NCBI RefSeq assembly: GCF_014201115.1
Contig: NZ_JACHDO010000001.1
Span: forward strand, 1,426,001 to 1,490,000
Source: Nocardiopsis metallicus
Lineage (GTDB): Bacteria; Actinomycetota; Actinomycetes; Streptosporangiales; Streptosporangiaceae
Length of the DNA stretch: 64,000 nt
Direction of reading: 5' to 3'
Shown here piece by piece: positions 1 to 64,000 of the stretch; positions within the stretch are counted from its first letter, which is position 1; every line of letters begins with the position of its first letter. The translations under genes and the position numbers were made by a program. The notes under the pieces are model-generated. The model had not been told where the DNA came from. It saw nothing but the letters and a program-made list of their open reading frames with translations, and searched no databases.

Positions 1-965
1 CCACCCTCCTGGCCGGGTTGCCGACCACCGTCCCCGGCACCACGGTCAACCGGCTCTGCGGCTCCGGCATGGAAGCCGCCATCCAGGGCGCTCGCGCCAT
101 CCAGACCGGCGACGCCTCCCTGGTCATCGCCGGGGGAGCGGAGTCCATGAGCCGGGCCCCCTGGGTGCTGCCCAAACCCGCCAAGGGTTTCCCCGCCGTC
201 AACGCCACCCTGCACTCCACCACCCTGGGCTGGCGCATGGTCAACCCGCGCATGCCCCAGAAGTGGACCCTCTCCCTCGGCGAGAGCACCGAGGGCCTGG
301 CCGGTCAACACGGCGTCAGCCGGGCGGACCAGGACGCCTTCGCCCTGGCCAGCCACACCAAAGCCGCACGGGCCTGGGCCGAAGGCACCTTCGACGCCGA
401 GATCGTCCAGGTCGAGGGCGCCCGCCTGGACCGCGACGAGAGCATCCGCGAGACCTCACCCGACAAGCTCGCCGGGCTCAAGCCGGCCTTCCGCGACGAC
501 GGCACCATCACCGCGGGCAACGCCTCACCCCTCAACGACGGCGCCGCGGCCCTGCTGCTCGGCGACGCGGCGGCGGCCAAGGCCACCGGCCTGGAACCCC
601 TGGCCCGCGTGGTCAGCCGGGGCGTGGCCGGGGTGGATCCCGACGTGTTCGGCATCGGCCCGGTCCGCGCCGCGGAAATCGCCCTCGAACGCGCCGGGAT
701 CGGCTGGGGCGACCTGAGCGCCGTCGAACTCAACGAGGCCTTCGCCGCCCAGTCCCTGGCGTGCGTGCGCGCATGGAAGGGGCTGGACCCCGACATCGTC
801 AACCCCAACGGCGGAGCCATCGCCATCGGTCATCCGCTCGGCGCCTCCGGGGCGCGTGTACTGGGGTCGCTCGCCCACGAGCTGCGCCGCCGGGGCGGAG
901 GATGGGGGCTGGCCGCCCTGTGCATCGGGGTAGGCCAGGGCCTGGCCGTCGTCCTGCACGCCTGA
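1..965 (+). CDS. pcaF: 3-oxoadipyl-CoA thiolase (5' end outside window)
   Basis: This gene is cut by the left edge; the frame is open from base 3 with no start visible. It is a thiolase: the acylated cysteine lies in RLCGSGMEA near the visible N-terminus, the catalytic histidine in GGAIAIGHPLGASG, and the second cysteine in LCIGVGQG just before the C-terminus. Thiolases share these motifs. The assignment to PcaF (3-oxoadipyl-CoA to succinyl-CoA plus acetyl-CoA, last step of the beta-ketoadipate pathway) rests on the pcaH/G/B/L genes that follow on the same strand. About 80 N-terminal residues should lie outside. A generic acetyl-CoA acetyltransferase is the alternative. Confidence 0.85.
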   Translation, partial: TLLAGLPTTVPGTTVNRLCGSGMEAAIQGARAIQTGDASLVIAGGAESMSRAPWVLPKPAKGFPAVNATLHSTTLGWRMVNPRMPQKWTLSLGESTEGLAGQHGVSRADQDAFALASHTKAARAWAEGTFDAEIVQVEGARLDRDESIRETSPDKLAGLKPAFRDDGTITAGNASPLNDGAAALLLGDAAAAKATGLEPLARVVSRGVAGVDPDVFGIGPVRAAEIALERAGIGWGDLSAVELNEAFAAQSLACVRAWKGLDPDIVNPNGGAIAIGHPLGASGARVLGSLAHELRRRGGGWGLAALCIGVGQGLAVVLHA

Positions 966-1032
966 TGCCGCATGCCTGAGGCCGCACGCCCGAAGGCACA
1001 CGCCTGACAACGCGTGACCGATGTCCCCAGCC

Positions 1033-1059
1033 GCGGGCCCCGACCGTCCCGGGGCCCGC
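1033..1059 (+). other. Intergenic hairpin between pcaF and pcaH
   Basis: A perfect 9-bp inverted repeat (GCGGGCCCC / GGGGCCCGC, 9-nt loop) lies in the 120-nt gap between pcaF and pcaH and ends 26 nt before the pcaH start. There is no T-run. It could attenuate read-through or act as an RNA processing or stability element inside the operon; which one cannot be read from sequence. Confidence 0.4.
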
Positions 1060-1085
1060 TCCGACGCTCCGAAAGGAAGCACCGC

Positions 1086-1829
1086 ATGTCCACCACCTCC
1101 GGGCTCCACGTCCCCGGCTACGTCCGCGACCACAGCACCCACCCGCCGCTGGACTACCCCGGGTACAGGAGCACCGCGCTGCGCCACCCCAAGCGCCCGC
1201 TCACCCTCCTGCCGCACATGCTCACCGAGATCACCTCACCCGTACTGGGACAGGACCGCCTCGGCCCCGACGACCACGACCTCACCCGCCAGCACGAGGG
1301 CGAACCCCAGGGCCAGCGCATCCTCGTGCACGGCCAGGTCCGCGACAGCGACGGCCGCCCGGTCCCGCACAGCCTGGTGGAGGTCTGGCAGGCCAACGCC
1401 GCCGGCCGCTACCGCCATACCGGCGACAACTGGCCCGCCCCGCTGGACCCCAACTTCACCGGGGTCGGACGGGTCCTCACCGATGACCGGGGGCGCTACC
1501 GGTTCGTCACCGTCCGGCCGGGCGCCTACCCCTGGAAGAACCACCAGAACGCCTGGCGCCCCGCCCACATCCACTTCTCGTTGTTCGGGCGGGCCTTCAC
1601 CCAGCGCCTGGTCACCCAGATGTACTTCCCCGACGACCCGTTGTTCTTCCAGGACCCCATGTGGCAGTCGGTCCCCGACGACAGGGCCCGCGAACGCATG
1701 CTGGCCCGCTTCGACTACGAGTCCACCGAACCCGAGTGGGCCCTGGCCTACAAGTGGGACATCGTGTTGCGCGGACGCGAACAGACCCCGTTCGAGTCCG
1801 AGGAAGAGGTCCTGGAGGAGGACGAGTGA
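1086..1829 (+). CDS. pcaH: Protocatechuate 3,4-dioxygenase beta subunit
   Basis: A 247-residue intradiol dioxygenase subunit that, with PcaG, opens the ring of protocatechuate to 3-carboxy-cis,cis-muconate. The family's Fe(III) ligands are visible: a tyrosine in AGRYRHTGDN, a tyrosine in PGAYPWKNH, and the HxH pair in RPAHIHFSLFG. The N-terminal stretch YPGYRSTALRHPKRPL is characteristic of PcaH. The ATG at 1086 is chosen because AAAGGAAG lies 8-10 nt upstream and family homology starts here; an in-frame GTG at 1014 would add a non-homologous arginine-rich tail. The stop overlaps the pcaG start, so the two subunits are probably translationally coupled. Confidence 0.95.
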   Translation: MSTTSGLHVPGYVRDHSTHPPLDYPGYRSTALRHPKRPLTLLPHMLTEITSPVLGQDRLGPDDHDLTRQHEGEPQGQRILVHGQVRDSDGRPVPHSLVEVWQANAAGRYRHTGDNWPAPLDPNFTGVGRVLTDDRGRYRFVTVRPGAYPWKNHQNAWRPAHIHFSLFGRAFTQRLVTQMYFPDDPLFFQDPMWQSVPDDRARERMLARFDYESTEPEWALAYKWDIVLRGREQTPFESEEEVLEEDE

Positions 1830-2407
1830 GCGCTCACGGCAACCAGACCGCGGTCCCCACCACCCCGTCCCAGACGGTGGGCCCCTACCTGCACATCGGC
1901 CTGCCCTGGCCGGACGGCCCCTTCGCCGTCGCCGAGGACACACCCGGCGCGCTCTGGCTGCGCGGCACCGTCTACGACGGCGCGGGCGCCCCCGTCACCG
2001 ACGCCCTCGTCGAGACGTGGCAGGCCGACCCCGACGGTCGCTTCGACCACCCCGACGACCCCCGGGGTGCTCGCGAACTGCCGGGCTTTCGCGGCTTCGG
2101 ACGCTGTCCCACGGACGCCTCGGGCTCCTACGCGATCCTCACCCTCAAACCCGGCCCGCTCCCCGGGCCCACCGGCGACCAGGCACCGCACGTCGACATC
2201 TCCGTCTTCGCGCGCGGCATGATGCACCGGGTCGTCACCCGCCTGTACTTTCCCGAGGAGGAGGCGGCCAACGCGGCCGACCCCGTCCTGAGCTCCATCG
2301 AGGACCCGGCCGCCCGCGCCACCCTCGTCGCCGGCCGGGAGGAGGACGGCTATCGCTTCGACATCCGCCTCCAGGGAGAGCAGGAGACCGTCTTCTTCGA
2401 CGTCTGA
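1826..2407 (+). CDS. pcaG: Protocatechuate 3,4-dioxygenase alpha subunit
   Basis: A 193-residue alpha subunit that pairs with PcaH and lacks the full iron ligand set. The N-terminal motif TPSQTVGPYLHIGLPW is the PcaG hallmark; LVETWQADPDGRF and APHVDISVFARGM match the beta-sandwich core. The GTG start at 1826 overlaps the pcaH stop (GTGA, 1826-1829), the usual arrangement for coupled, stoichiometric subunits. An apparently longer reading frame begins at 1661 inside pcaH, but that part is a shadow. The gap to pcaB is 94 nt. Confidence 0.94.
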   Translation: MSAHGNQTAVPTTPSQTVGPYLHIGLPWPDGPFAVAEDTPGALWLRGTVYDGAGAPVTDALVETWQADPDGRFDHPDDPRGARELPGFRGFGRCPTDASGSYAILTLKPGPLPGPTGDQAPHVDISVFARGMMHRVVTRLYFPEEEAANAADPVLSSIEDPAARATLVAGREEDGYRFDIRLQGEQETVFFDV

Positions 2408-2501
2408 ATCCCCGACGTCCGCCCCGACCGCGGGTGCCCGTCGCGCCGTCGGCTGCCCGCGGCCGAGCGAGCCCGCCCCTGAGCAAGACAAGGAACCATC
2501 T

Positions 2502-4067
2502 ATGACCGGCCTGTTCGACGGTGTTCTCAACCACGGTCCCCTGGGACCGCTCACCGACGACAGCGCCTGGCTCCAGGCCCTGCTCGACGCCGAGGCCGCC
2601 CTCGCCCGGGCGCTGGTGGTGAGCGGTCACGTCACGGACCGGCAGGCCGAGACCATCGCCGCCGCCTGCCAGGTCGACCGCTTCGACCCGGCCGCCCTGG
2701 GCCGGGCGGCCGAGGACGGCGGCAATCCCGTGATCCCCCTGGTCAAACAGCTCACCGCACACGTGCACGAGACCGATCCCGAGGCCGCCCGCCACGTCCA
2801 CCGCGGGGCCACCAGCCAGGACATCATGGACACCGCCGCCATGCTCCTGGTCCGCCGGGCCGGTCGAGCCCTGCACACCGAAATGTGCGCGCTCACCACC
2901 GACCTGCACGGCCTGGCCGACCACCACCGCACCACACCCATGCCCGGTCGTACCCTGCTCCAGCAGGCCCTGCCCACCACCTTCGGTGCCGTCGCCGCGG
3001 GCTGGGCCGCAGGGCTCACCGGGGCGGCGGAGCGGCTCGAGGACGTGCTCACCCACCACCTGGCCGCCCAACTCGGCGGCGCCGTGGGGACCCTCGCCTC
3101 CCTGGAGTCCCAGGCACCTCCCGAACCCCACTCATCCTCTGAAGCTCTCGCTCCCCAGGAGTCCCCGGCTACCCACGGAGCCCCACCTCCCCCGAGAACG
3201 CGTGCTTCTCCGGGATCACCCGCCCTGGCCGTGGCCGCCGCCTTCGCCGAACGCCTCGGACTCCCCGAACCCCTGCTGCCCTGGCACACCGAGCGCGGCC
3301 GTGTCACCGAGATCGCCGCCGCTCTGGGCCGGGTCTGCGGAGCGGTCGGAACCACCGCCCAGGACGTCGTCCTGCTCACCCAGACCGAGGTCGGCGAACT
3401 CACCGAGGAAGGCGGCGGCGGGGTCGGCGGGTCCTCCACCATGCCGCACAAACGCAATCCGGTCGCCGCCGTCAGCGCCCTGGCCGCCGCCCGCCAGGCC
3501 CCCGGACTGGTCGCCACCCTGTTCGCCGCGCAGATCCAGGAACACCAGCGCGCCGCCGGGGCCTGGCACGCCGAGTGGCTCCCCCTCACCGACCTGCTGC
3601 GGCGCACCGGCTCAGCGGTCTCCTGGCTGCGCGTGAGCGTCCAGCGCCTGCGCGTGCACCCCGACCGCATGCGCGCCAACCTGGACCTGACCCGCGGACT
3701 GGCCCTGAGCGAACGCCTCACCACCGACCTGGCCCCCGAGCTCGGTCGGCTGGAAGCCCACCGCAGGGTCACCGACGCCTGCCGGGAAGCCGTGGACCAG
3801 GGGCGCGACCCCGTCGAGGTACTGGCCGAGCACCTGCGGGTCCTGCGCACCCGCGAGCGCATCAGCGCCCTGCTCGACCCCGCCGACTACCTCGGCGCCG
3901 CTCCGGTGTTCACTGACCGGGTCACGGGTAGAACCGGCCAGGCAGGTCCCACCGGTACAGCGGCCAGCCGCGCTGGAACGTTTGCCGGTCCCACCGGTAC
4001 GGAAACCGGCCCCGCCGACACAGCAACCGGCCCCAACGACACAGAAGAAGGAACCGATGAGCGTTGA
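2502..4067 (+). CDS. pcaB: 3-carboxy-cis,cis-muconate cycloisomerase with an extra loop
   Basis: A fumarase/aspartase-superfamily enzyme that lactonises 3-carboxymuconate to 4-carboxymuconolactone. Evidence: HRGATSQDIMDTA at about 99-112 and the superfamily signature GSSTMPHKRNP at 310-320, which carries the mobile catalytic loop. At 521 residues it is longer than the usual 370-450. Two stretches explain this: a proline/serine-rich insertion at residues 202-240 (bases 3105-3221) between the conserved GTLASL and AVAAAFAERLGL, and a threonine/glycine/proline-rich tail after about residue 470 with imperfect repeats. The core motifs are intact, so it may be active. It overlaps pcaL by 11 nt. Confidence 0.9.
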   Translation: MTGLFDGVLNHGPLGPLTDDSAWLQALLDAEAALARALVVSGHVTDRQAETIAAACQVDRFDPAALGRAAEDGGNPVIPLVKQLTAHVHETDPEAARHVHRGATSQDIMDTAAMLLVRRAGRALHTEMCALTTDLHGLADHHRTTPMPGRTLLQQALPTTFGAVAAGWAAGLTGAAERLEDVLTHHLAAQLGGAVGTLASLESQAPPEPHSSSEALAPQESPATHGAPPPPRTRASPGSPALAVAAAFAERLGLPEPLLPWHTERGRVTEIAAALGRVCGAVGTTAQDVVLLTQTEVGELTEEGGGGVGGSSTMPHKRNPVAAVSALAAARQAPGLVATLFAAQIQEHQRAAGAWHAEWLPLTDLLRRTGSAVSWLRVSVQRLRVHPDRMRANLDLTRGLALSERLTTDLAPELGRLEAHRRVTDACREAVDQGRDPVEVLAEHLRVLRTRERISALLDPADYLGAAPVFTDRVTGRTGQAGPTGTAASRAGTFAGPTGTETGPADTATGPNDTEEGTDER

Positions 4068-5196
4068 CCTCCACCACGTCGTGAGCGGACCCGCGGACGC
4101 GCCGCCCCTGGTGCTCGCCGGGTCCCTCGGCTCGACCGTCGGGATGTGGGAACCCCAGGTCGAGGCGCTGTCCACCGTCTTCCGGGTGATCCGCGTGGAC
4201 CTGCGCGGCCACGGCCGCTCGCCTGCCCCCGAGGGCCCCTACAGCATGGTCGACCTGGGCGGGGACGTCCTGGCTCTGCTCGACCGGCTCGGCATCGAGC
4301 GCGCCCACTACGCGGGCCTGTCCATCGGCGGCATGGTCGGCCAGTGGCTGGCGATCAACGCCCCCGAACGCCTGGACCACCTCGTCCTGCTGGCCACCTC
4401 GCCGTACATGGGCCCCGCCCAGAACTGGCGCGACCGGGCCGCCCTGGCCCGTGACAAGGGCACCGCGGCCCTGGCCGACGCCGTGGTGGAACGCTGGTTC
4501 ACCCCCGACTACGCCGCCGCGCATCCCCACGAGGTCACCCGCCTGCGCGACCAGATCGTGGACACCCCGGATGAGGGCTACGCCGGTTGCTGCGGCGCCA
4601 TCGAGCACCACGACACCCGCGATGACCTGCACAGGATCACCGCGCCCACCCTGGTCGTCGCCGGGGCCGAGGACCCCTCCACCCCGCCCGACCCCCACGG
4701 TGCGCTGATCGCCGAACGCGTTCCCGGAGCCCGGCTCGCGGTACTCCAGGGCGCCGCCCACCTGCTGTCCTGGGAACAGGCCGCGCGGGTCAACACGCTC
4801 ATCACCCAGCACCTCGCCGCCGCCGACCGCCACGAAGCCGGGATGCGGGTACGCCGCGATGTGCTCGGCGACGCCCACGTGGACCGCGCCGAAGCCCGCA
4901 AGACCGCCTTTACCGAACCCTTCCAGGACCTCATCACCCGCTACGCCTGGGGTGAGGTCTGGACCCGCCCCGGCCTGGACCGGCGCACCCGCAGCTGCAT
5001 GGTGCTCACCGCTCTGGTCGCCCACGGCCACTGGGGCGAGCTGGCCATGCACGTGCGCGCGGCCCTGCGCAACGGCCTGACCCCCGACGAGGTCGGCGAG
5101 GTCTTCCTCCAGGCCGCCGTCTACTGCGGTGTCCCGGCCGCGAACAAGGCCTTCGCCATCGCCCAGGCGGTCTTCGACGAGGACACCCCCGCCTGA
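4057..5196 (+). CDS. pcaL: Fused 3-oxoadipate enol-lactonase / 4-carboxymuconolactone decarboxylase
   Basis: A 379-residue fusion of two consecutive pathway steps. Residues 1 to about 255 are an alpha/beta hydrolase (PcaD) with nucleophile elbow AGLSIGGMVGQ, acid VAGAEDPSTP and histidine QGAAHLLSWE. Residues about 262-379 are the CMD domain (PcaC), with WGEVWTRPGLDRRTRS, HVRAALRNGLTPDEVGEVFLQ and YCGVPAANKAF. This PcaL fusion is known from actinomycetes. The ATG at 4057 follows GAAGAAGGAAC and overlaps the end of pcaB. It is the last gene of the visible pca operon. Confidence 0.94.
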   Translation: MSVDLHHVVSGPADAPPLVLAGSLGSTVGMWEPQVEALSTVFRVIRVDLRGHGRSPAPEGPYSMVDLGGDVLALLDRLGIERAHYAGLSIGGMVGQWLAINAPERLDHLVLLATSPYMGPAQNWRDRAALARDKGTAALADAVVERWFTPDYAAAHPHEVTRLRDQIVDTPDEGYAGCCGAIEHHDTRDDLHRITAPTLVVAGAEDPSTPPDPHGALIAERVPGARLAVLQGAAHLLSWEQAARVNTLITQHLAAADRHEAGMRVRRDVLGDAHVDRAEARKTAFTEPFQDLITRYAWGEVWTRPGLDRRTRSCMVLTALVAHGHWGELAMHVRAALRNGLTPDEVGEVFLQAAVYCGVPAANKAFAIAQAVFDEDTPA

Positions 5197-5353
5197 CCCT
5201 GGAGACGGCGGGAGGCGGTTCGGGCCCGAGGAGGACCGGGGAGTCTGCCGATTCGCCGGACAGGGACCGCCCTGCCCGGTAACGTGGTTCTCGAACACCT
5301 GAACGAATGCCGTCGATGTTCGGCCGCGGAGCACGCGGCGTTGGAAGGAACCC

Positions 5354-6187
5354 ATGGACAACACCGAACAGGCTCTGCGTGAGCGCGGGGAGCGTTTCCG
5401 GGAGCTGCACCGGGGGCCGGGCGCCTTCGTGGTGGCCAACGCCTGGGACGCCGGGACGGCCCGGTTGCTGGCGGGGCTCGGGTTCACCGCCCTGGCCACC
5501 ACCAGCGCCGGGCTCGCGCACTCCCTGGGACACCGGGACGGCGCCGGGCTGGTCAGCCGGGAGCAGACCCTGGGCAACGCCGCGGCGATCGCGGCCGCCA
5601 CGGACCTGCCGGTCTCGGCGGACCTGGAGAACGGGTTCGCCGACAGCCCCGAGGAGGTGGCTCGGACTGTGCGGGAGGCGGCCGGGACGGGGGTCGTCGG
5701 TGGTTCGATCGAGGACACCACCGCCGACCCCGACGCCCCGATCCACGAGTTCGGGCTCGCGGTGGAGCGGGTCCGCGCCGCCGCGGAGGCGGCGCGGGCA
5801 CTGCCCTTCCCGTTCACGCTCACCGCCCGGGCGGAGAACTTCCTGTACGGCCGCCCGGACCTCGAGGACACGGTCCGCCGCCTGCGCGCCTTCGAGGAGG
5901 CCGGAGCGGACGTGCTGTTCGCGCCCGGGCTGCCGGACGCCGATGCCGTCCGAACCGTGTGCGCCTCAGTGGAGCGGCCGGTCAACGTCCTGGCGGCGGG
6001 GGCCGCGGCACAGATGTCGGTGGCGGAGCTGGGTGACCTGGGCGCGCGGCGGGTCAGCCTGGGGTCGGGGCTGTCGCGCTCGGCGCTGACCGCGGCCCTG
6101 GCGGCCGCCCGCGAGGTCGCCGAGCACGGAACCTTCGCCCGGATGGCCGAGGCCGACTCCAACCCCGAGATCCACCGACTGCTGTAA
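5354..6187 (+). CDS. Isocitrate lyase/PEP mutase family protein
   Basis: A 277-residue TIM-barrel protein of the PEP mutase/isocitrate lyase superfamily. FVVANAWDAGTARLLAGLGF at the N-terminus, LPVSADLENGF (metal-binding region), GGSIEDTT, and FTLTARAENFLYG are the expected motifs in order. Members act on C-C or C-P bonds of small oxo-acids (methylisocitrate, oxaloacetate or phosphonopyruvate type). The substrate cannot be named here, and the loop cysteine of true lyases (KKCGH) is absent. The ATG follows GGAAGGAACCC. It lies 157 nt after pcaL, so it may or may not be part of that transcript. Confidence 0.85.
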   Translation: MDNTEQALRERGERFRELHRGPGAFVVANAWDAGTARLLAGLGFTALATTSAGLAHSLGHRDGAGLVSREQTLGNAAAIAAATDLPVSADLENGFADSPEEVARTVREAAGTGVVGGSIEDTTADPDAPIHEFGLAVERVRAAAEAARALPFPFTLTARAENFLYGRPDLEDTVRRLRAFEEAGADVLFAPGLPDADAVRTVCASVERPVNVLAAGAAAQMSVAELGDLGARRVSLGSGLSRSALTAALAAAREVAEHGTFARMAEADSNPEIHRLL

Positions 6188-6292
6188 GCCCGGCACCGAC
6201 TGCCGCGACCTCTTTCGCCCCGGCCGCTACCAGCCCTGCGCCTGGCCCGGCCGCTGCCTGCTGGCCGTGCGGGCCCTCTTGCTCTGGGTGCG

Positions 6293-7129
6293 TCAGGGTT
6301 TGAAGGCCACTCCGGCCAGTTCCCAGCGTTTGACGTCCGCTTCCTTGGGACGGGCCACCGGATCCCGGTCGGGGTGGCGCCAGGTGCTGCAGTCCACGGC
6401 ACGGGGGCCCTGGTCGCGGCCGTCGGTCCAGGGGCTGACCAGCTCCAGTCCGGCGAAGACCTGGGAGGCCTCCTCCGGGCTGCGCACCCGACCCCACGGG
6501 GTGCCGAAGGACAGGATCTTGTCGGTCATCCAGGCGGCCGCCGCGGTGTCGTCCGAGACGATGTGGGAGAAGATCACGCAGGACCCGGGGGCCAGCCGAC
6601 CCATCAGGTCGCGCACCAGGCCGAAGGGGTCGGACTCGTCGGGCAGACAGTGCAGCAGGGAGACCAGCATGACGCAGACCGGCAGATCGGGGTCGATCAG
6701 CCCCTGCGCCTCGGGGGAGCCGAGGATGAGGTCGGTGTCGCGCATATCGGCCATCAGGAAGGCGGTCCCGGAGCTGTCGGCGACCAGTGCCCTGCCGTGG
6801 GCCAGCACGATGGGGTCGTGGTCCACGTAGAGCACCCGTGCCCCGGGGTTGGCCCTCTGCGCCACCTGGTGGGTGTTCTCCCCGGTGGGCAGTCCCGCAC
6901 CGAGGTCGAGGAACTGCTCCACCCCCCGGCCGCTCACGTACTCGACCGCGCGTCCGAGGAAGGCCCGGTTGTCCCTGGCGAAGGAGACCAGCTCGGGGAT
7001 CCCCGCGGCGAGTACCTCGCAGGCATTCCGGTCCGCCGCGAAGTTGTCCTTTCCTCCCAGTAGGTAGTCGTACATCCGAGCGATGCTCGGAGTGTCCATG
7101 TCGATGTGGGGGGGGAAGCGATCGGCCAT
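6293..7129 (-). CDS. SAM-dependent methyltransferase, DUF574/Methyltransf_19 family
   Basis: A protein of about 278 residues with the opening typical of this actinomycete-specific family: DTPSIARMYDYLLGGKDNFAADR, followed by the SAM-binding QFLDLGAGLPT (motif I) and VLYVDHDPIVLAHGRAL (motif II). These proteins are abundant, often many per genome, and their substrates are mostly unknown. The ATG at 7129 (MADRFPP) is preferred over an upstream TTG at 7144; neither has a clear ribosome-binding site, so the start is uncertain by a few residues. It stands alone, convergent with the PEP mutase-like gene. Confidence 0.85.
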   Translation of the reverse strand: MADRFPPHIDMDTPSIARMYDYLLGGKDNFAADRNACEVLAAGIPELVSFARDNRAFLGRAVEYVSGRGVEQFLDLGAGLPTGENTHQVAQRANPGARVLYVDHDPIVLAHGRALVADSSGTAFLMADMRDTDLILGSPEAQGLIDPDLPVCVMLVSLLHCLPDESDPFGLVRDLMGRLAPGSCVIFSHIVSDDTAAAAWMTDKILSFGTPWGRVRSPEEASQVFAGLELVSPWTDGRDQGPRAVDCSTWRHPDRDPVARPKEADVKRWELAGVAFKP

Positions 7130-7239
7130 AAGGAGAGGTACCAATCAGGACTAGATCGTGCGGGGTCGTATCCAGTCGAATCGTAACCATGTTTCGGTGC
7201 GCTTACCGGCGTTTTCCACAAGAAAACCAAGCGGATACT

Positions 7240-7989
7240 TCACGGGTCCTCTTCGCGTGTCGAAAAGGGCTTCTCGGAACGGTCGAAACCGGGCAGGTGA
7301 TCGGCGACATGGCCTGGCGCTGCGGCCCTGACGCGGTCCGCGGTGTCCGCGGGCAGGAGCGGTGGAGGGGGAGGTTCGGGGGTTGACCAGAAGGCCGCCG
7401 GGGAAAGGGGATCCGCTGTTTGTGCCTGGGCGGCTAAAACGCCATCGCCAGCTCCGGGGTGTTCTTCGGAAAGACGTGTGGGGTGATCGTCGGCCAAAGC
7501 CGCTTCTCGAGCCGAAGGTCCCTTTGTTCCGGAGGGGAGGTCCCTGACCAGTTCCACCAGCGTCCGCCGTTCACGGCCCGCCCAGCGGGTCAGGACGAAG
7601 GGGTCGCGGTCGGCCTCGGCGCCCAGCGCGGCGGCGGTCGCCAACAGGTGCGCGCACCGCCCCCGCCAGTGGTCACAGGAGCAGGTCGCCACCAGTGCGC
7701 CCCAGCCGCGCGGCACCAGGTCCAGGCCGAGCAGCCCGAACACCCGGGCCGCGGCGTCGGGCAGTTCACCGGAGAGCAGCCGTGCCCGGAACAGCGGCTG
7801 CGAGGCCAGCGCCGCGCATACCCGGACCCACTCCTCGTCGGCCCACACCGCGCGGATCAGGCTCACCTCGTGCCCCCGCACCCGGGCGAGCACCTCGCCG
7901 GGCCGCACCGAGAACCGTTCCACGGCGGCGGCGCCCGGGCGCTCACCGGGACCGCCCAAGGCCTCGCCGACCAGCTCCGACCAGCTCAT
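7240..7989 (-). CDS. SWIM zinc-finger protein, partner of SNF2 helicase
   Basis: A 249-residue protein with a SWIM-type zinc finger, CSCDHWRGRCAH (CxC...CxH), at about residues 110-121. SWIM domains bind zinc and probably nucleic acid or protein. Its ATG (7989-7987) overlaps the TGA of the helicase (7988-7986) as ATGA, so translation is coupled. SWIM-protein/SNF2-helicase gene pairs are common in actinomycetes and the two products probably act together on DNA or chromatin-like complexes; the exact role is unknown. The C-terminal 90 residues are proline-, alanine- and acid-rich and look disordered. Confidence 0.88.
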   Translation of the reverse strand: MSWSELVGEALGGPGERPGAAAVERFSVRPGEVLARVRGHEVSLIRAVWADEEWVRVCAALASQPLFRARLLSGELPDAAARVFGLLGLDLVPRGWGALVATCSCDHWRGRCAHLLATAAALGAEADRDPFVLTRWAGRERRTLVELVRDLPSGTKGPSAREAALADDHPTRLSEEHPGAGDGVLAAQAQTADPLSPAAFWSTPEPPPPPLLPADTADRVRAAAPGHVADHLPGFDRSEKPFSTREEDP

Positions 7990-10900
7990 CCCGACACCGC
8001 CTCCGGCGCCAACCGCACCACCTCGCGCAGATCCTCCACCGACAGTGCGCCGAGCCACTGTTCCCCGGTGGCCACCGCGCCGTCGGCCAGCGCGCTCTTG
8101 CGTTCGATCATCTCGTCGACCCGTTCCTCCACCGTGCCCACACACACCAGCTTGCGCACCTGCACGTCCCGGCGCTGTCCGATCCGGAAGGCGCGGTCGG
8201 TGGCCTGGTTCTCCACCGCCGGGTTCCACCACCGGTCCACGTGCACGACGTGGTTGGCCGCGGTCAGGTTCAGCCCGGTCCCGGCCGCCTTCAACGACAG
8301 CAGGAACACCACCGGACCCGACACCGCCTGGAAGTGATCGGTCATCCGCTCGCGGTCGGCCCGGGACGTGCCGCCGTGCAGCCACAGCACCGGAACTCCC
8401 AGCCTGGAACGCAGGTAGGGCGCCAGCCTCTCGCCCCAGCGCGCGTACTGCGTGAAGCACAGCGCCTTGTCGCCCTCGGCCACGGCCTCGCCCAGGATCG
8501 ACTCCAGCCGGTCGAGCTTGCCGGACCTGCCCGACAGCACCGAGCCGTCTCCCAGGAACTGGGCCGGATGGTTGCAGATCTGCTTGAGCCGCGACATGGT
8601 CGCCAGCACCAGCCCCTTGCGCTCCTTCTCGTCCGCCTCGGCCATGCGCTCGGCCATGTCGTCCACCACCGCCTTGTACAGCGAGGCCTGCTCGGGGGTG
8701 AGCGTGCACCAGGTGCGCATCTCCTGCTTCTCCGGCAGGTCCGCGATGATCGAGCGATCGGTCTTGAGGCGGCGCAGCACGAACGGACCGGTCAGCCGAC
8801 GCACCAGGTCGGTGCCCTCTCCCGCGCCCTCCTCGGCCTCGGCCCGGTCGGCCACCGCGCGCTGGAAGTCGGCCGCCGTGCCCAGCAGCCCGGGGTTGGC
8901 GAACTCCATCACCGACCACAGCTCGCCCAGGTTGTTCTCCACCGGGGTGCCGGTGAGCGCGATCCTGGTCGCCGCGGGCAGCGAGCGCACCGCCCGTGCC
9001 TGCCGGGTGGAGTGGTTCTTCAGCGCCTGGGCCTCGTCGCAGACCACTCGGTGCCAGGGCATCCCCGAGAGCTCGTCCGCATCCCGGGCCACCACCCCGT
9101 AGGTGGTGACCACCAGGTCGCAGGCGCCCACGATCCGGGCCAGGTCGTTGCCGCTCGGCCGGTCCGGGCCGTGCTGGACGTGCACCCGCAGCCCCGGAGC
9201 GAACTTCTCCGCCTCGCGCCGCCAGTTGCCCACCAGGGAGACCGGGCACACCAGCAGGGTGGGCCCGGGAGCGGGGGCCTGCGCGCGTTCGTCGGTGAGC
9301 AGGGCCAGCAGCTGCACGGTCTTGCCGAGCCCCATGTCGTCGGCGAGCACCGCGCCCAGCCCCAGCTCGCCCAGGAACCGCAGCCAGGCCGAACCCCGGT
9401 CCTGGTAGGGGCGCAGCTTCCCCTCGAAACCGGGCGGGGTGCCCATGGGGCGGGGTCCGGCCTTGGCCCCGCCGTCGAGCAGGGCGCCCAGCGGGCCGTC
9501 CGCCACCACGTCCGCCACCGGCAGCGGGGTCTGCGCGGCCCCGATCGCCGCGCGCAGCGCCTCCTCGCGGCGCATCCGCCCGCGTCCGCCGCCGCTGCGG
9601 CGCATCAGTTCCAGGGCGGCCTCGACCCGTTCGGGGTCCATCTCCATCCACCGGCCGCGCACCCGCACCAGGGAGCGCTTGAGCCGGGCCAGCTCGGCGA
9701 GCTCGTCCAGCTCTTCGGCGGCCAGGGGCTCGCCGGAGCCGGGACCGCGCAGCAGCGCTTCGAAGGAGACGTCCACGAGGTCGGTGGGGCCGACACCGCC
9801 GCGCCCGCGCTTCTTCGGCTCCTCCTTCACCGTCATCCGCAGTTCGAGGGCGCCGCGCCCGCTCCACTCGGGCAGGACCACCCCGAACCCCGCCGAGGTC
9901 AGCCGGGCCGCGGCACCGCCCACGAAGGCTTGTGCCCCCGCGGTGTCCAGGGTGAGCCGGGCCGGTGCCAGGTCTCCCAGGGCCCGCCGGAGGGCGGGCA
10001 GGTGGCGTACGGCGCGGCGCAGGTCGGCCAGGGCGGTGGTGCCCACGTCCTCGGGCAGCCAGGCGGCGCCCTCGCCGAGCCAGACCCGTTCCAGGGGGAG
10101 GCGCAGACCGGGGTCGGTGGTGGAGCGTACCCAGAACTCCACGGTCCAGGGACGGGGGCCGCCCCGGGAACTCTCGGGTTCGGGCTCGCGCAGTACGAAC
10201 AGCAGCTGGGCCCGGCCGCCGCCGCGCACCCGGGAGCGCCATTGGCGCAGGGGGCCGCGCAGCGCCTGGGCGGTGCCGTCGTCCACCCGGGTGCGCTGCC
10301 CGGTGAGCGCGTCCGCCAGCCGTGCGGCGGGTGTGGTTTCGGGGTCGTGGGCCGTGCCCGGGTCGCCCGCGTCGGCACCGGCGCTGGGGGAGTGCCGCTT
10401 CGGGGCGGTGGCCAGACGGCGGGCGGCGGCGTCGGTGAGCAGCTCCAGCGGGGCCAGCACGCAGACGCGGGCGGCATCGCCCCGTTCGCGCGGATCCAGG
10501 TGGGCGGTGGCCGCGGCGGGCAGGGTTTCGGTGAGCGCCGCCAGGTGGGACTCGGCGGTGTCCAGCGGGGCGGGCCGCCAGCGGGCGTGGGGCGGCTGTC
10601 CGACCAGGTCGGGCAGGACGCCCCCGGCCAGGACGAGCCGTTCGGCGAAGGCGTGTACCGCCCGCAGGTGGGTCAGGGCGGGGCCCGCTGTGACGGGGAG
10701 GCCGTCGAGCACGGTGAGCAGGGTGTCGGCCTGGGCCGCGGACAGCGCCAGAGACGGCACCCGCCAGGGCCGGAGCACGGCGGGCGCCGTGTCGGTGGAG
10801 TCGGAGGGCGCGGGGGAGGCCGCGGTGCCGGGCAGGACGAGCACCGACGCGGCGCCGTCGGGGGATCCGGGCACGATCCCGGCCTTGGCGGCTACCCCGC

Positions 10901-11021
10901 GCAGCTCCGCAAGGCTTGCGGCGAAGGGGTGCGCCCCCGCCAGGGCTTCACCGTCGTGTTCGCCCTCGCCCCAGAGCACCAGTGTGTCCCTGGACCACAC
11001 CCCGTGCAGAACCCGCACCAC
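7986..11021 (-). CDS. SNF2/RapA-family DEAD/DEAH-box helicase-like ATPase
   Basis: A 1011-residue Swi2/Snf2 ATPase. The C-terminal half has the full motor: motif I ADDMGLGKTVQLLALL, Ia LLVCPVSLVGNWRREAEKF, motif II CDEAQALKN, motif III ALTGTPVENNLGELWS, motif V LLSLKAAGTGLNL and motif VI ATDRAFRIGQ. The N-terminal 450 residues include the SNF2-associated bacterial domain. Such enzymes translocate on dsDNA without unwinding. Stand-alone bacterial forms are linked to transcription recycling or DNA repair, and some belong to defence systems (DISARM, for example), but no methylase or other defence partner is adjacent. The downstream gene is the SWIM protein, overlapping by 4 nt. Confidence 0.93.
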   Translation of the reverse strand: MVRVLHGVWSRDTLVLWGEGEHDGEALAGAHPFAASLAELRGVAAKAGIVPGSPDGAASVLVLPGTAASPAPSDSTDTAPAVLRPWRVPSLALSAAQADTLLTVLDGLPVTAGPALTHLRAVHAFAERLVLAGGVLPDLVGQPPHARWRPAPLDTAESHLAALTETLPAAATAHLDPRERGDAARVCVLAPLELLTDAAARRLATAPKRHSPSAGADAGDPGTAHDPETTPAARLADALTGQRTRVDDGTAQALRGPLRQWRSRVRGGGRAQLLFVLREPEPESSRGGPRPWTVEFWVRSTTDPGLRLPLERVWLGEGAAWLPEDVGTTALADLRRAVRHLPALRRALGDLAPARLTLDTAGAQAFVGGAAARLTSAGFGVVLPEWSGRGALELRMTVKEEPKKRGRGGVGPTDLVDVSFEALLRGPGSGEPLAAEELDELAELARLKRSLVRVRGRWMEMDPERVEAALELMRRSGGGRGRMRREEALRAAIGAAQTPLPVADVVADGPLGALLDGGAKAGPRPMGTPPGFEGKLRPYQDRGSAWLRFLGELGLGAVLADDMGLGKTVQLLALLTDERAQAPAPGPTLLVCPVSLVGNWRREAEKFAPGLRVHVQHGPDRPSGNDLARIVGACDLVVTTYGVVARDADELSGMPWHRVVCDEAQALKNHSTRQARAVRSLPAATRIALTGTPVENNLGELWSVMEFANPGLLGTAADFQRAVADRAEAEEGAGEGTDLVRRLTGPFVLRRLKTDRSIIADLPEKQEMRTWCTLTPEQASLYKAVVDDMAERMAEADEKERKGLVLATMSRLKQICNHPAQFLGDGSVLSGRSGKLDRLESILGEAVAEGDKALCFTQYARWGERLAPYLRSRLGVPVLWLHGGTSRADRERMTDHFQAVSGPVVFLLSLKAAGTGLNLTAANHVVHVDRWWNPAVENQATDRAFRIGQRRDVQVRKLVCVGTVEERVDEMIERKSALADGAVATGEQWLGALSVEDLREVVRLAPEAVSG

Positions 11022-11042
11022 ACCTCCCGTGGAGAAAAAGCG

Positions 11043-11082
11043 AACGTCGTCGGCCCCAAGTATCGCGGGGGCCGACGACGTT
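11043..11082 (-). terminator. Intrinsic terminator between MFS and helicase genes
   Basis: A perfect 15-bp stem (AACGTCGTCGGCCCC / GGGGCCGACGACGTT) with a 10-nt loop. Read on the minus strand, the right arm is followed by CGCTTTTTC, so it fits a rho-independent terminator for the gdpD-MFS transcript, placed before the helicase start at 11021. Confidence 0.8.
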
Positions 11083-11138
11083 TTCGCACGTGCGGGTCGG
11101 GAGCGCGAGAGCGCGGGGATCCCGGACCGGAGCGCGGA

Positions 11139-12536
11139 TCAGAGGTTGGCGGGCACCTTGTTGCCGACCGCCTCGATCCCCTCCTTGAGGTTGGTGCGCC
11201 ACAGCAGGATCCCGCCGATGACGAAGAACACCACCAGGGAGAAGATCGCGGTGCGGAACCCGCCGGTCAGGTTGACCACCAGGGTGATCGAGGCGGCGCC
11301 CAGCAGCACCGAGCCCCGGTCGGCCAGCTGGAAGAGGCTGAAGTACTCCGCTTCGCGGCCGCGCGGGATGAGCAGCGAGTACAGTGCCCGGGCCAGCGAC
11401 TGGGTGCCGCCCAGGACCATGCCGATGCCCGCGCCCAGCAGTAGGAACAGCACCGGGTCGCCCGGCGGAAGGTAGTAGCCGCAGGTGACCAGCCCGCACC
11501 AGACGACCAGGCTGGCGAGCACGGTGTTCTTGGTGCCGAAGCGGCGGCCGATCCAGCCCATCAGCAGCGCGCCCGCGAAGGCGACGAACTGGATGAGCAG
11601 GATGGTGGCGCTCAGGACCGCCAGGGACAGGCCCAGGTCCTGGCTGGCGAAGCTGCCCGCGAAGTAGATGACGGCCTGGATGCCGTTGTTGAACAGCACG
11701 AACGCGATCAGGAACAGCAGGGTGTTGCGGTACTTGCCCATCTCGCGCAGGGTGCGCCAGTACTGCTTCAGCGAGGCGCCCAGCTTGGGCGGTCCGGGTT
11801 CGGCGGCGAGTTTGCCGTAGCGGTTGCGCAGCACGCGGATGCCGACGATCGAGAACAGCAGCCACCACACGCCCACCGAAGCGAAGGCGATGCGTACGGC
11901 GTGGCCTTCGTCGATGCCCAGGGCGTCGGTGGAGGCCAGCAGCCCCATGTGCGCGGCCAGCAGGAGTCCGCCCCCCAGGTAGGCCATCGCCCACCCGGTC
12001 ACCGACACGCGGTTGCGTTCGTCGGCGGTGGCGATCTCCGGCAGGAAGGCGTTGAACACCACCAGTGACATGCCGTAGAAGGTGTTGCCCAGGATGAACA
12101 GCAGCACCACGAGCTGGTAGTCGCTGGTGAAGTACATCGCGCTCACGCACAGCGAGCCCAGGGTGGCGAGCGCGAGCAGCCAGCTCTTCTTGTGCTGGGT
12201 GTGGTCGGCCAGCGCCCCCACGACGGGCAGCATCACCAGCAGGATGAGCCCGGCGACCGTGGTCACCAGGGGGTGCAGCGAGTTCGGGTGCACGCTGAAC
12301 CACTCGACCCCGAGCGGGTAGAGCGCCAGGCCGGGCTGGGTGCAGTCACCGCCCGCTCCGGCCTCGGCGCAGGCCAGCCCGGACAGGTAGGGGCCGATGA
12401 GCACGGTGACCACCGAGGTGATGAACACCTGGTTGGCCCAGTCGTAGGTGTACCAGCCGCGCTGCTCGCGCCTGCGCTGCCGCGGATCGGTCGACGGTGA
12501 GTTGTCCGCTACCGGGGGAGAGGGTGTGGAGGCCAT
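11139..12536 (-). CDS. MFS transporter, UMF1 (Atg22-like) family
   Basis: A 465-residue protein with about 12 membrane segments. The N-terminal GWYTYDWANQVFITSVVTVLIGPYL is the signature of the UMF1/Atg22-like branch of the major facilitator superfamily, and GGTQSLARALYSLLIPRGREAEYF is typical of its C-terminal half. Eukaryotic Atg22 exports amino acids from the vacuole; the bacterial substrate is unknown. The start lies 9 nt after the glycerophosphodiesterase stop (12546), so the two form an operon. Co-transcription suggests, but does not prove, transport of a lipid-derived product such as a glycerophosphodiester head group. Confidence 0.88.
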   Translation of the reverse strand: MASTPSPPVADNSPSTDPRQRRREQRGWYTYDWANQVFITSVVTVLIGPYLSGLACAEAGAGGDCTQPGLALYPLGVEWFSVHPNSLHPLVTTVAGLILLVMLPVVGALADHTQHKKSWLLALATLGSLCVSAMYFTSDYQLVVLLFILGNTFYGMSLVVFNAFLPEIATADERNRVSVTGWAMAYLGGGLLLAAHMGLLASTDALGIDEGHAVRIAFASVGVWWLLFSIVGIRVLRNRYGKLAAEPGPPKLGASLKQYWRTLREMGKYRNTLLFLIAFVLFNNGIQAVIYFAGSFASQDLGLSLAVLSATILLIQFVAFAGALLMGWIGRRFGTKNTVLASLVVWCGLVTCGYYLPPGDPVLFLLLGAGIGMVLGGTQSLARALYSLLIPRGREAEYFSLFQLADRGSVLLGAASITLVVNLTGGFRTAIFSLVVFFVIGGILLWRTNLKEGIEAVGNKVPANL

Positions 12537-12545
12537 GTGAGGGGG

Positions 12546-13385
12546 CTATCCGTTCTTCGGGGTTCTCGTGCTGCCCGGGGTCCTGCCCTGCCGCCCGCCC
12601 TGGTTCCAGCGGCCGCGGCGGCGGAGCACCTCGCGCAGGCCGGCGGTGTTGTCGGTGACGATGCCGTCCACACCCGCGTCGAGCAGGCGCTCCATCACCT
12701 CGGTCTCGTTGATGGTCCACACGTGGACCTGCATGCCGAGCCGGTGGGCGGTGCGGATCACGTCCCGGCTGAGCAGCGGGAAACCGTTGTGGCTCAGCGG
12801 GATCTGGGCGCACACGGGGGCGCGGCTGGCGGCGGGGCGCAGGATCGGCGACAGCGAGGCCAACCGGAGCCGGGCCACGTCCACCGGGCCGCAGGAGGTG
12901 GCCACGCGGGGCCCGTACAGGTGGCGGGCCCGGTCCAGGCGGTCCTGGTCGAAGGAGCCCACGCACACCCGGTCCCAGGCGTTGGTGCGGCGGAGCACCT
13001 CCAGCAGCGGCAGGACGGCGCCGTCGGCCTTGAGGTCGATGTTGAAGCGGGCCTCGGGCCAGGCGGCGAGCAGGTCCTCCAGCAGGGGGACCGGTTCCTT
13101 GCCCGCGACCCTGGCGCGGGCTACCTCCCGGTAGGGCAGCGCGCGGATGGCGCCGTCCCGGTCGGTGGTGCGGCCCAGGGTGTCGTCGTGGAAGGCCATG
13201 AGCACGCCGTCGCTGGTGGCGTGCACGTCCGTCTCCAGGTACGTGTAGCCGAGGTCGACGGCGTGTTGGAAGGCCACCGCCGTGTTCTCCAACTCGGTGC
13301 GGCGCACGCCCTGGTCGTCGGTGAGCCACCCGCCCCGGTGGGCGAGGGCGACAGGCACGGGGGAGGAAAGGTACGCGTGAGTCAC
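12546..13385 (-). CDS. Glycerophosphodiester phosphodiesterase family protein
   Basis: A protein of about 279 residues of the GDPD TIM-barrel family, hydrolysing glycerophosphodiesters to glycerol-3-phosphate and an alcohol. Catalytic motifs are present: ALAHRGG (first His), RTELENTAVAF (metal Glu), YLETDVHATSDGVLMAFHDDTLGRTT (metal Glu/Asp and second His), FNIDLKA and VHVWTIN. There is no clear signal peptide, so it is probably cytoplasmic. The GTG at 13385 (MTHAYLSS) is chosen because homology begins just after it; the frame stays open to 13628 but that extension looks non-coding. It is the first gene of a two-gene operon with the UMF1 transporter. Confidence 0.88.
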   Translation of the reverse strand: MTHAYLSSPVPVALAHRGGWLTDDQGVRRTELENTAVAFQHAVDLGYTYLETDVHATSDGVLMAFHDDTLGRTTDRDGAIRALPYREVARARVAGKEPVPLLEDLLAAWPEARFNIDLKADGAVLPLLEVLRRTNAWDRVCVGSFDQDRLDRARHLYGPRVATSCGPVDVARLRLASLSPILRPAASRAPVCAQIPLSHNGFPLLSRDVIRTAHRLGMQVHVWTINETEVMERLLDAGVDGIVTDNTAGLREVLRRRGRWNQGGRQGRTPGSTRTPKNG

Positions 13386-13611
13386 ACTCTGAAGTATGAC
13401 GGTTCCCGGGCGGGTGCTGTTCGTCCCCGCCGCGCTGTGCCGAACCGCCCCTGGTAGTGCCCGAAAAGTCTGAAAGGTATAGATGCGTCCGGTCGGGCGT
13501 CGATAGGGTCCGGATGTGATGTCCCTCGCCGGGGCTACTCCGGCCAGGGGCACCTCCGTAGCCAAGGGAAGGAGACGGCGGACCGCGCCACCGCGTGGCC
13601 GCCACTCGTGT

Positions 13612-15510
13612 ATGAAACCCGCTGACATCGCTCACCTGCACAGCATCAGCGCACCGTCACTGTCCCCCGACGGTGACCGGGCGGTCTTCGCCGTGACCCG
13701 GCCGGACCTGGAGGAGGACGCCTACCTCGGCTCCCTGTGGAGTGTGCCCACCGACGGCTCCGAACAGCCCCGCAAGCTCACCCGCGGTGACCGGGACAAC
13801 GCGCCCGCCTACTCGCCCGACGGCCGCTGGATCGCGTTCCTGCGCCCCGACGAGGACAAGCGCCCCCAGATCCACGTCCTGCCCGCCGACGGCGGCGAGC
13901 CGTGGAAGATCACCGACCACCCCCTCGGGGCGGGCGCCTTCAGCTGGAGCCCCGACTCCGCCCGCCTGGCCTACAACGCGCGGGTCCCCGAGGAGAAGCG
14001 TTATGTGGACGGCACGCCGGACCAGGAGCCGCCGCGCCGGATCACCGCGCTGAAGTACCGGGTCGACAACCTCGGCTTCACCAACGACCGGCGCCAGCAC
14101 GTCTTCGTGAGCGCGCCCATCGACCCGTCGGGCGAGGCCGGGGAGCCGGTCCAGGTCACCGACGGGGACTACGACCACGGTCGGCCGGTCTGGACTCCGG
14201 ACGGCACCGCCCTGGTGTTCGAGGCGGCTCTGCACGAGGGCCGTGACACCGACCTGGCCAGTGACGTGTGGGCCTGCGCCCCCGAGGCCGGGGCCGAGCC
14301 GCGCCGGATCACCCGGGGCGTGCTGTCCGTGGGGGCGGTGAGCCTGTCCGAGGACGGCGCGACCGTGTATTTCCTGGGTGACGAACTGGGCCCGGAGCTC
14401 GTCGACTTCGCGGGCCGGGTGACCGGTCTGTGGTCGGTGCCCTTCGACGGATCGGAGGAGCCCCGGCGCATGACCGCCACCGAGGACCCCCGGCTGGGAG
14501 TAGGCCCGCAGTCGACAGCGCGGGGCGTGCTGGTCGCGGGTGAGAACCGGGGCGCGGTCGAGCTGTACCTGATCAGCCCCGGTGGGGTGCGCACCACCCT
14601 GCTGGGCGGCCATGTGGAGGTCCAGGGCTTCGACCACGCGGGCGGTGTCACCGTCGCGGTGGCCAGCGGGGTGCACGACAGCGGTGAGCTGTACGTGATC
14701 ACCGAGGACGGTACCCGTGCGCTGACCTCCTTCGCCGATGAGGCGCTGAGCCCGCTGACGCCGACCGAGCTGACCACCCGCACCGCGGACGGCAACGAGG
14801 TCCACGGCTGGCTGGTGGTGCCCGAGGGCGAGGGCCCGCACCCGGTGGTGCTCATGATCCACGGCGGCCCCTTCGCCCAGTACGGCTGGCAGCTCTTCGA
14901 CGAGACCCAGGTCTACGCGGCGGCCGGGTACGCGGTCCTCTACTGCAACCCTCGCGGTTCGTCGGGCTACGGGCAGGAGCACGGGCGGGCGGTCATCGGT
15001 TCTGTGGGCGCGGTCACCTCCGTCGACGTCCTGGCCTTCCTGGACAAGGCGCTCGAGGACGACCGTCTGGACGCCTCCCGGGTGGGTGTCATGGGCGGCT
15101 CGCACGGCGGGTTCATGACCTCGTGGATCGCCGCCCACCACGGTGAGCGCTTCCGCGCGGCCATCAGCGAGCGCGCGGTCAACGCGATCGAGAGCTTCCA
15201 CGGGGCGTCCGACATCGGCTTCTTCTTCCCGGAGCCGTTGTACGGTCCGCCGCAGAACTGGGCCAAGGAGAGCCCGCTCACCTATGCGGACCAGATCGAC
15301 AAGCCGTTCCTGATCATCCACTCCGAACAGGACTGGCGCTGCCCGCTGGAACAGGCACAGCGCCAGTACGTGGCGCTCAAGCGGCGCGGGCACGAGACCG
15401 AGATGCTGCTGTTCCCGGGTGAGGGGCACGAGCTGTCGCGTTCGGGCCTGCCCAGCCACCGGGTGGCCCGGTTCGAGGCGGTTCTGGACTGGTGGGCCCG
15501 CTACCTGTGA
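13612..15510 (+). CDS. S9-family peptidase (acylaminoacyl-peptidase-like)
   Basis: A 632-residue prolyl-oligopeptidase-family serine peptidase. The N-terminal two-thirds are WD40/TolB-like beta-propeller repeats (APSLSPDG, APAYSPDGRWIAFLRP, FSWSPDSARLAY); the C-terminal third is an alpha/beta hydrolase with MIHGGPFAQYGW (oxyanion region), nucleophile GGSHGGFM, acid HSEQDWRCP and histidine PGEGHELS. It releases acyl-amino acids or dipeptides from short peptides, probably in the cytoplasm since there is no signal peptide. The start is the ATG at 13612 (MKPADIAHLHSISAPSLSPDG), where homology begins. No good ribosome-binding site precedes it, and a GTG at 13516 would extend the frame by 32 residues. 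Confidence 0.9.
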   Translation: MKPADIAHLHSISAPSLSPDGDRAVFAVTRPDLEEDAYLGSLWSVPTDGSEQPRKLTRGDRDNAPAYSPDGRWIAFLRPDEDKRPQIHVLPADGGEPWKITDHPLGAGAFSWSPDSARLAYNARVPEEKRYVDGTPDQEPPRRITALKYRVDNLGFTNDRRQHVFVSAPIDPSGEAGEPVQVTDGDYDHGRPVWTPDGTALVFEAALHEGRDTDLASDVWACAPEAGAEPRRITRGVLSVGAVSLSEDGATVYFLGDELGPELVDFAGRVTGLWSVPFDGSEEPRRMTATEDPRLGVGPQSTARGVLVAGENRGAVELYLISPGGVRTTLLGGHVEVQGFDHAGGVTVAVASGVHDSGELYVITEDGTRALTSFADEALSPLTPTELTTRTADGNEVHGWLVVPEGEGPHPVVLMIHGGPFAQYGWQLFDETQVYAAAGYAVLYCNPRGSSGYGQEHGRAVIGSVGAVTSVDVLAFLDKALEDDRLDASRVGVMGGSHGGFMTSWIAAHHGERFRAAISERAVNAIESFHGASDIGFFFPEPLYGPPQNWAKESPLTYADQIDKPFLIIHSEQDWRCPLEQAQRQYVALKRRGHETEMLLFPGEGHELSRSGLPSHRVARFEAVLDWWARYL

Positions 15511-16000
15511 CCTCGGGTCGGTGAGGCCGAGGGGCCGGGGCCATCGCTGCCCGGCCCCTTCCCTCCTTTGATGTGATACGCATCACGGTCAAGTCGGTGC
15601 TTGGTGTGGTTTTGGTGCCATCTGGTCGGGAACGAACATTCGCCACCCGCGCCCACGGCGGGTTTCCCGGGCGTGACGCGCTCCGCGCGCGGCGGGCGGG
15701 TTGCCCACCGGGAAGTAACGAAAGGGTCGCGTGCGGTCCAAGGGATGAATTAGTGTTCCCCCAGGTCGGAACGCCCCAGTTCGTCGCCACCAGGGTGACA
15801 GCGTCCGGCTTGCCGTTGCACTCTGCTCAACAGCTGTCCTTTTCCCATGAGCAGAGGCCGTCACAACGCCCGGTGTCTTCTCGCGACCCTTCTCGTCGCC
15901 GCCGGATCCCCCTCGCCGCGCATCCCCGCGCCGTCCCTCGGTGTGCCTTCGGGATGCCCAAGTGCCGGTAAACGGGTGTGGGAGAAAGGCAGTCGGTGCT
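15511..16000 (+). promoter_or_regulatory. Long untranslated leader region of the NlpC/P60 gene
   Basis: These 490 bases contain no convincing gene. They hold the CRP-like site (15572-15587); a GTAAC...GTCGC pair 11 nt apart (15715-15730) resembling the direct-repeat MtrA box found before peptidoglycan hydrolase genes; a 9-bp hairpin (15821-15829 with 15848-15856, CTCTGCTCA/TGAGCAGAG); and the ribosome-binding site GGAGAAAGG at 15981-15989. Motifs of the c-di-AMP (ydaO) riboswitch, often found before such genes, were looked for and not seen. Confidence 0.4.
15572..15587 (+). promoter_or_regulatory. CRP/FNR-like palindrome
   Basis: TGTGA-TACGCA-TCACG differs from the classical CRP consensus TGTGA-N6-TCACA at one base. 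It lies 62 bp after the peptidase stop and about 415 bp before the NlpC/P60 start, so it would serve an upstream promoter in that long leader. Actinobacterial Crp proteins recognise this kind of site and cell-wall hydrolase genes are among known targets in relatives; the link here is inference. Confidence 0.45.
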
Positions 16001-17026
16001 TTGACTCGCAACCCCGAACCCACGCGTCGTATGACCACGGTCGGCTTCGTCGCCCTCGGCGCCGTGATGCTGTCCTCCGGTGTGGCGCTGGCCGACCCGA
16101 CCGAGTCGGAGGCCCGTGAGCGCTACGAGGAGCTCCAGGAGGAGCTTTCGGAGCTGAACGCGGTCTACAACGAGGCCCAGGAGGACCACGCGGCGGCCGA
16201 GGCCGAGCTGGAAGACCTCCAGGAGCAGCTGGAGCAGGCCCAGCAGGAACTGGAAGCCAAGTCCGGCCAGATCTCGGTGATCGTGCAGGGCGCCTACACC
16301 GGTGCCACCCACAACCCGATGGACGTCCTGTTCGGCGGTGACGCCGACAGCGCACTGCAGAACATCGCCGACCTCGACTTCATCTCCGAGGGCCAGCAGA
16401 CGACCCTGGCCGACTACGTGACCGAGGTCGACCACACCGAGCAGCTCCACAGCGCCGCCGAGGCCACCGAGCAGGCCGCGGCCGAGTCCCTGGAGGCAGC
16501 CGAAGCGGCCGTGACCCGGAGCGAGACCGCCCTGGAGGAGCAGGCCGAGGTCCTGGAGAGCCTGGGCGGGGTCGACCCCACCGCGGGGGAGGCCACCGAG
16601 GCCGCCGACGACAACGGCGCGGCCGGTGCCGGCGCCTCCTCCGGCGGCACCGCGGCCGTCTCCGGTAACGTCCAGGCCGTCCTGGACTTCGCCCGCGCCC
16701 AGATCGGCAAGCCCTATGTGTGGGGCGGCACCGGCCCGAACGGCTACGACTGCTCCGGCCTGACCCAGGCCGCCTGGGCCCAGGCCGGGGTGAGCCTGCC
16801 GCGCACCACCTACGACCAGGTCAACGCGGGGACCCCGGTCTCGCGCGACCAGCTCCAGCCCGGCGACCTGCTGTTCTTCTACAGTGTCTCGGCCCCGAGC
16901 CACGTGGGCATCTACTCCGGCAACGGCAACATGATCCACGGCTCGAACCCGTCGAAGCCGCTGGAAGAGGTCAACCTGGCCGCGTACTGGGACGGTGTCT
17001 TCACCAGCGCGGTCCGCCCGGGCTAA
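16001..17026 (+). CDS. Secreted NlpC/P60 peptidoglycan endopeptidase (RipA-like)
   Basis: A 341-residue secreted hydrolase that cleaves peptide stems of peptidoglycan during growth and division. It has a signal peptide ending at VALADP, a long alanine/glutamate-rich coiled coil (about 35-205), a glycine/alanine linker, and a C-terminal NlpC/P60 domain with catalytic Cys in YDCSGLTQAAW, His in PSHVGIYSGNG and the third polar residue (MIHGSN). The start is a TTG at 16001, chosen because GGAGAAAGG lies 11 nt upstream and it gives a normal-length signal peptide (MTRNPEPTRRMTTVGFVALG). An upstream in-frame start at 15941 has no such support. Confidence 0.9.
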   Translation: MTRNPEPTRRMTTVGFVALGAVMLSSGVALADPTESEARERYEELQEELSELNAVYNEAQEDHAAAEAELEDLQEQLEQAQQELEAKSGQISVIVQGAYTGATHNPMDVLFGGDADSALQNIADLDFISEGQQTTLADYVTEVDHTEQLHSAAEATEQAAAESLEAAEAAVTRSETALEEQAEVLESLGGVDPTAGEATEAADDNGAAGAGASSGGTAAVSGNVQAVLDFARAQIGKPYVWGGTGPNGYDCSGLTQAAWAQAGVSLPRTTYDQVNAGTPVSRDQLQPGDLLFFYSVSAPSHVGIYSGNGNMIHGSNPSKPLEEVNLAAYWDGVFTSAVRPG

Positions 17027-17082
17027 CCGACCCGGGTCATCTGCCCCCGGCCCGCATCCGGTGCGTGGAGTGCGGGCCGGGG

Positions 17083-17111
17083 TTCCACCAGTGGAGAAGG
17101 CCGCGTATTCT
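17083..17111 (+). promoter_or_regulatory. Putative promoter giving a leaderless mRNA
   Basis: TTCCAC (17083-17088), a 17-nt spacer and TATTCT (17106-17111) form a SigA-type promoter. The expected transcription start, 7 nt further on, coincides with the ATG at 17119, which implies a leaderless transcript, common in actinomycetes. Confidence 0.4.
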
Positions 17112-17118
17112 TCGGCGC

Positions 17119-17289
17119 ATGGGACGTCTTCTGCTCAGGGTCGCTGCGGGTGTCGCGGCCGTTATCGCCCTCTTCTGGCTGCTGTCGGTGATCATCGGCC
17201 TGCTGGTGTGGGTCGTCATGATCGCCCTGGTCGTCGGGGTCGTCTTCCTCGGCGTCCGGATGCTCGATTCGGAGTCCTCCGGCCGCTGA
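17119..17289 (+). CDS. Small membrane protein
   Basis: A 56-residue hypothetical protein made almost entirely of two hydrophobic helices (VAAGVAAVIALFWLLSVIIGLL and VWVVMIALVVGVVFLGVRML) followed by a short polar tail. The function is unknown; small proteins of this kind are often cell-envelope accessory proteins. It is 92 nt downstream of the NlpC/P60 gene and may have its own promoter. Confidence 0.6.
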   Translation: MGRLLLRVAAGVAAVIALFWLLSVIIGLLVWVVMIALVVGVVFLGVRMLDSESSGR

Positions 17290-17320
17290 CCGCTGCCCGG
17301 ATGTGCAGGAGGCAGGGTTT

Positions 17321-17510
17321 TCAGGAGATACGGGCGGCCACGGAGTCCACGGCCGCCCGTAGCGCTGTCCGAAACAGATGCGGTCTAGGCGCTCCGTACC
17401 CGATGACCAGCGCAGCCCTGTCGTCGCCGACGCCTTCCCGAAAGGCGGAGATCCCCTCCACGGCCAGACCGCGTCCGGCGGCCTCGGCGCACACGTCTTC
17501 CTCCTCGTCT
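17321..17510 (-). pseudogene. C-terminal remnant of a MocR/PdxR-type (GntR-aminotransferase) regulator
   Basis: The minus strand reads EAAGRGLAVEGISAFREG...AALVIGYGAPRPHLFRTALRAAVDSVAARIS-stop, which is the extreme C-terminus of the aminotransferase-like domain of MocR regulators (the family pattern is RGVxVEGLSxYR...LVLGYG). Only about 62 residues remain; everything upstream, including the winged helix, is missing. The remnant ends at about 17510, where the opposite strand turns into an MFS transporter that lacks its own N-terminus. The frame stays open on the minus strand to 18523, but that part is a shadow of the MFS gene. Confidence 0.65.
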
Positions 17511-18439
17511 ACCTGGGCGCGGACGGGCCTTGGCCGTACGCGGTGGGCGCCGTGGGTTTCGTGGTGGCCCAGACCGGGCTCGGCGCGGCCCGGCACGCCC
17601 TGGTCGCGGCGCAGGCGGCCCCCGAGCGCAGGGTGGCCGCCCGGGCGCTCATGCACACGCTGCTCAACGCCGGGATGGGCGCGGGCACGGTGGTCGGCGC
17701 CCTGGTGATGGCGCTGGACGTGCGGGCGGGCTATCTGGCCCTGTACGGTGCGGGCGCGCTGGTGGCGTTCGGCTGTGCTGTGCTTCTGGCCGGGCTGCCC
17801 AGCGAGCTCGACCGGCGCGGTGGCCAAGCCCGAGACCGGCGGGTGCTGGCCGCGCTGGCCGACGGTCGCCTGGTCGCCGTCACCGCGCTGACCTCGCTTC
17901 TGCAGTTGAGCATGCCCGTGCTGTCCGTGGTGCTGCTGCTCTGGCTGGCCACCCGCACCCAGGTCCCGATCTGGGTGGTGGCGGTGGCGCTGGGGCTCAA
18001 CACCGTTCTGGTGCTCCTGGCGCAACGGCCGTGGTCGGCACGGGTGGACTCGGACGCCTCGGCGGCCCGTTCGGCCTGGGTGGCCGCTGCGGTCCTGCCG
18101 GTGGCCTGCGTGATGTTCGGTGCCGGGGCACTCGGTGGCCCGGGCGCGGCGGCGGCCGTCGTACTGGCGGGCATCGTCCTGCTCACCCTGGGTGAGGTCG
18201 CGGTCGGCCCGCCCGCCTGGCACCTGGCGCTGCGCGAGGCGCCGGTCGAGCTCCAGGGCCGGTACCAGTCGGTGTTCGGCATGGCGGGTGCCCTGGCGCG
18301 CATCCTGGGCTCGGCGCTGGTACTGCCCCTGATCCTGTTCGCCGGTATCGCGGGCTGGGCGGTCCTGGGGGCGGTGATGTCGGCTGCCGCCGCCGGGTTG
18401 GCCCTGCTGGCCCGGCGCTCCTGTAGGGCGTCGCGGTGA
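17378..18439 (+). pseudogene. MFS transporter missing its N-terminal helices
   Basis: The open frame encodes 353 residues, but transporter-like sequence begins only at about residue 40 (VFLLVYLGADGPWPYAVGAV, base about 17495). From there about 10 hydrophobic segments follow, with AAPERRVAARALMHTLLNAGMGAGTVVGAL in the middle, as expected for helices 3-12 of a drug-type MFS protein. Helices 1-2 and the loop carrying motif A are missing. The first 40 residues read antisense across the MocR remnant. It is therefore a 5'-truncated gene, unlikely to make a working transporter. Its stop overlaps the region before the glycosyltransferase. Confidence 0.65.
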
Positions 18440-18504
18440 CGAGGCTTCGGGCGCGCCACGCGGATCCAGCGGGGCGGAACTCACTCTCTGTGGGGAAACA
18501 TCGC

Positions 18505-18524
18505 TATAGTGACTCTGTGTCACT
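18505..18524 (+). promoter_or_regulatory. -10 element and palindrome at a leaderless start
   Basis: TATAGT (18505-18510) sits exactly 7 nt before the GTG at 18517, predicting a leaderless mRNA. Overlapping it, AGTGAC (18508-18513) and GTCACT (18519-18524) form a perfect 6-bp inverted repeat with a 5-nt spacer centred on the start codon, a plausible operator. No good -35 hexamer is visible. Confidence 0.45.
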
Positions 18525-20268
18525 GAATAAGCACGTAGGGTCTCATGTTGACGGGGTGTCGCACCGTGGCCGGGTGGAACGGGTCACCGCCCGCGTCTTC
18601 CGCAACGACTGGAGCGCGCTGACACCCCCCGCCACCGGACGCTGGACGCCGGAGCTCAGCGTCAGCGTCATCATCCCCGCCCGCGGCGGCCAGGACCGGC
18701 TGAACCTGGCCCTGGCCTCGCTGTCCGCCCAGACCTACCCCGAGCAGCTCTTCGAGGTCGTGGTCGTCGACGACCACTCCGTGCCCGCCCTGACACTCCC
18801 CGAACACCGACCACGGCGCTGCCGAGTGGTCAGTGCGCCCGACGGCGGCTGGGGCGCCGGATACGCCCGCGCCTACGGCGCGCACTCCAGTACCGGCGAC
18901 ATCCTGATGTGGATGGACGCCGACATGATCGCCTGCCCCGAGTTCGTCGAGGCCCAGGCCCGCTGGCACCACGTCCACGCCGAGTGCGTCACCCTCGGCC
19001 GCGTCCGCTTCTCCGCCACCGAACCCCGAGGGCCCGAGGAGCTCCTGGCCGCTGCCCGCTCCGGCGACCTGTACCGCGACCTGGACACCGGAGGGCGCCA
19101 CAACTGGATCGAGCGCCTCCTCGCCCAGAGCGACTACCTGCGCGACGCCGACCACCTCGGCTTCCACGCCTACCTGGGTGCCGCGGCCGCCGTGCGGCGC
19201 AGCCTCTACGAGGCCGCCGGGGGTGTGGACCCCGACCTGGACCTGGGGCAGGACACCGAGTTCGGCTACCGGCTCTGGCAGGCCGGGGCCGTCATGGTCC
19301 CCGAGCGCGCCGCCACCGCCTGGCACGTGGGCCCGGCCTCGACCGCCCGCACCCGCCTACCCTCGGAACGCTTCCGTACCGAGGTCCTGGCCGAACTCAT
19401 GCCGCACCCGCACGCCTATCGCGAACGGGTCCCCGAACCGCGCCGTCGCACCCCGCTGGTGCACGCCGTGGTGGACGTGTCCGGAGCTCCCTACAACTTG
19501 GTCCGCGGCTGTGTGGATCGGCTGTTGGGCGGAACCGAGACCGATCTGACCGTGACCCTGGTCGCCGACTGGGAGGGCGTCGAGGCGGCCGCCGGGGGAT
19601 GCGAGGGACCGAAGCTCGACCTGCGCCTGGTTCAGGCCAACTACCTGCGCGAACCCCGAATCTCCTTCGCCTCCGCCGCGCCCAGGACCGGCTTCCCCTC
19701 ACCCTTCCTCCTCCAGGTCCCGGTCGCCTGGGGGGTGGGCGAACTGGCCCTGTCCCGCCTGCTGGCCAGCGCCGAACGCGCCCGGGCCGGGCTCACCGAA
19801 CTCTTCCTCGCGGCCTCGCCCACCCGCGACGCCGGGGTCCGGCTGTGGCGCACCCGTGCCCTGGCCCGCGCCATGCGGGTGTGCGGGGACGAGGAGGACC
19901 TGGCCGACGTGGTCGCCGAGCTGCACGGCCGCTACCGGATCCACGGTGGCGAGGGCACGCTCATCGACCTCACCCTGCACCGTTCGGTCCCGCCTCCGCC
20001 CCGCGCGGCACTCAGGTCGGAGAACTCTGAACGGGCCGTGCCGGGCACCGAGGGTGTCCGGCACGAGGGCGCCCGATCCGAGGAGAACGGTTTCACGCGG
20101 GGCTCTGTCGAAGGCGCTGACGAAAGTGCCGATCAGGAGGCACGGCCGCGGCGGCGGGGACTGCGCGCCCGGCTGCGTTCACTGTGGCACCGCGCCTGCC
20201 GGGCCTGCGGGCGGGAGATGCCCGACGAGGCGGACGGGCAGAGCCGGACCTGGGGGTCCGACCGCTGA
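18517..20268 (+). CDS. Glycosyltransferase family 2 protein
   Basis: A protein of about 583 residues with a GT-A fold. The N-terminal half carries LSVSVIIPARGGQDRLNLALASLSAQTYP, VVVVDDHS, the DxD-like metal motif MWMDADMI, and DLDLGQDTEFGYRLWQAG (catalytic acidic and QxxRW-like region). The second half has no motif I recognise; the C-terminus is very basic with CRACG. No membrane segments are seen, so it is probably cytoplasmic and transfers a sugar to an unknown acceptor. The GTG at 18517 is chosen from the promoter position; the frame is open to 18436, and a start some 30 codons downstream is possible. Confidence 0.8.
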   Translation: MSLNKHVGSHVDGVSHRGRVERVTARVFRNDWSALTPPATGRWTPELSVSVIIPARGGQDRLNLALASLSAQTYPEQLFEVVVVDDHSVPALTLPEHRPRRCRVVSAPDGGWGAGYARAYGAHSSTGDILMWMDADMIACPEFVEAQARWHHVHAECVTLGRVRFSATEPRGPEELLAAARSGDLYRDLDTGGRHNWIERLLAQSDYLRDADHLGFHAYLGAAAAVRRSLYEAAGGVDPDLDLGQDTEFGYRLWQAGAVMVPERAATAWHVGPASTARTRLPSERFRTEVLAELMPHPHAYRERVPEPRRRTPLVHAVVDVSGAPYNLVRGCVDRLLGGTETDLTVTLVADWEGVEAAAGGCEGPKLDLRLVQANYLREPRISFASAAPRTGFPSPFLLQVPVAWGVGELALSRLLASAERARAGLTELFLAASPTRDAGVRLWRTRALARAMRVCGDEEDLADVVAELHGRYRIHGGEGTLIDLTLHRSVPPPPRAALRSENSERAVPGTEGVRHEGARSEENGFTRGSVEGADESADQEARPRRRGLRARLRSLWHRACRACGREMPDEADGQSRTWGSDR

Positions 20269-20491
20269 CGGGCAGGTGGGGGTTGTGAGCTGTTCCGTGG
20301 TTCATCGACGAACATCTACTCCTGATCATCGCGGATCACCGCCGTGCGTGCCCGCCGAGACCAAGGGTGGAGACCTGGGCCCTCGGCCCGGGGAGAAAAG
20401 GTCGGCGGGTTGTCGTATTCGGCGCGCACGCCCCCGACCGGCCCGCCAGCGTTTGATCTCGAACACCTGAGCGACCAGTGTCGGGGAGGGG

Positions 20492-21590
20492 GTGAACCCT
20501 GTGAACACGACCATCGAACCGCACCCCGAGCAGCAGCCAGAACCTGAGAAGAAGCAGAAGAAGCGGGTCAGGCGAGGGTTCGAGCCCCGCCCCGGGCACG
20601 TGGTCCAGGCGTTCGTGTTCGCTCTGGACCCCGGAGCCCGAACCGAGCAGCGGTCGCGCTCGCACTGCGGGGCTGCTCGGGCGGCCTATGCCTGGGCTAT
20701 CTCCCACGTGCTCGCCTCTTGGGAGCAGCGCAGGGCCGAGGCCTCCTACGGCATCGCCGAGGACGACCTCACCCCCCTGGCGTTCGTGGTCGCTGCCGAG
20801 CCCGCGCAAGGCGTTCAACGCGACCAAGCACACCGACCCCAGGTTCGCCGGGTGGTGGGCGGAGCACTCCAAGGTGGCCTACAACACCGGCCTGGCCAGC
20901 GCGGCCGCGGCGTTCGACGCCTACACCCAGTCCAAACGGGGCGAACGCCAGGGCCCCGGATGGGCAAGCCGCGCCGTAAGCCCAAGCATCGCTCCCTGCT
21001 GGCCTGCCGGTTCACCACCGGGGCCATCCGGTTGGAGGGCGAACCTACGCGAGGACGCCCTCCACCAGCTCACCACCAGCCTGGCCCGGGAGTACGGGAC
21101 GGTGGCGGTGGAGGATCTGAACGTGGCCGGGATGGTCAGGAACCGGCGTCTGGCCCAACATATCGCCGACGCCGGTTTCGGCCAGATCCGCCGTCAGCTG
21201 GACTACAAGTCCCGCTGGGGTGGTGGGTGTTTGATCGTGGCGGACCGGTGGTTCGCCAGCAGTAAGACCTGCTCGGGGTGCGGCGCGGTGAAAGCCAAGC
21301 TGGGCCTGCACGTCCGGGGGTTCGACTGCGACGCGTGTCCCCTGGTGTTGGACCGGGACGTCAACGCCGCACGCAACCTCGCCCAACTGGCGCAGAGCAT
21401 GAGTAATACCGGTACCGGAGTGGCCGGAGACCGGGGAGCGCGAGCTCCGAAACCCCGTGGAGCCGACCGTAGGACCCGCACCACCCGCCCTGGTCGTAAG
21501 ACCGGGGTGGGGCGGGCTGGTGGTGCGACACCGCGCAAGCGGAAGGAAGCGGGAGACCGTCCTCGGGGCACCCAACCGAGGTTGTGGTGA
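20492..21590 (+). pseudogene. Degenerate TnpB (IS200/IS605 family), frameshifted and internally deleted
   Basis: TnpB is the RNA-guided nuclease of IS605-type elements. Sequence homologous to TnpB starts at a GTG (20492) behind GGGGAGGGG, with HCGAARAAYAWAISHVLASWEQRRAEASYGIAEDD in one frame. An extra C in the run at 20772-20777 shifts to a second frame (KAFNATKHTDPRFAGWW); about 20945-20965 shifts back; near 21040 a junction removes the middle of the protein, including the RuvC-I aspartate region. The C-terminal part (TVAVEDLNVAGM with the RuvC-II Glu, CSGCG...CDAC zinc finger, DRDVNAARNLAQ with the RuvC-III Asp) is intact. No tnpA is adjacent. Confidence 0.85.
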
Positions 21591-21840
21591 CACCAGCACG
21601 GACCTTCCGGGCAGAAATGTTCGGGATGCCGATGTTAGACGACAGACCCAGCAACGGAAGACACCGACCACTGCGGGCGGACCCCGCCACGCAGCACGGC
21701 ACGCGCCGGGAGAACAGCACCGAGCGCGACGCGGTCAGTGCGTAAGGTACTCGATCGCAAGCGTGAAACGGGCGCGCCACCGCTGTGACGCGCCCGAAGA
21801 TCCTGCCTCCGGCGGGTGATTCACCCCCGCCGGAGCCGCA

Positions 21841-22980
21841 TCAGGAACCGATCGCCTCGATGGAGGCCAGCAGCTCGGCGCGCAGGGCGTCGTTGACCGG
21901 GGTCGAGTCGGTCTCCTCGGAGACCTCGGCCTGGCCCTCCTCGCTCACCACGTACTTCAGGAACGCCTTGACCCGCTCGGCCTCCTTCTCCTCCGGGTAG
22001 TCCAGGCACACCGTCTCGTAGCTGACCAGCACCATCGGGTAGCTGCCCGGCTCGGTGGTGCCGTAGTCCAGCTCCAGGGCCAGGTCGAACTCGTTGGTGT
22101 TCTCCTCGCGGCGCGGGGAGTCTGCCACGACCCTGGCGGCCGCTTCGGGGGAGATGTCGACGAACTCCCCGCCCACGCCGATGCTCGCGGTCGACAGACC
22201 GTGCAGGTGGGACATCTCCACGTATCCGATGGCGCCCTCGGCCCGCGAGACCGTGTCGGCGATACCGCTGTTGCCCTGCGCGGACTCACGCGGGGTGATC
22301 GGCCACTGCCCGTCGGACTCGTGCGGCCAGGAGTCGGGGGCGGCCTCGGCCAGGTACTGGGTGAAGTTCTTCGTCGTGCCGGAGTCGTCGGCCCGGTTGA
22401 CCGGTGTGATCGCCAGGTCCGGCAGGTCCAGTTCGGGGTTGTCCTCGGCGATCTCCGGATCGTCCCAGCGGGTGATGTCCTGGCCGAAGATCCGCGCCAG
22501 GGTGTCCGGGCGCAGGTTGAGCTGCTCGACGCCCTCCAGGTTGAACACCACCGCGATCGCCACGATGTAGGCGGGCAGGTTGATGGTGTCGGAGCCGTCG
22601 CAACGCGCCAGGGCGTCGGCGTTCTCCTCGGGATCCATCGCCGCGTCGGTTCCGGCGAAGGTCACCGCACCGTCGATGAACTGGTTGCGGCCACCGCCCG
22701 AACCGATCGAGTCGTAGTAGATGCGCGCGTCATCGCAGGCCGACTGGTAGCCCGCGATCCACGTCGTCATCGCGTTCTCCTGCGCGCTGGACCCGGAGCC
22801 GTGCAGGCTGCCCGAGAAGCACTCCAGGTCGTCGGGGACGGCCGGGCCCGAGCCCTGGACGGCGTCGTCGCTGCCACAGGCCGTGGTCGCCAGCAGAAGC
22901 CCGGCCAGCGCGGCCGAGGCCGCACCCCGGTAGGCGCTCGAGCGGTCCTTGGTGCGGGTGTGCTTGTTGGACGGGAGCAC
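21841..22980 (-). CDS. pstS: Phosphate ABC transporter substrate-binding lipoprotein
   Basis: A 379-residue PstS. A signal peptide with lipobox LLLATTACG anchors it outside the membrane. Phosphate-site motifs follow: LHGSGSSAQENAM, DSIGSGGGRNQFIDGAVTFAGTDAAM, and VNRADDSGTTKNFTQYL, all typical of PstS. The start is the GTG at 22980, with AAGGGGA 13 nt before it; an ATG at 23019 is the alternative. A strong PHO box lies about 170-220 bp upstream. pstC/A/B, normally directly downstream, are absent; the next sequence is a TnpB relic, so the permease must be elsewhere or lost. Confidence 0.92.
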   Translation of the reverse strand: MLPSNKHTRTKDRSSAYRGAASAALAGLLLATTACGSDDAVQGSGPAVPDDLECFSGSLHGSGSSAQENAMTTWIAGYQSACDDARIYYDSIGSGGGRNQFIDGAVTFAGTDAAMDPEENADALARCDGSDTINLPAYIVAIAVVFNLEGVEQLNLRPDTLARIFGQDITRWDDPEIAEDNPELDLPDLAITPVNRADDSGTTKNFTQYLAEAAPDSWPHESDGQWPITPRESAQGNSGIADTVSRAEGAIGYVEMSHLHGLSTASIGVGGEFVDISPEAAARVVADSPRREENTNEFDLALELDYGTTEPGSYPMVLVSYETVCLDYPEEKEAERVKAFLKYVVSEEGQAEVSEETDSTPVNDALRAELLASIEAIGS

Positions 22981-23060
22981 GCTGCTTCTATCCCCTTCGT
23001 CGGTGTCGGTGGTCCTCATTGTCTTCGGCGCTCGCCACCTGTTTCCGGCGCGTTGTCGCT

Positions 23061-23096
23061 GGTAATGGAACACCGCCGAAGAATTTAACCATTACC
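23061..23096. repeat. Inverted repeat in the pstS leader
   Basis: GGTAATGG (23061-23068) and CCATTACC (23089-23096) form a perfect 8-bp inverted repeat 20 nt apart between the PHO box and the pstS start. It lies in an AT-rich patch that probably contains the pstS -10 region or the transcribed leader, so it may be an operator or an RNA hairpin. Confidence 0.4.
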
Positions 23097-23151
23097 GGAC
23101 GACCTTCCCCAACGCGGGTGTGTGCGGAACCGGACGCGTCCGTGGCGCACC

Positions 23152-23202
23152 GGGGGACGTCAGGTGGACAGCAGGTGAACGAGGAGTTTTCCGCCGGTGA
23201 AG
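23152..23202 (-). promoter_or_regulatory. PHO box (PhoP-binding direct repeats)
   Basis: On the minus strand, upstream of pstS, units matching the actinomycete PHO-box heptamer GTTCACC occur at exact 11-bp steps: CTTCACC (23202-23196), one degenerate step, GTTCACC (23180-23174), GTCCACC (23169-23163) and GTCCCCC (23158-23152). The direct-repeat geometry and position in front of pstS make phosphate-starvation control by PhoP very likely. The box also lies about 100 bp before the divergent treY start. Confidence 0.82.
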
Positions 23203-23302
23203 GTTGCCGGGAGGGTCGGCCGGCGGCGGGTCGGAGACGGTCGCGCACGAGTGGCCCGGCCCATGCATGACACGCCGAACCGGCGGGCACGGACCCTGCG
23301 TG

Positions 23303-25654
23303 ATGAGTGCGCACACTATCTCCGCGAACGGCCCCCAGCCGCCCACGTCGACCTACCGGCTGCAGCTACGACCCGGTTTCGGCTTGGCCGAGGCGGCCGA
23401 TCTGCTCGACCACCTGCACCGGCTGGGGGTGGGTGCCGTGTACCTGTCACCGATCCTCACCGCGACCCCGGGCTCCGACCACGGCTACGACGTGGCCGAT
23501 CCCACACGGGTCTCCGAGGCGCTGGGCGGGGAACGGGCCCACGCCGACCTCGCCGCACGCGCGCACGCCCTCGGCATGGGGGTGGTCGTCGACATCGTGC
23601 CCAACCACATGTCCGTGGCCCGCCCCGACGCCAACCCCTGGTGGTGGGACGTCCTCGAACACGGCCGCGACTCCGTCTACGCGCGCTGCTTCGACGTGGA
23701 CTTCGACTCCGGACCCGTCCTGGTGCCGGTCCTGGGCGACGACGGCGACGACGGACGCGCGGCCCTGGGCGAGCTCACCCTAGCCGACGGCCACCTGGTC
23801 TACTTCGACAAACGCTTCCCCCTGGCCCCGGGCACCTTCACCCCCGGCGACAGCGCGGCCCAGGTGCACGAACGCCAGCACTACCGGCTGGTCTCCTGGC
23901 GGCGCGGCGACAGCCAACTCAACTACCGCCGCTTCTTCGACGTCGACCACCTCGCCGCCGTACGGGTCGAGGAGCCCGGGGTCTTCGACGCCGCCCACGC
24001 CGAGATCCTGCGCTGGGCCGAGGAGGGCCGCGCCGACGGGCTGCGGGTGGACCACGTCGACGGACTCAGCGACCCCGGCGGCTACCTGCGCCGCCTCGCC
24101 GAACGCTTCCCCGGATGGATCGTGGTCGAGAAGATCCTCGCCCCCGGCGAGACCCTGCCCGCCTCCTGGCCGGTCGCCGGAACCACCGGCTACGACGCCC
24201 TGCGCACCGTCTGCGGGGTCTTCGTCGACCCCGACGCCGAACCCGTCCTGACCGCCCTGGCCCGCGAACACGGAGTGCCCACCGACATCGCCGCCGTCGA
24301 CCACCAGGCCCGCTCACACGCCGCCAACGAACTGCTGCGCGCCGAGGTGCGCCGGATCGCCGCGCTGCTGCCCGCATCGGAGCACACCGAGGAGGCCGTG
24401 GCCGAACTCCTCGCCTCCTTCGACGTCTACCGGTCCTACCTGCCCGAGGCCGAACCCGCCTGGGCGCGCGCGGTGCGCACCGCCGCCGAACGCCGCCCCG
24501 ACCTGGAGGCGACCCTCAAGACCCTCGACCGCACCGTCCGCGAGGACCCGCACGGCGAACTCGCCCGCCGCGTCCAGCAGACCAGCGGCATGGTCGTGGC
24601 CATGGGTACCGAGAACACCGCCTTCTACCGCAACACCCGCTACACGGCGCTCAACGAGGTGGGCGGCGACCCCGCGGAGTTCGGGGTGGGCGTGTCCGCC
24701 TTCCACGAGGCCAACCTGCACCGCGAGGCGGCCGAACCGCACACCATGACCGCGCTGTCCACCCACGACACCAAACGCTCCGAGGACGTGCGCGCCCGCC
24801 TGGCGGTGCTCTCCGAGATCCCCGGAGACTTCGCCGATGCCGTGCGCCGCTGGAGCGCACGGGTCCCGCTGCCCGAACCGTCACTGGACCTGCTCGGCTG
24901 GCAGACCCTCCTGGGCGCCTGGCCGATCAGCGACGAGCGCCTGGTGGAGTACCTGCTCAAAGCCGCCAGGGAGGCCCGCCTGGGCACCTCCTGGACCGCA
25001 CAGGACCCCGACTTCGAGGACCGTATCCGCGCCTGGCCCGGACAGCTGCGCGCCGACGCCGACCTGTACGCCGAGATCAGGGCGGTGGCCGAGTCCCTGG
25101 ACCGGCCGGGGTGGAGCAACTCCCTGGGCCAGAAGGCCGTCCAACTGCTGGGCCCGGGCGTGCCCGACGTCTACCAGGGCACCGAACTGTGGGACCTGTC
25201 CCTGGTCGACCCGGACAACCGCAGGCCGGTCGACCACGGCAGGCGCGCCGAACTCCTGGACCGGATCGAGCGGGGCTGGCGCCCGCCGGTGGACGCCAGC
25301 GGAGCCGCCAAACTCCACCTGGTCCGCACCTGCCTGCGCGCCCGCGCCGAACTGCGCCCCAGCGGCTACCTGCCGCTGGCCGCCGAGGGGGCCGGCGCCG
25401 AACACGCCCTGGCCTTCGCCCGCACCGCCCGGGGTTCGCGCGAACCCGCGCTGGCGGTGGTGGCCACCCGGCTGCCGGTGACCCTGGCCGACGCGGGCGG
25501 CTGGGGTGAGACGGTACTGCCGCTGCCGCCGGGGGAGTGGACCGACCGCCTCACCGGCCGCACCCTGGCGCCTGAGCGCATGGACGGCCTGGTCACCGCC
25601 CATCTGGCCGAGCTGCTCGACCGCTACCCGGTGGCGGTCCTGGTCAGGAGGTGA
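23303..25654 (+). CDS. treY: Maltooligosyl trehalose synthase
   Basis: A 783-residue GH13 enzyme that isomerises the reducing-end alpha-1,4 bond of maltooligosaccharides to alpha-1,1, yielding maltooligosyltrehalose. TreY features: STYRLQLRPGFG at the N-terminus, YLSPILTATPGSDHGYDVADP, VVDIVPNHMS, DGLRVDHVDGLSDP with the catalytic Asp, IVVEKIL with the catalytic Glu, MTALSTHDTKRSEDVRARL, and VPDVYQGTELWDLSLVDPDNRR. The ATG at 23303 (MSAHTISANGP) is where homology begins; the frame is open upstream to 23204 across the PHO box. Its partner treZ lies at 29790, separated by an inserted element. Confidence 0.95.
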   Translation: MSAHTISANGPQPPTSTYRLQLRPGFGLAEAADLLDHLHRLGVGAVYLSPILTATPGSDHGYDVADPTRVSEALGGERAHADLAARAHALGMGVVVDIVPNHMSVARPDANPWWWDVLEHGRDSVYARCFDVDFDSGPVLVPVLGDDGDDGRAALGELTLADGHLVYFDKRFPLAPGTFTPGDSAAQVHERQHYRLVSWRRGDSQLNYRRFFDVDHLAAVRVEEPGVFDAAHAEILRWAEEGRADGLRVDHVDGLSDPGGYLRRLAERFPGWIVVEKILAPGETLPASWPVAGTTGYDALRTVCGVFVDPDAEPVLTALAREHGVPTDIAAVDHQARSHAANELLRAEVRRIAALLPASEHTEEAVAELLASFDVYRSYLPEAEPAWARAVRTAAERRPDLEATLKTLDRTVREDPHGELARRVQQTSGMVVAMGTENTAFYRNTRYTALNEVGGDPAEFGVGVSAFHEANLHREAAEPHTMTALSTHDTKRSEDVRARLAVLSEIPGDFADAVRRWSARVPLPEPSLDLLGWQTLLGAWPISDERLVEYLLKAAREARLGTSWTAQDPDFEDRIRAWPGQLRADADLYAEIRAVAESLDRPGWSNSLGQKAVQLLGPGVPDVYQGTELWDLSLVDPDNRRPVDHGRRAELLDRIERGWRPPVDASGAAKLHLVRTCLRARAELRPSGYLPLAAEGAGAEHALAFARTARGSREPALAVVATRLPVTLADAGGWGETVLPLPPGEWTDRLTGRTLAPERMDGLVTAHLAELLDRYPVAVLVRR

Positions 25655-25712
25655 GTACCGGGGTCGGTGCCGGTGAGCGGTGCGGGTGGGCGCCGGTAGG
25701 CTGACCGCGATC

Positions 25713-26606
25713 ATGACGAACACCCGTACCGGTACCCACAGCGGCCCCGAGCTGCGTATGCCCGCCTCCGTCGCGGCCGCCCTGACCTGTCCTGTCTGCG
25801 GGAACCCCCTGATACAGGGGCCGCGCGGGCTCTCCTGCGCGAGCGGGCACAGCTTCAACATCGCCCGCGAGGGCTACGCGGGCCTGCTCACCGGGGCGAC
25901 CCCGCCCGGGGCCGGGGACAGCAAGGACATGGTCGCCGCCCGCCTGCGCTTCCAGGCCGAGGGGCACTACGACCCCATCGGCCTGGCCCTGGCGGAGCAG
26001 CTCGCGGCCGGGGGCGCGGCCGGGTTCGCGAACGGGGGCGTCATCGTCGACGTGGGCGGCGGCACCGGCCACTACCTGAACCAGGTCCTGGACCGGATCC
26101 CCGAGGCGGTCGGCCTCACCACCGACGTCTCCAAGTTCGCCGCCCGCAAGGCCGCCAGGGCCCATCCCCGCAGCGGAGCCGTCACCGCCGACTCCTGGCG
26201 CCGCCTGCCCCTGGCCGACGACACCGCCGACGCGCTGCTCAACGTCTTCGCCCCGCGCAACGCCGCCGAGTTCCACCGCGTCCTCAAAGCCGGGGGCGTC
26301 CTGCTGGTCGTCACCCCGGCCGCCGACCACCTCGCCGAACCCCGCGAGGCGCTGGGCCTGCTGGACGTGGACCCCCGCAAGGACGAGCGCCTGGCCGAGG
26401 GGCTCAAGGACCACTTCGCCCTGGAGTCGGGCCGGGACCTGCGCTTCACCATGGAACTCGCGCACGAGGACGTCCTGACCGTGGTGGGCATGGGCCCCAG
26501 CGCCCGCCACGTCACGCCGGGGGAACTGCGCAACCGCATCGGGGAACTTCCCGACCCAGTCGCCGTCACCGCCTCCGTCCGCCTCCAGACCTACCGGGCT
26601 AGGTAG
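25713..26606 (+). CDS. RlmA-like 23S rRNA (guanine-N1) methyltransferase
   Basis: A 297-residue protein of the RlmA family: an N-terminal zinc site CPVCGNPL...LSCASGHSFNIAREGY followed by a Rossmann methyltransferase with VIVDVGGGTGHYLNQVL (SAM motif I) and DALLNVFAPRNAAEFHRVLKAGG. RlmA enzymes methylate G745 (type I) or G748 (type II, TlrB-like) of 23S rRNA; type II contributes to tylosin-type macrolide resistance together with Erm. Type II is expected in Gram-positives, but the type cannot be read from sequence here. The ATG at 25713 lies 11 nt after a TAGGCT -10-like element. It follows treY by 58 nt. Confidence 0.8.
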   Translation: MTNTRTGTHSGPELRMPASVAAALTCPVCGNPLIQGPRGLSCASGHSFNIAREGYAGLLTGATPPGAGDSKDMVAARLRFQAEGHYDPIGLALAEQLAAGGAAGFANGGVIVDVGGGTGHYLNQVLDRIPEAVGLTTDVSKFAARKAARAHPRSGAVTADSWRRLPLADDTADALLNVFAPRNAAEFHRVLKAGGVLLVVTPAADHLAEPREALGLLDVDPRKDERLAEGLKDHFALESGRDLRFTMELAHEDVLTVVGMGPSARHVTPGELRNRIGELPDPVAVTASVRLQTYRAR

Positions 26607-26624
26607 GGGAGGAGGGCGTGTTCT

Positions 26625-26699
26625 GCGCCCTGTCAGGGAAGATGAGACATCGGACTTCTAATCCGACGGTCGCAGGTTCGAATCCTGCCGGGTGCGCCA
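26625..26699 (+). tRNA. tRNA-Arg(TCT)-like sequence with aberrant 5' part
   Basis: The 3' two-thirds are a perfect tRNA: anticodon arm TCGGA-CTTCTAA-TCCGA (anticodon TCT), variable CGGTC, T-arm GCAGG-TTCGAAT-CCTGC, acceptor strand CGGGTGC and GCCA. The 5' part is odd: GCGCCC can form six acceptor pairs (one G-U), then a TGTC/GACA D-stem with an 11-nt loop follows directly, with acceptor position 7 and the linker bases 8-9 missing. A canonical tRNA-Arg(TCT) would start GCACCCG-TA. It is either a very unusual tRNA or a pseudo-tRNA left by recombination at the att site. Confidence 0.55.
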
Positions 26700-26710
26700 C
26701 AAAACCCCAG
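26655..26710 (+). repeat. Left att-like copy (tRNA 3' part)
   Basis: A direct repeat of 29409-29464. It differs at two positions only, both inside the tRNA part: G here against C there in the T-stem, and G here against A there in the acceptor. The tRNA pairing is intact in this copy, which marks it as the one nearer the ancestral tRNA gene. Confidence 0.75.
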
Positions 26711-26724
26711 TTCAGATCGGGTGC

Positions 26725-26758
26725 GTGAGGGCCTCGGGAGAGGCCCTCACGGCGTTTT
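26725..26758 (+). terminator. Terminator after the tRNA-Arg-like sequence
   Basis: A perfect 11-bp stem GTGAGGGCCTC/GAGGCCCTCAC with a 4-nt GGGA loop, followed by GGCGTTTT. This is a good rho-independent terminator placed 25 nt after the tRNA CCA end. Confidence 0.75.
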
Positions 26759-26768
26759 CGGGGCTTGT

Positions 26769-26786
26769 GTGCTCCTCGTGTGCTCC
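26769..26786 (+). repeat. Left arm-type integrase repeats
   Basis: GTGCTCC-TCGT-GTGCTCC, two copies 11 bp apart, followed by CCAG. The same pattern in the same orientation recurs at 29276-29293 beside the other att copy. Confidence 0.55.
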
Positions 26787-27149
26787 CCAGTACAAGGTGA
26801 GTGCCGGTGGGGCGACCTCCCGGAGTGCTTTACCGGGGCCTGACCTCGTCCCGCGAACAGAGTGTGTCCTGCAGCAGCCCACCAGAGCACCATCAGTCCG
26901 CACCACACAAACAGTAGGAGCCGCGCCTCGACTTTCCCTTCTCCCGTTCGCAGCGTTTCCAAGCCACCGGTGAGCGGAGCGGTACACCCGTGCCAAACCA
27001 AGGCAAGCCCTCCAGCACCAGAACGAATCGAGCGCACTCGACCGAGGTGTGGTTTCCGGGTCGGCAGCCGGGCACCCTTACAGGGGATTCGCCCTCAACT
27101 GGCGCTCCTGTCAAGATGGCCGCCGCCGCGACGACGGAGGAGAGCAACC

Positions 27150-28475
27150 GTGGACGGACTGCGAGAGCTGACCCGGGACAAGGACCTGGGAGCGCTCAGG
27201 AACTGGCTCGGCGAGCACGGCACACTCGACATCGCCGAGGGGCTGACCAGGGTCCCCCCGGCTGAACGGGCTATCGCCTTCCGGCTCTTGGCGAAGGACC
27301 GTGCCCTGGCGGTCTTCGAGGCGCTGGAGCCCCTCTACCAGCAGGAGCTGTTGGATGGGCTGCGCGATGCCCAGGTGAGGTCACTCGTCGAGGAGATGGA
27401 GCCGGATGACCGGGTTCGCCTGTTCGACGAGATGCCCGCCACCGTCGTCACGCGGATCCAGGCCGGGCTGAGCCCCAGTGAACGTGAGGCCACCGCGTCA
27501 CTGCTCGGCTACCCGACCGAATCGGCGGGGCGCGTGATGACGCCCTCCTTCGTGAGCGTGCGCTCGTCCATGACCGCCGCTGACGCGTTGTCCAAGGTCC
27601 GTCGCGCCGACGTGGATCCGGCCGTGTTGCACGTCCTGCCGGTCACCGACGACCAGCGTCGTTTGAAGGGCATGGTGGACCTGCGTCATCTGGTCTCCGC
27701 GCCCTCCTCCACCCGTATCGGTGACCTGGTGGGCGGGGAGGTGTACTCGGTGACGGCTGGCACCGACCAGGAAGAAGCGGCACGCCTGATGCGTACCGCC
27801 GATCTGGTGGAGCTGCCGGTGGTCGACGCCGAGGACCGTCTGCTCGGCGTCATCACGGTCGACGACGCGATGCGGGTACTGGATGAGGAGATGACCGAGG
27901 ACCTCGCCCGTACGGGTGGTTCCGAACCTCTGGGGCGCCCCTACCTGGGCTCCAGTGCCTTCCATCTGGCACGCAAGCGGGCCGTGTGGTTGCTGTTGCT
28001 GGGCGTTGCGGCCGTGCTGACGGTCAACGTGCTGGCCGCTTTCGAGGGCACCCTGGAATCGGTGGTGGCGCTGGCCCTGTTCATTCCGTTGCTGATCGAC
28101 ACTGGGGGGAACTCCGGGTCCCAGGCCGCCACGGTCGTCATCCGTGCGATGTCGGTGGGCGAGGTGCGTTTCCGGGACCTGCCCACGGTCGTGTGGCGTG
28201 AGGCCAGGGTTGGGTTCATGCTGGGCCTGATGCTGGCGGTGGTCGCTTTCCCAGCCGTGTGGCTGTTCTTCGATGTGCAGTTCGCCACCATCATCGCTTC
28301 CACGATCGCGGTGATCTGTCTGTGGGCCTCCTTCGTCGGAGGCCTGCTCCCCATGCTGGCCCAGCGGGTGGGGATCGACCCGGCCGTGGTCTCCGCCCCC
28401 CTGATCACCACACTCATCGACGCGACCGGACTGATCCTCTACTTCATGATCGCCATGGCGGTACTGGGTTTGTGA
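27150..28475 (+). CDS. mgtE: Magnesium transporter MgtE
   Basis: A 441-residue MgtE-type Mg2+ channel. An N-terminal superhelical domain (RLLAKDRALAVFEALEPLYQQELLDGL, about 40-130) is followed by two CBS domains (SAGRVMTPSFVSV at about 132 and VYSVTAGTDQEEAARLM at about 200) and a C-terminal membrane domain of five helices containing the family motif LLIDTGGNSGSQAATVVIRAM. The GTG at 27150 is preceded by GGAGGAGA at 7-nt spacing; the frame is open upstream but without support. No M-box is visible upstream; a truncated one lies just downstream (28564). It is the only intact gene inside the att-flanked element. Confidence 0.92.
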   Translation: MDGLRELTRDKDLGALRNWLGEHGTLDIAEGLTRVPPAERAIAFRLLAKDRALAVFEALEPLYQQELLDGLRDAQVRSLVEEMEPDDRVRLFDEMPATVVTRIQAGLSPSEREATASLLGYPTESAGRVMTPSFVSVRSSMTAADALSKVRRADVDPAVLHVLPVTDDQRRLKGMVDLRHLVSAPSSTRIGDLVGGEVYSVTAGTDQEEAARLMRTADLVELPVVDAEDRLLGVITVDDAMRVLDEEMTEDLARTGGSEPLGRPYLGSSAFHLARKRAVWLLLLGVAAVLTVNVLAAFEGTLESVVALALFIPLLIDTGGNSGSQAATVVIRAMSVGEVRFRDLPTVVWREARVGFMLGLMLAVVAFPAVWLFFDVQFATIIASTIAVICLWASFVGGLLPMLAQRVGIDPAVVSAPLITTLIDATGLILYFMIAMAVLGL

Positions 28476-28563
28476 ACGTTCCGTGTCACAGGAGGGCACT
28501 CGATGCCAGTTGGACATCTCCTCGAGGAGCAGCAACCTCTCGACTCGAAGAACACAGCAGGTG

Positions 28564-28636
28564 TCCCGTTAGGTGAGGCTCATGTGTGCGTACGCGTCCG
28601 CTGCCCAAGAAGGTCGAGAGACCCTGATGAGGTAAT
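28564..28636 (+). ncRNA. Truncated M-box (ykoK) magnesium riboswitch
   Basis: GTTAGGTGAGGCTC (28568-28581), then GCTGCCCAAGAAGGTCGAGAGACC (from about 28600) and TGATGAGGTAA follow the order and spacing of the 5' half of the M-box aptamer. The 3' half (the second long helix and the conserved terminal strand) is missing: at about 28637 the sequence runs into an IS5-type transposase remnant. It lies after mgtE on the same strand, so the gene it once controlled has been removed or displaced. Confidence 0.7.
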
Positions 28637-28647
28637 CCCAGCGAGTT

Positions 28648-28845
28648 TCATGTCAGGCGCCCGTGTTCGAAGTGCGTGAGGACGAGGGCGGCTCTGGCGA
28701 TGTCCCCGATCTTGCTGGGGCTGGTGGTGATGTGCTGTAGCAGCCGCCACCGCTGGGTGAGCAGTGCGAACCCGCGCTCGCCCAGACAGTGCATACCCCG
28801 TTGGAGCGTGTTGAGGGTGCGGTCGTCCAGAGCCAGCGGCGGCCC
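28648..28845 (-). pseudogene. C-terminal fragment of an IS5-family DDE transposase
   Basis: The minus strand encodes about 65 residues ending CLGERGFALLTQRWRLLQHITTSPSKIGDIARAALVLTHFEHGRLT-stop, the C-terminal end of an actinomycete DDE_Tnp_4-type (IS5-like) transposase. The catalytic DDE core is absent. The fragment abuts the broken M-box on one side and the truncated ORF on the other, so it marks an old insertion followed by deletion. Confidence 0.7.
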
Positions 28846-28848
28846 GTC

Positions 28849-29140
28849 GGCCGGCGATCGCGCCCTGCTCCGCCATCCAGTCCCAACAGGTCGGCCCCAG
28901 ACGCGCCATCCACGCCAGGGCCGCTCGGGCACGTCGTTCCCGCGCGCGAGGGGTTCGGCCGGTCGCGGCACGCAGCAGGGGGAAGGTGGTGTTGTCCCAG
29001 GCGTCGCAGAGGGCTCTGATGGTTTCCCGGTCGAAGGTGCGTGCGTCGCGGGCGGCGTCGGCGATCTGGTGCAGGGAGCGGCCCAGCAGGGCGCCCAACG
29101 CGGCCAAGGACGGTTCGGCGGGGTCAGGGGGTGCGCTCAT
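28849..29140 (-). pseudogene. Truncated hypothetical protein
   Basis: About 97 residues from the ATG at 29140 (MSAPPDPAEPSLAALGALLGRSLHQIADAARDARTFDRETI...) read as a plausible alpha-helical, alanine/arginine-rich protein. Beyond about 28850 the frame runs on into sequence that belongs, in another frame, to the IS5-type transposase fragment. The natural C-terminus is therefore lost. I do not recognise the family. Confidence 0.45.
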
Positions 29141-29275
29141 AACCGAGAACCCTGGCACAAGACCACGGTGGGTACATCAGTCGGTGGTACAGGAAGGAAC
29201 CACGCTCTCGCGCACCAGCGGGAACAATTCACGGGTACCTTGCGAGGTGTCATCGGACGCCGTCAACACCCGTGT

Positions 29276-29293
29276 GTGCTCCGTTGGTGCTCC
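29276..29293 (+). repeat. Right arm-type integrase repeats
   Basis: GTGCTCC-GTTG-GTGCTCC, 11 bp apart, followed by GCAG; the same unit, spacing and orientation as the left pair at 26769-26786. The rest of 29141-29408 contains no gene that I can support. Confidence 0.55.
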
Positions 29294-29408
29294 GCAGTTT
29301 TGCACCGGGACGTCACCGGGCGGCACGACGTGGCACAGGGCGGCATCCTGATTCGGATGGTGCGGGACACAACGGCACGAAGTGACACGTGGCGGAACCC
29401 GGGCGCCG

Positions 29409-29464
29409 CTTCTAATCCGACGGTCGCAGCTTCGAATCCTGCCGAGTGCGCCACAAAACCCCAG
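29409..29464 (+). repeat. Right att-like copy (tRNA 3' part)
   Basis: The second copy of the 56-bp repeat. A G-to-C change breaks one T-stem pair, and there is no acceptor or D-arm sequence upstream, so this is a tRNA fragment rather than a gene. Downstream, 29465-29789 (325 bases before treZ) shows no gene or clear motif. Confidence 0.75.
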
Positions 29465-29789
29465 GCCACAGCCTTAGCAGATCAGGGGCCAGCAAGGTCG
29501 CCCTGCCGGTAAGTCCAGGGCGGGGCCGAAGTGGGACCAGGTCTTCCACCCCTGCCTCGTCCATACCCGAGCCTGCAGGCTCTGTCGGCACCCCGCGGCG
29601 TCAGCCACGAAGACCAGCTAGTCGTCTCCTGCGCGGTCAGCAACGAGGCACCACGCCGACTGGCTACCTGCTGCTCCAAGTTCAGCGACGGCCCGCTCTC
29701 TTGAGTGACGGGAGGCGATCCCGCGGGCCGCTGAAGGGGTGCGGTGACGCAAGGTTCGGTCCCGGTGCACCCGGGGTAGGCCACCCCGC

Positions 29790-31574
29790 GTGAACGAATT
29801 GGCGATGGAATCGACCCTGTCCAGCTCACCCGGCCGGGGGGTCCGCGGGGACTTCTCCGTGTGGGCTCCCCGGGCCCGCCGCGTACGGGTCCGCGTCGAC
29901 GGGACCGACCACCCCATGGAACGCGCCCCCGACGGCTGGTGGCACGCCCGGGTGGCGGGCGCCGGACCGGGCTCGGACTACGCCTACCTCCTCGACGAGG
30001 ATCCCCAGCCCCTGCCCGACCCGCGCTCCCTGCACCAACCCGAGGGGGTGCACGCACCCAGCCGGGTGTACGACCACGCCGCCCACGCCTGGGCGGACGG
30101 CGACTGGACCGGGCGCCCGCTCGCCGGAGGCGTGGTCTACGAACTCCACGTCGGTACCTTCACCCCCGAGGGCACCCTGGACTCCGCCGTCGACCGCCTC
30201 GACCACCTGGTCGACCTCGGTGTCACCCACGTGGAGCTGATGCCGCTCAACGCCTTCGACGGCACCCACGGCTGGGGTTACGACGGCGTCCTGTGGGCCG
30301 CAGTCCACGAACCCTACGGCGGCCCCGACGCGCTCAAGGTGTTCGTCGACGCCTGCCACCGCCGGGGCCTCGCGGTCCTGCTGGACGTGGTCTACAACCA
30401 CCTCGGCCCCTCCGGCGCCTACCTGCCGCGCTTCGGTCCCTACTTCTCCGGAGAGAACGCCTGGGGGCCCTCGCTCAACCTGGACGGCCCCGATTCCGAC
30501 CCCGTCCGGCGACTGGTCGTCGACGGCGCCCTGGACTGGCTGCGCCACTACCACCTGGACGGACTCCGCCTGGACGCGGTGCACGCCCTGCGCGACGACC
30601 GGGCCGCGCCGATCCTCGCCGAGCTCTCCGCCGACGTCGACGCCCTGTCCGCCGGCCTGGGCCGCCCGCTCGCCCTGGTCGCGGAGTCCGACCGCAACGA
30701 CCCGCGCACCGTCCTGCCCCGGGAGGCGGGCGGGCTCGGGATGAGCGCACAGTGGTCCGACGACCTCCACCACGCCCTGCACGTCGCCCTCACCGGCGAG
30801 AAACACGGCTACTACGCCGACTTCGACGGCCCCCAGGTGCTCGCCGAGACCCTGCGGCGCGTCTTCTGGCACGAGGGCACGTTCTCCACCTTCCGCGGCA
30901 GGAGGCACGGGGCCCGGGTGGACACCGCACTGATCCCGGGCAGCCGCTTCCTCGGCTACCTCAGCACCCACGACCAGATCGGCAACCGGGCCCGCGGCGA
31001 CCGCATGGGCGAGCACCTCTCACCCGGCCTGCTCACCTGCGGCGCCGCCCTCGTCCTGTGCTCGCCCTACACCCCGATGATCTTCATGGGGGAGGAGTGG
31101 GGGGCCACCACCCCCTGGCCGTTCTTCGCCTCGTTCACCGACCCCGAACTCGTCGAGGGGGTGCGCCGGGGCCGCCGCCGCGAGTTCGCCGCCCTGGGCT
31201 GGGCCGAGGAGGACATCCCCGACCCCATGGACCCGGCCACCCGCGACAGCGCGGTCCTGGACTGGTCCGAGCCCGAGCACGAGTCCCGAAAACCGGTCCT
31301 GGACACCTACCGCGCCCTGATCGCCCTGCGCCGGGCCGAACCCGAACTCTGCGACCCGCGCCTGGACCGGTTCGCCGTCAGCTCCAGCCAGGACGGCCGC
31401 ACGCTGGTGCTGACCCGCGGTTCGCTGCGCCTGGTCTGCAACCTCGGCCTCGAAGAGACTCGGACGGAACTGGAGGCGGCACCCCGGGAGCTCCTGCTCG
31501 CCAGCGGCGTCCCGAGAGTGGACGGCACCGCGGTCAGCGTCGCGGGGGAGTCCTTCGCGGTGCTGCGGGTGTGA
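29790..31574 (+). CDS. treZ: Malto-oligosyltrehalose trehalohydrolase
   Basis: A 594-residue GH13 enzyme that releases trehalose from maltooligosyltrehalose, the second step after TreY. An N-terminal beta-sandwich (FSVWAPRARRVRVRV) precedes the barrel: VVYELHVGTFTPEGTLDSAVDRL, GWGYDGVLWAAVHEPYGG, LLDVVYNHLGPSG, HLDGLRLDAVHALRDD with the nucleophile Asp, LALVAESDRND with the catalytic Glu, and YLSTHDQIGNRARGDR. Length and order fit TreZ. The start is a GTG at 29790 (MNELAMESTL); an ATG 15 nt further on is possible. Its usual neighbour treY is 4.1 kb away across the att element. Confidence 0.95.
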   Translation: MNELAMESTLSSSPGRGVRGDFSVWAPRARRVRVRVDGTDHPMERAPDGWWHARVAGAGPGSDYAYLLDEDPQPLPDPRSLHQPEGVHAPSRVYDHAAHAWADGDWTGRPLAGGVVYELHVGTFTPEGTLDSAVDRLDHLVDLGVTHVELMPLNAFDGTHGWGYDGVLWAAVHEPYGGPDALKVFVDACHRRGLAVLLDVVYNHLGPSGAYLPRFGPYFSGENAWGPSLNLDGPDSDPVRRLVVDGALDWLRHYHLDGLRLDAVHALRDDRAAPILAELSADVDALSAGLGRPLALVAESDRNDPRTVLPREAGGLGMSAQWSDDLHHALHVALTGEKHGYYADFDGPQVLAETLRRVFWHEGTFSTFRGRRHGARVDTALIPGSRFLGYLSTHDQIGNRARGDRMGEHLSPGLLTCGAALVLCSPYTPMIFMGEEWGATTPWPFFASFTDPELVEGVRRGRRREFAALGWAEEDIPDPMDPATRDSAVLDWSEPEHESRKPVLDTYRALIALRRAEPELCDPRLDRFAVSSSQDGRTLVLTRGSLRLVCNLGLEETRTELEAAPRELLLASGVPRVDGTAVSVAGESFAVLRV

Positions 31575-31588
31575 GGTGCCGGAACCGC

Positions 31589-32167
31589 TTACTCCACCGG
31601 CCCCCGGAAGTGCGCCTCGTCCAAACCGTTGGCCACGGAGACGAGCACGGAGTCAGGGGACTCGGGCAGGTCGCACACCATGTCCCTGGTGTGGGTCCCG
31701 GCCTCCAGCTCCCCGAACGGCTCCCCTGCGGTGGCGGAGACCGTGTGCTCGCCGTGGGAGCACCGCGCCTCCAGGAACGCGGTTCCGAAGACCCGGCCCA
31801 GGTCCGGCACCTCCACTGTCAGGGTGAACTCCACCTGCCCGGGGGCGCCGAGGGCGACGTCGTCCACCGTGTAGACGACGTCCTCCTCGACCCCGTCCTG
31901 GTACTCGTGTTCGTAGGCGCCCACCGGGTACGGGAAGGCGGCACCCTCCCCGAAGTCGTACTCGTGTCCGGGACCAGCCGTTTCCGGTGGGTCCTCGACG
32001 CCTTCCCCCTCCGGGGAGTCCTCATCGGCGGGGTCCTGCGTTGCGCTCTCCGTTTCCGTGGCGCCCCCGTCCGCGTTCGGCGGGTCCAGGACCACCTCTT
32101 CGGTGGTGCCGCACGCGACGGCGAGCAGGATCGGAAGAACCAGCGTGTAAGGGAATATCCGTCTCAT
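31589..32167 (-). CDS. Hypothetical lipoprotein
   Basis: A 192-residue protein with a lipoprotein signal (MRRIFPYTLVLPILLAVACG, lipobox LAVAC), an acidic low-complexity stretch (about 25-70), and a C-terminal beta-rich domain (VEFTLTVEVPDLGRVFGTAFLEARCSHGEHTVSATAGE) with one pair of cysteines. It is probably surface-anchored. The family is not recognised. It is convergent with treZ, 14 nt between the two stops. Confidence 0.75.
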   Translation of the reverse strand: MRRIFPYTLVLPILLAVACGTTEEVVLDPPNADGGATETESATQDPADEDSPEGEGVEDPPETAGPGHEYDFGEGAAFPYPVGAYEHEYQDGVEEDVVYTVDDVALGAPGQVEFTLTVEVPDLGRVFGTAFLEARCSHGEHTVSATAGEPFGELEAGTHTRDMVCDLPESPDSVLVSVANGLDEAHFRGPVE

Positions 32168-32216
32168 ATCCCCACGCTAGGCGAGGCGCACCGCTTTCCC
32201 TGTCCCCAGCGGGGCC

Positions 32217-33059
32217 TCATCCGGCCAGGGCCCGGAACACCGCCACCCACTGGTTCGGGTTGACCAGCCCCACCGGCGTGCTCGGAGCGACCCCCGCCAC
32301 CCCAAGCGCGGCCACCACCCGACCGGCCGGATAGACCCGGCGCAGCGACGCGGAGAGTGAACCGCCCACCCCGCCGAAGCCGAGTTCGACCATGCGCCGG
32401 TACTCGCCCCGGCGCTCCCATGGCACCAGGGCTTCGGCTCGCCTGCGCAGTACCAGCACCCCGGCGTCCACCCGGGGCTCCGGCCGGAAGCGGTCCCGGC
32501 CGATCCGTCCGGCCAGCCGCCAGGACCACCACGGCCAGGTCAGCACGGTCAACCTGCTCCACCTTCCATAGGCGCCGGTGCGCTTGCGCGCGTACTCCAG
32601 CTGGGTGACCAGGGTGGCCGAGGTGAGTTCCGGGGCGTCCAGACACCAGCGGACGATGTCAGCGGTTCTCGAGTAGGGGATGTTGCCGACCACCGCGAAC
32701 GGCTCGCGCGGCGGACGCGCGCGGGTGAAGTCGCCGTGCACCACCCGTACGCCCAGGGCCGGGTCCCGGTAGCGGTCGGCGAGCCGCGCGGCCAGCCGGG
32801 GGTCGAGTTCGTGGGCGAGCACCCTCCTGGCTTCCGGGGCGAGGAACCGGGTGATGGCGCCGTCACCGGGACCGACCTCCACCACGAGGTCGTCGGGGTC
32901 CACCTCGGCCAGTCGCACCACCCAGCGGGCGGTACCGGGGTCGTTGAGGAAGTTCTGCGACAGGCGCCGACGGTTGCCGCTGCGCCGGTTACCCGAGCGG
33001 TTGCCCGAGAGATCGTCGCGGGAGGCTGAGCCATGGTTTCGGTGAGTGCGGCGTGCCAT
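32217..33059 (-). CDS. 23S rRNA adenine-N6 methyltransferase, Erm family
   Basis: A 280-residue Erm/KsgA-superfamily enzyme. RRRLSQNFLNDPGTARWVV at 31-48 and motif I VVEVGPGDGAIT at 59-70 are followed by LAHELDPRLA, VHGDFTRA and the catalytic NIPYS at 126-130. The length and the Arg/Gly/Asn-rich N-terminus point to Erm (A2058 dimethylation; macrolide-lincosamide-streptogramin B resistance) rather than the housekeeping KsgA. The N-terminus contains a repeated RSGN unit. A 16-codon ORF just upstream may be a regulatory leader. The start is an ATG without a clear ribosome-binding site. Confidence 0.85.
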   Translation of the reverse strand: MARRTHRNHGSASRDDLSGNRSGNRRSGNRRRLSQNFLNDPGTARWVVRLAEVDPDDLVVEVGPGDGAITRFLAPEARRVLAHELDPRLAARLADRYRDPALGVRVVHGDFTRARPPREPFAVVGNIPYSRTADIVRWCLDAPELTSATLVTQLEYARKRTGAYGRWSRLTVLTWPWWSWRLAGRIGRDRFRPEPRVDAGVLVLRRRAEALVPWERRGEYRRMVELGFGGVGGSLSASLRRVYPAGRVVAALGVAGVAPSTPVGLVNPNQWVAVFRALAG

Positions 33060-33074
33060 GTGTGGTCCGTTCTG

Positions 33075-33125
33075 TCACCCCGAGGGGCGGCTGACGCGGA
33101 CGGGCAGCACGAAGGGGCGCCTCAC
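33075..33125 (-). CDS. Possible erm leader peptide
   Basis: A GTG-started 16-codon frame (MRRPFVLPVRVSRPSG) ends 15 nt before the erm ATG. Short arginine-rich leaders at this position control many erm genes by ribosome stalling. The start overlaps a CTCACC/GGTGAG palindrome and CCCC-TCG-GGGG follows near the end. Support is positional only. The remainder of the gap to 33526 holds no other gene I can support. Confidence 0.3.
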   Translation of the reverse strand: MRRPFVLPVRVSRPSG

Positions 33126-33526
33126 CCGGTGAGGGTGCGCGTGTGCTATGACAGGCCCCTGGTCGCCCGTCCGAAGAGAAAGAGGACGTCGGCGGAACCT
33201 GGACCGGTACGCGTCTACGAAGTCACGTCTGGCACGAGCCCCTGGCACCGCCGACGTCGCGCCCGGGAAACGGGGCACGGAAACGGCGGTGCGCTCGGAG
33301 GGGGCTCGGTTACCGGCCCAGCGGGGCGGGCCGGAGACGCGTGTACGGGTAAGCGACCCCGGACCAGGCGTGCTGGCCCTCGAAGATCGCCGCGAAAGCT
33401 GCCATGGGCAGAACGCTAGGCCAGCCGCCACCGGTGGGGCAACGGGTTTTCCGGCTGCCCCGACCACCCCGCGTTCCTGGGAAAACCGGTCGCGTGCCCG
33501 CCATCGGCCACGCGATACTCGGCCCC

Positions 33527-34228
33527 ATGCCGAACTTCTCCGACTTCGACACCCGCCACTACCGGACCGTCGACGTGGCCACCGGCTACGACGGCTGGTC
33601 CAGCACCTACGAGGACTCCGTGCTCGACGCCATGGACCTCGCGCTCCTGGACGGGCTCACCGCCCCCGACTGGTCCCAGGCGCGCCGTGCCGCCGACCTG
33701 GGTTGCGGCACCGGCCGAACCGGAGCCTGGCTGCGGGGCCGGGGGCTGGAGCACGTCGACGGGGTGGACCTGAGCGCCGGGATGCTCGCCCTGGCCGAGA
33801 AACGGGGCGCCCACGACACCCTCACCCAGGGCGACGTCCGCGCCACCGGCCTGCCGGGCAACACCTACGACCTGGTCATCGCCTCGCTCATCGACGAGCA
33901 CCTGCCCGACCTGGCACCCTTCTACACCGAGGCCCGGCGGCTGACCAAACCGGGCGGGCGCTGCGTGCTGGTCGCCTATCACCCGCAGTTCATCATGGCC
34001 TCCGGCATGCCCACCCACTTCACCGACGCCTCGGGCGAGGAGGTCGCCATCACCACCCACGTGCACCTGATCGGCGACCACGTGCGCGCCGCCCTGGCTA
34101 GCGGCTGGCGGCTGGAGGAGCTGAACGAGGCGGTCGTGGACGAGGGCTGGGTGGCGGCCAAACCCAAGTGGGAACGCTTCCGCGGCTACCCCATCTCGGC
34201 CGCGTTCGTGTGGGTCCGCCCCGCCTGA
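33527..34228 (+). CDS. Class I SAM-dependent methyltransferase
   Basis: A 233-residue Rossmann methyltransferase with RRAADLGCGTGRTGAWL (motif I), HVDGVDLSAGMLALAEKRG (motif II), YDLVIASLIDEHLPDL and ARRLTKPGGRCVLVAYHP. The substrate is unknown. The ATG at 33527 is placed 7 nt after GATACT (33514-33519), so the mRNA may be leaderless; the frame is open upstream but homology begins at YRTVDVATGYDGWSSTYE. It ends tail-to-tail with the APH-like gene, overlapping its last 43 nt. Confidence 0.85.
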   Translation: MPNFSDFDTRHYRTVDVATGYDGWSSTYEDSVLDAMDLALLDGLTAPDWSQARRAADLGCGTGRTGAWLRGRGLEHVDGVDLSAGMLALAEKRGAHDTLTQGDVRATGLPGNTYDLVIASLIDEHLPDLAPFYTEARRLTKPGGRCVLVAYHPQFIMASGMPTHFTDASGEEVAITTHVHLIGDHVRAALASGWRLEELNEAVVDEGWVAAKPKWERFRGYPISAAFVWVRPA

Positions 34229-35046
34229 TCGGCCAGCATCTGACCCCATCGCTCCTGGTGGCGTGCGATGTAGGCGGCGGCCGCGCCCCAGTGGTCGGCG
34301 TGCCCCTCGGTGTACAGACGGGCCCAGGGCTGCTGTCCGGTCCGCGCACCCTCCTCCAGGACCTCGAACATGCCGCGCACCCGCCGAAGGGCGGCCCCGG
34401 GGAGCGTGCGGCGCTGGTCGGCGTCACAGCCGTAGCCCTCGGCCAGCGCCCGCAGCCGCCGCCCGTCCGCCTCGGGGTCCCCGCCCTCGTGCAGGGGGAC
34501 GAACCCGTGCGCGGCGTAGCCGAGGTCGCCCATCCGGCTGGCCGGTCCGGCGCCGTCCCAGTCGATGAGGCACCAGGACTCCGGGCCGCCCCCGGGGTCA
34601 CGGACCAGGTTCCACGGGGCGAGGTCGTTGTGGCAGATGACCTCGGGCTCCTCCGGCGGGAAGACCGATTCCCACTGCGCGTCGGCCGCGGGGCGGTAGT
34701 CGGCGGTGAGGTCGTGCAGCCGACGGACCATCGCGCCCAGCTCGCGGAGTTCGTCGGTGGTCATGGGCGGCATCCGGTCAGCCAGGGTGCCGGGGACGAA
34801 GGCCAGCCGCTGATAGCCCCGGGGCCGCTCGCCGTAGGTGATCGGAGAACCGGAGTACCCGCGCAGGTGCAGGTGGCGCAGCAGGGAGGTCACGGCGGGG
34901 GAGGACCGCAGCCAGGGTTTGCGCACGGTGGCACCGATCCGCAGGACCTGATCGGAGACGTTCCCGCCCTCCAGGACCTCGACGTCGTCGTAATCGTTCT
35001 CGGAGGCAGCGGAGGGGGCGGCGGGGGAGCGGTCGGAGTGTGTCAC
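34186..35046 (-). CDS. Aminoglycoside phosphotransferase (APH)-family kinase
   Basis: A protein of about 286 residues with the APH/choline-kinase fold. The catalytic loop HNDLAPWN in EVICHNDLAPWNLV and the metal-binding LIDWDGAGPASRMGDLGY are both present, with YQRLAFVPGTLADRMPPM in the N-lobe. Many genomic members phosphorylate small metabolites rather than antibiotics, so resistance cannot be inferred. The GTG at 35046 is chosen because GGTGAGGA lies 8-10 nt upstream; an ATG at 35082 is the alternative. The 3' end overlaps the convergent methyltransferase. Confidence 0.8.
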   Translation of the reverse strand: MTHSDRSPAAPSAASENDYDDVEVLEGGNVSDQVLRIGATVRKPWLRSSPAVTSLLRHLHLRGYSGSPITYGERPRGYQRLAFVPGTLADRMPPMTTDELRELGAMVRRLHDLTADYRPAADAQWESVFPPEEPEVICHNDLAPWNLVRDPGGGPESWCLIDWDGAGPASRMGDLGYAAHGFVPLHEGGDPEADGRRLRALAEGYGCDADQRRTLPGAALRRVRGMFEVLEEGARTGQQPWARLYTEGHADHWGAAAAYIARHQERWGQMLADQAGRTHTNAAEMG

Positions 35047-35102
35047 GCGGCCATCCTCACCGCCCGGCGCGGCCGCGTCCACCGTTTTCCGGCACGAGGA
35101 CC

Positions 35103-35125
35103 TTCAATCGATTGGTCGATCGGTT
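35103..35125. promoter_or_regulatory. Operator-like motif before the ArsR-type gene
   Basis: TTCAATCGAT followed by TGGTCGATCGGTT, with a CGATTGGT/CGATCGGT direct repeat, overlaps the likely promoter of the regulator gene (TAGCCT at about 35125 as the -10). The same 10-mer TTCAATCGAT recurs before the MFS gene at 37226, which suggests one regulator controls both. Confidence 0.5.
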
Positions 35126-35136
35126 AGCCTGGTCCC

Positions 35137-35703
35137 ATGGCAGAACCGGCCGATCAGGAACCCCAGCGGGAACCCGCCTCCGCCCCCCGCAAACGCCGCC
35201 CGGCCACCGCGCGCGAGGCCAAGGCTCTCGGCCACCCGCTGCGCCTGCGCATCCTGCGGCTGTGCCTGACCAGAGAGCTCACCAACCGCGAGCTCGCCGA
35301 CCGGCTCGACACCAACCCCGGAACCGTGCTCCACCACGTGCGCACACTGCTGAACGCGGGCCTGCTCACGGCCGCCCCGGTCCGTACCGGGGCCAGCGGA
35401 GCCCTGGAGAAGCCCTACCGCGCCACCGACGAGTCCTGGTGGCTCGACGGTCCGCTCCAGGACCTGCCATCGGAGGAACGGACGTCCCCGATCACCGCCC
35501 TGACCGATGAACTGGACGAGGCCGGGCCGGAGGCGGTGCGCACCTACGCCAGGTTCGCCCTGCACCTGAACGACGAGGAGGTGGCCGAGCTTGACCGGCG
35601 CATCCTCGCCGTCCTCGACGAGTACGTGGCCACCGACGACCAGCGCCTGGACCGCCCCGTCCACGGCGGCGCGTTCCTGCTGTACCGCTCCCCGGACACT
35701 TAG
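35137..35703 (+). CDS. ArsR/HTH_20-type winged-helix regulator
   Basis: A 188-residue DNA-binding protein. The winged helix spans about 25-95: EAKALGHPLRLRILRLCLTRELTNRELADRL (helix-turn-helix), NPGTVLHHVRTLLNAGLL (recognition helix) and a wing (VRTGASGALEKPYRAT). There is no cysteine metal site, so it is not a classical metal sensor. The C-terminal part is helical and may dimerise or bind ligand. It probably represses itself and the convergent MFS gene, whose promoter carries the same 10-bp motif. Confidence 0.85.
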   Translation: MAEPADQEPQREPASAPRKRRPATAREAKALGHPLRLRILRLCLTRELTNRELADRLDTNPGTVLHHVRTLLNAGLLTAAPVRTGASGALEKPYRATDESWWLDGPLQDLPSEERTSPITALTDELDEAGPEAVRTYARFALHLNDEEVAELDRRILAVLDEYVATDDQRLDRPVHGGAFLLYRSPDT

Positions 35704-35719
35704 CCCCCTCTCCCGGGAT

Positions 35720-35773
35720 GATCTTGCTACCAGAGGCTAGTTCGACGCCGAACTAGCCTCTGGTAGCAAGATC
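35720..35773. terminator. Very long perfect hairpin between convergent genes
   Basis: A perfect 25-bp stem (35720-35744 with 35749-35773) closed by a 4-nt loop ACGC lies between the stops of the ArsR-type gene and the MFS gene. It starts GATCTTGCTACC and ends GGTAGCAAGATC. It fits a bidirectional terminator without a T-tract, but the stem is unusually long. The rest of the gap up to 35914 shows nothing else. Confidence 0.7.
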
Positions 35774-35914
35774 ACGGGGAATATGGGGGTTTCGGAGGCA
35801 CCGGACAGGCTACCGGTCGGGTTTCGGTCCGCGGGGGTGTCGCCCCGCGCCCGCACCCACCGATCCTCGACGTCCTTCGGCGTGGGCGCAGGAGTTCCCC
35901 AAAAAGGCTCCCAC

Positions 35915-37195
35915 CTAGTGAGTTGAGGGATCTCCGGAGCTCTCGGCGGCGTCGAGGGCGGTGTCGTCGATCCGCAGCAGCGGGACCAGCAGGGTGAGGA
36001 TCAGCAGCCCCATGACGAAGAACATGGTCTGCGTGCCGAGGAACTGCGCGAGCAGACCGCCCACGCCCGCGCCCAACGGCCGGGTGCCCCAGGCCAGCAG
36101 CCGGTAGACGCTGTTCACCCGGCCCAGCAGGGCGCCCGGGGCCATACGTTGGCGCAGGGACACGGTGATCACGTTCCACACCATGATCCCGATCCCGCCG
36201 ATCACGAAACCCGGTCCCACCAGCCACACGTTGGCGGTCAGCCCCGGGGTCAGAGCCAGCAGCGCGAACGGCAGGACCGACAGCCACAGGACGCGGGACC
36301 GGCCCAGTACCCGCTCGCACCACGGGGCGACGAACGCTCCGACCAGACTGCCCGCGGCGAACGCGGAGAACAGCAGGCCGAAGGCGGCCTCGGTGAGGCC
36401 CAACGGGGAGCCCGGGCCCACCGCGTACACCACGAGCAGGGTGAACACCGCGCTCAGAGCGAAGTTGGAGACCCCGGCCAGCACGGCGAAGGTACGCAGG
36501 ACGCGGTGGGACCACAGGAACCGCACCCCCTCGGCGATGTCGGCGCGCATGCTGGTGGGCGGGCCGGTGCGGCTGACTCGGAACCGGCCGCGGACCAGGA
36601 ACAGGGCGCCCACGGCGGCGAGCCACAGCGCTCCGGGGGTGAGCAGGGCCAGGGCCAGACCCACCGCGACCAGGGTGCTGCCCAGGGGAGGGCCGATGAA
36701 CTCGTTCGCGGCCATCTCCATTCCGTACAGGCGGCCGTTGGCCCGGGAGAGCTGGTCGCGGCGGACGAGCTGGGGCAGTATCGACTGCGCGGTGGTGTCG
36801 TAGAGGGTCTCGGTGGTGCCCAGGAGGAAGGCGACCGCGTAGATCAGCCAGATCGACCCGAGGTCCAGACTCAGGCCGAGGAACAGGGCGAGGACCAGGG
36901 AGCCGCGCACGGTGTTGGCGCTGAGCATCGCCCACCGCCGGTCCAAGCGGTCGGCCAGGGCCCCGGCGGGCAGGGCGAACAGGAGCCAGGGCAGGCTCAG
37001 GGCGACGCCGACCCCGCCGATCAGCAGTGGGGAGTCGGTGAAACGCAGCGCCAGCAGGGGCAGGGCCACCTTCAGGACGCCGTCGGCGAGGTTGGAGAGT
37101 CCGGAGGCGGTCCACAGTCGCCAGTAGTCACCACCCAGAGGGCCGGGGGCGGTCGTGGTGTCGTCGTGAGGGGCGGATCCTTGGTTGTCGACCAT
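35915..37195 (-). CDS. MFS transporter (EntS/MFS_3-like)
   Basis: A 426-residue, 12-helix major facilitator protein. WRLWTASGLSNLADGVLKVALPLLALRFTDSP and the motif-A-like loop PAGALADRLDRRWAM are typical of the MFS_3 exporters (EntS, macrolide-efflux-type). The substrate is unknown, but export of a drug or siderophore is the usual role. The ATG at 37195 begins a hydrophilic N-terminus before helix 1. The promoter region contains TTCAATCGAT (37226), shared with the neighbouring regulator gene. Confidence 0.88.
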   Translation of the reverse strand: MVDNQGSAPHDDTTTAPGPLGGDYWRLWTASGLSNLADGVLKVALPLLALRFTDSPLLIGGVGVALSLPWLLFALPAGALADRLDRRWAMLSANTVRGSLVLALFLGLSLDLGSIWLIYAVAFLLGTTETLYDTTAQSILPQLVRRDQLSRANGRLYGMEMAANEFIGPPLGSTLVAVGLALALLTPGALWLAAVGALFLVRGRFRVSRTGPPTSMRADIAEGVRFLWSHRVLRTFAVLAGVSNFALSAVFTLLVVYAVGPGSPLGLTEAAFGLLFSAFAAGSLVGAFVAPWCERVLGRSRVLWLSVLPFALLALTPGLTANVWLVGPGFVIGGIGIMVWNVITVSLRQRMAPGALLGRVNSVYRLLAWGTRPLGAGVGGLLAQFLGTQTMFFVMGLLILTLLVPLLRIDDTALDAAESSGDPSTH

Positions 37196-37225
37196 GAATT
37201 GAGATTGGCAGATGGATTGAGAAAA

Positions 37226-37253
37226 TTCAATCGATCAGCGAAAGTCGATCGAC
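37226..37253. promoter_or_regulatory. Operator-like motifs before the MFS gene
   Basis: TTCAATCGAT at 37226-37235 is identical to the motif before the ArsR-type gene (35103-35112); the palindrome GTCGATCGAC follows at 37244-37253. Both lie 30-60 bp upstream of the MFS start on the minus strand. The remaining bases to 37421 show no gene. Confidence 0.5.
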
Positions 37254-37421
37254 TCGCCTTCCCGAGACAGCTGCCATGCGGGACTGATGAGGGTGATGGG
37301 GCCCCGGGGACGGGGCCGCCGGGCCAGCGGGGCACCACGAACGACTCCAGGCTCTACTCGTCCCCGGAGGCTGTGCCCGGAGCTGCTTCAGAAGGCGCGG
37401 TGTTTCACAAGGCGCGGTACC

Positions 37422-39755
37422 TCAGAAGAACTGCCACGGTCCCTTCGGGGGCCGTTGGCCCTCGCCCGGCTCGGACCAGTCGCACACCCCCGCCGAGAAC
37501 ACCTCTCGGGCGCGCTCGGTCTGATCCTCGTCGAACACCATCGGATAGGCGGTCTCGTCGAAGTCGGTCAGGCGGCACTTGACGATGTCGGAGGCGAGCG
37601 GGCCGCCCGCCGCGATCCTCGGTGACCCGTACGTGGGGAAGGCGTCCGCGCAGCGGTCGCCCTGCCCGCCCGGCAGCGGCAGCTGTGGGGTGACCACCCG
37701 TTCGTCCCCGATCCAGCAGGAGTCCGCGAGCCACTCCGGGCGGGCCTGGCGCAGATACTCGATCGGTGCCCCGCCCGGGTAGGCGCGGGCGCTCTCGGCG
37801 GCTGCGGTCACCCAGGCGTCCAGTTCGGTCAGGGCGCGCCCGGCCACCGGCTGGTCGGCGGAGAACACGCCGCTCCGGTGCGCCTCCACCAGCATCACGT
37901 GGTTGTCGGCGGTGCCGTTGGCGGACAGTAGCCGCTCGCGGGTGCTGAAGGAGTGGTAGCGCATGTGGATGTCGCCGTTCGCGGCGTGGTCCTGGTAGGG
38001 GCGGTGGTCCACGATCGGGATGTCGGCGAGCCCGCCGCCGGTGTGCAGCAGCCGCCCGCTGTCGTAGGCGGCCGCAATCGCCTCCGCGTCGCCCGCGGTG
38101 CGTTCGGGGACGACCCGGCCGTCCTGGTCGAACCCGCCCACGTGCTCGTTCAGGTGCAGGAACTCGTCGACGTCCAGGATGCCGTCCAGCAGCGCCGCCA
38201 GTCCGTACTGGATTCCCACGTTGTCCAGCGGGCGCCGGGGCAGGCCGGTGTCCGGGTCCGTGCCGTAGACGTTGCGGGCGTGGGAGAAGACGTCGCAGCG
38301 GGCCCCGCCGGGGTTGTCCTCGGAGTGGTAGCGCTGTTCGGCGGGCAGCGCGGCCGGGCACACGCCCCGCGGGTCGATCCGGGCCGCGGCGTCGGCCATC
38401 GCGCCGATGCCCTCCCAGGTGCCGAACCCGGATACCGCGCGCTGCTGCTCCCTGGTCAGGGCGCCCGGGTGCGCCTCGGCGTAGGAGCGCAACAGGAGGG
38501 CGTCGCTGACCGCGGGCACGGTCGAGAACCCCACGTCCGGGTAGCTCTGGGAGACCACGATCCCGTCGAGCAGCCCCGGGTAGTTGTCGGCGATCTGGTG
38601 TGACTGGTACGCGCCGCCGGAGGCGCCCCAGCCCAGGGTGTGGTCGGGGACCCCGTGGGAGAGGGCGAACCGCTCCTTGACCGCGTTCATGGTCTCGGCC
38701 GCCAGCAGGTCGTCGCAGTTGGTGCCGAACACGTTCAGCGAGGCGGAGGCCACCGCGTACCCCTGGGCGAGCATGCCGTGGTCCAGCACCCCGGCGGTGC
38801 GGTTCCCCTGGACGAACCAGCCGCCCGGGCAGCCGCCGCCGAACTTGTACACCAGGCGCCGGTTCCAGCCCTCGGGCGAGATCCACGGGTCGGGTCCGGG
38901 CTCGCGCGGGTCGTGCAGGACGGCCGTCTCGTACACGGCCCGGTTGGCGGTTCCGGTCTCCACCCGCACCGTGTACGGCACCTCCTCGCCGGTGGAGGTG
39001 ACGGTGGTGGCCACGTCCGAGGGCAGGCGGCCGCCCTCGGGTAGCGGGGCGAAGCCGCCGCCGGTGGTGCGGTACACGTACCCCACCACGGTCTCCACCG
39101 AGCAGTGTTCGTCGGTCGGCGCGCCCAGTCGGCCTTCCCAGGCGAGTCGGAAGTCCTCGGTCTGACAGATGAACGGTTCCTGGTGCGGGCCGGAGAACAC
39201 CGGGCCGGTGCCCGGGTGGTTGGTGACCACGACCCGGGCGGGTTCGGGTGGGTCGGGGCTCTCGGCCCCGGCGACGGTATCGGGGATCCAGGCCGTCAGC
39301 GTGCTCTTTCCTTCGGGCAGGTCCTTGACCAGACCCTCCAGCACGTGGCCGTCGCCGGGCAGGTAGACGGGTCGCAGGGACTCGGTGACGTCGGTGCCGT
39401 CCGCTTGCAGTCGCACCTGGTGGGGCTCGATCGGAGCAGGAAGAGCCACCCGGACCAGGACGGTTCCGCCCATGACGGTGTCCGGGCGCGAGGACAGCAC
39501 GCTCAGGTCCAGTTCGTCGGGGGACTCGGCCTCTGGAGGCTGCATGGGAGCGGCGGACGGGGGCAGCGTCAGTGCCGTGGCCTGCTGGAGCAGTGGAGCG
39601 CCGGACACGGTGAAGGCGGTGGCGGTGACCGCTGCCGCCACCCCCAGGGCCATCCGGCCCCAGCCGGGCCTCACCAGGCGTCCGCCGGGCCCGCCGGTGA
39701 ACCTGCCCTCGTGCAGGGCTCGGGACTTTGGTGGTGCTGGTGACCGCTGTCGCAC
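37422..39755 (-). CDS. Secreted DUF6351-family protein (alpha/beta-hydrolase-like)
   Basis: A protein of about 777 residues. The N-terminus has a basic region and a hydrophobic segment (MALGVAAAVTATAFTVSGAPLL), so it is probably exported. LGWGASGGAYQSHQIADNYPGLLDGIVVSQSYPD contains a GxSxG-type nucleophile elbow, and DIPIVDHRPYQDH and VMLVEAHRSG are conserved-looking C-terminal segments. Several cysteines suggest disulfides. I recall this architecture as DUF6351, with no defined substrate; ester hydrolysis is an inference. The GTG at 39755 is chosen because GGAGAA lies 9 nt upstream; an ATG at 39779 is possible. Confidence 0.75.
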   Translation of the reverse strand: MRQRSPAPPKSRALHEGRFTGGPGGRLVRPGWGRMALGVAAAVTATAFTVSGAPLLQQATALTLPPSAAPMQPPEAESPDELDLSVLSSRPDTVMGGTVLVRVALPAPIEPHQVRLQADGTDVTESLRPVYLPGDGHVLEGLVKDLPEGKSTLTAWIPDTVAGAESPDPPEPARVVVTNHPGTGPVFSGPHQEPFICQTEDFRLAWEGRLGAPTDEHCSVETVVGYVYRTTGGGFAPLPEGGRLPSDVATTVTSTGEEVPYTVRVETGTANRAVYETAVLHDPREPGPDPWISPEGWNRRLVYKFGGGCPGGWFVQGNRTAGVLDHGMLAQGYAVASASLNVFGTNCDDLLAAETMNAVKERFALSHGVPDHTLGWGASGGAYQSHQIADNYPGLLDGIVVSQSYPDVGFSTVPAVSDALLLRSYAEAHPGALTREQQRAVSGFGTWEGIGAMADAAARIDPRGVCPAALPAEQRYHSEDNPGGARCDVFSHARNVYGTDPDTGLPRRPLDNVGIQYGLAALLDGILDVDEFLHLNEHVGGFDQDGRVVPERTAGDAEAIAAAYDSGRLLHTGGGLADIPIVDHRPYQDHAANGDIHMRYHSFSTRERLLSANGTADNHVMLVEAHRSGVFSADQPVAGRALTELDAWVTAAAESARAYPGGAPIEYLRQARPEWLADSCWIGDERVVTPQLPLPGGQGDRCADAFPTYGSPRIAAGGPLASDIVKCRLTDFDETAYPMVFDEDQTERAREVFSAGVCDWSEPGEGQRPPKGPWQFF

Positions 39756-39971
39756 GGGGTGATGTTCTCCGCCTGGCATGAGCAGGAGTGGGGGACACAC
39801 CGGCGATGAGACGGGCTTTGCGCTCCCATGCCGCCACCGATACCCCGATCGCGGACAAAAACACCAAAGGCCCGGTGACCACATCCGTCCACCGCGCCGT
39901 TCGTCCACGGCGCGGGCCGCTGCGGCCGCCGGACCTCATCCAGACCTGTGACAGGAACTGGCGGGAACCGG

Positions 39972-40541
39972 TCAGGACCGGTGGATCTCCCGCCCGGTCA
40001 GCCTGGCCGGGGTGATCTTCAGAACCTGGTCGCGCGGGCCCTCCACCCAGGGCTGGGGCAGCCGGCCCTGGGGGATGCGTTCCAGCTCGCCGGAGTCACG
40101 GACCCACCGGCAGCGCCCGGAGGCCAGCACGCTCCACCCCTCCCTGCGCTCGTCGTCGAAGTGGTCGACCTGGAAGGCCGCGTACCCGCGCGCGTAACGC
40201 ATGATGGTCCCGGCCAGCGTGGACCGGAAGATGACGGTGTCGTTGAGCAGGGTGTAGTTGACCGGGAGCACTGTCGGTGCGGCGTCCCCCTCGATGGTGA
40301 AAGCCACCCGGCCGATGTCCCGTGTGGACATCAGGTTGAAGCAGGTCTGACGCTCCAGAACGGTGAACCTCGCCCGCTCGTTGTCAGCCAGGTCGGTACC
40401 GATCAGCAGCCGCTCGTCCTCGCCGAGCCGCTCGGCGCCCTCCGCCGCCTCGGCGGACTGCCGCTGCTCCGGGGGCGAGGTCGGCCCCACGACCCAGTCC
40501 CGCCCGTGCGCCGACGCGTCGGCACCGCTTGTTCCAGCCAT
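39972..40541 (-). CDS. Pyridoxamine 5'-phosphate oxidase-family flavoprotein
   Basis: A 189-residue protein with the split-barrel PPOX fold: CFNLMSTRDIGRVAFTIEGDAAPTVLPVNYTLLNDTVIFRST is the flavin/F420-binding core. Such proteins are frequent members of DosR/DevR dormancy regulons in actinomycetes, and this one is divergent from a DevR-type regulator with candidate DevR boxes between them. The N-terminal 50 residues are polar and probably disordered. The ATG at 40541 has GGGGGG 6 nt upstream. The cofactor (FMN or F420) cannot be decided from sequence. Confidence 0.82.
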   Translation of the reverse strand: MAGTSGADASAHGRDWVVGPTSPPEQRQSAEAAEGAERLGEDERLLIGTDLADNERARFTVLERQTCFNLMSTRDIGRVAFTIEGDAAPTVLPVNYTLLNDTVIFRSTLAGTIMRYARGYAAFQVDHFDDERREGWSVLASGRCRWVRDSGELERIPQGRLPQPWVEGPRDQVLKITPARLTGREIHRS

Positions 40542-40637
40542 CACAAGCCCCCCGAAGATTGGTGCCTTCTGTTCCTGCCCTCGCCATCCTCGCTGGTCGC
40601 GGCCGCGAAGGCAGCAGACACGAGTCCCCGAACCGGT

Positions 40638-40709
40638 GGCGAAGGTCCTCCCTTGCGCATTACCCGCCGGGACACTCGCCTCAAACAGAAAGGGACGTTC
40701 GCCTCATAC
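40638..40709. promoter_or_regulatory. Candidate DevR/DosR boxes
   Basis: GGGACACTCGCCTCA (40669) and GGGACGTTCGCCTCA (40692) are near-identical direct repeats 23 nt apart; a related AGGACCTTCGCC lies on the minus strand at about 40638-40649. They resemble the DosR consensus GGGACTTTNGTCCC at 9-10 of 13 defined positions. They sit between the divergent PPOX and DevR-like genes. The other bases of the 364-nt gap hold only the devR ribosome-binding site GAGGAGGTG. Confidence 0.5.
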
Positions 40710-40905
40710 GGTGGCAGGTATCGACACCTAGGCTGGAGGTGCACCGTCAAGGCGCACAGCGGAGGCCGCGGGGCCCGACGACCCCGGGGACGTGCCGCGG
40801 CCCGTTCTCAGTTGCCTCACAATGGGCAGGGACGGGTTACCCACAACCCAGGGCGGCCAGGCCGCCTCAGGTCACCACATCCAGCGCTGAGGAGGTGCGC
40901 ACCTG

Positions 40906-41562
40906 ATGGGCGGCGACAAAGCGATCAGGGTGTTCCTGGTGGACGACCACGAGATCGTCCGACGAGGGGTCGGTTCCCTCCTGGACGACGAGGACGGCAT
41001 CGAGGTGGTCGGCGAGGCCGGAACCGCCGCGCAGGCCATGGCCCGGGTGCCCGCACTCGAACCCGACGTGGTCGTGCTCGACGTGCGTCTCCCCGACGGG
41101 GACGGCGTCACGGTCTGCCGGGACATACGCTCGATGCTCCCGGACACCCGCATGCTCATGCTCACCTCCTACTCCGACGACGAAGCGCTCTACGGCGCCG
41201 TCATGGCGGGGGCCTCCGGCTACATCCTCAAGCAGATCCACGGAACCGACCTGGTCGGCGCCGTCCGCACGGTCGCCCAGGGGCGCTCCCTGCTCGACCC
41301 CGAGTCCACCGCGCGCATGCTCAAGCGCCTGCGGGACGAGGCCGGGCGCAAGGATCCGCTGGGCGAGCTCACCGATCAGGAGAAGCGCGTCCTGGAGCTC
41401 ATCGGCGAGGGGCTGACCAACCGGGAGATCGGCGCCAGGATGTACCTGGCGGAGAAGACCGTGAAGAACTACGTCTCCCGCGTCCTGGCCAAACTCGGCA
41501 TGGCCCGCCGTACCCAGGCGGCCGCCTACGCCGTGCGGCTGTCCATGAACCAGACCGCCTGA
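40906..41562 (+). CDS. NarL/DevR-family response regulator
   Basis: A 218-residue response regulator. Receiver domain: acidic pocket VDDHE at 12-16, phospho-acceptor Asp59 in VVVLDVRLPDGDG, switch residues LMLTSYSDD and SGYILKQI. C-terminal LuxR-type HTH: LTDQEKRVLELIGEGLTNREIGARMYLAEKTVKNYVSRVLAKLGM, closely matching the DevR/DosR type. The ATG follows GAGGAGGTG. The likely kinase is the GAF protein encoded at 42153-43925, with a DUF1304 gene in between. It probably controls a hypoxia, nitric oxide or redox regulon including the PPOX gene. Confidence 0.9.
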   Translation: MGGDKAIRVFLVDDHEIVRRGVGSLLDDEDGIEVVGEAGTAAQAMARVPALEPDVVVLDVRLPDGDGVTVCRDIRSMLPDTRMLMLTSYSDDEALYGAVMAGASGYILKQIHGTDLVGAVRTVAQGRSLLDPESTARMLKRLRDEAGRKDPLGELTDQEKRVLELIGEGLTNREIGARMYLAEKTVKNYVSRVLAKLGMARRTQAAAYAVRLSMNQTA

Positions 41563-41733
41563 TCTGCCCACCGGCCGGCCGGGGCGTTGCGCGAAACACC
41601 CCGGTCGTCGTGTCGGGAGACCACGGGTGCGCGAGATCCACGACAGCGACCCGGCACGTGTCGCAGTGGTGAACCGGAGGCGGACGGGGCAGAGTGGGCG
41701 GGTCCCGCCTGCAAAGTGAGATCCGAGGCACCC

Positions 41734-42111
41734 ATGAACCTGGTCATCGGCCTTCTGGCCGCGATCGCCGCGCTGACCCACGTCTACATCTTTGTCCTGG
41801 AGTCGTTCCGCTGGACCGCGCCCGGTACGCGCAGGATCTTCGGCTTCTCCGAGCAGGCTGCCGAGAGCACCCGCGAACTCGCCTACAACCAGGGCTTCTA
41901 CAACCTGTTCCTGGCGATCGTCACCGTGGTCGGCCTGGCCCTGTGGCCGGCGGTCCCCGCAGCGGGTGTCGCCCTGATCCTGGCGGGCACCGGCTCCATG
42001 GCCGCCGCCGCTCTCGTCCTGGTCACCCGGGACAGCAGGAAGATGCGCGCCGCCCTGGCCCAGGGAGCCGTCCCCGCCCTCGCCGTCGTCCTCACCCTGT
42101 TCACGTTTTAG
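41734..42111 (+). CDS. DUF1304 membrane protein
   Basis: A 125-residue protein with four membrane helices (LVIGLLAAIAALTHVYIFVLE, NLFLAIVTVVGLALWP, AGVALILAGTGSMAAAALVLV, GAVPALAVVLTLFTF) and the conserved TRELAYNQGFYNLFLA of DUF1304 proteins. The function is unknown. The ATG at 41734 is the first that gives the N-terminal helix directly. It follows the DevR-like gene by 171 nt and is convergent with the sensor kinase gene. Confidence 0.82.
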   Translation: MNLVIGLLAAIAALTHVYIFVLESFRWTAPGTRRIFGFSEQAAESTRELAYNQGFYNLFLAIVTVVGLALWPAVPAAGVALILAGTGSMAAAALVLVTRDSRKMRAALAQGAVPALAVVLTLFTF

Positions 42112-42152
42112 AGCCTCTCCTGCCCCGGGCGGGGCGGCGAGGCTCCACGGGT

Positions 42153-43925
42153 CTAAACCGTCTCGTCCTTTTCGGAGTGCCGCATCGGCACCGACCACTC
42201 CACCACGGTGCCCTCACCGGGGCCCGAGACCACCGACACCGCCCCGCCCAACTCCTCGGCGCGTGAGGCGGTGTTGCGCAGACCACTGCGGTTCACCCCC
42301 TCCGGGATGCCGCGGCCGTTGTCGGAGACCCGCAGGACCGCCTTGCCGTCGCCGACCGACAGCTCCACGTCCACCGAGGTGGCCCCGGAATGGCGGGCCG
42401 TGTTGGACAACAGCTCACGCAGCACCGCGACCAGGTGCTCGCCGGTCCGCTCGTCCACCGCGTTGTCCACCGGGCCCTGGGTGAGCAGGCGCGGAGCGAA
42501 CCCCAAGGTCTCCGCGGCCGTGTTGACCACCTCCAGCACCTGGGAGCGCAGCCACGACGAGTCGTCCTCCGCGGAGCTCTGCAGGGCGAAGATCGTGGAC
42601 CGGATCTGCCGGATGGTGTCGTCCAGGTCGTCCACCGCGCCCTGCACGCGCCGGGACGAGGTGGAGTCGTCGATGCGTCGCACGGTACCCATCAGGGTGA
42701 TGGCCGTGGCGTACAGACGCTGGATGACCGTGTCGTGCAGGTCCCGGGCGATCCGGTCCCGGTCCTCCAGAACGCTCAGCCGCTCGGAGTCCAGCCGCGC
42801 CTCGGCCAGCTCCAGGGCGACCGCGGCCTGGTTGGCGAACGACGACAGCATGCTCAGCCAGCTGCTCTGGAAGGGCTCCCGGTCCCGGTCGCGGGCCAGC
42901 ACCAGTACGCCCCGGGCGCCGTCGGGCGGACCGAAGGGAAGTACCAGCACCGGGCCCACTCCCATCCTGGTCAGGAAGCCGACGCCGAGGTGCTCGAACT
43001 CGGACACGTCGGTGCGCACCGGGGTGCCGCTCAAGTAGACCCGGCCGAGCAGGGTGTCGGCCTCCCGGGTCAGGGTGGCGCCCCGCGCCCCGGTGGCCAA
43101 TGATTCGCACTGGTCCTCTGGGCCGTCCCACACGCGCACGGTGAGCGTCTCGGGATCCTCGCCGGGCATGGCGATCACGGCGATGTCGGCGTGCGCCATC
43201 AGCCGCGCCCGCCGCGCGACCAGCCGCAGGACCTCCTCGGGGGCCGCGCCGGACAGCAGGCGGGTGGTGATCTGCCCGGAGGCGTCCAGCCAGGTCTCCC
43301 GGCTCTGGGTCTGCGCGAAGAGCTGCGCGTTCTCGATCGCGGTGCCCGCCGCGGTGGCCAGCGCCCGCAGCAGGAGTTCGTCGTCGCCGGTGAACTCCGC
43401 GCCGTCGGTCTTGTCGGTCATGTACAGGTTGCCGAAGACCTGGTCGCGGATCCGGATGGGCACGCCCAGAAAGGTGTGCATCGGGGGGTGCCCCTCGGGG
43501 AACCCGCGCGACTCGGGGTGGTCGCGCACGTCCCGCAAACGCAGGGGTTCGGGTTCCTTGATGAGCAGCCCGAGAATGCCCTCGCCCTTGGGCCAGTGGT
43601 CGATGCACGCGATCTCGTGCGGTTCCAGGCCCACGGGGATGAACCGGCTCATGTTCCCCTCAGGCCCGATCACCCCGAGCGCCCCGTACCTGGCCTTGAC
43701 CAGACTGGTGGCGGTCTCGGTGATCCGCATCAGCAGGGGGTCGAGTTCCAGGCCCTCCCCGATGGAGACGACGGCCTCCAACAGCGAGTGGATGCGCTCC
43801 TGGGTCCGGGAGATCTCGGACATCCGGGACCGGACCTCGTCGAGCAGGTCGTCCAGGCGCACCTGCGGCAGCGACAGACGGTCCTGCCCGAGGTGGTCGT
43901 TCGGATCGCCGTCTGTCTCACGCAT
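42153..43925 (-). CDS. GAF-domain sensor histidine kinase, DevS/DosS-like
   Basis: A 590-residue cytoplasmic kinase with two GAF domains (about 55-205 and 220-375), a HisKA_3 dimerisation domain with phospho-acceptor His397 in RIARDLHDTVIQRLYA, and an HATPase domain (LLSNTARHSGA, VSDNGRGIP, SGPGEGTVVEWSVP). GAF-A contains GFPEGHPPMHTFLGVPIRIRDQVFGNLYMTDKTDG, nearly matching the mycobacterial DosS region with its haem-ligand histidine; His146 here is the candidate ligand. It is therefore a likely haem-based oxygen, NO, CO or redox sensor. The partner is the DevR-type regulator encoded nearby. Confidence 0.9.
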   Translation of the reverse strand: MRETDGDPNDHLGQDRLSLPQVRLDDLLDEVRSRMSEISRTQERIHSLLEAVVSIGEGLELDPLLMRITETATSLVKARYGALGVIGPEGNMSRFIPVGLEPHEIACIDHWPKGEGILGLLIKEPEPLRLRDVRDHPESRGFPEGHPPMHTFLGVPIRIRDQVFGNLYMTDKTDGAEFTGDDELLLRALATAAGTAIENAQLFAQTQSRETWLDASGQITTRLLSGAAPEEVLRLVARRARLMAHADIAVIAMPGEDPETLTVRVWDGPEDQCESLATGARGATLTREADTLLGRVYLSGTPVRTDVSEFEHLGVGFLTRMGVGPVLVLPFGPPDGARGVLVLARDRDREPFQSSWLSMLSSFANQAAVALELAEARLDSERLSVLEDRDRIARDLHDTVIQRLYATAITLMGTVRRIDDSTSSRRVQGAVDDLDDTIRQIRSTIFALQSSAEDDSSWLRSQVLEVVNTAAETLGFAPRLLTQGPVDNAVDERTGEHLVAVLRELLSNTARHSGATSVDVELSVGDGKAVLRVSDNGRGIPEGVNRSGLRNTASRAEELGGAVSVVSGPGEGTVVEWSVPMRHSEKDETV

Positions 43926-44152
43926 GTGGGGACTCTTTCCGGCTGCTGTCTAAGGGCTGCCCCCGAGTCTAGGCCCGAGTTCCGTGCCTCTGCGGCTGGC
44001 TCCACAACTCCACCGTGCCCCGAGTCACCCTCCCCGAAAGCTACGTCTTCCATCTGTGCCACCACATCCGACAAGAGTTCAAGGTCCCCCTTGCGCCAGT
44101 TTTCTTCGCCCCCGCAGAACAGACGGAAGGCCCCGGCTCCTAACGCGTCCAC
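43730..44152 (-). CDS. Possible small ORF downstream of the NACHT gene
   Basis: A GTG (44152) 8 nt after the NACHT stop opens a frame reading MDALGAGAFRLFCGGEENWRKGDLELLSDVVAQMEDVAFGEG..., which looks protein-like for about 65 residues. It then runs past the kinase start (43925) in a frame that looks non-coding and stops at 43730. Base composition resembles the NACHT gene. It could be a truncated NACHT-associated gene or chance. I do not recognise the family. Confidence 0.25.
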   Translation of the reverse strand: MDALGAGAFRLFCGGEENWRKGDLELLSDVVAQMEDVAFGEGDSGHGGVVEPAAEARNSGLDSGAALRQQPERVPTCVRQTAIRTTTSGRTVCRCRRCAWTTCSTRSGPGCPRSPGPRSASTRCWRPSSPSGRAWNSTPC

Positions 44153-44160
44153 GAGCCGTG

Positions 44161-47100
44161 TCAGGTTCTTCGGGGAAGAAAAGGGTTGTACCGCACCACC
44201 CGGGACCCCTCTCCAAGCAACTCAGATCCGGTTGCTTTGAGTGATCGGAACCGGGGCAGCTCCACGGTCAGGTTGGTGACCCCCGCCAGCGGGGTCAGGT
44301 CCACGGGTCCGCGACCGTGCATCCGCAGGGTGTGTAGCTCGGGTAGCTCACGGAGCCATGCGGGGGCCTCAACATGCGCCACGTTGTAACTGAGCCTGAC
44401 ACTACGCAGAGAAGGCAGGCTGGTGATCACTCGTGTGAACTCTTCGGTGTTGGCGTGCCTCAGATTCATATCGATGCTGTCGAGGTTGGGTAGTTCCTTG
44501 AGAACAGAAATGTCCATTATATGATTGGCGCCACCCTGGTAGGAGAAGCCGGCCAGGGATTCAGCCTGGCTCAGCAGACCCGTTAAGTCCTTGAGCTGGG
44601 GGCAGGTAATGATTCTGATGTGGTCTAGAGAGTGAGGAGCTACGCGCAGGAAGTCCAGGTCGTGTATGGCCCTCTGGTATCGGAGTGTCAGTTCTAAGGG
44701 CTGATTCTCTGCTTGTAGGATATCGCTGAACGGTTGTACGGGGAGTTCCCAGTCGAACTGCAATCGTTTGAGTTCACGGAACGAGGCGATGAGGTGGAGA
44801 TCGCAGACCTGTGTTGGGGAAGTGAGGACAAAGTTCGTAAGCGGGCTGCCAAGCAGCGGTTCGATCCTGGCGACAGAGGTCCGACCACCGTTCATGAACG
44901 TTCTCAGAGCTGTTGAATCACGAAGAGGGGAGAGATCGATTTCGCGCCATGGCTTTGGGGTGTCGGCATGCAGAATGACTTTTCCTAGATCGGGCATGCC
45001 AGCGAGCGCTTCGATGGTGTCACTGCCCTCTCCCTGTATCACAGCAGTGCGTGCTCTGGGGGCATAGCGGGACAGTAATTCCAGATGCACGGTCCGAATG
45101 GGGAAGGTGTAGTGATAGGAGTTTATCGCATCCTCCAATAACACCTCGGCTAGTTCTGGAGAGGCCCCACGTTCCCAGGCGTCCTGGGCTGCGAAGAAAA
45201 CATCTCTGCTTCGGAAGGGCAAGGCCTGCTTGATCACAGGTGTGGACCTTGAACCGCCGATTAAAGCGGCCGCCTCGATGGTCTTCGCAGCTTGGCGAGC
45301 GTTTTTCGGCGGAGTTTTGGCGAGCAGCGGAAGCACGGATTCGCCGACCATACTCAAAGTATGAACGTGTTCCTTCGTTCTCGGTGGCAGGATGCTCCGG
45401 ACTCGTTTCTCTACCTCTTCCCGAAGGTGCTGGGGCAGGTGAGGGGAGGTCTCCAAGCAGGCGAAGGCCACGAGTAGCAATCGATCATGATGCTTCTTCA
45501 CCTCGTCGGCCTTGTCTAGCAGCCTGGTGACCATCTCCTCTCGCTGGGCAGGCGTGGCGTGACCGGCGGCCATCATCACCACCTCGTGCCACTGATCGTC
45601 ATGGGCCTTGCTGACCAGTAGGGGGAAACTGTCCTCCTCGACGATCGCTTTCGCAGCCAGGTACTCCTCGAAGGTGCGATGCAGGAAACTCACTCGGTCT
45701 GCCGTGGGGCACTGGAGCAGCCCGCTACGGACGATCAGGTGGGTGAAGACCTCCTCAGGGTTGTCCTCCACACGATGCATGCTGGCCAGCACCCTGGTGA
45801 CCTGGCGTTGAGCAGTATTCGTTGGTGCGTCCGAGCTGCCGTTGATGACCAGCCACTTCGCCAGCTCTTGGAGGAGCAGCACCAGTTCCTTGCGAGATAG
45901 CTCCACTCCCTCTATTCCGCGTTCCTGGTCGCGATCCTTGAGTAGCATCGCCAGAGCCGCCTCGTACACCTCCATGCGGTCCCGAGGCAGCGCTGTCTGC
46001 CGGTCTCGGTGCAGGGCGCACAGCAGCGCGCACAGGAGTGGGGTTGACGCGATCACACTCAGGTGCCTTTGTCCCATCACCTTTCGGGCCAGGTCATGTT
46101 CATAGGTGGTGAGGAGCGCCCGCTCGGTTTCATCAACGATCTCGCTACGGACCGCCTCATGCCAGTGATGGATGAAGGAGCGCACATCCTTGTCGGTGAG
46201 CGGTTGGAGTTCCGCACTGATGAACCCGTCCGTCTCCAGCCAGGACTCCTTGGCCGCACCTGGTCTGGTCGTGACCACGTACCGGCAGTCGGGGAAATCG
46301 GCCATCAGATCCCGCAGCCACCGCCGGGCCACCTCACGCTGGCCCTGGGGAAGTTCGTCCACCCCGTCTACCAGAACGATCCCCCTCCCCGCTTCCAGAA
46401 CGCCGGTCACCCATCCCTCGGGTGCCTGGTCGGCCAGGTGCCGACCGGTGTGCCGAACGAAGTCGGCGGGTTCGGGGAGCTGCTCGCCCACGTACTGGCG
46501 CAGCGGCACCATGAATGGAATGAGCCCATTCCAGGAGGACATCGCTTCGGGGAAGTCACCACGGCTGGCTCGAACCCCTACCCAGCGCAGCAGGGTGGTC
46601 TTCCCTGTTCCCGCCGGGCCTCGCAGGAAGGTGCGCCGGTGCTGGGCCAGGGCCTGCTCTACTCGCAGATCACCGCTGGGAAGTGATTGGATTTCGCTGA
46701 TCAACCTGTCCCGTTCCTGCTGAGCCCAGGCCACCCGCAGGCTCAGGTAGGCCAGGGTCAGCGGGTAGCTGCGGGTATGCGCCTCCGTGCCGAACAACTC
46801 CAGGACGTCCCAGCGCTCCGCTGCCTTTCTCCGGTAGGCCGTCTCGAACGCCGCTCCGGTGTCCTCCTGTCGGCCCACATCCTTCGGGATGCGGTCCAGG
46901 AGCTCGTCCAGCTTGCCCAGGATGAGGCTTTCCCGGCGCAACAGCTCGGTGAAGGCCCCCGCCTGGAAGCGGGGCAGGGTTCTCAGAGTCGCCATCACGT
47001 AGGCGCAGGACTCCGGGAGTACCCGGTCGTACAGGGCCACGGCAGCGTCATTCAGGTCTCGGGTAGCTCGGGGCACCTTGTCGCGGACGTAGCCCTCCAG

Positions 47101-47433
47101 GTACAGCGGGTCCAGGTCCTGTTCGAAGAGGACGCGGTCGGTCAGACCGGCCCGTTCGAAGGTGTCCGCGACGGCCAGCACCGCCGCTTCGCGCTCGTTC
47201 TCCGGCAGCCCGCGGAACTCGTGGTCGAGGTAGCCGAGCACCCTCTCGGCGATGCTCTCCTCGATTTCGGCGAACTTGCGCTCCAGCCTGCGCTGGTCGC
47301 GTTTACCGGTGACCTTCTCCTGGACCAGGTCCACGACGGTGGTCGCGGCGTTCTCCGCCATCGGGTTGCCTATCCAGATCCCACAGGCGGCCTTGACGAC
47401 CGCGACGCCCAGTTTGAGCGCGGCTTCGTACAC
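44161..47433 (-). CDS. NACHT-domain protein with LRR-like C-terminus
   Basis: A protein of about 1090 residues. The N-terminal about 230 residues are helical and resemble the NACHT N-terminal helical (NNH) domain. The NACHT NTPase follows: P-loop GPAGTGKTTLLR at 272-283, Walker B IVLVDGVDELP at about 352-362, sensor VVTTRPGA, then winged-helix-like FLHRTFEEYLAAKAI. From about residue 800 the sequence forms leucine-spaced repeats (LKRLQFDW, LPNLDSIDMNL, LPSLRSVRLSYN, LPELHTLRMHG). This is the architecture of bacterial NLR-type anti-phage proteins. The C-terminal half is visibly lower in GC than its neighbours. The GTG start has GGAG 8 nt upstream. Confidence 0.85.
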   Translation of the reverse strand: MYEAALKLGVAVVKAACGIWIGNPMAENAATTVVDLVQEKVTGKRDQRRLERKFAEIEESIAERVLGYLDHEFRGLPENEREAAVLAVADTFERAGLTDRVLFEQDLDPLYLEGYVRDKVPRATRDLNDAAVALYDRVLPESCAYVMATLRTLPRFQAGAFTELLRRESLILGKLDELLDRIPKDVGRQEDTGAAFETAYRRKAAERWDVLELFGTEAHTRSYPLTLAYLSLRVAWAQQERDRLISEIQSLPSGDLRVEQALAQHRRTFLRGPAGTGKTTLLRWVGVRASRGDFPEAMSSWNGLIPFMVPLRQYVGEQLPEPADFVRHTGRHLADQAPEGWVTGVLEAGRGIVLVDGVDELPQGQREVARRWLRDLMADFPDCRYVVTTRPGAAKESWLETDGFISAELQPLTDKDVRSFIHHWHEAVRSEIVDETERALLTTYEHDLARKVMGQRHLSVIASTPLLCALLCALHRDRQTALPRDRMEVYEAALAMLLKDRDQERGIEGVELSRKELVLLLQELAKWLVINGSSDAPTNTAQRQVTRVLASMHRVEDNPEEVFTHLIVRSGLLQCPTADRVSFLHRTFEEYLAAKAIVEEDSFPLLVSKAHDDQWHEVVMMAAGHATPAQREEMVTRLLDKADEVKKHHDRLLLVAFACLETSPHLPQHLREEVEKRVRSILPPRTKEHVHTLSMVGESVLPLLAKTPPKNARQAAKTIEAAALIGGSRSTPVIKQALPFRSRDVFFAAQDAWERGASPELAEVLLEDAINSYHYTFPIRTVHLELLSRYAPRARTAVIQGEGSDTIEALAGMPDLGKVILHADTPKPWREIDLSPLRDSTALRTFMNGGRTSVARIEPLLGSPLTNFVLTSPTQVCDLHLIASFRELKRLQFDWELPVQPFSDILQAENQPLELTLRYQRAIHDLDFLRVAPHSLDHIRIITCPQLKDLTGLLSQAESLAGFSYQGGANHIMDISVLKELPNLDSIDMNLRHANTEEFTRVITSLPSLRSVRLSYNVAHVEAPAWLRELPELHTLRMHGRGPVDLTPLAGVTNLTVELPRFRSLKATGSELLGEGSRVVRYNPFLPRRT

Positions 47434-47491
47434 GAGGGGTACTCCGGGAGGTAGGAGAAACAGGGGGCCATTTCCAACCCTAGGACGGCGA

Positions 47492-47529
47492 AGGCCGGTT
47501 CGGGCGGTGCCCACAGCCTGAACCGGCCT
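47492..47529. promoter_or_regulatory. Inverted repeat before the NACHT gene
   Basis: AGGCCGGTTC (47492-47501) and GAACCGGCCT (47520-47529) form a perfect 10-bp inverted repeat with an 18-nt spacer, about 60-95 nt upstream of the NACHT start. On the minus strand a TAGGGT -10-like hexamer follows, placing the repeat over the -35 region, as expected for a repressor site. Confidence 0.4.
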
Positions 47530-47582
47530 CAGTTTCTGACATACGCCAAGTCAAGGAGGTCGGGAGGAGAGGACGAAAAGGC

Positions 47583-47622
47583 GGACGGGCCGGGGACGGC
47601 GTGTGCCGTCCCCGGCCCGTCC
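47583..47622. terminator. Strong terminator hairpin
   Basis: A perfect 18-bp stem with a GTGT loop (GGACGGGCCGGGGACGGC pairing with its complement) lies between the MHS transporter stop and the NACHT promoter region. It most likely ends the transporter transcript. Confidence 0.75.
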
Positions 47623-47680
47623 TCGGGGAGTGGGGGGGGAGCGAGGGCTCCTGGAGGGTCGACCGCCGACGGTCAACCGG

Positions 47681-49042
47681 TCACTTGGTCACCTTGGCGG
47701 AAATGGTGTCCAGGTCGTCGTTGCTGGTCTCCCTGCTGACGATCAGCGCGCCCAGGGTGATCGTGGCGACCAGGATCAGGTAGCCGCCGACCCAGGCCAG
47801 GCCGAAGGTGGCCGCGAGCCAGGTCGCGATGTAGGGGGCGAACGAGGCGCCCAGCAGGCTGGCCAGGTTGTAGGCGGCCGAGGCGCCGGTGTAGCGCACC
47901 TTGGTCGGGAACAGCTCCGGCAGGACCGCGGCCATCGGGCCGAAGGTCAGCCCCATCAGGGACAGGCCGATGACGAGGAAGGCCAGCACCCCGACGGTGC
48001 TGCCGCTGCCCAGGAGTGGTCCCATGGCGAAGCCGAACACGATGATCGCACTGGTGACCGTGATCAGGACGGGCTTGCGGCCGAACTTGTCGGCGAGCAG
48101 TCCGGAGATCGGAGTGAAGACTCCGAAGAACACCACACCTATGAGCAGGAAGACCAGGAAGTCGGTGCGGGCGTAACCCAGGCCGGTCTCGGGGTCGGTG
48201 CCGAAGCCCAGGGAGAACACGGTCATCAGGTAGAAGAGCACGTACGTGGCCAGCATGATGAGGGTGCCGATGACCACGGCGGGCCAGTTGTGGCGGAAGA
48301 CCTCGACGATGGGGGTCTTGACGCGCTCGCCGGAGGCGATCACCTTGGCGAAGGCCGGGGTCTCGTGCAGGGTCAACCGGACCCACAGGCCGACGATGAT
48401 CAGCACGGTCGAGAGCAGGAACGGGATGCGCCAGCCGTAGGCCAGGAAGGCCTCGTCGCTCATCGCCTGGCTCAGGATCAGGAAGACGCCGTTAGCGAGG
48501 AAGAAGCCGATCGGTGCGCCCAGCTGCGGGAAGGTGCCGTAGAAGCCGCGTTTGCCCGCGGGGGCGTTCTCGGTGGCCAGCAGTGCCGCGCCGCCCCACT
48601 CGCCGCCCAGGCCCAGGCCCTGGCCGAACCGGCACAGTGCCAGCAGCAGCGGGGCGGCCACGCCGATCTGGGCGTAGGTGGGCAGCAGGCCGATCGCGAT
48701 GGTGGCGATGCCCATGGTCAGCAGGGAGGCCACCAGGGTCGCCTTGCGGCCGATCCGGTCACCGAAGTGGCCGAACACCCAGGAGCCGATCGGGCGGGCC
48801 ACGAAGGCGATGGCGAAGGTCGCCAGCGACTGCAGGCGAGCCGCCGTCATGTCGCCCTCGGGGAAGAACAGGTAGGGGAAGACCAGGACCGCGGCGGTCG
48901 CGTAGATGTAGAAGTCGTAGAACTCGATGGACGTGCCCACGAGGCTCGCCGTGAGGACCTTCCGCTTCGGGTTGGTCGGTGGCTCGGCCGTCTCGGCTTG
49001 TGGCCGTTTCGGTGCCGGAGTGTCTTCGGCGACGTCCGTCAT
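47681..49042 (-). CDS. MFS transporter, metabolite:H+ symporter (MHS) family
   Basis: A 453-residue, 12-helix symporter. TASLVGTSIEFYDFYIYATAA at helix 1, the motif-A loop GHFGDRIGRKATLV, and RFGQGLGLGGEWGGAALLATENAP are the signature of the MHS family (ShiA, KgtP, ProP-like). Substrates in this family are organic acids, shikimate, betaine or proline; the exact one is unknown. No metabolic gene is adjacent that would identify it. The ATG at 49042 is preceded by GAAAGAAC. Confidence 0.88.
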   Translation of the reverse strand: MTDVAEDTPAPKRPQAETAEPPTNPKRKVLTASLVGTSIEFYDFYIYATAAVLVFPYLFFPEGDMTAARLQSLATFAIAFVARPIGSWVFGHFGDRIGRKATLVASLLTMGIATIAIGLLPTYAQIGVAAPLLLALCRFGQGLGLGGEWGGAALLATENAPAGKRGFYGTFPQLGAPIGFFLANGVFLILSQAMSDEAFLAYGWRIPFLLSTVLIIVGLWVRLTLHETPAFAKVIASGERVKTPIVEVFRHNWPAVVIGTLIMLATYVLFYLMTVFSLGFGTDPETGLGYARTDFLVFLLIGVVFFGVFTPISGLLADKFGRKPVLITVTSAIIVFGFAMGPLLGSGSTVGVLAFLVIGLSLMGLTFGPMAAVLPELFPTKVRYTGASAAYNLASLLGASFAPYIATWLAATFGLAWVGGYLILVATITLGALIVSRETSNDDLDTISAKVTK

Positions 49043-49300
49043 TGGAAGTTCTTTCCAGGTCAGCGCGGTGTGATGGATGGATGCTAGCCCCCGTGGACAC
49101 TATGTGGAACTTCTGTCTCAGGATATGGACTTGCGGGGTGATTGTGGTCATCGCGTGACGCTGGGGCGGAAACCGGAAATCCTTACCGCCTCGGTGTTTT
49201 GTGCTTCTCTGTGATCCCTGCCACGGGATCGTCGTGTCACGTTCCCGGGCTCCCGTCCCGTCATGTGGTTCACCACCGCTCGAAAGCTGGAGGAGAATCC

Positions 49301-50553
49301 ATGACCCACGAGATCCTGGTGCTCGGCGCGGGCTACGCCGGACTGGCCGCGGCCTCCAGGGCCGCCCACAACATCCGCCGCGACGCGCTCGACGCCCGCA
49401 TCACCCTGGTCAACGCCGCCCCCGACTTCGTCGAACGCGTCCGGCTGCACCAGGTGGCCGCCGGGCAGGACGTCGGCGTGCATCCCCTGTCCGCCTCACT
49501 CGACGGCACCGGGGTCGACCTGGTCCTCGGCCGGGTCGAGCACGTGGACACCGGGCGGCGCACCGTCCGGGTACGCGCGGGAGGGCAGGAGGGACGGGAA
49601 GGGCGAACCGAGCCGGAGCGCGAGATCAGCTACGACACGCTGGTGTACGCCCTCGGCAGCGACGCCGGGTCGGGCGGGGTCCCCGGAGCCGCCGGACACG
49701 CCCACAACGCGGCCTCGTTGGGATCCGCGCGGGCCCTGGCCCGACGCATCCGTGAGGACGCCCCGCGCAGCGTCGCCGTGGTCGGCGGCGGACTCACCGG
49801 CTTGGAGGTGGCCACCGAGGTCGCCGAGAGCCACCCCGGACTACGCGTGGAACTCCTGACCCGGGGCCGGGTCGCCGACGGCCTCAGCCCGCGCGGCCGC
49901 GCCCACGTCCACCGCGTCCTGAGCTGTCTGGGGGTGAGCGCCCGCGAAGGCGTCTGCGTGGCCGGGGTGGACTCGGCCGGTCTGCGCCTGGCCGACGGAT
50001 CACGGGTGGACGCGGACCTCGTGGTCTGCAACGCGGGCTTCGGGGTGGCGCCTCTGGCCGCCGAGGCCGGGCTCACGGTGGACCGGGACGGCCGCGCGGT
50101 GGTCGGCACCGACCAGCGCTCGGTCTCCCACCCCGACGTGTACGTGGTGGGGACGCCGCGCACGCGGTCGGCGTGCACGGCGATCCCCAGCGGATGTCCT
50201 GCGCGATGGGGCTGCCCATGGGCTGGACCGCAGCCGACGCGGTCACCGCGCGGGTGCGCGGGGACGCACCGGAGCTCCCGCCGTTCGCCGACCTTTTCCA
50301 GTGCGTGAGCCTGGGGCGGCGGGACGGTCTGGTCCAGTTCGTGCGCGGCGACGACTCCCCGGCCCGCTTCGTCCTGACCGGGCGGCTGGCCGCGCTGTAC
50401 AAGGAGTACATCGTCGCCTACGCCTACGGCGTGCTGAACGGCGGCCAGAGGCGGCCCGACCAGTACCTGATGCTGGTCCGCTGGGCCGCCCGGCACTGGT
50501 TGAAGCGGCACGTTTCCCGGAGCCGGGGTGCCGAGGTCGCCGGGTCCGTCTGA
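49301..50553 (+). pseudogene. FAD-dependent NAD(P)H oxidoreductase (NDH-2-like), frameshifted
   Basis: From the ATG at 49301 (behind GGAGGAGA) the protein reads MTHEILVLGAGYAGLAAASRAA (FAD site), VAVVGGGLTGLEVATEVAE (NAD site), then HPDVYVVG, where the family continues with GDAAH. Here a base is missing near 50150 and the frame derails. The proper continuation (MSCAMGLPMGWTAADAV...YKEYIVAYAYGVLNGG) is intact in another frame to 50553. Restoring one base gives about 417 residues. It is a recent frameshift or a sequencing error. The family includes type-II NADH dehydrogenases and related quinone reductases. Confidence 0.82.
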
Positions 50554-50620
50554 GCCGCCGGACAGACGCGCGCTGCTCGGGAGCGGTTCTCGATTCGTGC
50601 GGGCCGGGTCGGGACGGGGC

Positions 50621-51304
50621 TCAGCGTGCGGAGTAGCGGTCCTTCGACCCGAGCCGGGGGACCCCGCTGACCCGAACGATCCTCGTGCAGTTGTCCCGCA
50701 GGCCCTTCACCAGCTCGCCGTTGGGGCGGTCGCTGCGCTCGACCCACTCCTGGGCCGCGTTCGCGCTCGCCCCGCCCGCCACCTGTCGCCGGTGCAGACG
50801 GCGCTCACGCACCTGGTCGTCGGTTTCCACGTACCACAGCTCCGCCAACAGCCCGCGGACCCCCGCCCACGGCTCCTCGTCAAAGGCCAGGTAGTTGCCC
50901 TCGGTCACGACCAGCCGGGTGCGCGGCTCGACCACGTGCTGGGCGGCGATCGGCTCGTGCAGCCTGCGGTCGTAGTCGGGCACGTAGACCGGGTTGGCGG
51001 TCTCCGCCAGGAGACGCCGCACCATCGCCAGGTAACCGTGCGCGTCGAAGGTGTCCGGGGCGCCCTTGCGGTCCCTGCGGCCCAGCCGGTCCAGCTGGGC
51101 GTTGGACAGGTGGAAGCCGTCCATGGGCAGGTAACCGGCGGTGCCGGGCCCGGCCTGCTCGTCGACCGCGTGCACCAGGTAGCGCGCCAGGGTGGACTTT
51201 CCGGCCGCGGGCGCGCCGGTCAGGCCGAGTACCACCCGTACGGGGCCCGCGGAGGTCCCCTCCGGGACCAGGGCGAGGGCGTCGGCGACAAGCGATTCGA
51301 GCAT
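50621..51304 (-). CDS. Uridine kinase/pantothenate kinase-like P-loop kinase
   Basis: A 227-residue nucleoside/nucleotide kinase-family protein. The Walker A GLTGAPAAGKSTLARYL (about 31-47), LPMDGFHLSNAQLDRLGRRDRKGAPDTFDAHGYL and VVTEGNYLAFDEEPWAGVRGLL match the FrcK/YggC-type kinases near uridine kinase. The substrate is uncertain (a nucleoside, sugar or pantothenate-like molecule). The ATG at 51304 is preferred over an in-frame start at 51370 because the intervening sequence contains a terminator arm. Confidence 0.8.
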   Translation of the reverse strand: MLESLVADALALVPEGTSAGPVRVVLGLTGAPAAGKSTLARYLVHAVDEQAGPGTAGYLPMDGFHLSNAQLDRLGRRDRKGAPDTFDAHGYLAMVRRLLAETANPVYVPDYDRRLHEPIAAQHVVEPRTRLVVTEGNYLAFDEEPWAGVRGLLAELWYVETDDQVRERRLHRRQVAGGASANAAQEWVERSDRPNGELVKGLRDNCTRIVRVSGVPRLGSKDRYSAR

Positions 51305-51359
51305 GGTTGCCAGCCTAGACCCCGTGGTGCGTGGGCGTCCCGGTGGATTTTCGGTGGTT

Positions 51360-51391
51360 GGGCCCCGCATCCGGGTTCGGATACGGGGCCC
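51360..51391 (-). terminator. Terminator after the NUDIX-like gene
   Basis: GGGCCCCG-C-ATCCG pairs with CGGAT-A-CGGGGCCC (8 + 5 bp, one internal mismatch, GGTT loop) between the NUDIX-like stop (51476) and the kinase start (51304), consistent with a terminator on the minus strand. Confidence 0.5.
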
Positions 51392-51475
51392 GTGCGGTCA
51401 GACCCGTGTGCTCAGGTCAGCGGGGTCGTGCCGGAGCGATCCGGCCTGTGTGGCCCGTGCGTCGGGCGGGAGGGG

Positions 51476-52012
51476 TCAGGGGGCGTGGCCGACATAGGCC
51501 AGCGCCTGGCGGACCAGCACACCCTGCCCGCCGGGCATCTCCGCGCGCACCTGCGGGCTGGTCGCCTCCTCGGGGGTGAACCACACCAGGTCCAGCGCGT
51601 CCTGGCGGGGCTGGCAGTCACCGCTCACCGGCACCACGTAGGCCATGGCCACGGCGTGCTGGCGGGGGTCGTGGAAGGGGGTGACGCCCGGGGTGGGGAA
51701 GTACTCGGCGACGGTGAAGGGCTGCGGTGAACTGGGGATCCGGGGGAGGGCCACCGGGCCCAGGTCCTTCTCCAGGTGGCGTAGGAGGGCGTCCCGGACT
51801 CGCTCGTGGTACAGCACCCGCCCGGAGACCACCGAACGGTTGAAGCTGCCGTCGGGGTCGGCGCGCATGAGCAGCCCCACGTGGGTCACCGATCCGGACT
51901 CGTCCACCCGCACGGGTACCGCCTGGACGTAGAGCACGGGCATGCGGGCGCGGACGCTCTCCAACTCGTCGGAGGAGAACCAGCCGGGCTGGGTGTCAGC
52001 GGTTTCGGTCAT
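51476..52012 (-). CDS. NUDIX hydrolase-family protein (DUF4916-like)
   Basis: A 178-residue protein: GWFSSDELESVRARMPVLYVQAVPVRVDESGSVTHVGLLMRA at the N-terminus and FTVAEYFPTPGVTPFHDPRQHAVAMAYVVPVSGDCQPRQDALDLVWFTPEEA are typical of the actinobacterial DUF4916 branch of the NUDIX fold. The canonical GX5EX7REUXEEXGU box is not evident; VSGRVLYHERVRDALLRHLEKDLG stands in its place. Enzyme activity is therefore uncertain. The ATG at 52012 begins the conserved region. Confidence 0.75.
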   Translation of the reverse strand: MTETADTQPGWFSSDELESVRARMPVLYVQAVPVRVDESGSVTHVGLLMRADPDGSFNRSVVSGRVLYHERVRDALLRHLEKDLGPVALPRIPSSPQPFTVAEYFPTPGVTPFHDPRQHAVAMAYVVPVSGDCQPRQDALDLVWFTPEEATSPQVRAEMPGGQGVLVRQALAYVGHAP

Positions 52013-52440
52013 CGGGTTCGCGGTCGCGGGACTGCGCGGGGCGGTCCCGGCCGCTCCCTCCCTTCGCTCTCTTCGTGTCCATGAGGGCGGTCAGGGGCCC
52101 TCCCCGCGCGGGGAACAGGGCCACCGGCCGTCACACGGGTGTCCAAGTACCGCTTTTACCGCACGGGCGCGCGGAAAGCACGGTGCGGGTGCCTGTTCGG
52201 GAGTGTCCGAGAGGGATGAGGAGTGTCCGAGAGAGAAGTGTGGGGGCCTGTGCTGTGCCGGGCCCCGCGAGATCGTGGCCCAACCACGCCGGGCGGTGAC
52301 ACCTGTGTGACGGGGAAGCCGCATCAGCGAGATTCTGGCGGGTTTTCTCATGGAAACCCTCCCAGAACCTCACTGGAGAGGTTACGATCTCGTACGCGGT
52401 TGCGTAGTGGAAAGGTTACGTCCGGTGAGAGGTGGCCCGA
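52013..52440. other. 428-bp intergenic region before the STAS gene
   Basis: No gene is supported here. The region contains a tandem direct repeat GGAGTGTCCGAGAG at 52200-52213 and 52220-52233 (20-bp period); a hairpin with GGGTTT/AAACCC arms and CTGG/CCAG outside it (52335-52365); and two GGTTACG boxes at 52380-52386 and 52414-52420. The latter are probably promoter or activator elements for the STAS gene. Confidence 0.4.
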
Positions 52441-52845
52441 GTGGCGATGGATGCCCTGTTCTCGGCCCAGGAACGTTTTCCATGTACAGGAGTGACGGTG
52501 GTGCGCGTCCACGGTGAGGTGGACCTGGCCACCGCCGATCTCCTCCGGGATCGGCTGCTCAAGGCCGCGAGTGCCTCACGGTGCGACTGCCTGGTCGTGG
52601 ACATGTCCGGGCTCGGCTTCTTCGACGCCAGCGGTGTGCGCGCCCTGGTGGCCGTCTACCGGGAGCTGACCCGCCAGGGCCGACACGTGGTCCTGGCCGA
52701 GCCCTCGCCCATCGCCGACCGGGTGCTCGAAGCCCTCGGGATGCGGCGCCTGTTCGAGGTCTACCCGATGGTGGAGATGGCGCTCACCCACACCAGCGGC
52801 CTTCGGGTCGACGGGGAACCCATCTTCGACAACCCCGTACCCTAG
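52441..52845 (+). CDS. STAS-domain anti-sigma factor antagonist (RsbV/SpoIIAA-like)
   Basis: A protein of about 134 residues with a STAS domain: VVRVHGEVDLATADLLRDRL, CLVVDMSGLGFFDASGVRALVAVYREL, in which Ser64 of DASG is the expected phosphorylation site, and HVVLAEPSPIADRVLEALGM. In this family the unphosphorylated protein binds an anti-sigma kinase and frees a stress sigma factor. No anti-sigma kinase is adjacent. The GTG at 52441 has AGAGGT 8 nt upstream; GTG 52432 or ATG 52447 are close alternatives. Confidence 0.85.
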   Translation: MAMDALFSAQERFPCTGVTVVRVHGEVDLATADLLRDRLLKAASASRCDCLVVDMSGLGFFDASGVRALVAVYRELTRQGRHVVLAEPSPIADRVLEALGMRRLFEVYPMVEMALTHTSGLRVDGEPIFDNPVP

Positions 52846-53000
52846 CCGATTCGGGCCGGCTTCCGTCCCGAACCCGTCCCGGGTTTCGGGATGGTCGCAA
52901 GTCCGGAAGAAACCCGGAAGAACGCGTGTGTCCCGGTGTCCCGGTGCCCCGGGGAAGTGGGGCACCGGGACACCGGTCCGAGCGGGTCGACGTGCCTAGG

Positions 53001-54071
53001 TGTACTGACCACAGAGGTTGAGTACGGCCCGGCAGTGATTTGACAGCAAGAGAGGGCCTCCGACATAGGTGTGGATTGTCTAGATCAACACCTGAAGTAG
53101 GTCAGGAGGCCCTCCGTGGCCCACACTACCCATGCCAACGCCCGTCTCACACCCGCCCGGACGCCTGGAGTTGGCCCGCTGCGTGGTCGAAGACGGCTGG
53201 ACACTGCGTAGGGCCGCGGAACGCTTCCAGGCCAGCGTGAGCACCACCAAACGCTGGGCCGACCGCTACCGCGCCCATGGCGAGGCGGGCATGGTCGATG
53301 CCTCCAGCCGCCCGCACCACTCACCCCGGCGTACCCCCACCCACCGTGAGCGCCGCGTCATCAAACTGCGCTGCCTCAAACGCTGGGGACCAGCCCGCAT
53401 CGCCGGGCACCTGGGCATGTGCGCCTCGACCGTGCACCGCGTCCTGACCCGCTACAAGTGCGCCCGCCTGTCCCACCTGGACCGCGCCACCGGCCGCACC
53501 GTGCGCCGCTACGAACGCGAGCGGCCCGGTGAACTCGTGCACGTGGACATCAAGAAGCTCGGCAACATCCCCGACGGCGGCGGCCACAAGACGCTGGGGC
53601 GGCCCCAAGGCCGCAAGAACCGCGCCAACGTTGGCTATGCCTTCCTCCACAACGCCGTGGACGATCACTCGCGGCTGGCCTACACCGAGATCCTGGCCGA
53701 CGAGAAAAAGGAGACCGCTGTCGGGTTCTGGGAACGAGCCAACTCCTACTTCGCCTCGGTCGGGATCACCGTGGAGCGGGTACTGACCGATAACGGGTCC
53801 TGCTACAAGTCCCACCTGTGGCGCGACGCCCTGGTCAAGGCCGGGATCAAGCACAAACGCACCCGCCCTTACCGGCCTCAGACCAACGGCAAGGTCGAGC
53901 GGTTCAACCGCACCCTGGTCGACGAATGGGCCTACGCCCGCCCCTATCGATCAGAGACCGAGAAGCGGGAGGCGTTCGGTGGGTGGTTGCACGAGTACAA
54001 TCACCACCGGTTCCACACCGCCGTTGGCGGCCCTCCCGCTTCTCGTGTTCCTAACCTCTCAGGTCAGTACA
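53001..54071 (+). mobile_element. IS481-family insertion sequence with CCTAGG target duplication
   Basis: A 1071-bp element with terminal inverted repeats beginning TGTACTGACC (left 53001, right ending at 54071), followed by imperfect inner matches (AGAGGTT). It is flanked by the 6-bp duplication CCTAGG (52995-53000 and 54072-54077), matching the known NCTAGN target preference of IS481. The duplicated right-hand CCTAGG supplies stop codons both for the transposase (plus strand TAG, 54074-54076) and for the host PH-domain gene (minus strand TAG, 54075-54073). Confidence 0.9.
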
Positions 54072-54076
54072 CCTAG
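53132..54076 (+). CDS. IS481-family transposase (probable N-terminal frameshift)
   Basis: A 314-residue DDE transposase: helix-turn-helix WTLRRAAERFQASVSTTKRWADRYRAHGEAGM, then an rve/RNase H core with HVDIKKLGNI (first Asp), ERVLTDNGSCYKSH (second Asp) and RTRPYRPQTNGKVERFNRTL (Glu). The expected start is the GTG at 53116 behind AGGAGG, giving MAHTTHANARLTPA; an extra C in the run at 53156-53158 throws that frame into an early TAG. The frame used here opens at the ATG at 53132, which lacks a ribosome-binding site. The copy may therefore be inactive. The stop lies in the target duplication. Confidence 0.85.
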   Translation: MPTPVSHPPGRLELARCVVEDGWTLRRAAERFQASVSTTKRWADRYRAHGEAGMVDASSRPHHSPRRTPTHRERRVIKLRCLKRWGPARIAGHLGMCASTVHRVLTRYKCARLSHLDRATGRTVRRYERERPGELVHVDIKKLGNIPDGGGHKTLGRPQGRKNRANVGYAFLHNAVDDHSRLAYTEILADEKKETAVGFWERANSYFASVGITVERVLTDNGSCYKSHLWRDALVKAGIKHKRTRPYRPQTNGKVERFNRTLVDEWAYARPYRSETEKREAFGGWLHEYNHHRFHTAVGGPPASRVPNLSGQYT

Positions 54077-56025
54077 GGCAGCACCGAGGGCTTGGGTTCG
54101 GCGGGCCCGCTCCCACCCTCCTCTCGGACGAGGAACGGGGCGAGCAGCTCCGGTACCGCCTCGTCCGCCCACGCCAGGCCCTGGCCCAGACCCACGTCCC
54201 CGGCGGTGTACATCCCCTCGCCGGAGGCCGTGGTCGCCGACACGCTCGCCAGGCCGACCCTGCGTTGGAACGGCGAACGCGTGATCCGCCAGCCGATCAC
54301 CGCGGAACGCTCCAGGGTGACGGTGTCGCGCACCGCCATTCCCTGGCGCACCACCAGGTACTTCGGGTGCAGGCCGTGGCCCAGGCCCCGGTAGGAGCCG
54401 ACCGCGTACCAGAACGCCGCCAGCGCGAACACCGCCGCCACCGCGAACCAGCCCCAGCCCGGGGTGGCCTGAATGGTCGGGCCGGCCAGCGGGAACGGCA
54501 TGAACTGTTCCTCCGCCACCTGCAGCCCGTCCCACCAGGCCTGGGTGGCCACCTGCTGCAGCCGGGCGAGCCCGGCGGCCAGGGCGATCGCCACCACCGA
54601 GCAGACCGCGGCCCGGGTGAACCGGCGGCGCAGTGCCGCCCGCGGGTGCTCGGCCAGCGGCGCGTCCAACGCGGAATCGGGCTCACGCATCAGGGCGGCC
54701 CCCAGCTCACGGGCACGCGCCCGGGGCATCGCGGGGGACAGGCGGCTCTTGGCCTCGGTCTTCTGGGCGTCACCGGCGGACAGGCCGGTCGCCACGGCAC
54801 GGATGGAGGCGCCGCGCACCGAGCGCAACACGAAGGGTTCGTGCAGGACGACACCGTTGAGACGGCGGCCCTCCACCGACAGCGACACACTGGTCAGCAG
54901 GCCCCGGCGCAGCCGCACCGTACCGTCGGCCTCGCGGACCAGCCGGTAGTCCCACCAGGTCTCCACCGCGATGAGGACCAGGATGACCACGCCGGACAGC
55001 ATCAGCGAGAGCAGCGCGATCGGGACGACCAGCAGCAGCTGGCCCATCACGAAGCTGGACATCTCCTGGGAGCTGGGCATGTCGGTCTGCTCGGAGATCC
55101 ACCGCCAGCCGTGGCCGCCGCTCTGGGCGTTGATGCCGATCAGGGCCGCGATCACACCGAGCCCGATACCGAAGGTCGCCATGGTGGCGGGGGCGTAGGC
55201 GAACCAGCGCGGGTTCAGCCGGACCAGCTCGGTCTCCTCCGCGTCCGCCGCCTCATCCCCGGTGCCCTCGGAGCCCTCGGCGGAGCCCGTGGCCGGGGCG
55301 GCCCGGCGCAGCAGTTCGCGGCGCAGGCTCTCGCCCTGCTCCGCCGTCACGAACAGCAGTTGAAGCTGGTCGGTACCGCCGGCGCCGGCCGACTCGCCGG
55401 TCCCCACGGTCACCGAGCACAGACCGAAGATCCGCACGTAGACGGGGGCGGCCACGTCCACGCTGCGCACGCGTTCGCGGGGGATGGAGCGGAAGGCCTT
55501 GGCGATGACGCCCGAACGCATCTCCATGCGCTCGGCGGTGACCCGGTACCGGACGGCGCGCAGCCGGACCAGGTCGATGTAGGTCATCAGCCCGATGAAG
55601 GCGAGCGCGGCGGGGACGGGAAGGAGCGCCCACGGGTTCGGGGCGTCGGTGAAGAACAGCGCGAGGGTCGCGACGACGGCACCGGGCACCATGAACAGCG
55701 TCACGAGGGCGGTGTTGGCCCACACGCTGAGCGTGCTCAGGCCCTGCCAACCGTCCTCCTCGTCCCGCTGCTCGGTTGCGTGCTCCTCCGCTTGTTCCCG
55801 GGCGTGCTCCTCCTCCCGTTCCTCGGTCTGCCCCTCGCTCTGGCCCTCCGTTTGCTCCACTGGCTGCGGAGTCCCGTCCGGCTCGGCGTTCGGCCGCACG
55901 TCCGGTGCGGGGTTCGGTTCCGGGTTCAGCTCGTCCTTCGGGCCCTGGTCCGGCGCCTGGTGCGGCTCCCCGTCGGGGGCCTCACGCGGCTCCTGGTCCG
56001 GGCGGTGGTCGTCGTGGGAGGTCAT
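54073..56025 (-). CDS. Large membrane PH-domain protein (YdbT-like, bPH_2)
   Basis: A 650-residue protein. A charged, disordered N-terminal tail (residues 1 to about 90, rich in E, Q and P) is followed by repeated units of paired membrane helices and bacterial PH (DUF304) domains: RYRVTAERMEMRSGVIAKAFRSIPRERVRSVDV, DYRLVREADGTVRLRRGLLTSVSLSVEGRRLNGVVLHEP and HPKYLVVRQGMAVRDTVTLERSAVIGWRITRSPFQRRVGLASVSATTA. Homologues (YdbT) work with a smaller YdbS partner. The ATG overlaps the partner's TGA (ATGA). An IS481 copy is inserted exactly at its stop codon, leaving the protein intact. Confidence 0.85.
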   Translation of the reverse strand: MTSHDDHRPDQEPREAPDGEPHQAPDQGPKDELNPEPNPAPDVRPNAEPDGTPQPVEQTEGQSEGQTEEREEEHAREQAEEHATEQRDEEDGWQGLSTLSVWANTALVTLFMVPGAVVATLALFFTDAPNPWALLPVPAALAFIGLMTYIDLVRLRAVRYRVTAERMEMRSGVIAKAFRSIPRERVRSVDVAAPVYVRIFGLCSVTVGTGESAGAGGTDQLQLLFVTAEQGESLRRELLRRAAPATGSAEGSEGTGDEAADAEETELVRLNPRWFAYAPATMATFGIGLGVIAALIGINAQSGGHGWRWISEQTDMPSSQEMSSFVMGQLLLVVPIALLSLMLSGVVILVLIAVETWWDYRLVREADGTVRLRRGLLTSVSLSVEGRRLNGVVLHEPFVLRSVRGASIRAVATGLSAGDAQKTEAKSRLSPAMPRARARELGAALMREPDSALDAPLAEHPRAALRRRFTRAAVCSVVAIALAAGLARLQQVATQAWWDGLQVAEEQFMPFPLAGPTIQATPGWGWFAVAAVFALAAFWYAVGSYRGLGHGLHPKYLVVRQGMAVRDTVTLERSAVIGWRITRSPFQRRVGLASVSATTASGEGMYTAGDVGLGQGLAWADEAVPELLAPFLVREEGGSGPAEPKPSVLP

Positions 56026-56519
56026 GTCGCATCCCCCGGAACCGCCTCGGTGCTGTCTGTGAGCTGGTCGGCCACCTCGGTCGCCAACTCGTGGTCCAGG
56101 CCGCTGATCTCGATGGGCCCGGCCGCCGAAGCGGTCGTCACCGTCACGCTGGAAAGACCGAAGGCCCTCTGCAGCGGTCCGCGCGCGGTGTCCACGGTCT
56201 GGATGCGCGACATCGGGGCCACCCGCCACTCCTGCCAGATCCACCCGCTGGAGGTGTAGACGGCGGTCTCGGTGACCTCCCATCGGTGCACGCGGTAGCG
56301 CCACTGCGGCATCACCACCGTGATCAGCAGCCCGACCCCGCCGAGGACCCCGGCGGCGACCAGGAACCAGAAGCGCACCGGCTCCCAGATCAGGGCGGGG
56401 ATCACGGGGATGACCGTGAGGACGACCGTCACCGCGAGGGACCTGGTCGTCCACCACCAGATGGCACGCCGGTCCACGCGGTGGTGGGGCGGTCGCAGTC
56501 GCAGAGCGTCGGTGCTCAT
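56022..56519 (-). CDS. Small membrane PH-domain protein (YdbS-like)
   Basis: A 165-residue protein with two membrane helices (about 25-70) followed by one bacterial PH domain: YRVHRWEVTETAVYTSSGWIWQEWRVAPMSRIQTVDTARGPLQRAFGLSSVTVTTASAAGPIEI. YdbS/YdbT pairs confer stress or antimicrobial-peptide tolerance in Bacillus; the role in actinomycetes is unknown. The ATG at 56519 has GGAGAC about 10 nt upstream. The TGA overlaps the start of the larger PH gene. The pair is divergent from the SPFH gene. Confidence 0.82.
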   Translation of the reverse strand: MSTDALRLRPPHHRVDRRAIWWWTTRSLAVTVVLTVIPVIPALIWEPVRFWFLVAAGVLGGVGLLITVVMPQWRYRVHRWEVTETAVYTSSGWIWQEWRVAPMSRIQTVDTARGPLQRAFGLSSVTVTTASAAGPIEISGLDHELATEVADQLTDSTEAVPGDAT

Positions 56520-56573
56520 CGCGTCCACGTCTCCTCTCAGTCGGTGGCCCCGGGGGCGGGCCGTCTGTTAAAA

Positions 56574-56583
56574 GTGATATCAC
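56574..56583. promoter_or_regulatory. GTGATATCAC operator in the PH/SPFH divergent promoter
   Basis: The perfect 10-bp palindrome GTGATATCAC lies in an AT-rich spot, directly before TATTCT (56589-56594), a likely -10 for the SPFH-RHH operon. A site between -35 and -10 fits repression, and the RHH protein of the operon is the obvious candidate to bind it. Confidence 0.45.
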
Positions 56584-56655
56584 AATGCTATTCTCAAGTC
56601 ATCACCTCAAAGGACGGGCGCCCCAGAGCATGGAAGACAAGAGGACGGAACACAG

Positions 56656-57564
56656 ATGAGTGAGACACCGAGTGTCACCAGGCCGGCGCCGCAGTACCGG
56701 GAACGCGAGGCCTTCGGCTCCAGCGGGATTCCGATGTTCGTGGTGTCCGTCGTGCTGTTCCTCGCCGGTGCCGGAATCGCCTGCCTGCCCCTGATCGGCC
56801 TGCACGCGTCACTGGTCGCGGTCGGGATCGTGGTCGCCGCCGCCGGAGTGGTCCTGGCCGTCGGACTGACGATGGTCGCGCCCAACGAGGCCCAGGTCGT
56901 CCAGTTCTTCGGACGCTACGTCGGCACGATCCGCACCGACGGCCTGCGCTGGGTCAACCCGCTGACCGTGCGCAACGCGATCTCCACCCGCATCCGCAAC
57001 CACGAGACCTCCGTCATGAAGGTCAACGACGCCGCGGGCAGCCCCATCGAGATCGCCGCCGTCGTCGTCTGGCAGGTGGAGGACACCGCGCGGGCCTCCT
57101 TCGAGGTGGACGACTTCATCCAGTTCGTCTCCACCCAGACCGAGGCGGCCGTGCGCCACATCGCGGGCAAGTACCCCTACGACTCCTACGGAGACGACGC
57201 CGTCCCGTCCCTGCGCGACAGCGCCGACGCCATCACCGAGCAGCTGTCCAAGGAGGTCGCCGAACGCGTCGACGCCGCGGGCGTGAAGATCGTGGAGTCC
57301 CGCTTCACCCACCTGGCCTACGCGCCCGAGATCGCCCAGGCCATGCTGCAGCGCCAGCAGGCCAGCGCCATGATCGCCGCCCGCGCGGAGATCGTCGAGG
57401 GCGCCGTCACCCTGGTCGACCGCGCCCTCGCGCGCCTGTCGGACGAGGACGTGGTGGACCTGGACGAGGAGCGCAAGGCCGCCATGGTCAGCAACCTGCT
57501 CGTGGTGCTGTGCTCCGACCGCCCCGCCAGTCCGGTCGTGAACACCGGGACGCTCTACCAGTAG
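56656..57564 (+). CDS. SPFH/Band-7 domain membrane protein
   Basis: A 302-residue protein: two N-terminal membrane helices ([21 protein letters not shown] and [19 protein letters not shown]) and an SPFH domain ([55 protein letters not shown]), followed by a coiled-coil region ([27 protein letters not shown]). SPFH proteins form membrane scaffolds. It is followed after 17 nt by a ribbon-helix-helix gene in the same operon, and its neighbours on the other side are PH-domain membrane proteins, so a shared membrane-stress role is plausible. Confidence 0.88.
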
Positions 57565-57581
57565 ATCCGGGTGAGGTTGCC

Positions 57582-57839
57582 GTGCCCGAGCGCAAGAAGG
57601 TGCTGTTGCGGCTCGACCCCGCCGTCCACGACGCGCTCGCGCGCTGGGCAGGGCAGGAGCTACGCAGCACCAACGCCCAGATCGAGTTCCTTCTGCGCCG
57701 CGCCCTGGACGAGGCGGGGCGGATGCCCAAGGAGGCCGGGGACATCCCCAGGAGGGGGCGACCCCGCAAACCCGAGGCCGACGGACCCGCCGCCGGGAGC
57801 GACGGCGAGGGTTCGTCGGAAGAACCAGAGCAGACATGA
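57582..57839 (+). CDS. Ribbon-helix-helix (Arc/HicB-like) DNA-binding protein
   Basis: An 85-residue protein: KKVLLRLDPAVHDALARWAGQELRSTNAQIEFLLRRALDEAG is an Arc/MetJ-type RHH domain (beta-strand, two helices); the C-terminal 35 residues are basic then acidic and disordered. The GTG at 57582 has GTGAGG 6 nt upstream. It is the second gene of the SPFH operon and probably binds the GTGATATCAC palindrome upstream as autorepressor. Although such proteins are often called antitoxins, no toxin gene is next to it. Confidence 0.8.
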   Translation: MPERKKVLLRLDPAVHDALARWAGQELRSTNAQIEFLLRRALDEAGRMPKEAGDIPRRGRPRKPEADGPAAGSDGEGSSEEPEQT

Positions 57840-57840
57840 C

Positions 57841-57873
57841 GGAGCCGGGTGCCCGAGGGGGACACCCGGCTCC
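57841..57873. terminator. Bidirectional terminator hairpin
   Basis: GGAGCCGGGTG (57841-57851) and CACCCGGCTCC (57863-57873), an 11-bp perfect stem with an 11-nt loop, lies between the convergent RHH and Uma2 stops. Confidence 0.7.
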
Positions 57874-57891
57874 GCGCCGTCGAGGTGAGAG

Positions 57892-58551
57892 CTACGCGTC
57901 GCTCTCCGACTTCTTCGTTTCCTCCGCCGTCTTCGCATCGTCCGCCTCCTTCGGTCCGCCGATGTGCAGACGCCAGTCACCGTCGGCACGCAGCAGCCAC
58001 TGGGGCACGACCTTCACGGGGAAGGGCAGCTCGGTGTCCAGCACTTCCTTGTCGAAGGCCGCGGCCACCTCGGTGTACTCACCGTCCTTCAACCGCATCT
58101 CGATGATGCTCGGCCCGTCGGGGTCGGGGGTGATCACCCAGTACGAGGGGATGCCGAAGGCCGCGTACTCGTGCTTCTTGGTGTGGTGATCCCGAAGGAC
58201 GCTCTCGGGGGAGACCACCTCCACCGCCAGGAGCGGAGGTTGGGTCAAGTACGGACTCTCCGCCTCGTCGGCGCTGATGACCACCAGGTCCGGGATGCGG
58301 TGATGTGTCCTGTCCCCGTTGAAGTTGATGCCGGGGCCGGTGATGACCTCACATTCCACCGGCGCCAGATTGCTCAGGTGAAAGCCAAGTCGGGATTCGA
58401 CGCGACTGTGCAGGAAGACGGGTGCGGGAGACACGTCAAGCCTCCCGTCGACCAGCTCGTAGCGCCGCCCGTCGTCCGGCATGCGTTGCAGGTCGTCCAC
58501 GGTGAGCGGTGCCGGTCCCAGATCCGTCTTGCCGGTAGTCATGACACTCAT
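57892..58551 (-). CDS. Uma2-family (DUF820) restriction-endonuclease-like protein
   Basis: A 219-residue protein with the PD-(D/E)xK-like Uma2 core: DGRRYELVDGRLDVSPAPVFLHSRVESRLGFHL, HHRIPDLVVISADEAE (catalytic Asp region) and LLAVEVVSPESVLRDHHTKKHEYAAFGIPSYWVI (ExV...K). These proteins are very common in actinomycetes and cyanobacteria; their function is unknown. The ATG at 58551 follows GGAGG at 5-nt spacing. The C-terminus is charged and disordered. Confidence 0.85.
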   Translation of the reverse strand: MSVMTTGKTDLGPAPLTVDDLQRMPDDGRRYELVDGRLDVSPAPVFLHSRVESRLGFHLSNLAPVECEVITGPGINFNGDRTHHRIPDLVVISADEAESPYLTQPPLLAVEVVSPESVLRDHHTKKHEYAAFGIPSYWVITPDPDGPSIIEMRLKDGEYTEVAAAFDKEVLDTELPFPVKVVPQWLLRADGDWRLHIGGPKEADDAKTAEETKKSESDA

Positions 58552-58717
58552 GATGCCTCCTCGATCGCATGGAGACCAGCGTGTCGGAACCTTTGGGCGC
58601 CCAGGCGCGAATCGCGGAATTCGCGAGTAAGTGACCACATCATTCGCCTCCTGGGGCTGCCCGGAACTGGGTAGGGGCAGGACACGCGTTCGTGCCCGCC
58701 CCTGCACGACCGTCTGC

Positions 58718-60382
58718 CTAACCCAGGGCGGCCGCCGCGGCCCTTCCCGCGGTACGTCCCGAGAAGATGCAGCCGCCCAGGAAGGTGCCCTCCAGGGAGC
58801 GGTAGCCGTGCACGCCGCCGCCGCCGAAGCCCGCGACCTCACCGGCCGCGTACACGCCCGGAAGCGGGGCACCGTCAGAGCGCAGCACACGCGCGTCCAG
58901 GTCGGTGTGCAGGCCGCCCAGGGTCTTGCGGGTGAGGATGTGCAGGCGCACCGCGATCAGCGGACCCGACTTTGGGTCGAGGATCTGGTGCGGGGTCGCC
59001 ACCCGGGCGAGCTTGTCGCCCCTGTAGTTGCGGGCCCCGTGGATCGCCATGACCTGGAGGTCCTTGGTGAAGGTGTTGACCATCTCCCGGTCGCGGGCCA
59101 CCACCTCGCGGGTCACGGTGTCGGCGTCCAGGACGTCGTCGCCGGAGACCTCGCTCATCTTGCGGATCAGCTCGGGCAGCTTGTCCGCGACCACGAAGTC
59201 GGCGCCGTTGCGCTTGAACGCCTCCACCGGGCCGGGCGCGCCCGGCAGGACCCGCTTGAGGACCAGCTTGAGGTCCTTGTCGGTCAGGTCCGGGTTCTGC
59301 TCGGAGCCGGAGAGGCCGAACTCCTTCTCGATGATCTTCTGTGAGAGCACGAACCACGTGTACTCGTGGCCGCTCCTCATGATGTGGTCCAGGGTGCCCA
59401 GGGTGTCGAAGCCCGGGAAGTACGGGGCGGGCAGCCGCTTGCCGGTCGCGTCCAGCCACAGGGACGACGGTCCGGGCAGGATGCGGATACCGTGCTTGTT
59501 CCAGATCGGGTCCCAGTTCTGGATGCCCTCGGTGTAGTGCCACATCCGGTCGCGGTTGATGATCTCACCGCCGGCCTTCTCGGTGATGCCGAGCATCCGG
59601 CCGTCCACGTGGGCGGGCACCCCCGACAGCATGTGCTCGGGCGCGGTGCCCAGCCGCTCGGGCCAGTTCTGCCGGACCAGGTCGTGGTTGCCGCCGATCC
59701 CGCCCGCGGTCACGATGACCGCCTGCGCGCCCACCTCGAACTCACCGGCCTCGTCCCGGTTGCTGGCCTGCCCCCGCTTGATGTCGCTGGGGGCCAGCAC
59801 CGTGCCGCGCACCCCGGTGACCGTCCCGTTGGTCACCACGAGCTCGTCCACCCGGTGGCGGAACCGCAGGGAGATGAGCCCGCGTTCGGCGGCCGCGCGC
59901 ACCCGGCGTTCGAAGGGCGCGACCACCCCCGGGCCGGTGCCCCAGGTGATGTGGAAGCGGGGGACCGAGTTGCCGTGCCCGTCGGCGAGGTAGCCGCCGC
60001 GCTCGGCCCAGCCCACGATCGGGAAGACCTTGAGCCCCTGCTGGCGCAGCCAGGAGTACTTCTCCCCGGCGGCGAAGTCCACGTAGGCCTCGGCCCACTT
60101 GCGCGGCCACTCGTCCTCGGGGCGGTCGAAGGCGGCGGTGCCCATCCAGTCCTGGAGGGCCAGCTCCTTGGAGTCCTTGATGCCCATGCGGCGCTGCTCG
60201 GGGGAGTTCACGAAGAACAGCCCGCCGAAGGACCAGAACGCCTGCCCGCCCAGGGACTGCTCGGGCTCCTGGTCCAGCAGGATCACCCGTTTCCCGGCGT
60301 CGGCGAGTTCGGCGGCCGCGGCCAGTCCGGCCAGCCCTGCCCCGACGACGATGGCGTCGGCCTGGTCGACTCCGGTACTCAT
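58718..60382 (-). CDS. FAD-binding dehydrogenase (KstD/fumarate reductase-like)
   Basis: A 554-residue flavoprotein. An N-terminal Rossmann DAIVVGAGLAGLAAAAELADAGKRVILLDQEP binds FAD; SLGGQAFWSFGGLFFVNSPEQRRMGIKDS, ALQDWMGTAAFDRPEDEWPRKWAEAYV and the C-terminal GVYAAGEVAGFGGGGVHGYRSLEGTFLGGCIFSGRTAGRAAA are characteristic of the putative FAD-binding dehydrogenase subgroup related to 3-ketosteroid dehydrogenases. The substrate is unknown. The ATG at 60382 has GGAGAACC upstream. Two palindromes in the upstream intergenic region may control it. Confidence 0.88.
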   Translation of the reverse strand: MSTGVDQADAIVVGAGLAGLAAAAELADAGKRVILLDQEPEQSLGGQAFWSFGGLFFVNSPEQRRMGIKDSKELALQDWMGTAAFDRPEDEWPRKWAEAYVDFAAGEKYSWLRQQGLKVFPIVGWAERGGYLADGHGNSVPRFHITWGTGPGVVAPFERRVRAAAERGLISLRFRHRVDELVVTNGTVTGVRGTVLAPSDIKRGQASNRDEAGEFEVGAQAVIVTAGGIGGNHDLVRQNWPERLGTAPEHMLSGVPAHVDGRMLGITEKAGGEIINRDRMWHYTEGIQNWDPIWNKHGIRILPGPSSLWLDATGKRLPAPYFPGFDTLGTLDHIMRSGHEYTWFVLSQKIIEKEFGLSGSEQNPDLTDKDLKLVLKRVLPGAPGPVEAFKRNGADFVVADKLPELIRKMSEVSGDDVLDADTVTREVVARDREMVNTFTKDLQVMAIHGARNYRGDKLARVATPHQILDPKSGPLIAVRLHILTRKTLGGLHTDLDARVLRSDGAPLPGVYAAGEVAGFGGGGVHGYRSLEGTFLGGCIFSGRTAGRAAAAALG

Positions 60383-60494
60383 GCGGTTCTCCTCGGGGGG
60401 TCGTCCGTGCCCCGGAGGACTCGGTCTTTACGGGCACGGTGTCCTTTTGGCGGCACAGAGTGCGCGATGGTGACGACTGTGCCCCGGTCCGGCC

Positions 60495-60550
60495 CGCGGG
60501 ACAAGACCAGCGTGTGTCCCGCGCCACATCATTTGTCAGGGTGTGACAAA
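60495..60550. promoter_or_regulatory. Two palindromes between divergent genes
   Basis: CGCGGGACA (60495-60503) pairs with TGTCCCGCG (60515-60523), and TTTGTCA (60532-60538) with TGACAAA (60544-60550). They lie between the FAD dehydrogenase and the membrane protein gene. They look like two operators, probably of TetR- or GntR-type dimers, but no regulator gene is adjacent. Confidence 0.4.
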
Positions 60551-60648
60551 CACGTGCCGATCGGACAGAATCTCGCTGTCGCGCTCCCGTGGTCCCGATC
60601 CTCAGGGCCATCGCAGGTCACAGCGCGCTCCGCTGAGAAAGATCCCCC

Positions 60649-61515
60649 GTGCACTTCCCTCTGCCGACCTTCGTCCCCGGTCCGGTCGCCACCGCCATCG
60701 CCCTGGTCCTACTGGCCTACCACGTGGTCTCACCCCCGCTGCTGTGGCGGTTGCGGACGAGGAGGGACCGGCGCCGAACCGAGCCGGACCCCACGCCCAT
60801 GGCCAGTGAGTTCCGCCTCGGCACGTGGTGCCTCCCCGTCGAGGCCCTGCTGGTGATGGCCTTCCTCGGCACCGCGACCGCGGTCTTTCCCGCCGACATC
60901 GGTTGGGCCGCGCCAGCTGTCGCCGACCCGGAACCGCTCGGCCATCTCCTGGCGGGGGCGGGCGGCCTGGCCGTCTTCGTGCTCTTGGTCCTGGCCCTCG
61001 CCCGGTCCCACCTCAAGCTCCTGGCCCACGTCCGCGCCGGAGCACTGCCGAGTGGTGTGCGCAGGGAGGATCTCCTCCCCTCGCCACGGGACCGGCGTGA
61101 GCTCGGGTTCATGGCCGGTTGCTGCGCCGTGACCGTGCTCTCCCAGGTCCTGGTGGTCTACACGGTCCTGTTCCCGGTGCTGGCGCAGGTCTTCGGCTCC
61201 GCCCTGCTCGCCGCACTCGTGCTGGGCCTGCTGGGCGGCTGGCAGTACGTGGGCCAGGGCGGCGGCATGATCGGGACGATGGCGGTGCTGAGCACCGCCG
61301 GACTGCTCGTCTACGCGCTGCTCCTCCCCGGATCCCTACTGGTTCCCGTGCTGCTCTGGGTCAGCTACTACGCGGTCGTGACGGGGGTCGCCATCGCCCT
61401 CGCCCGGCTGCCGATCCCGCAGAACTCCCGCCCCCGGCACCCGGTCGAGGTGACGATGCTCGACGCCGACGGCAACCCGGTCGAGCGCCCCGGGCAGGGA
61501 GCGCTCGACCGCTGA
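60649..61515 (+). CDS. Polytopic membrane protein of unknown function
   Basis: A 288-residue protein with about seven hydrophobic segments (PVATAIALVLLAYHVV, EALLVMAFLGTATAVF, LLAGAGGLAVFVLLVLALA, VTVLSQVLVVYTVLFPVLAQVF, LLAALVLGLLGGW, MAVLSTAGLLVYALLLPGSLL, LLWVSYYAVVTGVAIAL) and basic loops (RTRRDRRRTEPD). I do not recognise the family. The GTG at 60649 has GAGAAAGA upstream. It is divergent from the FAD dehydrogenase. Confidence 0.7.
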   Translation: MHFPLPTFVPGPVATAIALVLLAYHVVSPPLLWRLRTRRDRRRTEPDPTPMASEFRLGTWCLPVEALLVMAFLGTATAVFPADIGWAAPAVADPEPLGHLLAGAGGLAVFVLLVLALARSHLKLLAHVRAGALPSGVRREDLLPSPRDRRELGFMAGCCAVTVLSQVLVVYTVLFPVLAQVFGSALLAALVLGLLGGWQYVGQGGGMIGTMAVLSTAGLLVYALLLPGSLLVPVLLWVSYYAVVTGVAIALARLPIPQNSRPRHPVEVTMLDADGNPVERPGQGALDR

Positions 61516-61546
61516 GGCCCGAACCTGTTGAACCCTGTGGCCGTGC

Positions 61547-62641
61547 TCAGGCGCCGAAGCGGACCAGGGACCGGCCGCCCTTGCCCTGGCGCATGCGCTC
61601 GAAGGCGTCGGGCAGACCCTCCAGGGAGATCTCGTCGGTGATCATCGCGGCGAGCTTCAGCTCTCCCGCCCGGACCGCCTCGGCGAGCACCGGGATGTCC
61701 CGGGCCGGGTCGCTGGAGCCGTAGACGCAGCCCTGGAGGGTGCGTGCCTGGTGGAACAGTTCCAGGGCGTTGAAGGACACCTCGTCCTGCTTCGAGCCCA
61801 GCCCCACCACCGTCACGGTGCCGCCCCGGCGGGAGGAGTTCCACGCGGTACGCACCACCTGCGCCTTGCCGACCACCTCGAAGGCGTGGTCGACCCCCCG
61901 CCCGCCGGTCAGCTTGCGCACCGACTTGTGCACCTTCGGGTCGGAGACCAGGAATTCGGTGGCGCCCAGGGAACGGGCCAACTGCTCCTTCTCGGTGGAG
62001 ACGTCGACCGCGATCAGCGGGTCGGCCCCCGCCATCCGAGCGGCTTGGAGGAGGGACAGGCCCACTCCGCCCAGCCCCAGCACCAGGGCGGACTGGCCCG
62101 CCCGCAGCTTGGCGGCGTTGTTGACGGCGCCCCATCCGGTGAGCGCCGCGCAGCCCAGCATCGCCGCGACCGCCAGGTCGACCCCGTCCGGCAGCGGGAC
62201 GAGAGCACCGACCGGGACGACCGTGGCCTCGGCGAAGGCGCCGGTGTTCAGTCCCGGGTGTACCGGGGTGCCGTCGGTGAGCTCGGCGTAGGGGGTGAGC
62301 ATGCGGTCGAGGGCGTGCTCGCACAGGTGGGGTTCGCCCTGTTCGCAGAACCAGCACGCGCGGCAGGGCGGCGCCCAGTTCAGGATGACCTGCTGGCCCG
62401 GCATCACCTCGGTCACACCGGGGCCGACCGCCTCGACGGTGCCCGTGCCCTCGTGGCCCAGGACCGCGGGCAGGGGCTGGGCCAGCGTCCCGTTCGACAG
62501 GGAGAGATCGGAGTGGCACACGCCGGCCGCGACCATCCGGACCCGGACCTGGCCCGGGCCGGGGTCGGGCAGGACGACGTCGCGGATCTCGGGGGGAGCG
62601 TCGGTCTCGTGGAAGACGGCTGCCTTGACGGTCGTACTCAT
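61547..62641 (-). CDS. Zinc-dependent alcohol dehydrogenase (MDR family, class III-like)
   Basis: A 364-residue medium-chain dehydrogenase. Catalytic zinc ligands in GVCHSDL and GHEGTGTVEAVG; structural zinc cysteines in CRACWFCEQGEPHLC; nucleotide-binding GLGGVGLSLLQAARMAGADPLIAVDV with the NAD-selecting Asp. The overall pattern (LAGCAALTGW-like region MLGCAALTGWGAVNNAAK) places it with class III / mycothiol- or NAD-dependent alcohol or formaldehyde dehydrogenases. The ATG at 62641 has GGAGACC upstream. A GC-rich palindrome 45-60 nt upstream resembles a TetR operator. Confidence 0.9.
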   Translation of the reverse strand: MSTTVKAAVFHETDAPPEIRDVVLPDPGPGQVRVRMVAAGVCHSDLSLSNGTLAQPLPAVLGHEGTGTVEAVGPGVTEVMPGQQVILNWAPPCRACWFCEQGEPHLCEHALDRMLTPYAELTDGTPVHPGLNTGAFAEATVVPVGALVPLPDGVDLAVAAMLGCAALTGWGAVNNAAKLRAGQSALVLGLGGVGLSLLQAARMAGADPLIAVDVSTEKEQLARSLGATEFLVSDPKVHKSVRKLTGGRGVDHAFEVVGKAQVVRTAWNSSRRGGTVTVVGLGSKQDEVSFNALELFHQARTLQGCVYGSSDPARDIPVLAEAVRAGELKLAAMITDEISLEGLPDAFERMRQGKGGRSLVRFGA

Positions 62642-62682
62642 GAGGAGGTCTCCAATCGCGGAACTGCGGAGACCTTAGCAAT

Positions 62683-62700
62683 ACCGGCCGGTCGGTCGGT
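62683..62700. promoter_or_regulatory. TetR-like operator before the alcohol dehydrogenase
   Basis: ACCGGCCGGT is a perfect 10-bp palindrome (62683-62692), extended by two further CGGT repeats (GGTCGGTCGGT). ACCGACCGGTCGGT-type sequences are common TetR-family operators in actinomycetes. No TetR gene is visible in the window next to it. Confidence 0.4.
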
Positions 62701-62757
62701 GGTGCGGGGCGCCCTCCGCCAGGCAGGGCCGCACGGTTTCGGCGGACATTGGTCGAC

Positions 62758-62780
62758 TTTATGCAAAAGCTTATATTGGC
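62758..62780 (+). promoter_or_regulatory. AT-rich promoter/operator patch before the DDAH-like gene
   Basis: TTTATGCAAAAGCTTATATTG is a conspicuously AT-rich stretch in otherwise GC-rich DNA, containing AAGCTT and TATATT. It is the probable promoter region for the amidinohydrolase gene at 62891 and resembles Lrp/AsnC-type operators, which often govern arginine and ornithine catabolism genes. Confidence 0.4.
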
Positions 62781-62890
62781 GGGCCTTCAGTGCGGGTATC
62801 TCACTTTTGTCCGCCGGATAACGCGGTGTGGTAAATGCCTGTACCACTGCGGGCCGTACGGCCTCCGGTGCACCTCAACGGGGAGGTTTC

Positions 62891-63727
62891 ATGGCTCGAC
62901 CTGTCGACTCGGCGGCCGCGGTGACACCGCGGCACTACCTGATGTGCAGACCCACCTACTTCGCGGTGGAATACGCGATCAATCCGTGGATGGATCCGGC
63001 GGCGGGCGTCGACCGGGCGCGCGCCGTCCGTCAGTGGGAGGGGCTGCGGGACCTGTACCGGTCCCTGGGTCACAGGGTCAGCGAGATCGCGCCGATCGAG
63101 GGGCTGCCCGACATGGTCTTCGCGGCCAACGGCGCACTGGTCGTGGACGGGCGCGTCTACGGTGCCCGGTTCGCCAGTGCCGAACGCACCCCGGAGGGCC
63201 CGGCCTACCTGGACTGGTTCCGCAAGGCGGGCTACACCGAGGTCCGGGAGCCCAAGCACGTCAACGAGGGCGAGGGCGACTTCATCACCCTCGACGACGT
63301 GGTCCTGGCCGCCACCGGGTTCCGTACCGAGGCCGCCGCCCACCAGGAGGCCGAGCGTCTCCTGGGCCGCCCGGTCGTCACCCTGCAGCTGGTCGACCCG
63401 CGCTTCTACCACCTGGACACCGCGCTGTTCGCACTCTCCGGCGACCAGGTCGCCTACTACCCCGGCGCATTCTCCGAGGGCAGCTGCAGGGTGCTGCGCG
63501 CCCTGTACCCCGACGCGCTCCTGGCCACGGAGGAGGACGCGGCGGTGCTCGGGCTCAACGCGGTCTGCGACGGCCGCAACGTGGTCATCGCCGCCGAGGC
63601 GACCGCGCTCGCCGGGCGGCTGCGCGCTCTGGGCTTGGAGGTCCACCCCGTGGAGCTCGACGAACTGCGTAAGGCCGGCGGCGGGGCCAAGTGCTGCACC
63701 CTCGAGCTGAGGGGCGCATCGGAGTGA
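62891..63727 (+). CDS. Dimethylargininase (DDAH)-like amidinohydrolase
   Basis: A 278-residue guanidino-group-modifying enzyme. RHYLMCRPTYFAVEYAINPWMD at the N-terminus, DMVFAANGALVV, NEGEGDFITLDDVVLAATGFRT, RFYHLDTALFAL (catalytic His) and GGGAKCCTLELRG (nucleophilic Cys) match the N(G),N(G)-dimethylarginine dimethylaminohydrolase / ornithine-forming amidinohydrolase group. It hydrolyses an arginine-type guanidinium to citrulline or ornithine products. The ATG at 62891 follows GGGGAGG at 6-nt spacing. Confidence 0.88.
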   Translation: MARPVDSAAAVTPRHYLMCRPTYFAVEYAINPWMDPAAGVDRARAVRQWEGLRDLYRSLGHRVSEIAPIEGLPDMVFAANGALVVDGRVYGARFASAERTPEGPAYLDWFRKAGYTEVREPKHVNEGEGDFITLDDVVLAATGFRTEAAAHQEAERLLGRPVVTLQLVDPRFYHLDTALFALSGDQVAYYPGAFSEGSCRVLRALYPDALLATEEDAAVLGLNAVCDGRNVVIAAEATALAGRLRALGLEVHPVELDELRKAGGGAKCCTLELRGASE

Positions 63728-63733
63728 CAAACC

Positions 63734-63773
63734 GCGGGCGGGTTCCGCGCACCCCCGTGCGGAATCCGCCCGC
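63734..63773 (+). terminator. Terminator after the DDAH-like gene
   Basis: A 15-bp stem (GCGGGCGGGTTCCGC pairing with GCGGAATCCGCCCGC, one G-T pair) with a 10-nt loop, followed by CTAAACA, starts 6 nt after the stop codon. From 63774 to the window end nothing further can be supported; a short GGCGGC/GCCGCC hairpin and a possible promoter lie there. Confidence 0.7.
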
Positions 63774-64000
63774 CTAAACAACTCTGGGTGTGGGATGCGC
63801 CACGTTCCGAATTCGCCTCGGTCGCGGCCCCACAGGTCACGTACACCGGGGTGCCGAACCCGTGGATCGGACGGGGAAACTCATGTCCGGCGGCCTCTGG
63901 CCAAAGCCGCCGATCCCACTAGCTTGGCGTTTAACCTCGAGCCCGCGCTCAGAGCAGGTCAGTCAGATGTGGTGGGCTTATTTGCGCCGGTTCGACATCG

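Follow-up and report, generated by a model that had tools for sequence, protein, structure and literature searches.

What is an intact magnesium transporter gene doing between the rlmA-like gene and treZ, framed by two pieces of a tRNA gene? The window (the whole 64-kb stretch analysed, positions 1426001-1490000 of contig G000:C1 in a genome of 7.78 Mb) offers an answer to which I give a probability of about 0.78. Positions 26655-29464 (2.75 kb) would be an integrase-less, att-flanked cassette of the CIME type that belongs to a tRNA-Arg(TCT) family, is parked away from its home site and is potentially mobilised in trans.

The ends of the element

Two 56-bp direct repeats, at 26655-26710 and 29409-29464, are 96% identical (54/56), and the pair GTGCTCC-N4-GTGCTCC occurs just twice in the window, at 26769 and 29276, both inside the repeats. 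This agrees with the original prediction, and about 0.004 such pairs are expected by chance, given the 22 single GTGCTCC motifs on both strands of the window. The left core (attL, B-O-P'; 26655-26710, + strand) matches four sites of the tRNA-Arg array described below at 90-93% over 126 bp. The P' arm-type pair (26769-26786, + strand) begins 114 bp from the core start, the same offset as in the four P'-armed array copies. The P arm-type pair (29276-29293, + strand) lies 133 bp before its core, compared with 135, 135 and 119 bp in three array copies. That right core (29409-29464, + strand) serves both as attR of the mgtE element and as left core of the module that follows. All four GTGCTCC repeats of the element are exact and their spacing is kept. 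Joined together, the two window ends can be aligned, from P through the core to P', with seven junctions found in five genomes. One of these, in G030, has a much altered P' half; in another, at 3882970 of this genome, the P side is shorter by 16 bp and the second P' repeat is changed. The repeats and arms look, from this alignment, like the true attL and attR ends of an integrase family, both of which a CIME keeps. As the right core differs from the left at 2 of 56 positions, attR may be weak.

The left end overlaps a tRNA-Arg(TCT)-like call by ARAGORN (26625-26699, + strand), made up of DNA after rlmA and the 3' part of a tRNA-Arg. In Rfam this call scores 33.5 bits and covers model positions 10-63 only, whereas the genuine tRNA-Arg(TCT) at 3765425-3765500 of the same genome scores 77.7 bits over its full length, and none of the 28 relative treZ loci scanned contains a tRNA-Arg. 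A working tRNA-Arg in the window is rejected on these grounds. Judged by sequence, the call is an att piece joined to the end of the rlmA-like gene, with the genuine gene elsewhere, and this chimera is probably not a working tRNA. The proposed insertion into a real tRNA-Arg gene thus finds no support, and the element lies outside the functional gene where a home-site island would be expected. ARAGORN reports a tRNA-Arg(TCT) at 18 of 30 att loci among the matches listed, the window chimera counted.

Cargo and the treY-rlmA-treZ locus

The mgtE gene (27150-28475, + strand; 441 aa) is intact, as predicted, with a complete set of Pfam domains (MgtE_N, two CBS and MgtE) and a TIGR00400 match above cut-off. 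It shares at most 52% identity with other copies in the genus search, 51% at full length, which rules out a native genus mgtE. A genus-type mgtE is also present in this genome at 3707708. Its best match in 394 genomes of the class reaches 53%, and all 12 plasmid records matching at E <=1e-60 fall under 60%, which rules out a recent donor among them. The original prediction would have suffered from relatives with this mgtE but without the repeats; none was found, no genus match exceeding 52%. The genus search likewise gave no second copy of the window gene, an absence that weakens the case for movement of the cassette as a unit.

Downstream of mgtE and on the same strand lies a remnant of an M-box, the Mg2+ riboswitch (RF00380; 28558-28640, + strand), its 3' part eroded and its 3' limit at 28640 read from the alignment. 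The match itself (28558-28720) falls short of the gathering score, which is 44: it reaches 25.3 bits (E 9e-4) when 251 bases are searched and 21.9 bits (E 0.097) when 3401 are. Its downstream position rules out that the M-box controls mgtE as now arranged. At genus mgtE loci there was no Rfam match to an M-box at gathering scores in the 11 of 30 fetched loci scanned, a set that leaves out this genome's own genus-type copy. Of five loci of distant homologues, one carries a strong M-box on the mgtE strand, some 420 bp ahead of the gene. Next to the remnant is a DDE_Tnp_4-like transposase remnant (28648-28971, - strand; PF13359, E 0.0017, below cut-off). The cassette may once have held an M-box-led Mg2+ gene that was cut by an insertion sequence. 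This single degenerate transposase lies inside, and the flanks of the element are att modules. A PF00589 profile search of the genome found no tyrosine integrase in the window, so in respect of this enzyme family the element has no integrase of its own as autonomous ICEs, AICEs and IMEs have. The best-scoring ORFs inside it are mgtE and the transposase remnant, transfer genes being judged from ORFs alone.

The element had been thought to split treY from treZ. However, the order treY, rlmA, treZ is found in 23 of 30 loci examined, so the pathway was not newly split by the insert, which widens the rlmA-treZ interval by about 3.2 kb. Both treY and treZ are confirmed (TIGR02401 and TIGR02402, above cut-off), treZ as an intact ORF; the rlmA ORF matches models of 23S rRNA G748/G745 methyltransferases, all below cut-offs. 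Nor does the foreign region end at 29464 as first supposed: a second att module follows, DNA foreign to the locus extends to about 29743, and comparison with relative loci places the return of ancestral treZ upstream DNA at 29744-29789 (+ strand), just ahead of the treZ start at 29790.

In 39 of 40 genus genomes rlmA and treZ share a contig, with a gap of <=560 bp in 29 and >800 bp in 10. Among these ten, this genome and G013 have att copies at the site, and none was found in G010, G001 and G030 with up to 12 mismatches allowed; the check covered these five of the ten. When the left junction with its core was compared by blastn with 30 relative loci it matched the rlmA end only and not the core, the N. 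ganjiahuensis locus in that set stopping short of its rlmA side. G010, the relative whose rlmA and treZ are most nearly identical to those of this genome, has neither att nor this cargo between the two genes and instead carries an unrelated 4.9 kb of other genes. It is thus no clean empty site, and the exact empty site that had been anticipated in relatives was not found there. This different content without att tells against a simple inherited insertion, without settling the matter.

A second genome does share the left end. In N. ganjiahuensis (locus L017, genome G040, whose rlmA match equals that of G013) the left junction is that of the window, comprising the rlmA end, CATCGGA, the core and the P' arm, at 94% over 146 bp. 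One of the first seven core bases, where crossover presumably takes place, is changed. Behind this junction lie 17.7 kb of other DNA, and just before treZ stands an att end that is degenerate and has arms. One left junction with differing cargo fits repeated use of a single att site.

The tRNA-Arg(TCT) array and the genus

The genuine tRNA-Arg(TCT) gene, 2.3 Mb from the window element, carries a tandem att array. On this contig four cores have a P' arm, one at 3765455, inside the genuine tRNA-Arg, and the others at 3787322, 3877596 and 3882970; a further core, at 3874995, has no GTGCTCC arms of its own. Two 499-aa tyrosine integrases (PF00589; 3767430-3768929 and 3810270-3811769), which I call type I, lie in the array and are 95% identical to each other, so that an integrase-bearing element with the att of the window, the companion a CIME is expected to have, is present in the same genome. 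Proteins of the array element 3787322-3874995 match Pfam models of conjugation ATPases (TrwB_AAD_bind, P-loop_TraG). Pfam and PADLOC gave no match for the 328-aa protein of segment 3874995-3877596, nor Pfam for five ORFs of the first array element. Compared with the fetched 160-kb array stretch, the window element matches in its att modules only and not in cargo.

The att module has a match in all 40 genus genomes, this one included, and an integrase match at E <=1e-40 was found in 35 of 40, a count that includes fragments and "type II" integrases (~43% identical), which adjoin att cores directly. All integrase matches on plasmid records (152 records) are below 60%. The integrases sought beside the same core therefore exist, and of the suggestion that the repeats might be a dispersed family unrelated to integrases the first half stands and the second does not, since copies adjoin integrases. 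The CIME-like character given to the element at the outset gains from this, since the element shares cores and arms with a tyrosine-integrase family in the same genome.

Exchange between such segments can be mapped to a core. To the left of the core at 3877596 in this genome and 5960854 in G010 the two do not differ over 2000 bp, and this identity runs on into the core as far as offset 44. Beyond that point G010 diverges and instead matches the tRNA-proximal copy at 3765455 of this genome, without a difference over 400 bp and at 96% over 2190 bp. A switch point inside the core is as expected of integrase-mediated exchange, though it may alternatively reflect homologous recombination in the core. 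The idea that G010 merely lacks the 5.4-kb cassette 3877596-3882970 is ruled out, since after the shared left half it carries another segment, of 15.8 kb.

Among 31 closed att-to-att segments, 13 have no type I or II integrase match, 9 hold fragments and 9 a full gene; this sample is partly biased, several stretches having been picked for looking short, and counts one 2601-bp segment twice, in G000 and G010. In the four genomes picked for few contigs (G000, G030, G008 and G034) the figures are 5 none, 3 fragments and 7 full (n=15). The segment searches used types I and II, to which the PF00589 search adds other tyrosine integrases in this genome. One "no match" segment, 5960854-5976663 of G010, calls for caution: its left end resembles, at 96%, DNA that extends to where an integrase gene ends, and its right core has 9 mismatches. 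On these searches, integrase-less att-bounded segments are common in the genus.

The module that begins at the right core of the window (29409-29723, + strand; core plus ~310 bp) belongs to a further, "type III" class, with 89% identity to G005:C24:8386 and 88% to G010:C1:7037612. Ten copies from six genomes could be aligned, the window's own included. Over >=250 bp the ~310-bp stretch reaches 75-89% identity among copies in six genomes or more, this one counted, with two further copies at 68-69% only, and the first ~60 bp after the core exist in two versions. Another copy in this genome is at G000:C1:1202323. Type III is not plain chromosomal flank of the tRNA, which is ruled out by its occurring twice in one G005 array and mid-array here. 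None of eight closed type III-led segments has a full integrase, and two have matches of <=50 aa; two of the eight are the same segment in G000 and G010. At 29409, then, the mgtE cassette is followed in tandem by the left end of a second element, the rest of which is lost. Such a dedicated end is the least expected part of these results.

Competing readings and known systems

On the preferred reading, an element bearing the 499-aa integrase probably either placed the cassette in the rlmA-treZ gap or arrived there along with it, and the cassette lost, or never had, an integrase of its own. Its interior would since have decayed, leaving the transposase remnant and the truncated M-box. If mobile now, it would move in trans through the array integrases 2.3 Mb away, leaving as a circle of 2.75 kb in which attP is restored, and Mg2+ transport may be the benefit to its host. 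The reading that comes closest has the same origin and differs in present mobility: an autonomous element sat at rlmA-treZ and was mostly lost by IS-linked deletion, so that the arms are relics and what is left is immobile. I put this only a little short of even odds. The transposase remnant and truncated M-box inside, the adjoining second att module without its element and the degenerate, armed att end before treZ in N. ganjiahuensis all speak for it, but four exact, correctly spaced GTGCTCC repeats and an intact mgtE speak against a dead relic.

Two other explanations dispense with site-specific integration here. Homologous recombination or transposition may have brought an att-bearing block from the tRNA-Arg array, which would suit a site with no tRNA gene, the failure to find a core-like ancestral attB in relatives and the type III copy elsewhere in the genome at G000:C1:1202323. 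This is unlikely, given that the left junction recurs in N. ganjiahuensis ahead of different cargo, as repeated use of one att site would produce, and that in the 160-kb array stretch the att modules alone, not the cargo, match the element. Hardly worth entertaining is an ordinary tRNA-Arg gene beside a chance or unrelated dispersed repeat with a native mgtE: the ARAGORN call is in its favour, and it founders on the 33.5 bits against 77.7 for the genuine gene, the 0/28 relative loci with tRNA-Arg, the <=52% identity to genus mgtE and the ~0.004 arm pairs expected. At the other extreme is a genus-wide, integron-like system in which trans-acting integrases of resident ICEs would capture small integrase-free cassettes with conserved ends (type I with GTGCTCC arms, and type III with its own 310-bp end), exchange them and park them, whether at tRNA-Arg or at secondary sites; I regard this as a doubtful extension.

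Several known systems resemble the proposed cassette. A CIME, as the available part of one account defines it, keeps attL and attR, is without integration and transfer genes and lies in tandem with other elements (PMC5704250). The likeness to CIMEs and accretion in streptococcal ICEs, as far as that account goes, is in the att ends kept and in the integration and transfer genes that are absent. Here, by contrast, the cassette is actinobacterial, has GTGCTCC arms and mgtE cargo, is known from sequence, and sits off its home tRNA site, 2.3 Mb from its supposed helpers. In Dehalococcoides, tandem islands lie at ssrA between repeats of the 3' end of the RNA gene, and 15 of them without an integration module were suggested to be CIMEs, in the portion of the source available (PMC3146451). 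Those islands involve a serine recombinase and ssrA, whereas Nocardiopsis has a tyrosine integrase and tRNA-Arg, with one cassette off-site. Actinobacterial AICEs at tRNA-Arg include the tandem pair Sav3708/Sav3728 and Fean6303, which has two attL copies and excises via alternative att pairs, according to the accessible text (PMC3218068). The tRNA-Arg att sites and the tandem elements or extra attL copies are alike; however, Sav3708 and Sav3728 carry integrases and AICEs are conjugative, as described there, and the window cassette has neither property. With CIMEs, tandem tRNA-Arg AICEs and integrase-less ssrA islands already described in these sources, the window cassette is a further example. 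A literature search combining Nocardiopsis, integrative and conjugative, and tRNA-Arg found none, and wider ones gave no Nocardiopsis or mgtE case among the matches listed, in the text they offered.

What the locus adds is a transport gene parked behind att ends that host ICE integrases could recognise. The att geometry, two near-identical candidate helpers and a relative with other cargo at this same off-home site make trans-mobilisation of cassettes that lack an integrase directly testable in an actinomycete. The comparison also brings to light a system of accretion at tRNA-Arg(TCT) that spans the genus Nocardiopsis and commonly includes integrase-free segments. Besides mgtE, segments between cores that lack a full integrase carry, for instance, a type I restriction pair (G030) and two paired protein kinases (G005).

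The type III att module and the treZ side of the cassette

The right att core of the mgtE cassette doubles as the start of a type III att end module, 310 bp long and conserved between copies (29409-29723), further examples of which lie elsewhere in the same genome (G000:C1:3874995 and G000:C1:1202323) and in two other genomes of the genus (G005:C24:8386 and G005:C24:12657, both within a single array, and G010:C1:7037612). I saw no full-length integrase adjoining this module in the eight closed, att-to-att segments examined, one of which is counted in both G000 and G010.

Directly before the treZ start, a promoter-like pair, TTCGGT-16-TAGGCC (29755-29782), seems by eye to be mostly preserved in aligned relatives, suggesting that treZ may have kept its own putative promoter despite the insertion. 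Within the cassette, an orphan M-box riboswitch remnant lies 3' of mgtE (28558-28640) and was probably cut short by a transposase remnant. Elsewhere in the window, overlapping ORFs (20492-21590) resemble, by eye only, a frameshifted TnpB-type protein.

Tandem arrays at tRNA-Arg(TCT)

Both G000 and G010 carry a tandem array of more than 100 kb at tRNA-Arg(TCT) (G000:C1:3765455-3882970 and G010:C1:5846885-5976663). The two genomes have a 5-kb stretch in common at 99.7% identity, against 89% for their RlmA-like and 91% for their TreZ proteins. The large element of the G000 array contains an inverted, 100% identical 1309-bp pair (G000:C1:3827110-3828418 and 3849496-3850804), probably representing recent IS insertions. 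Immediately right of the last att copy lies a cluster of kdp-like potassium-transport genes, named by eye (G000:C1:3886772-3896534, locus L015), beyond which synteny with G010 resumes at G000:C1:3910944.
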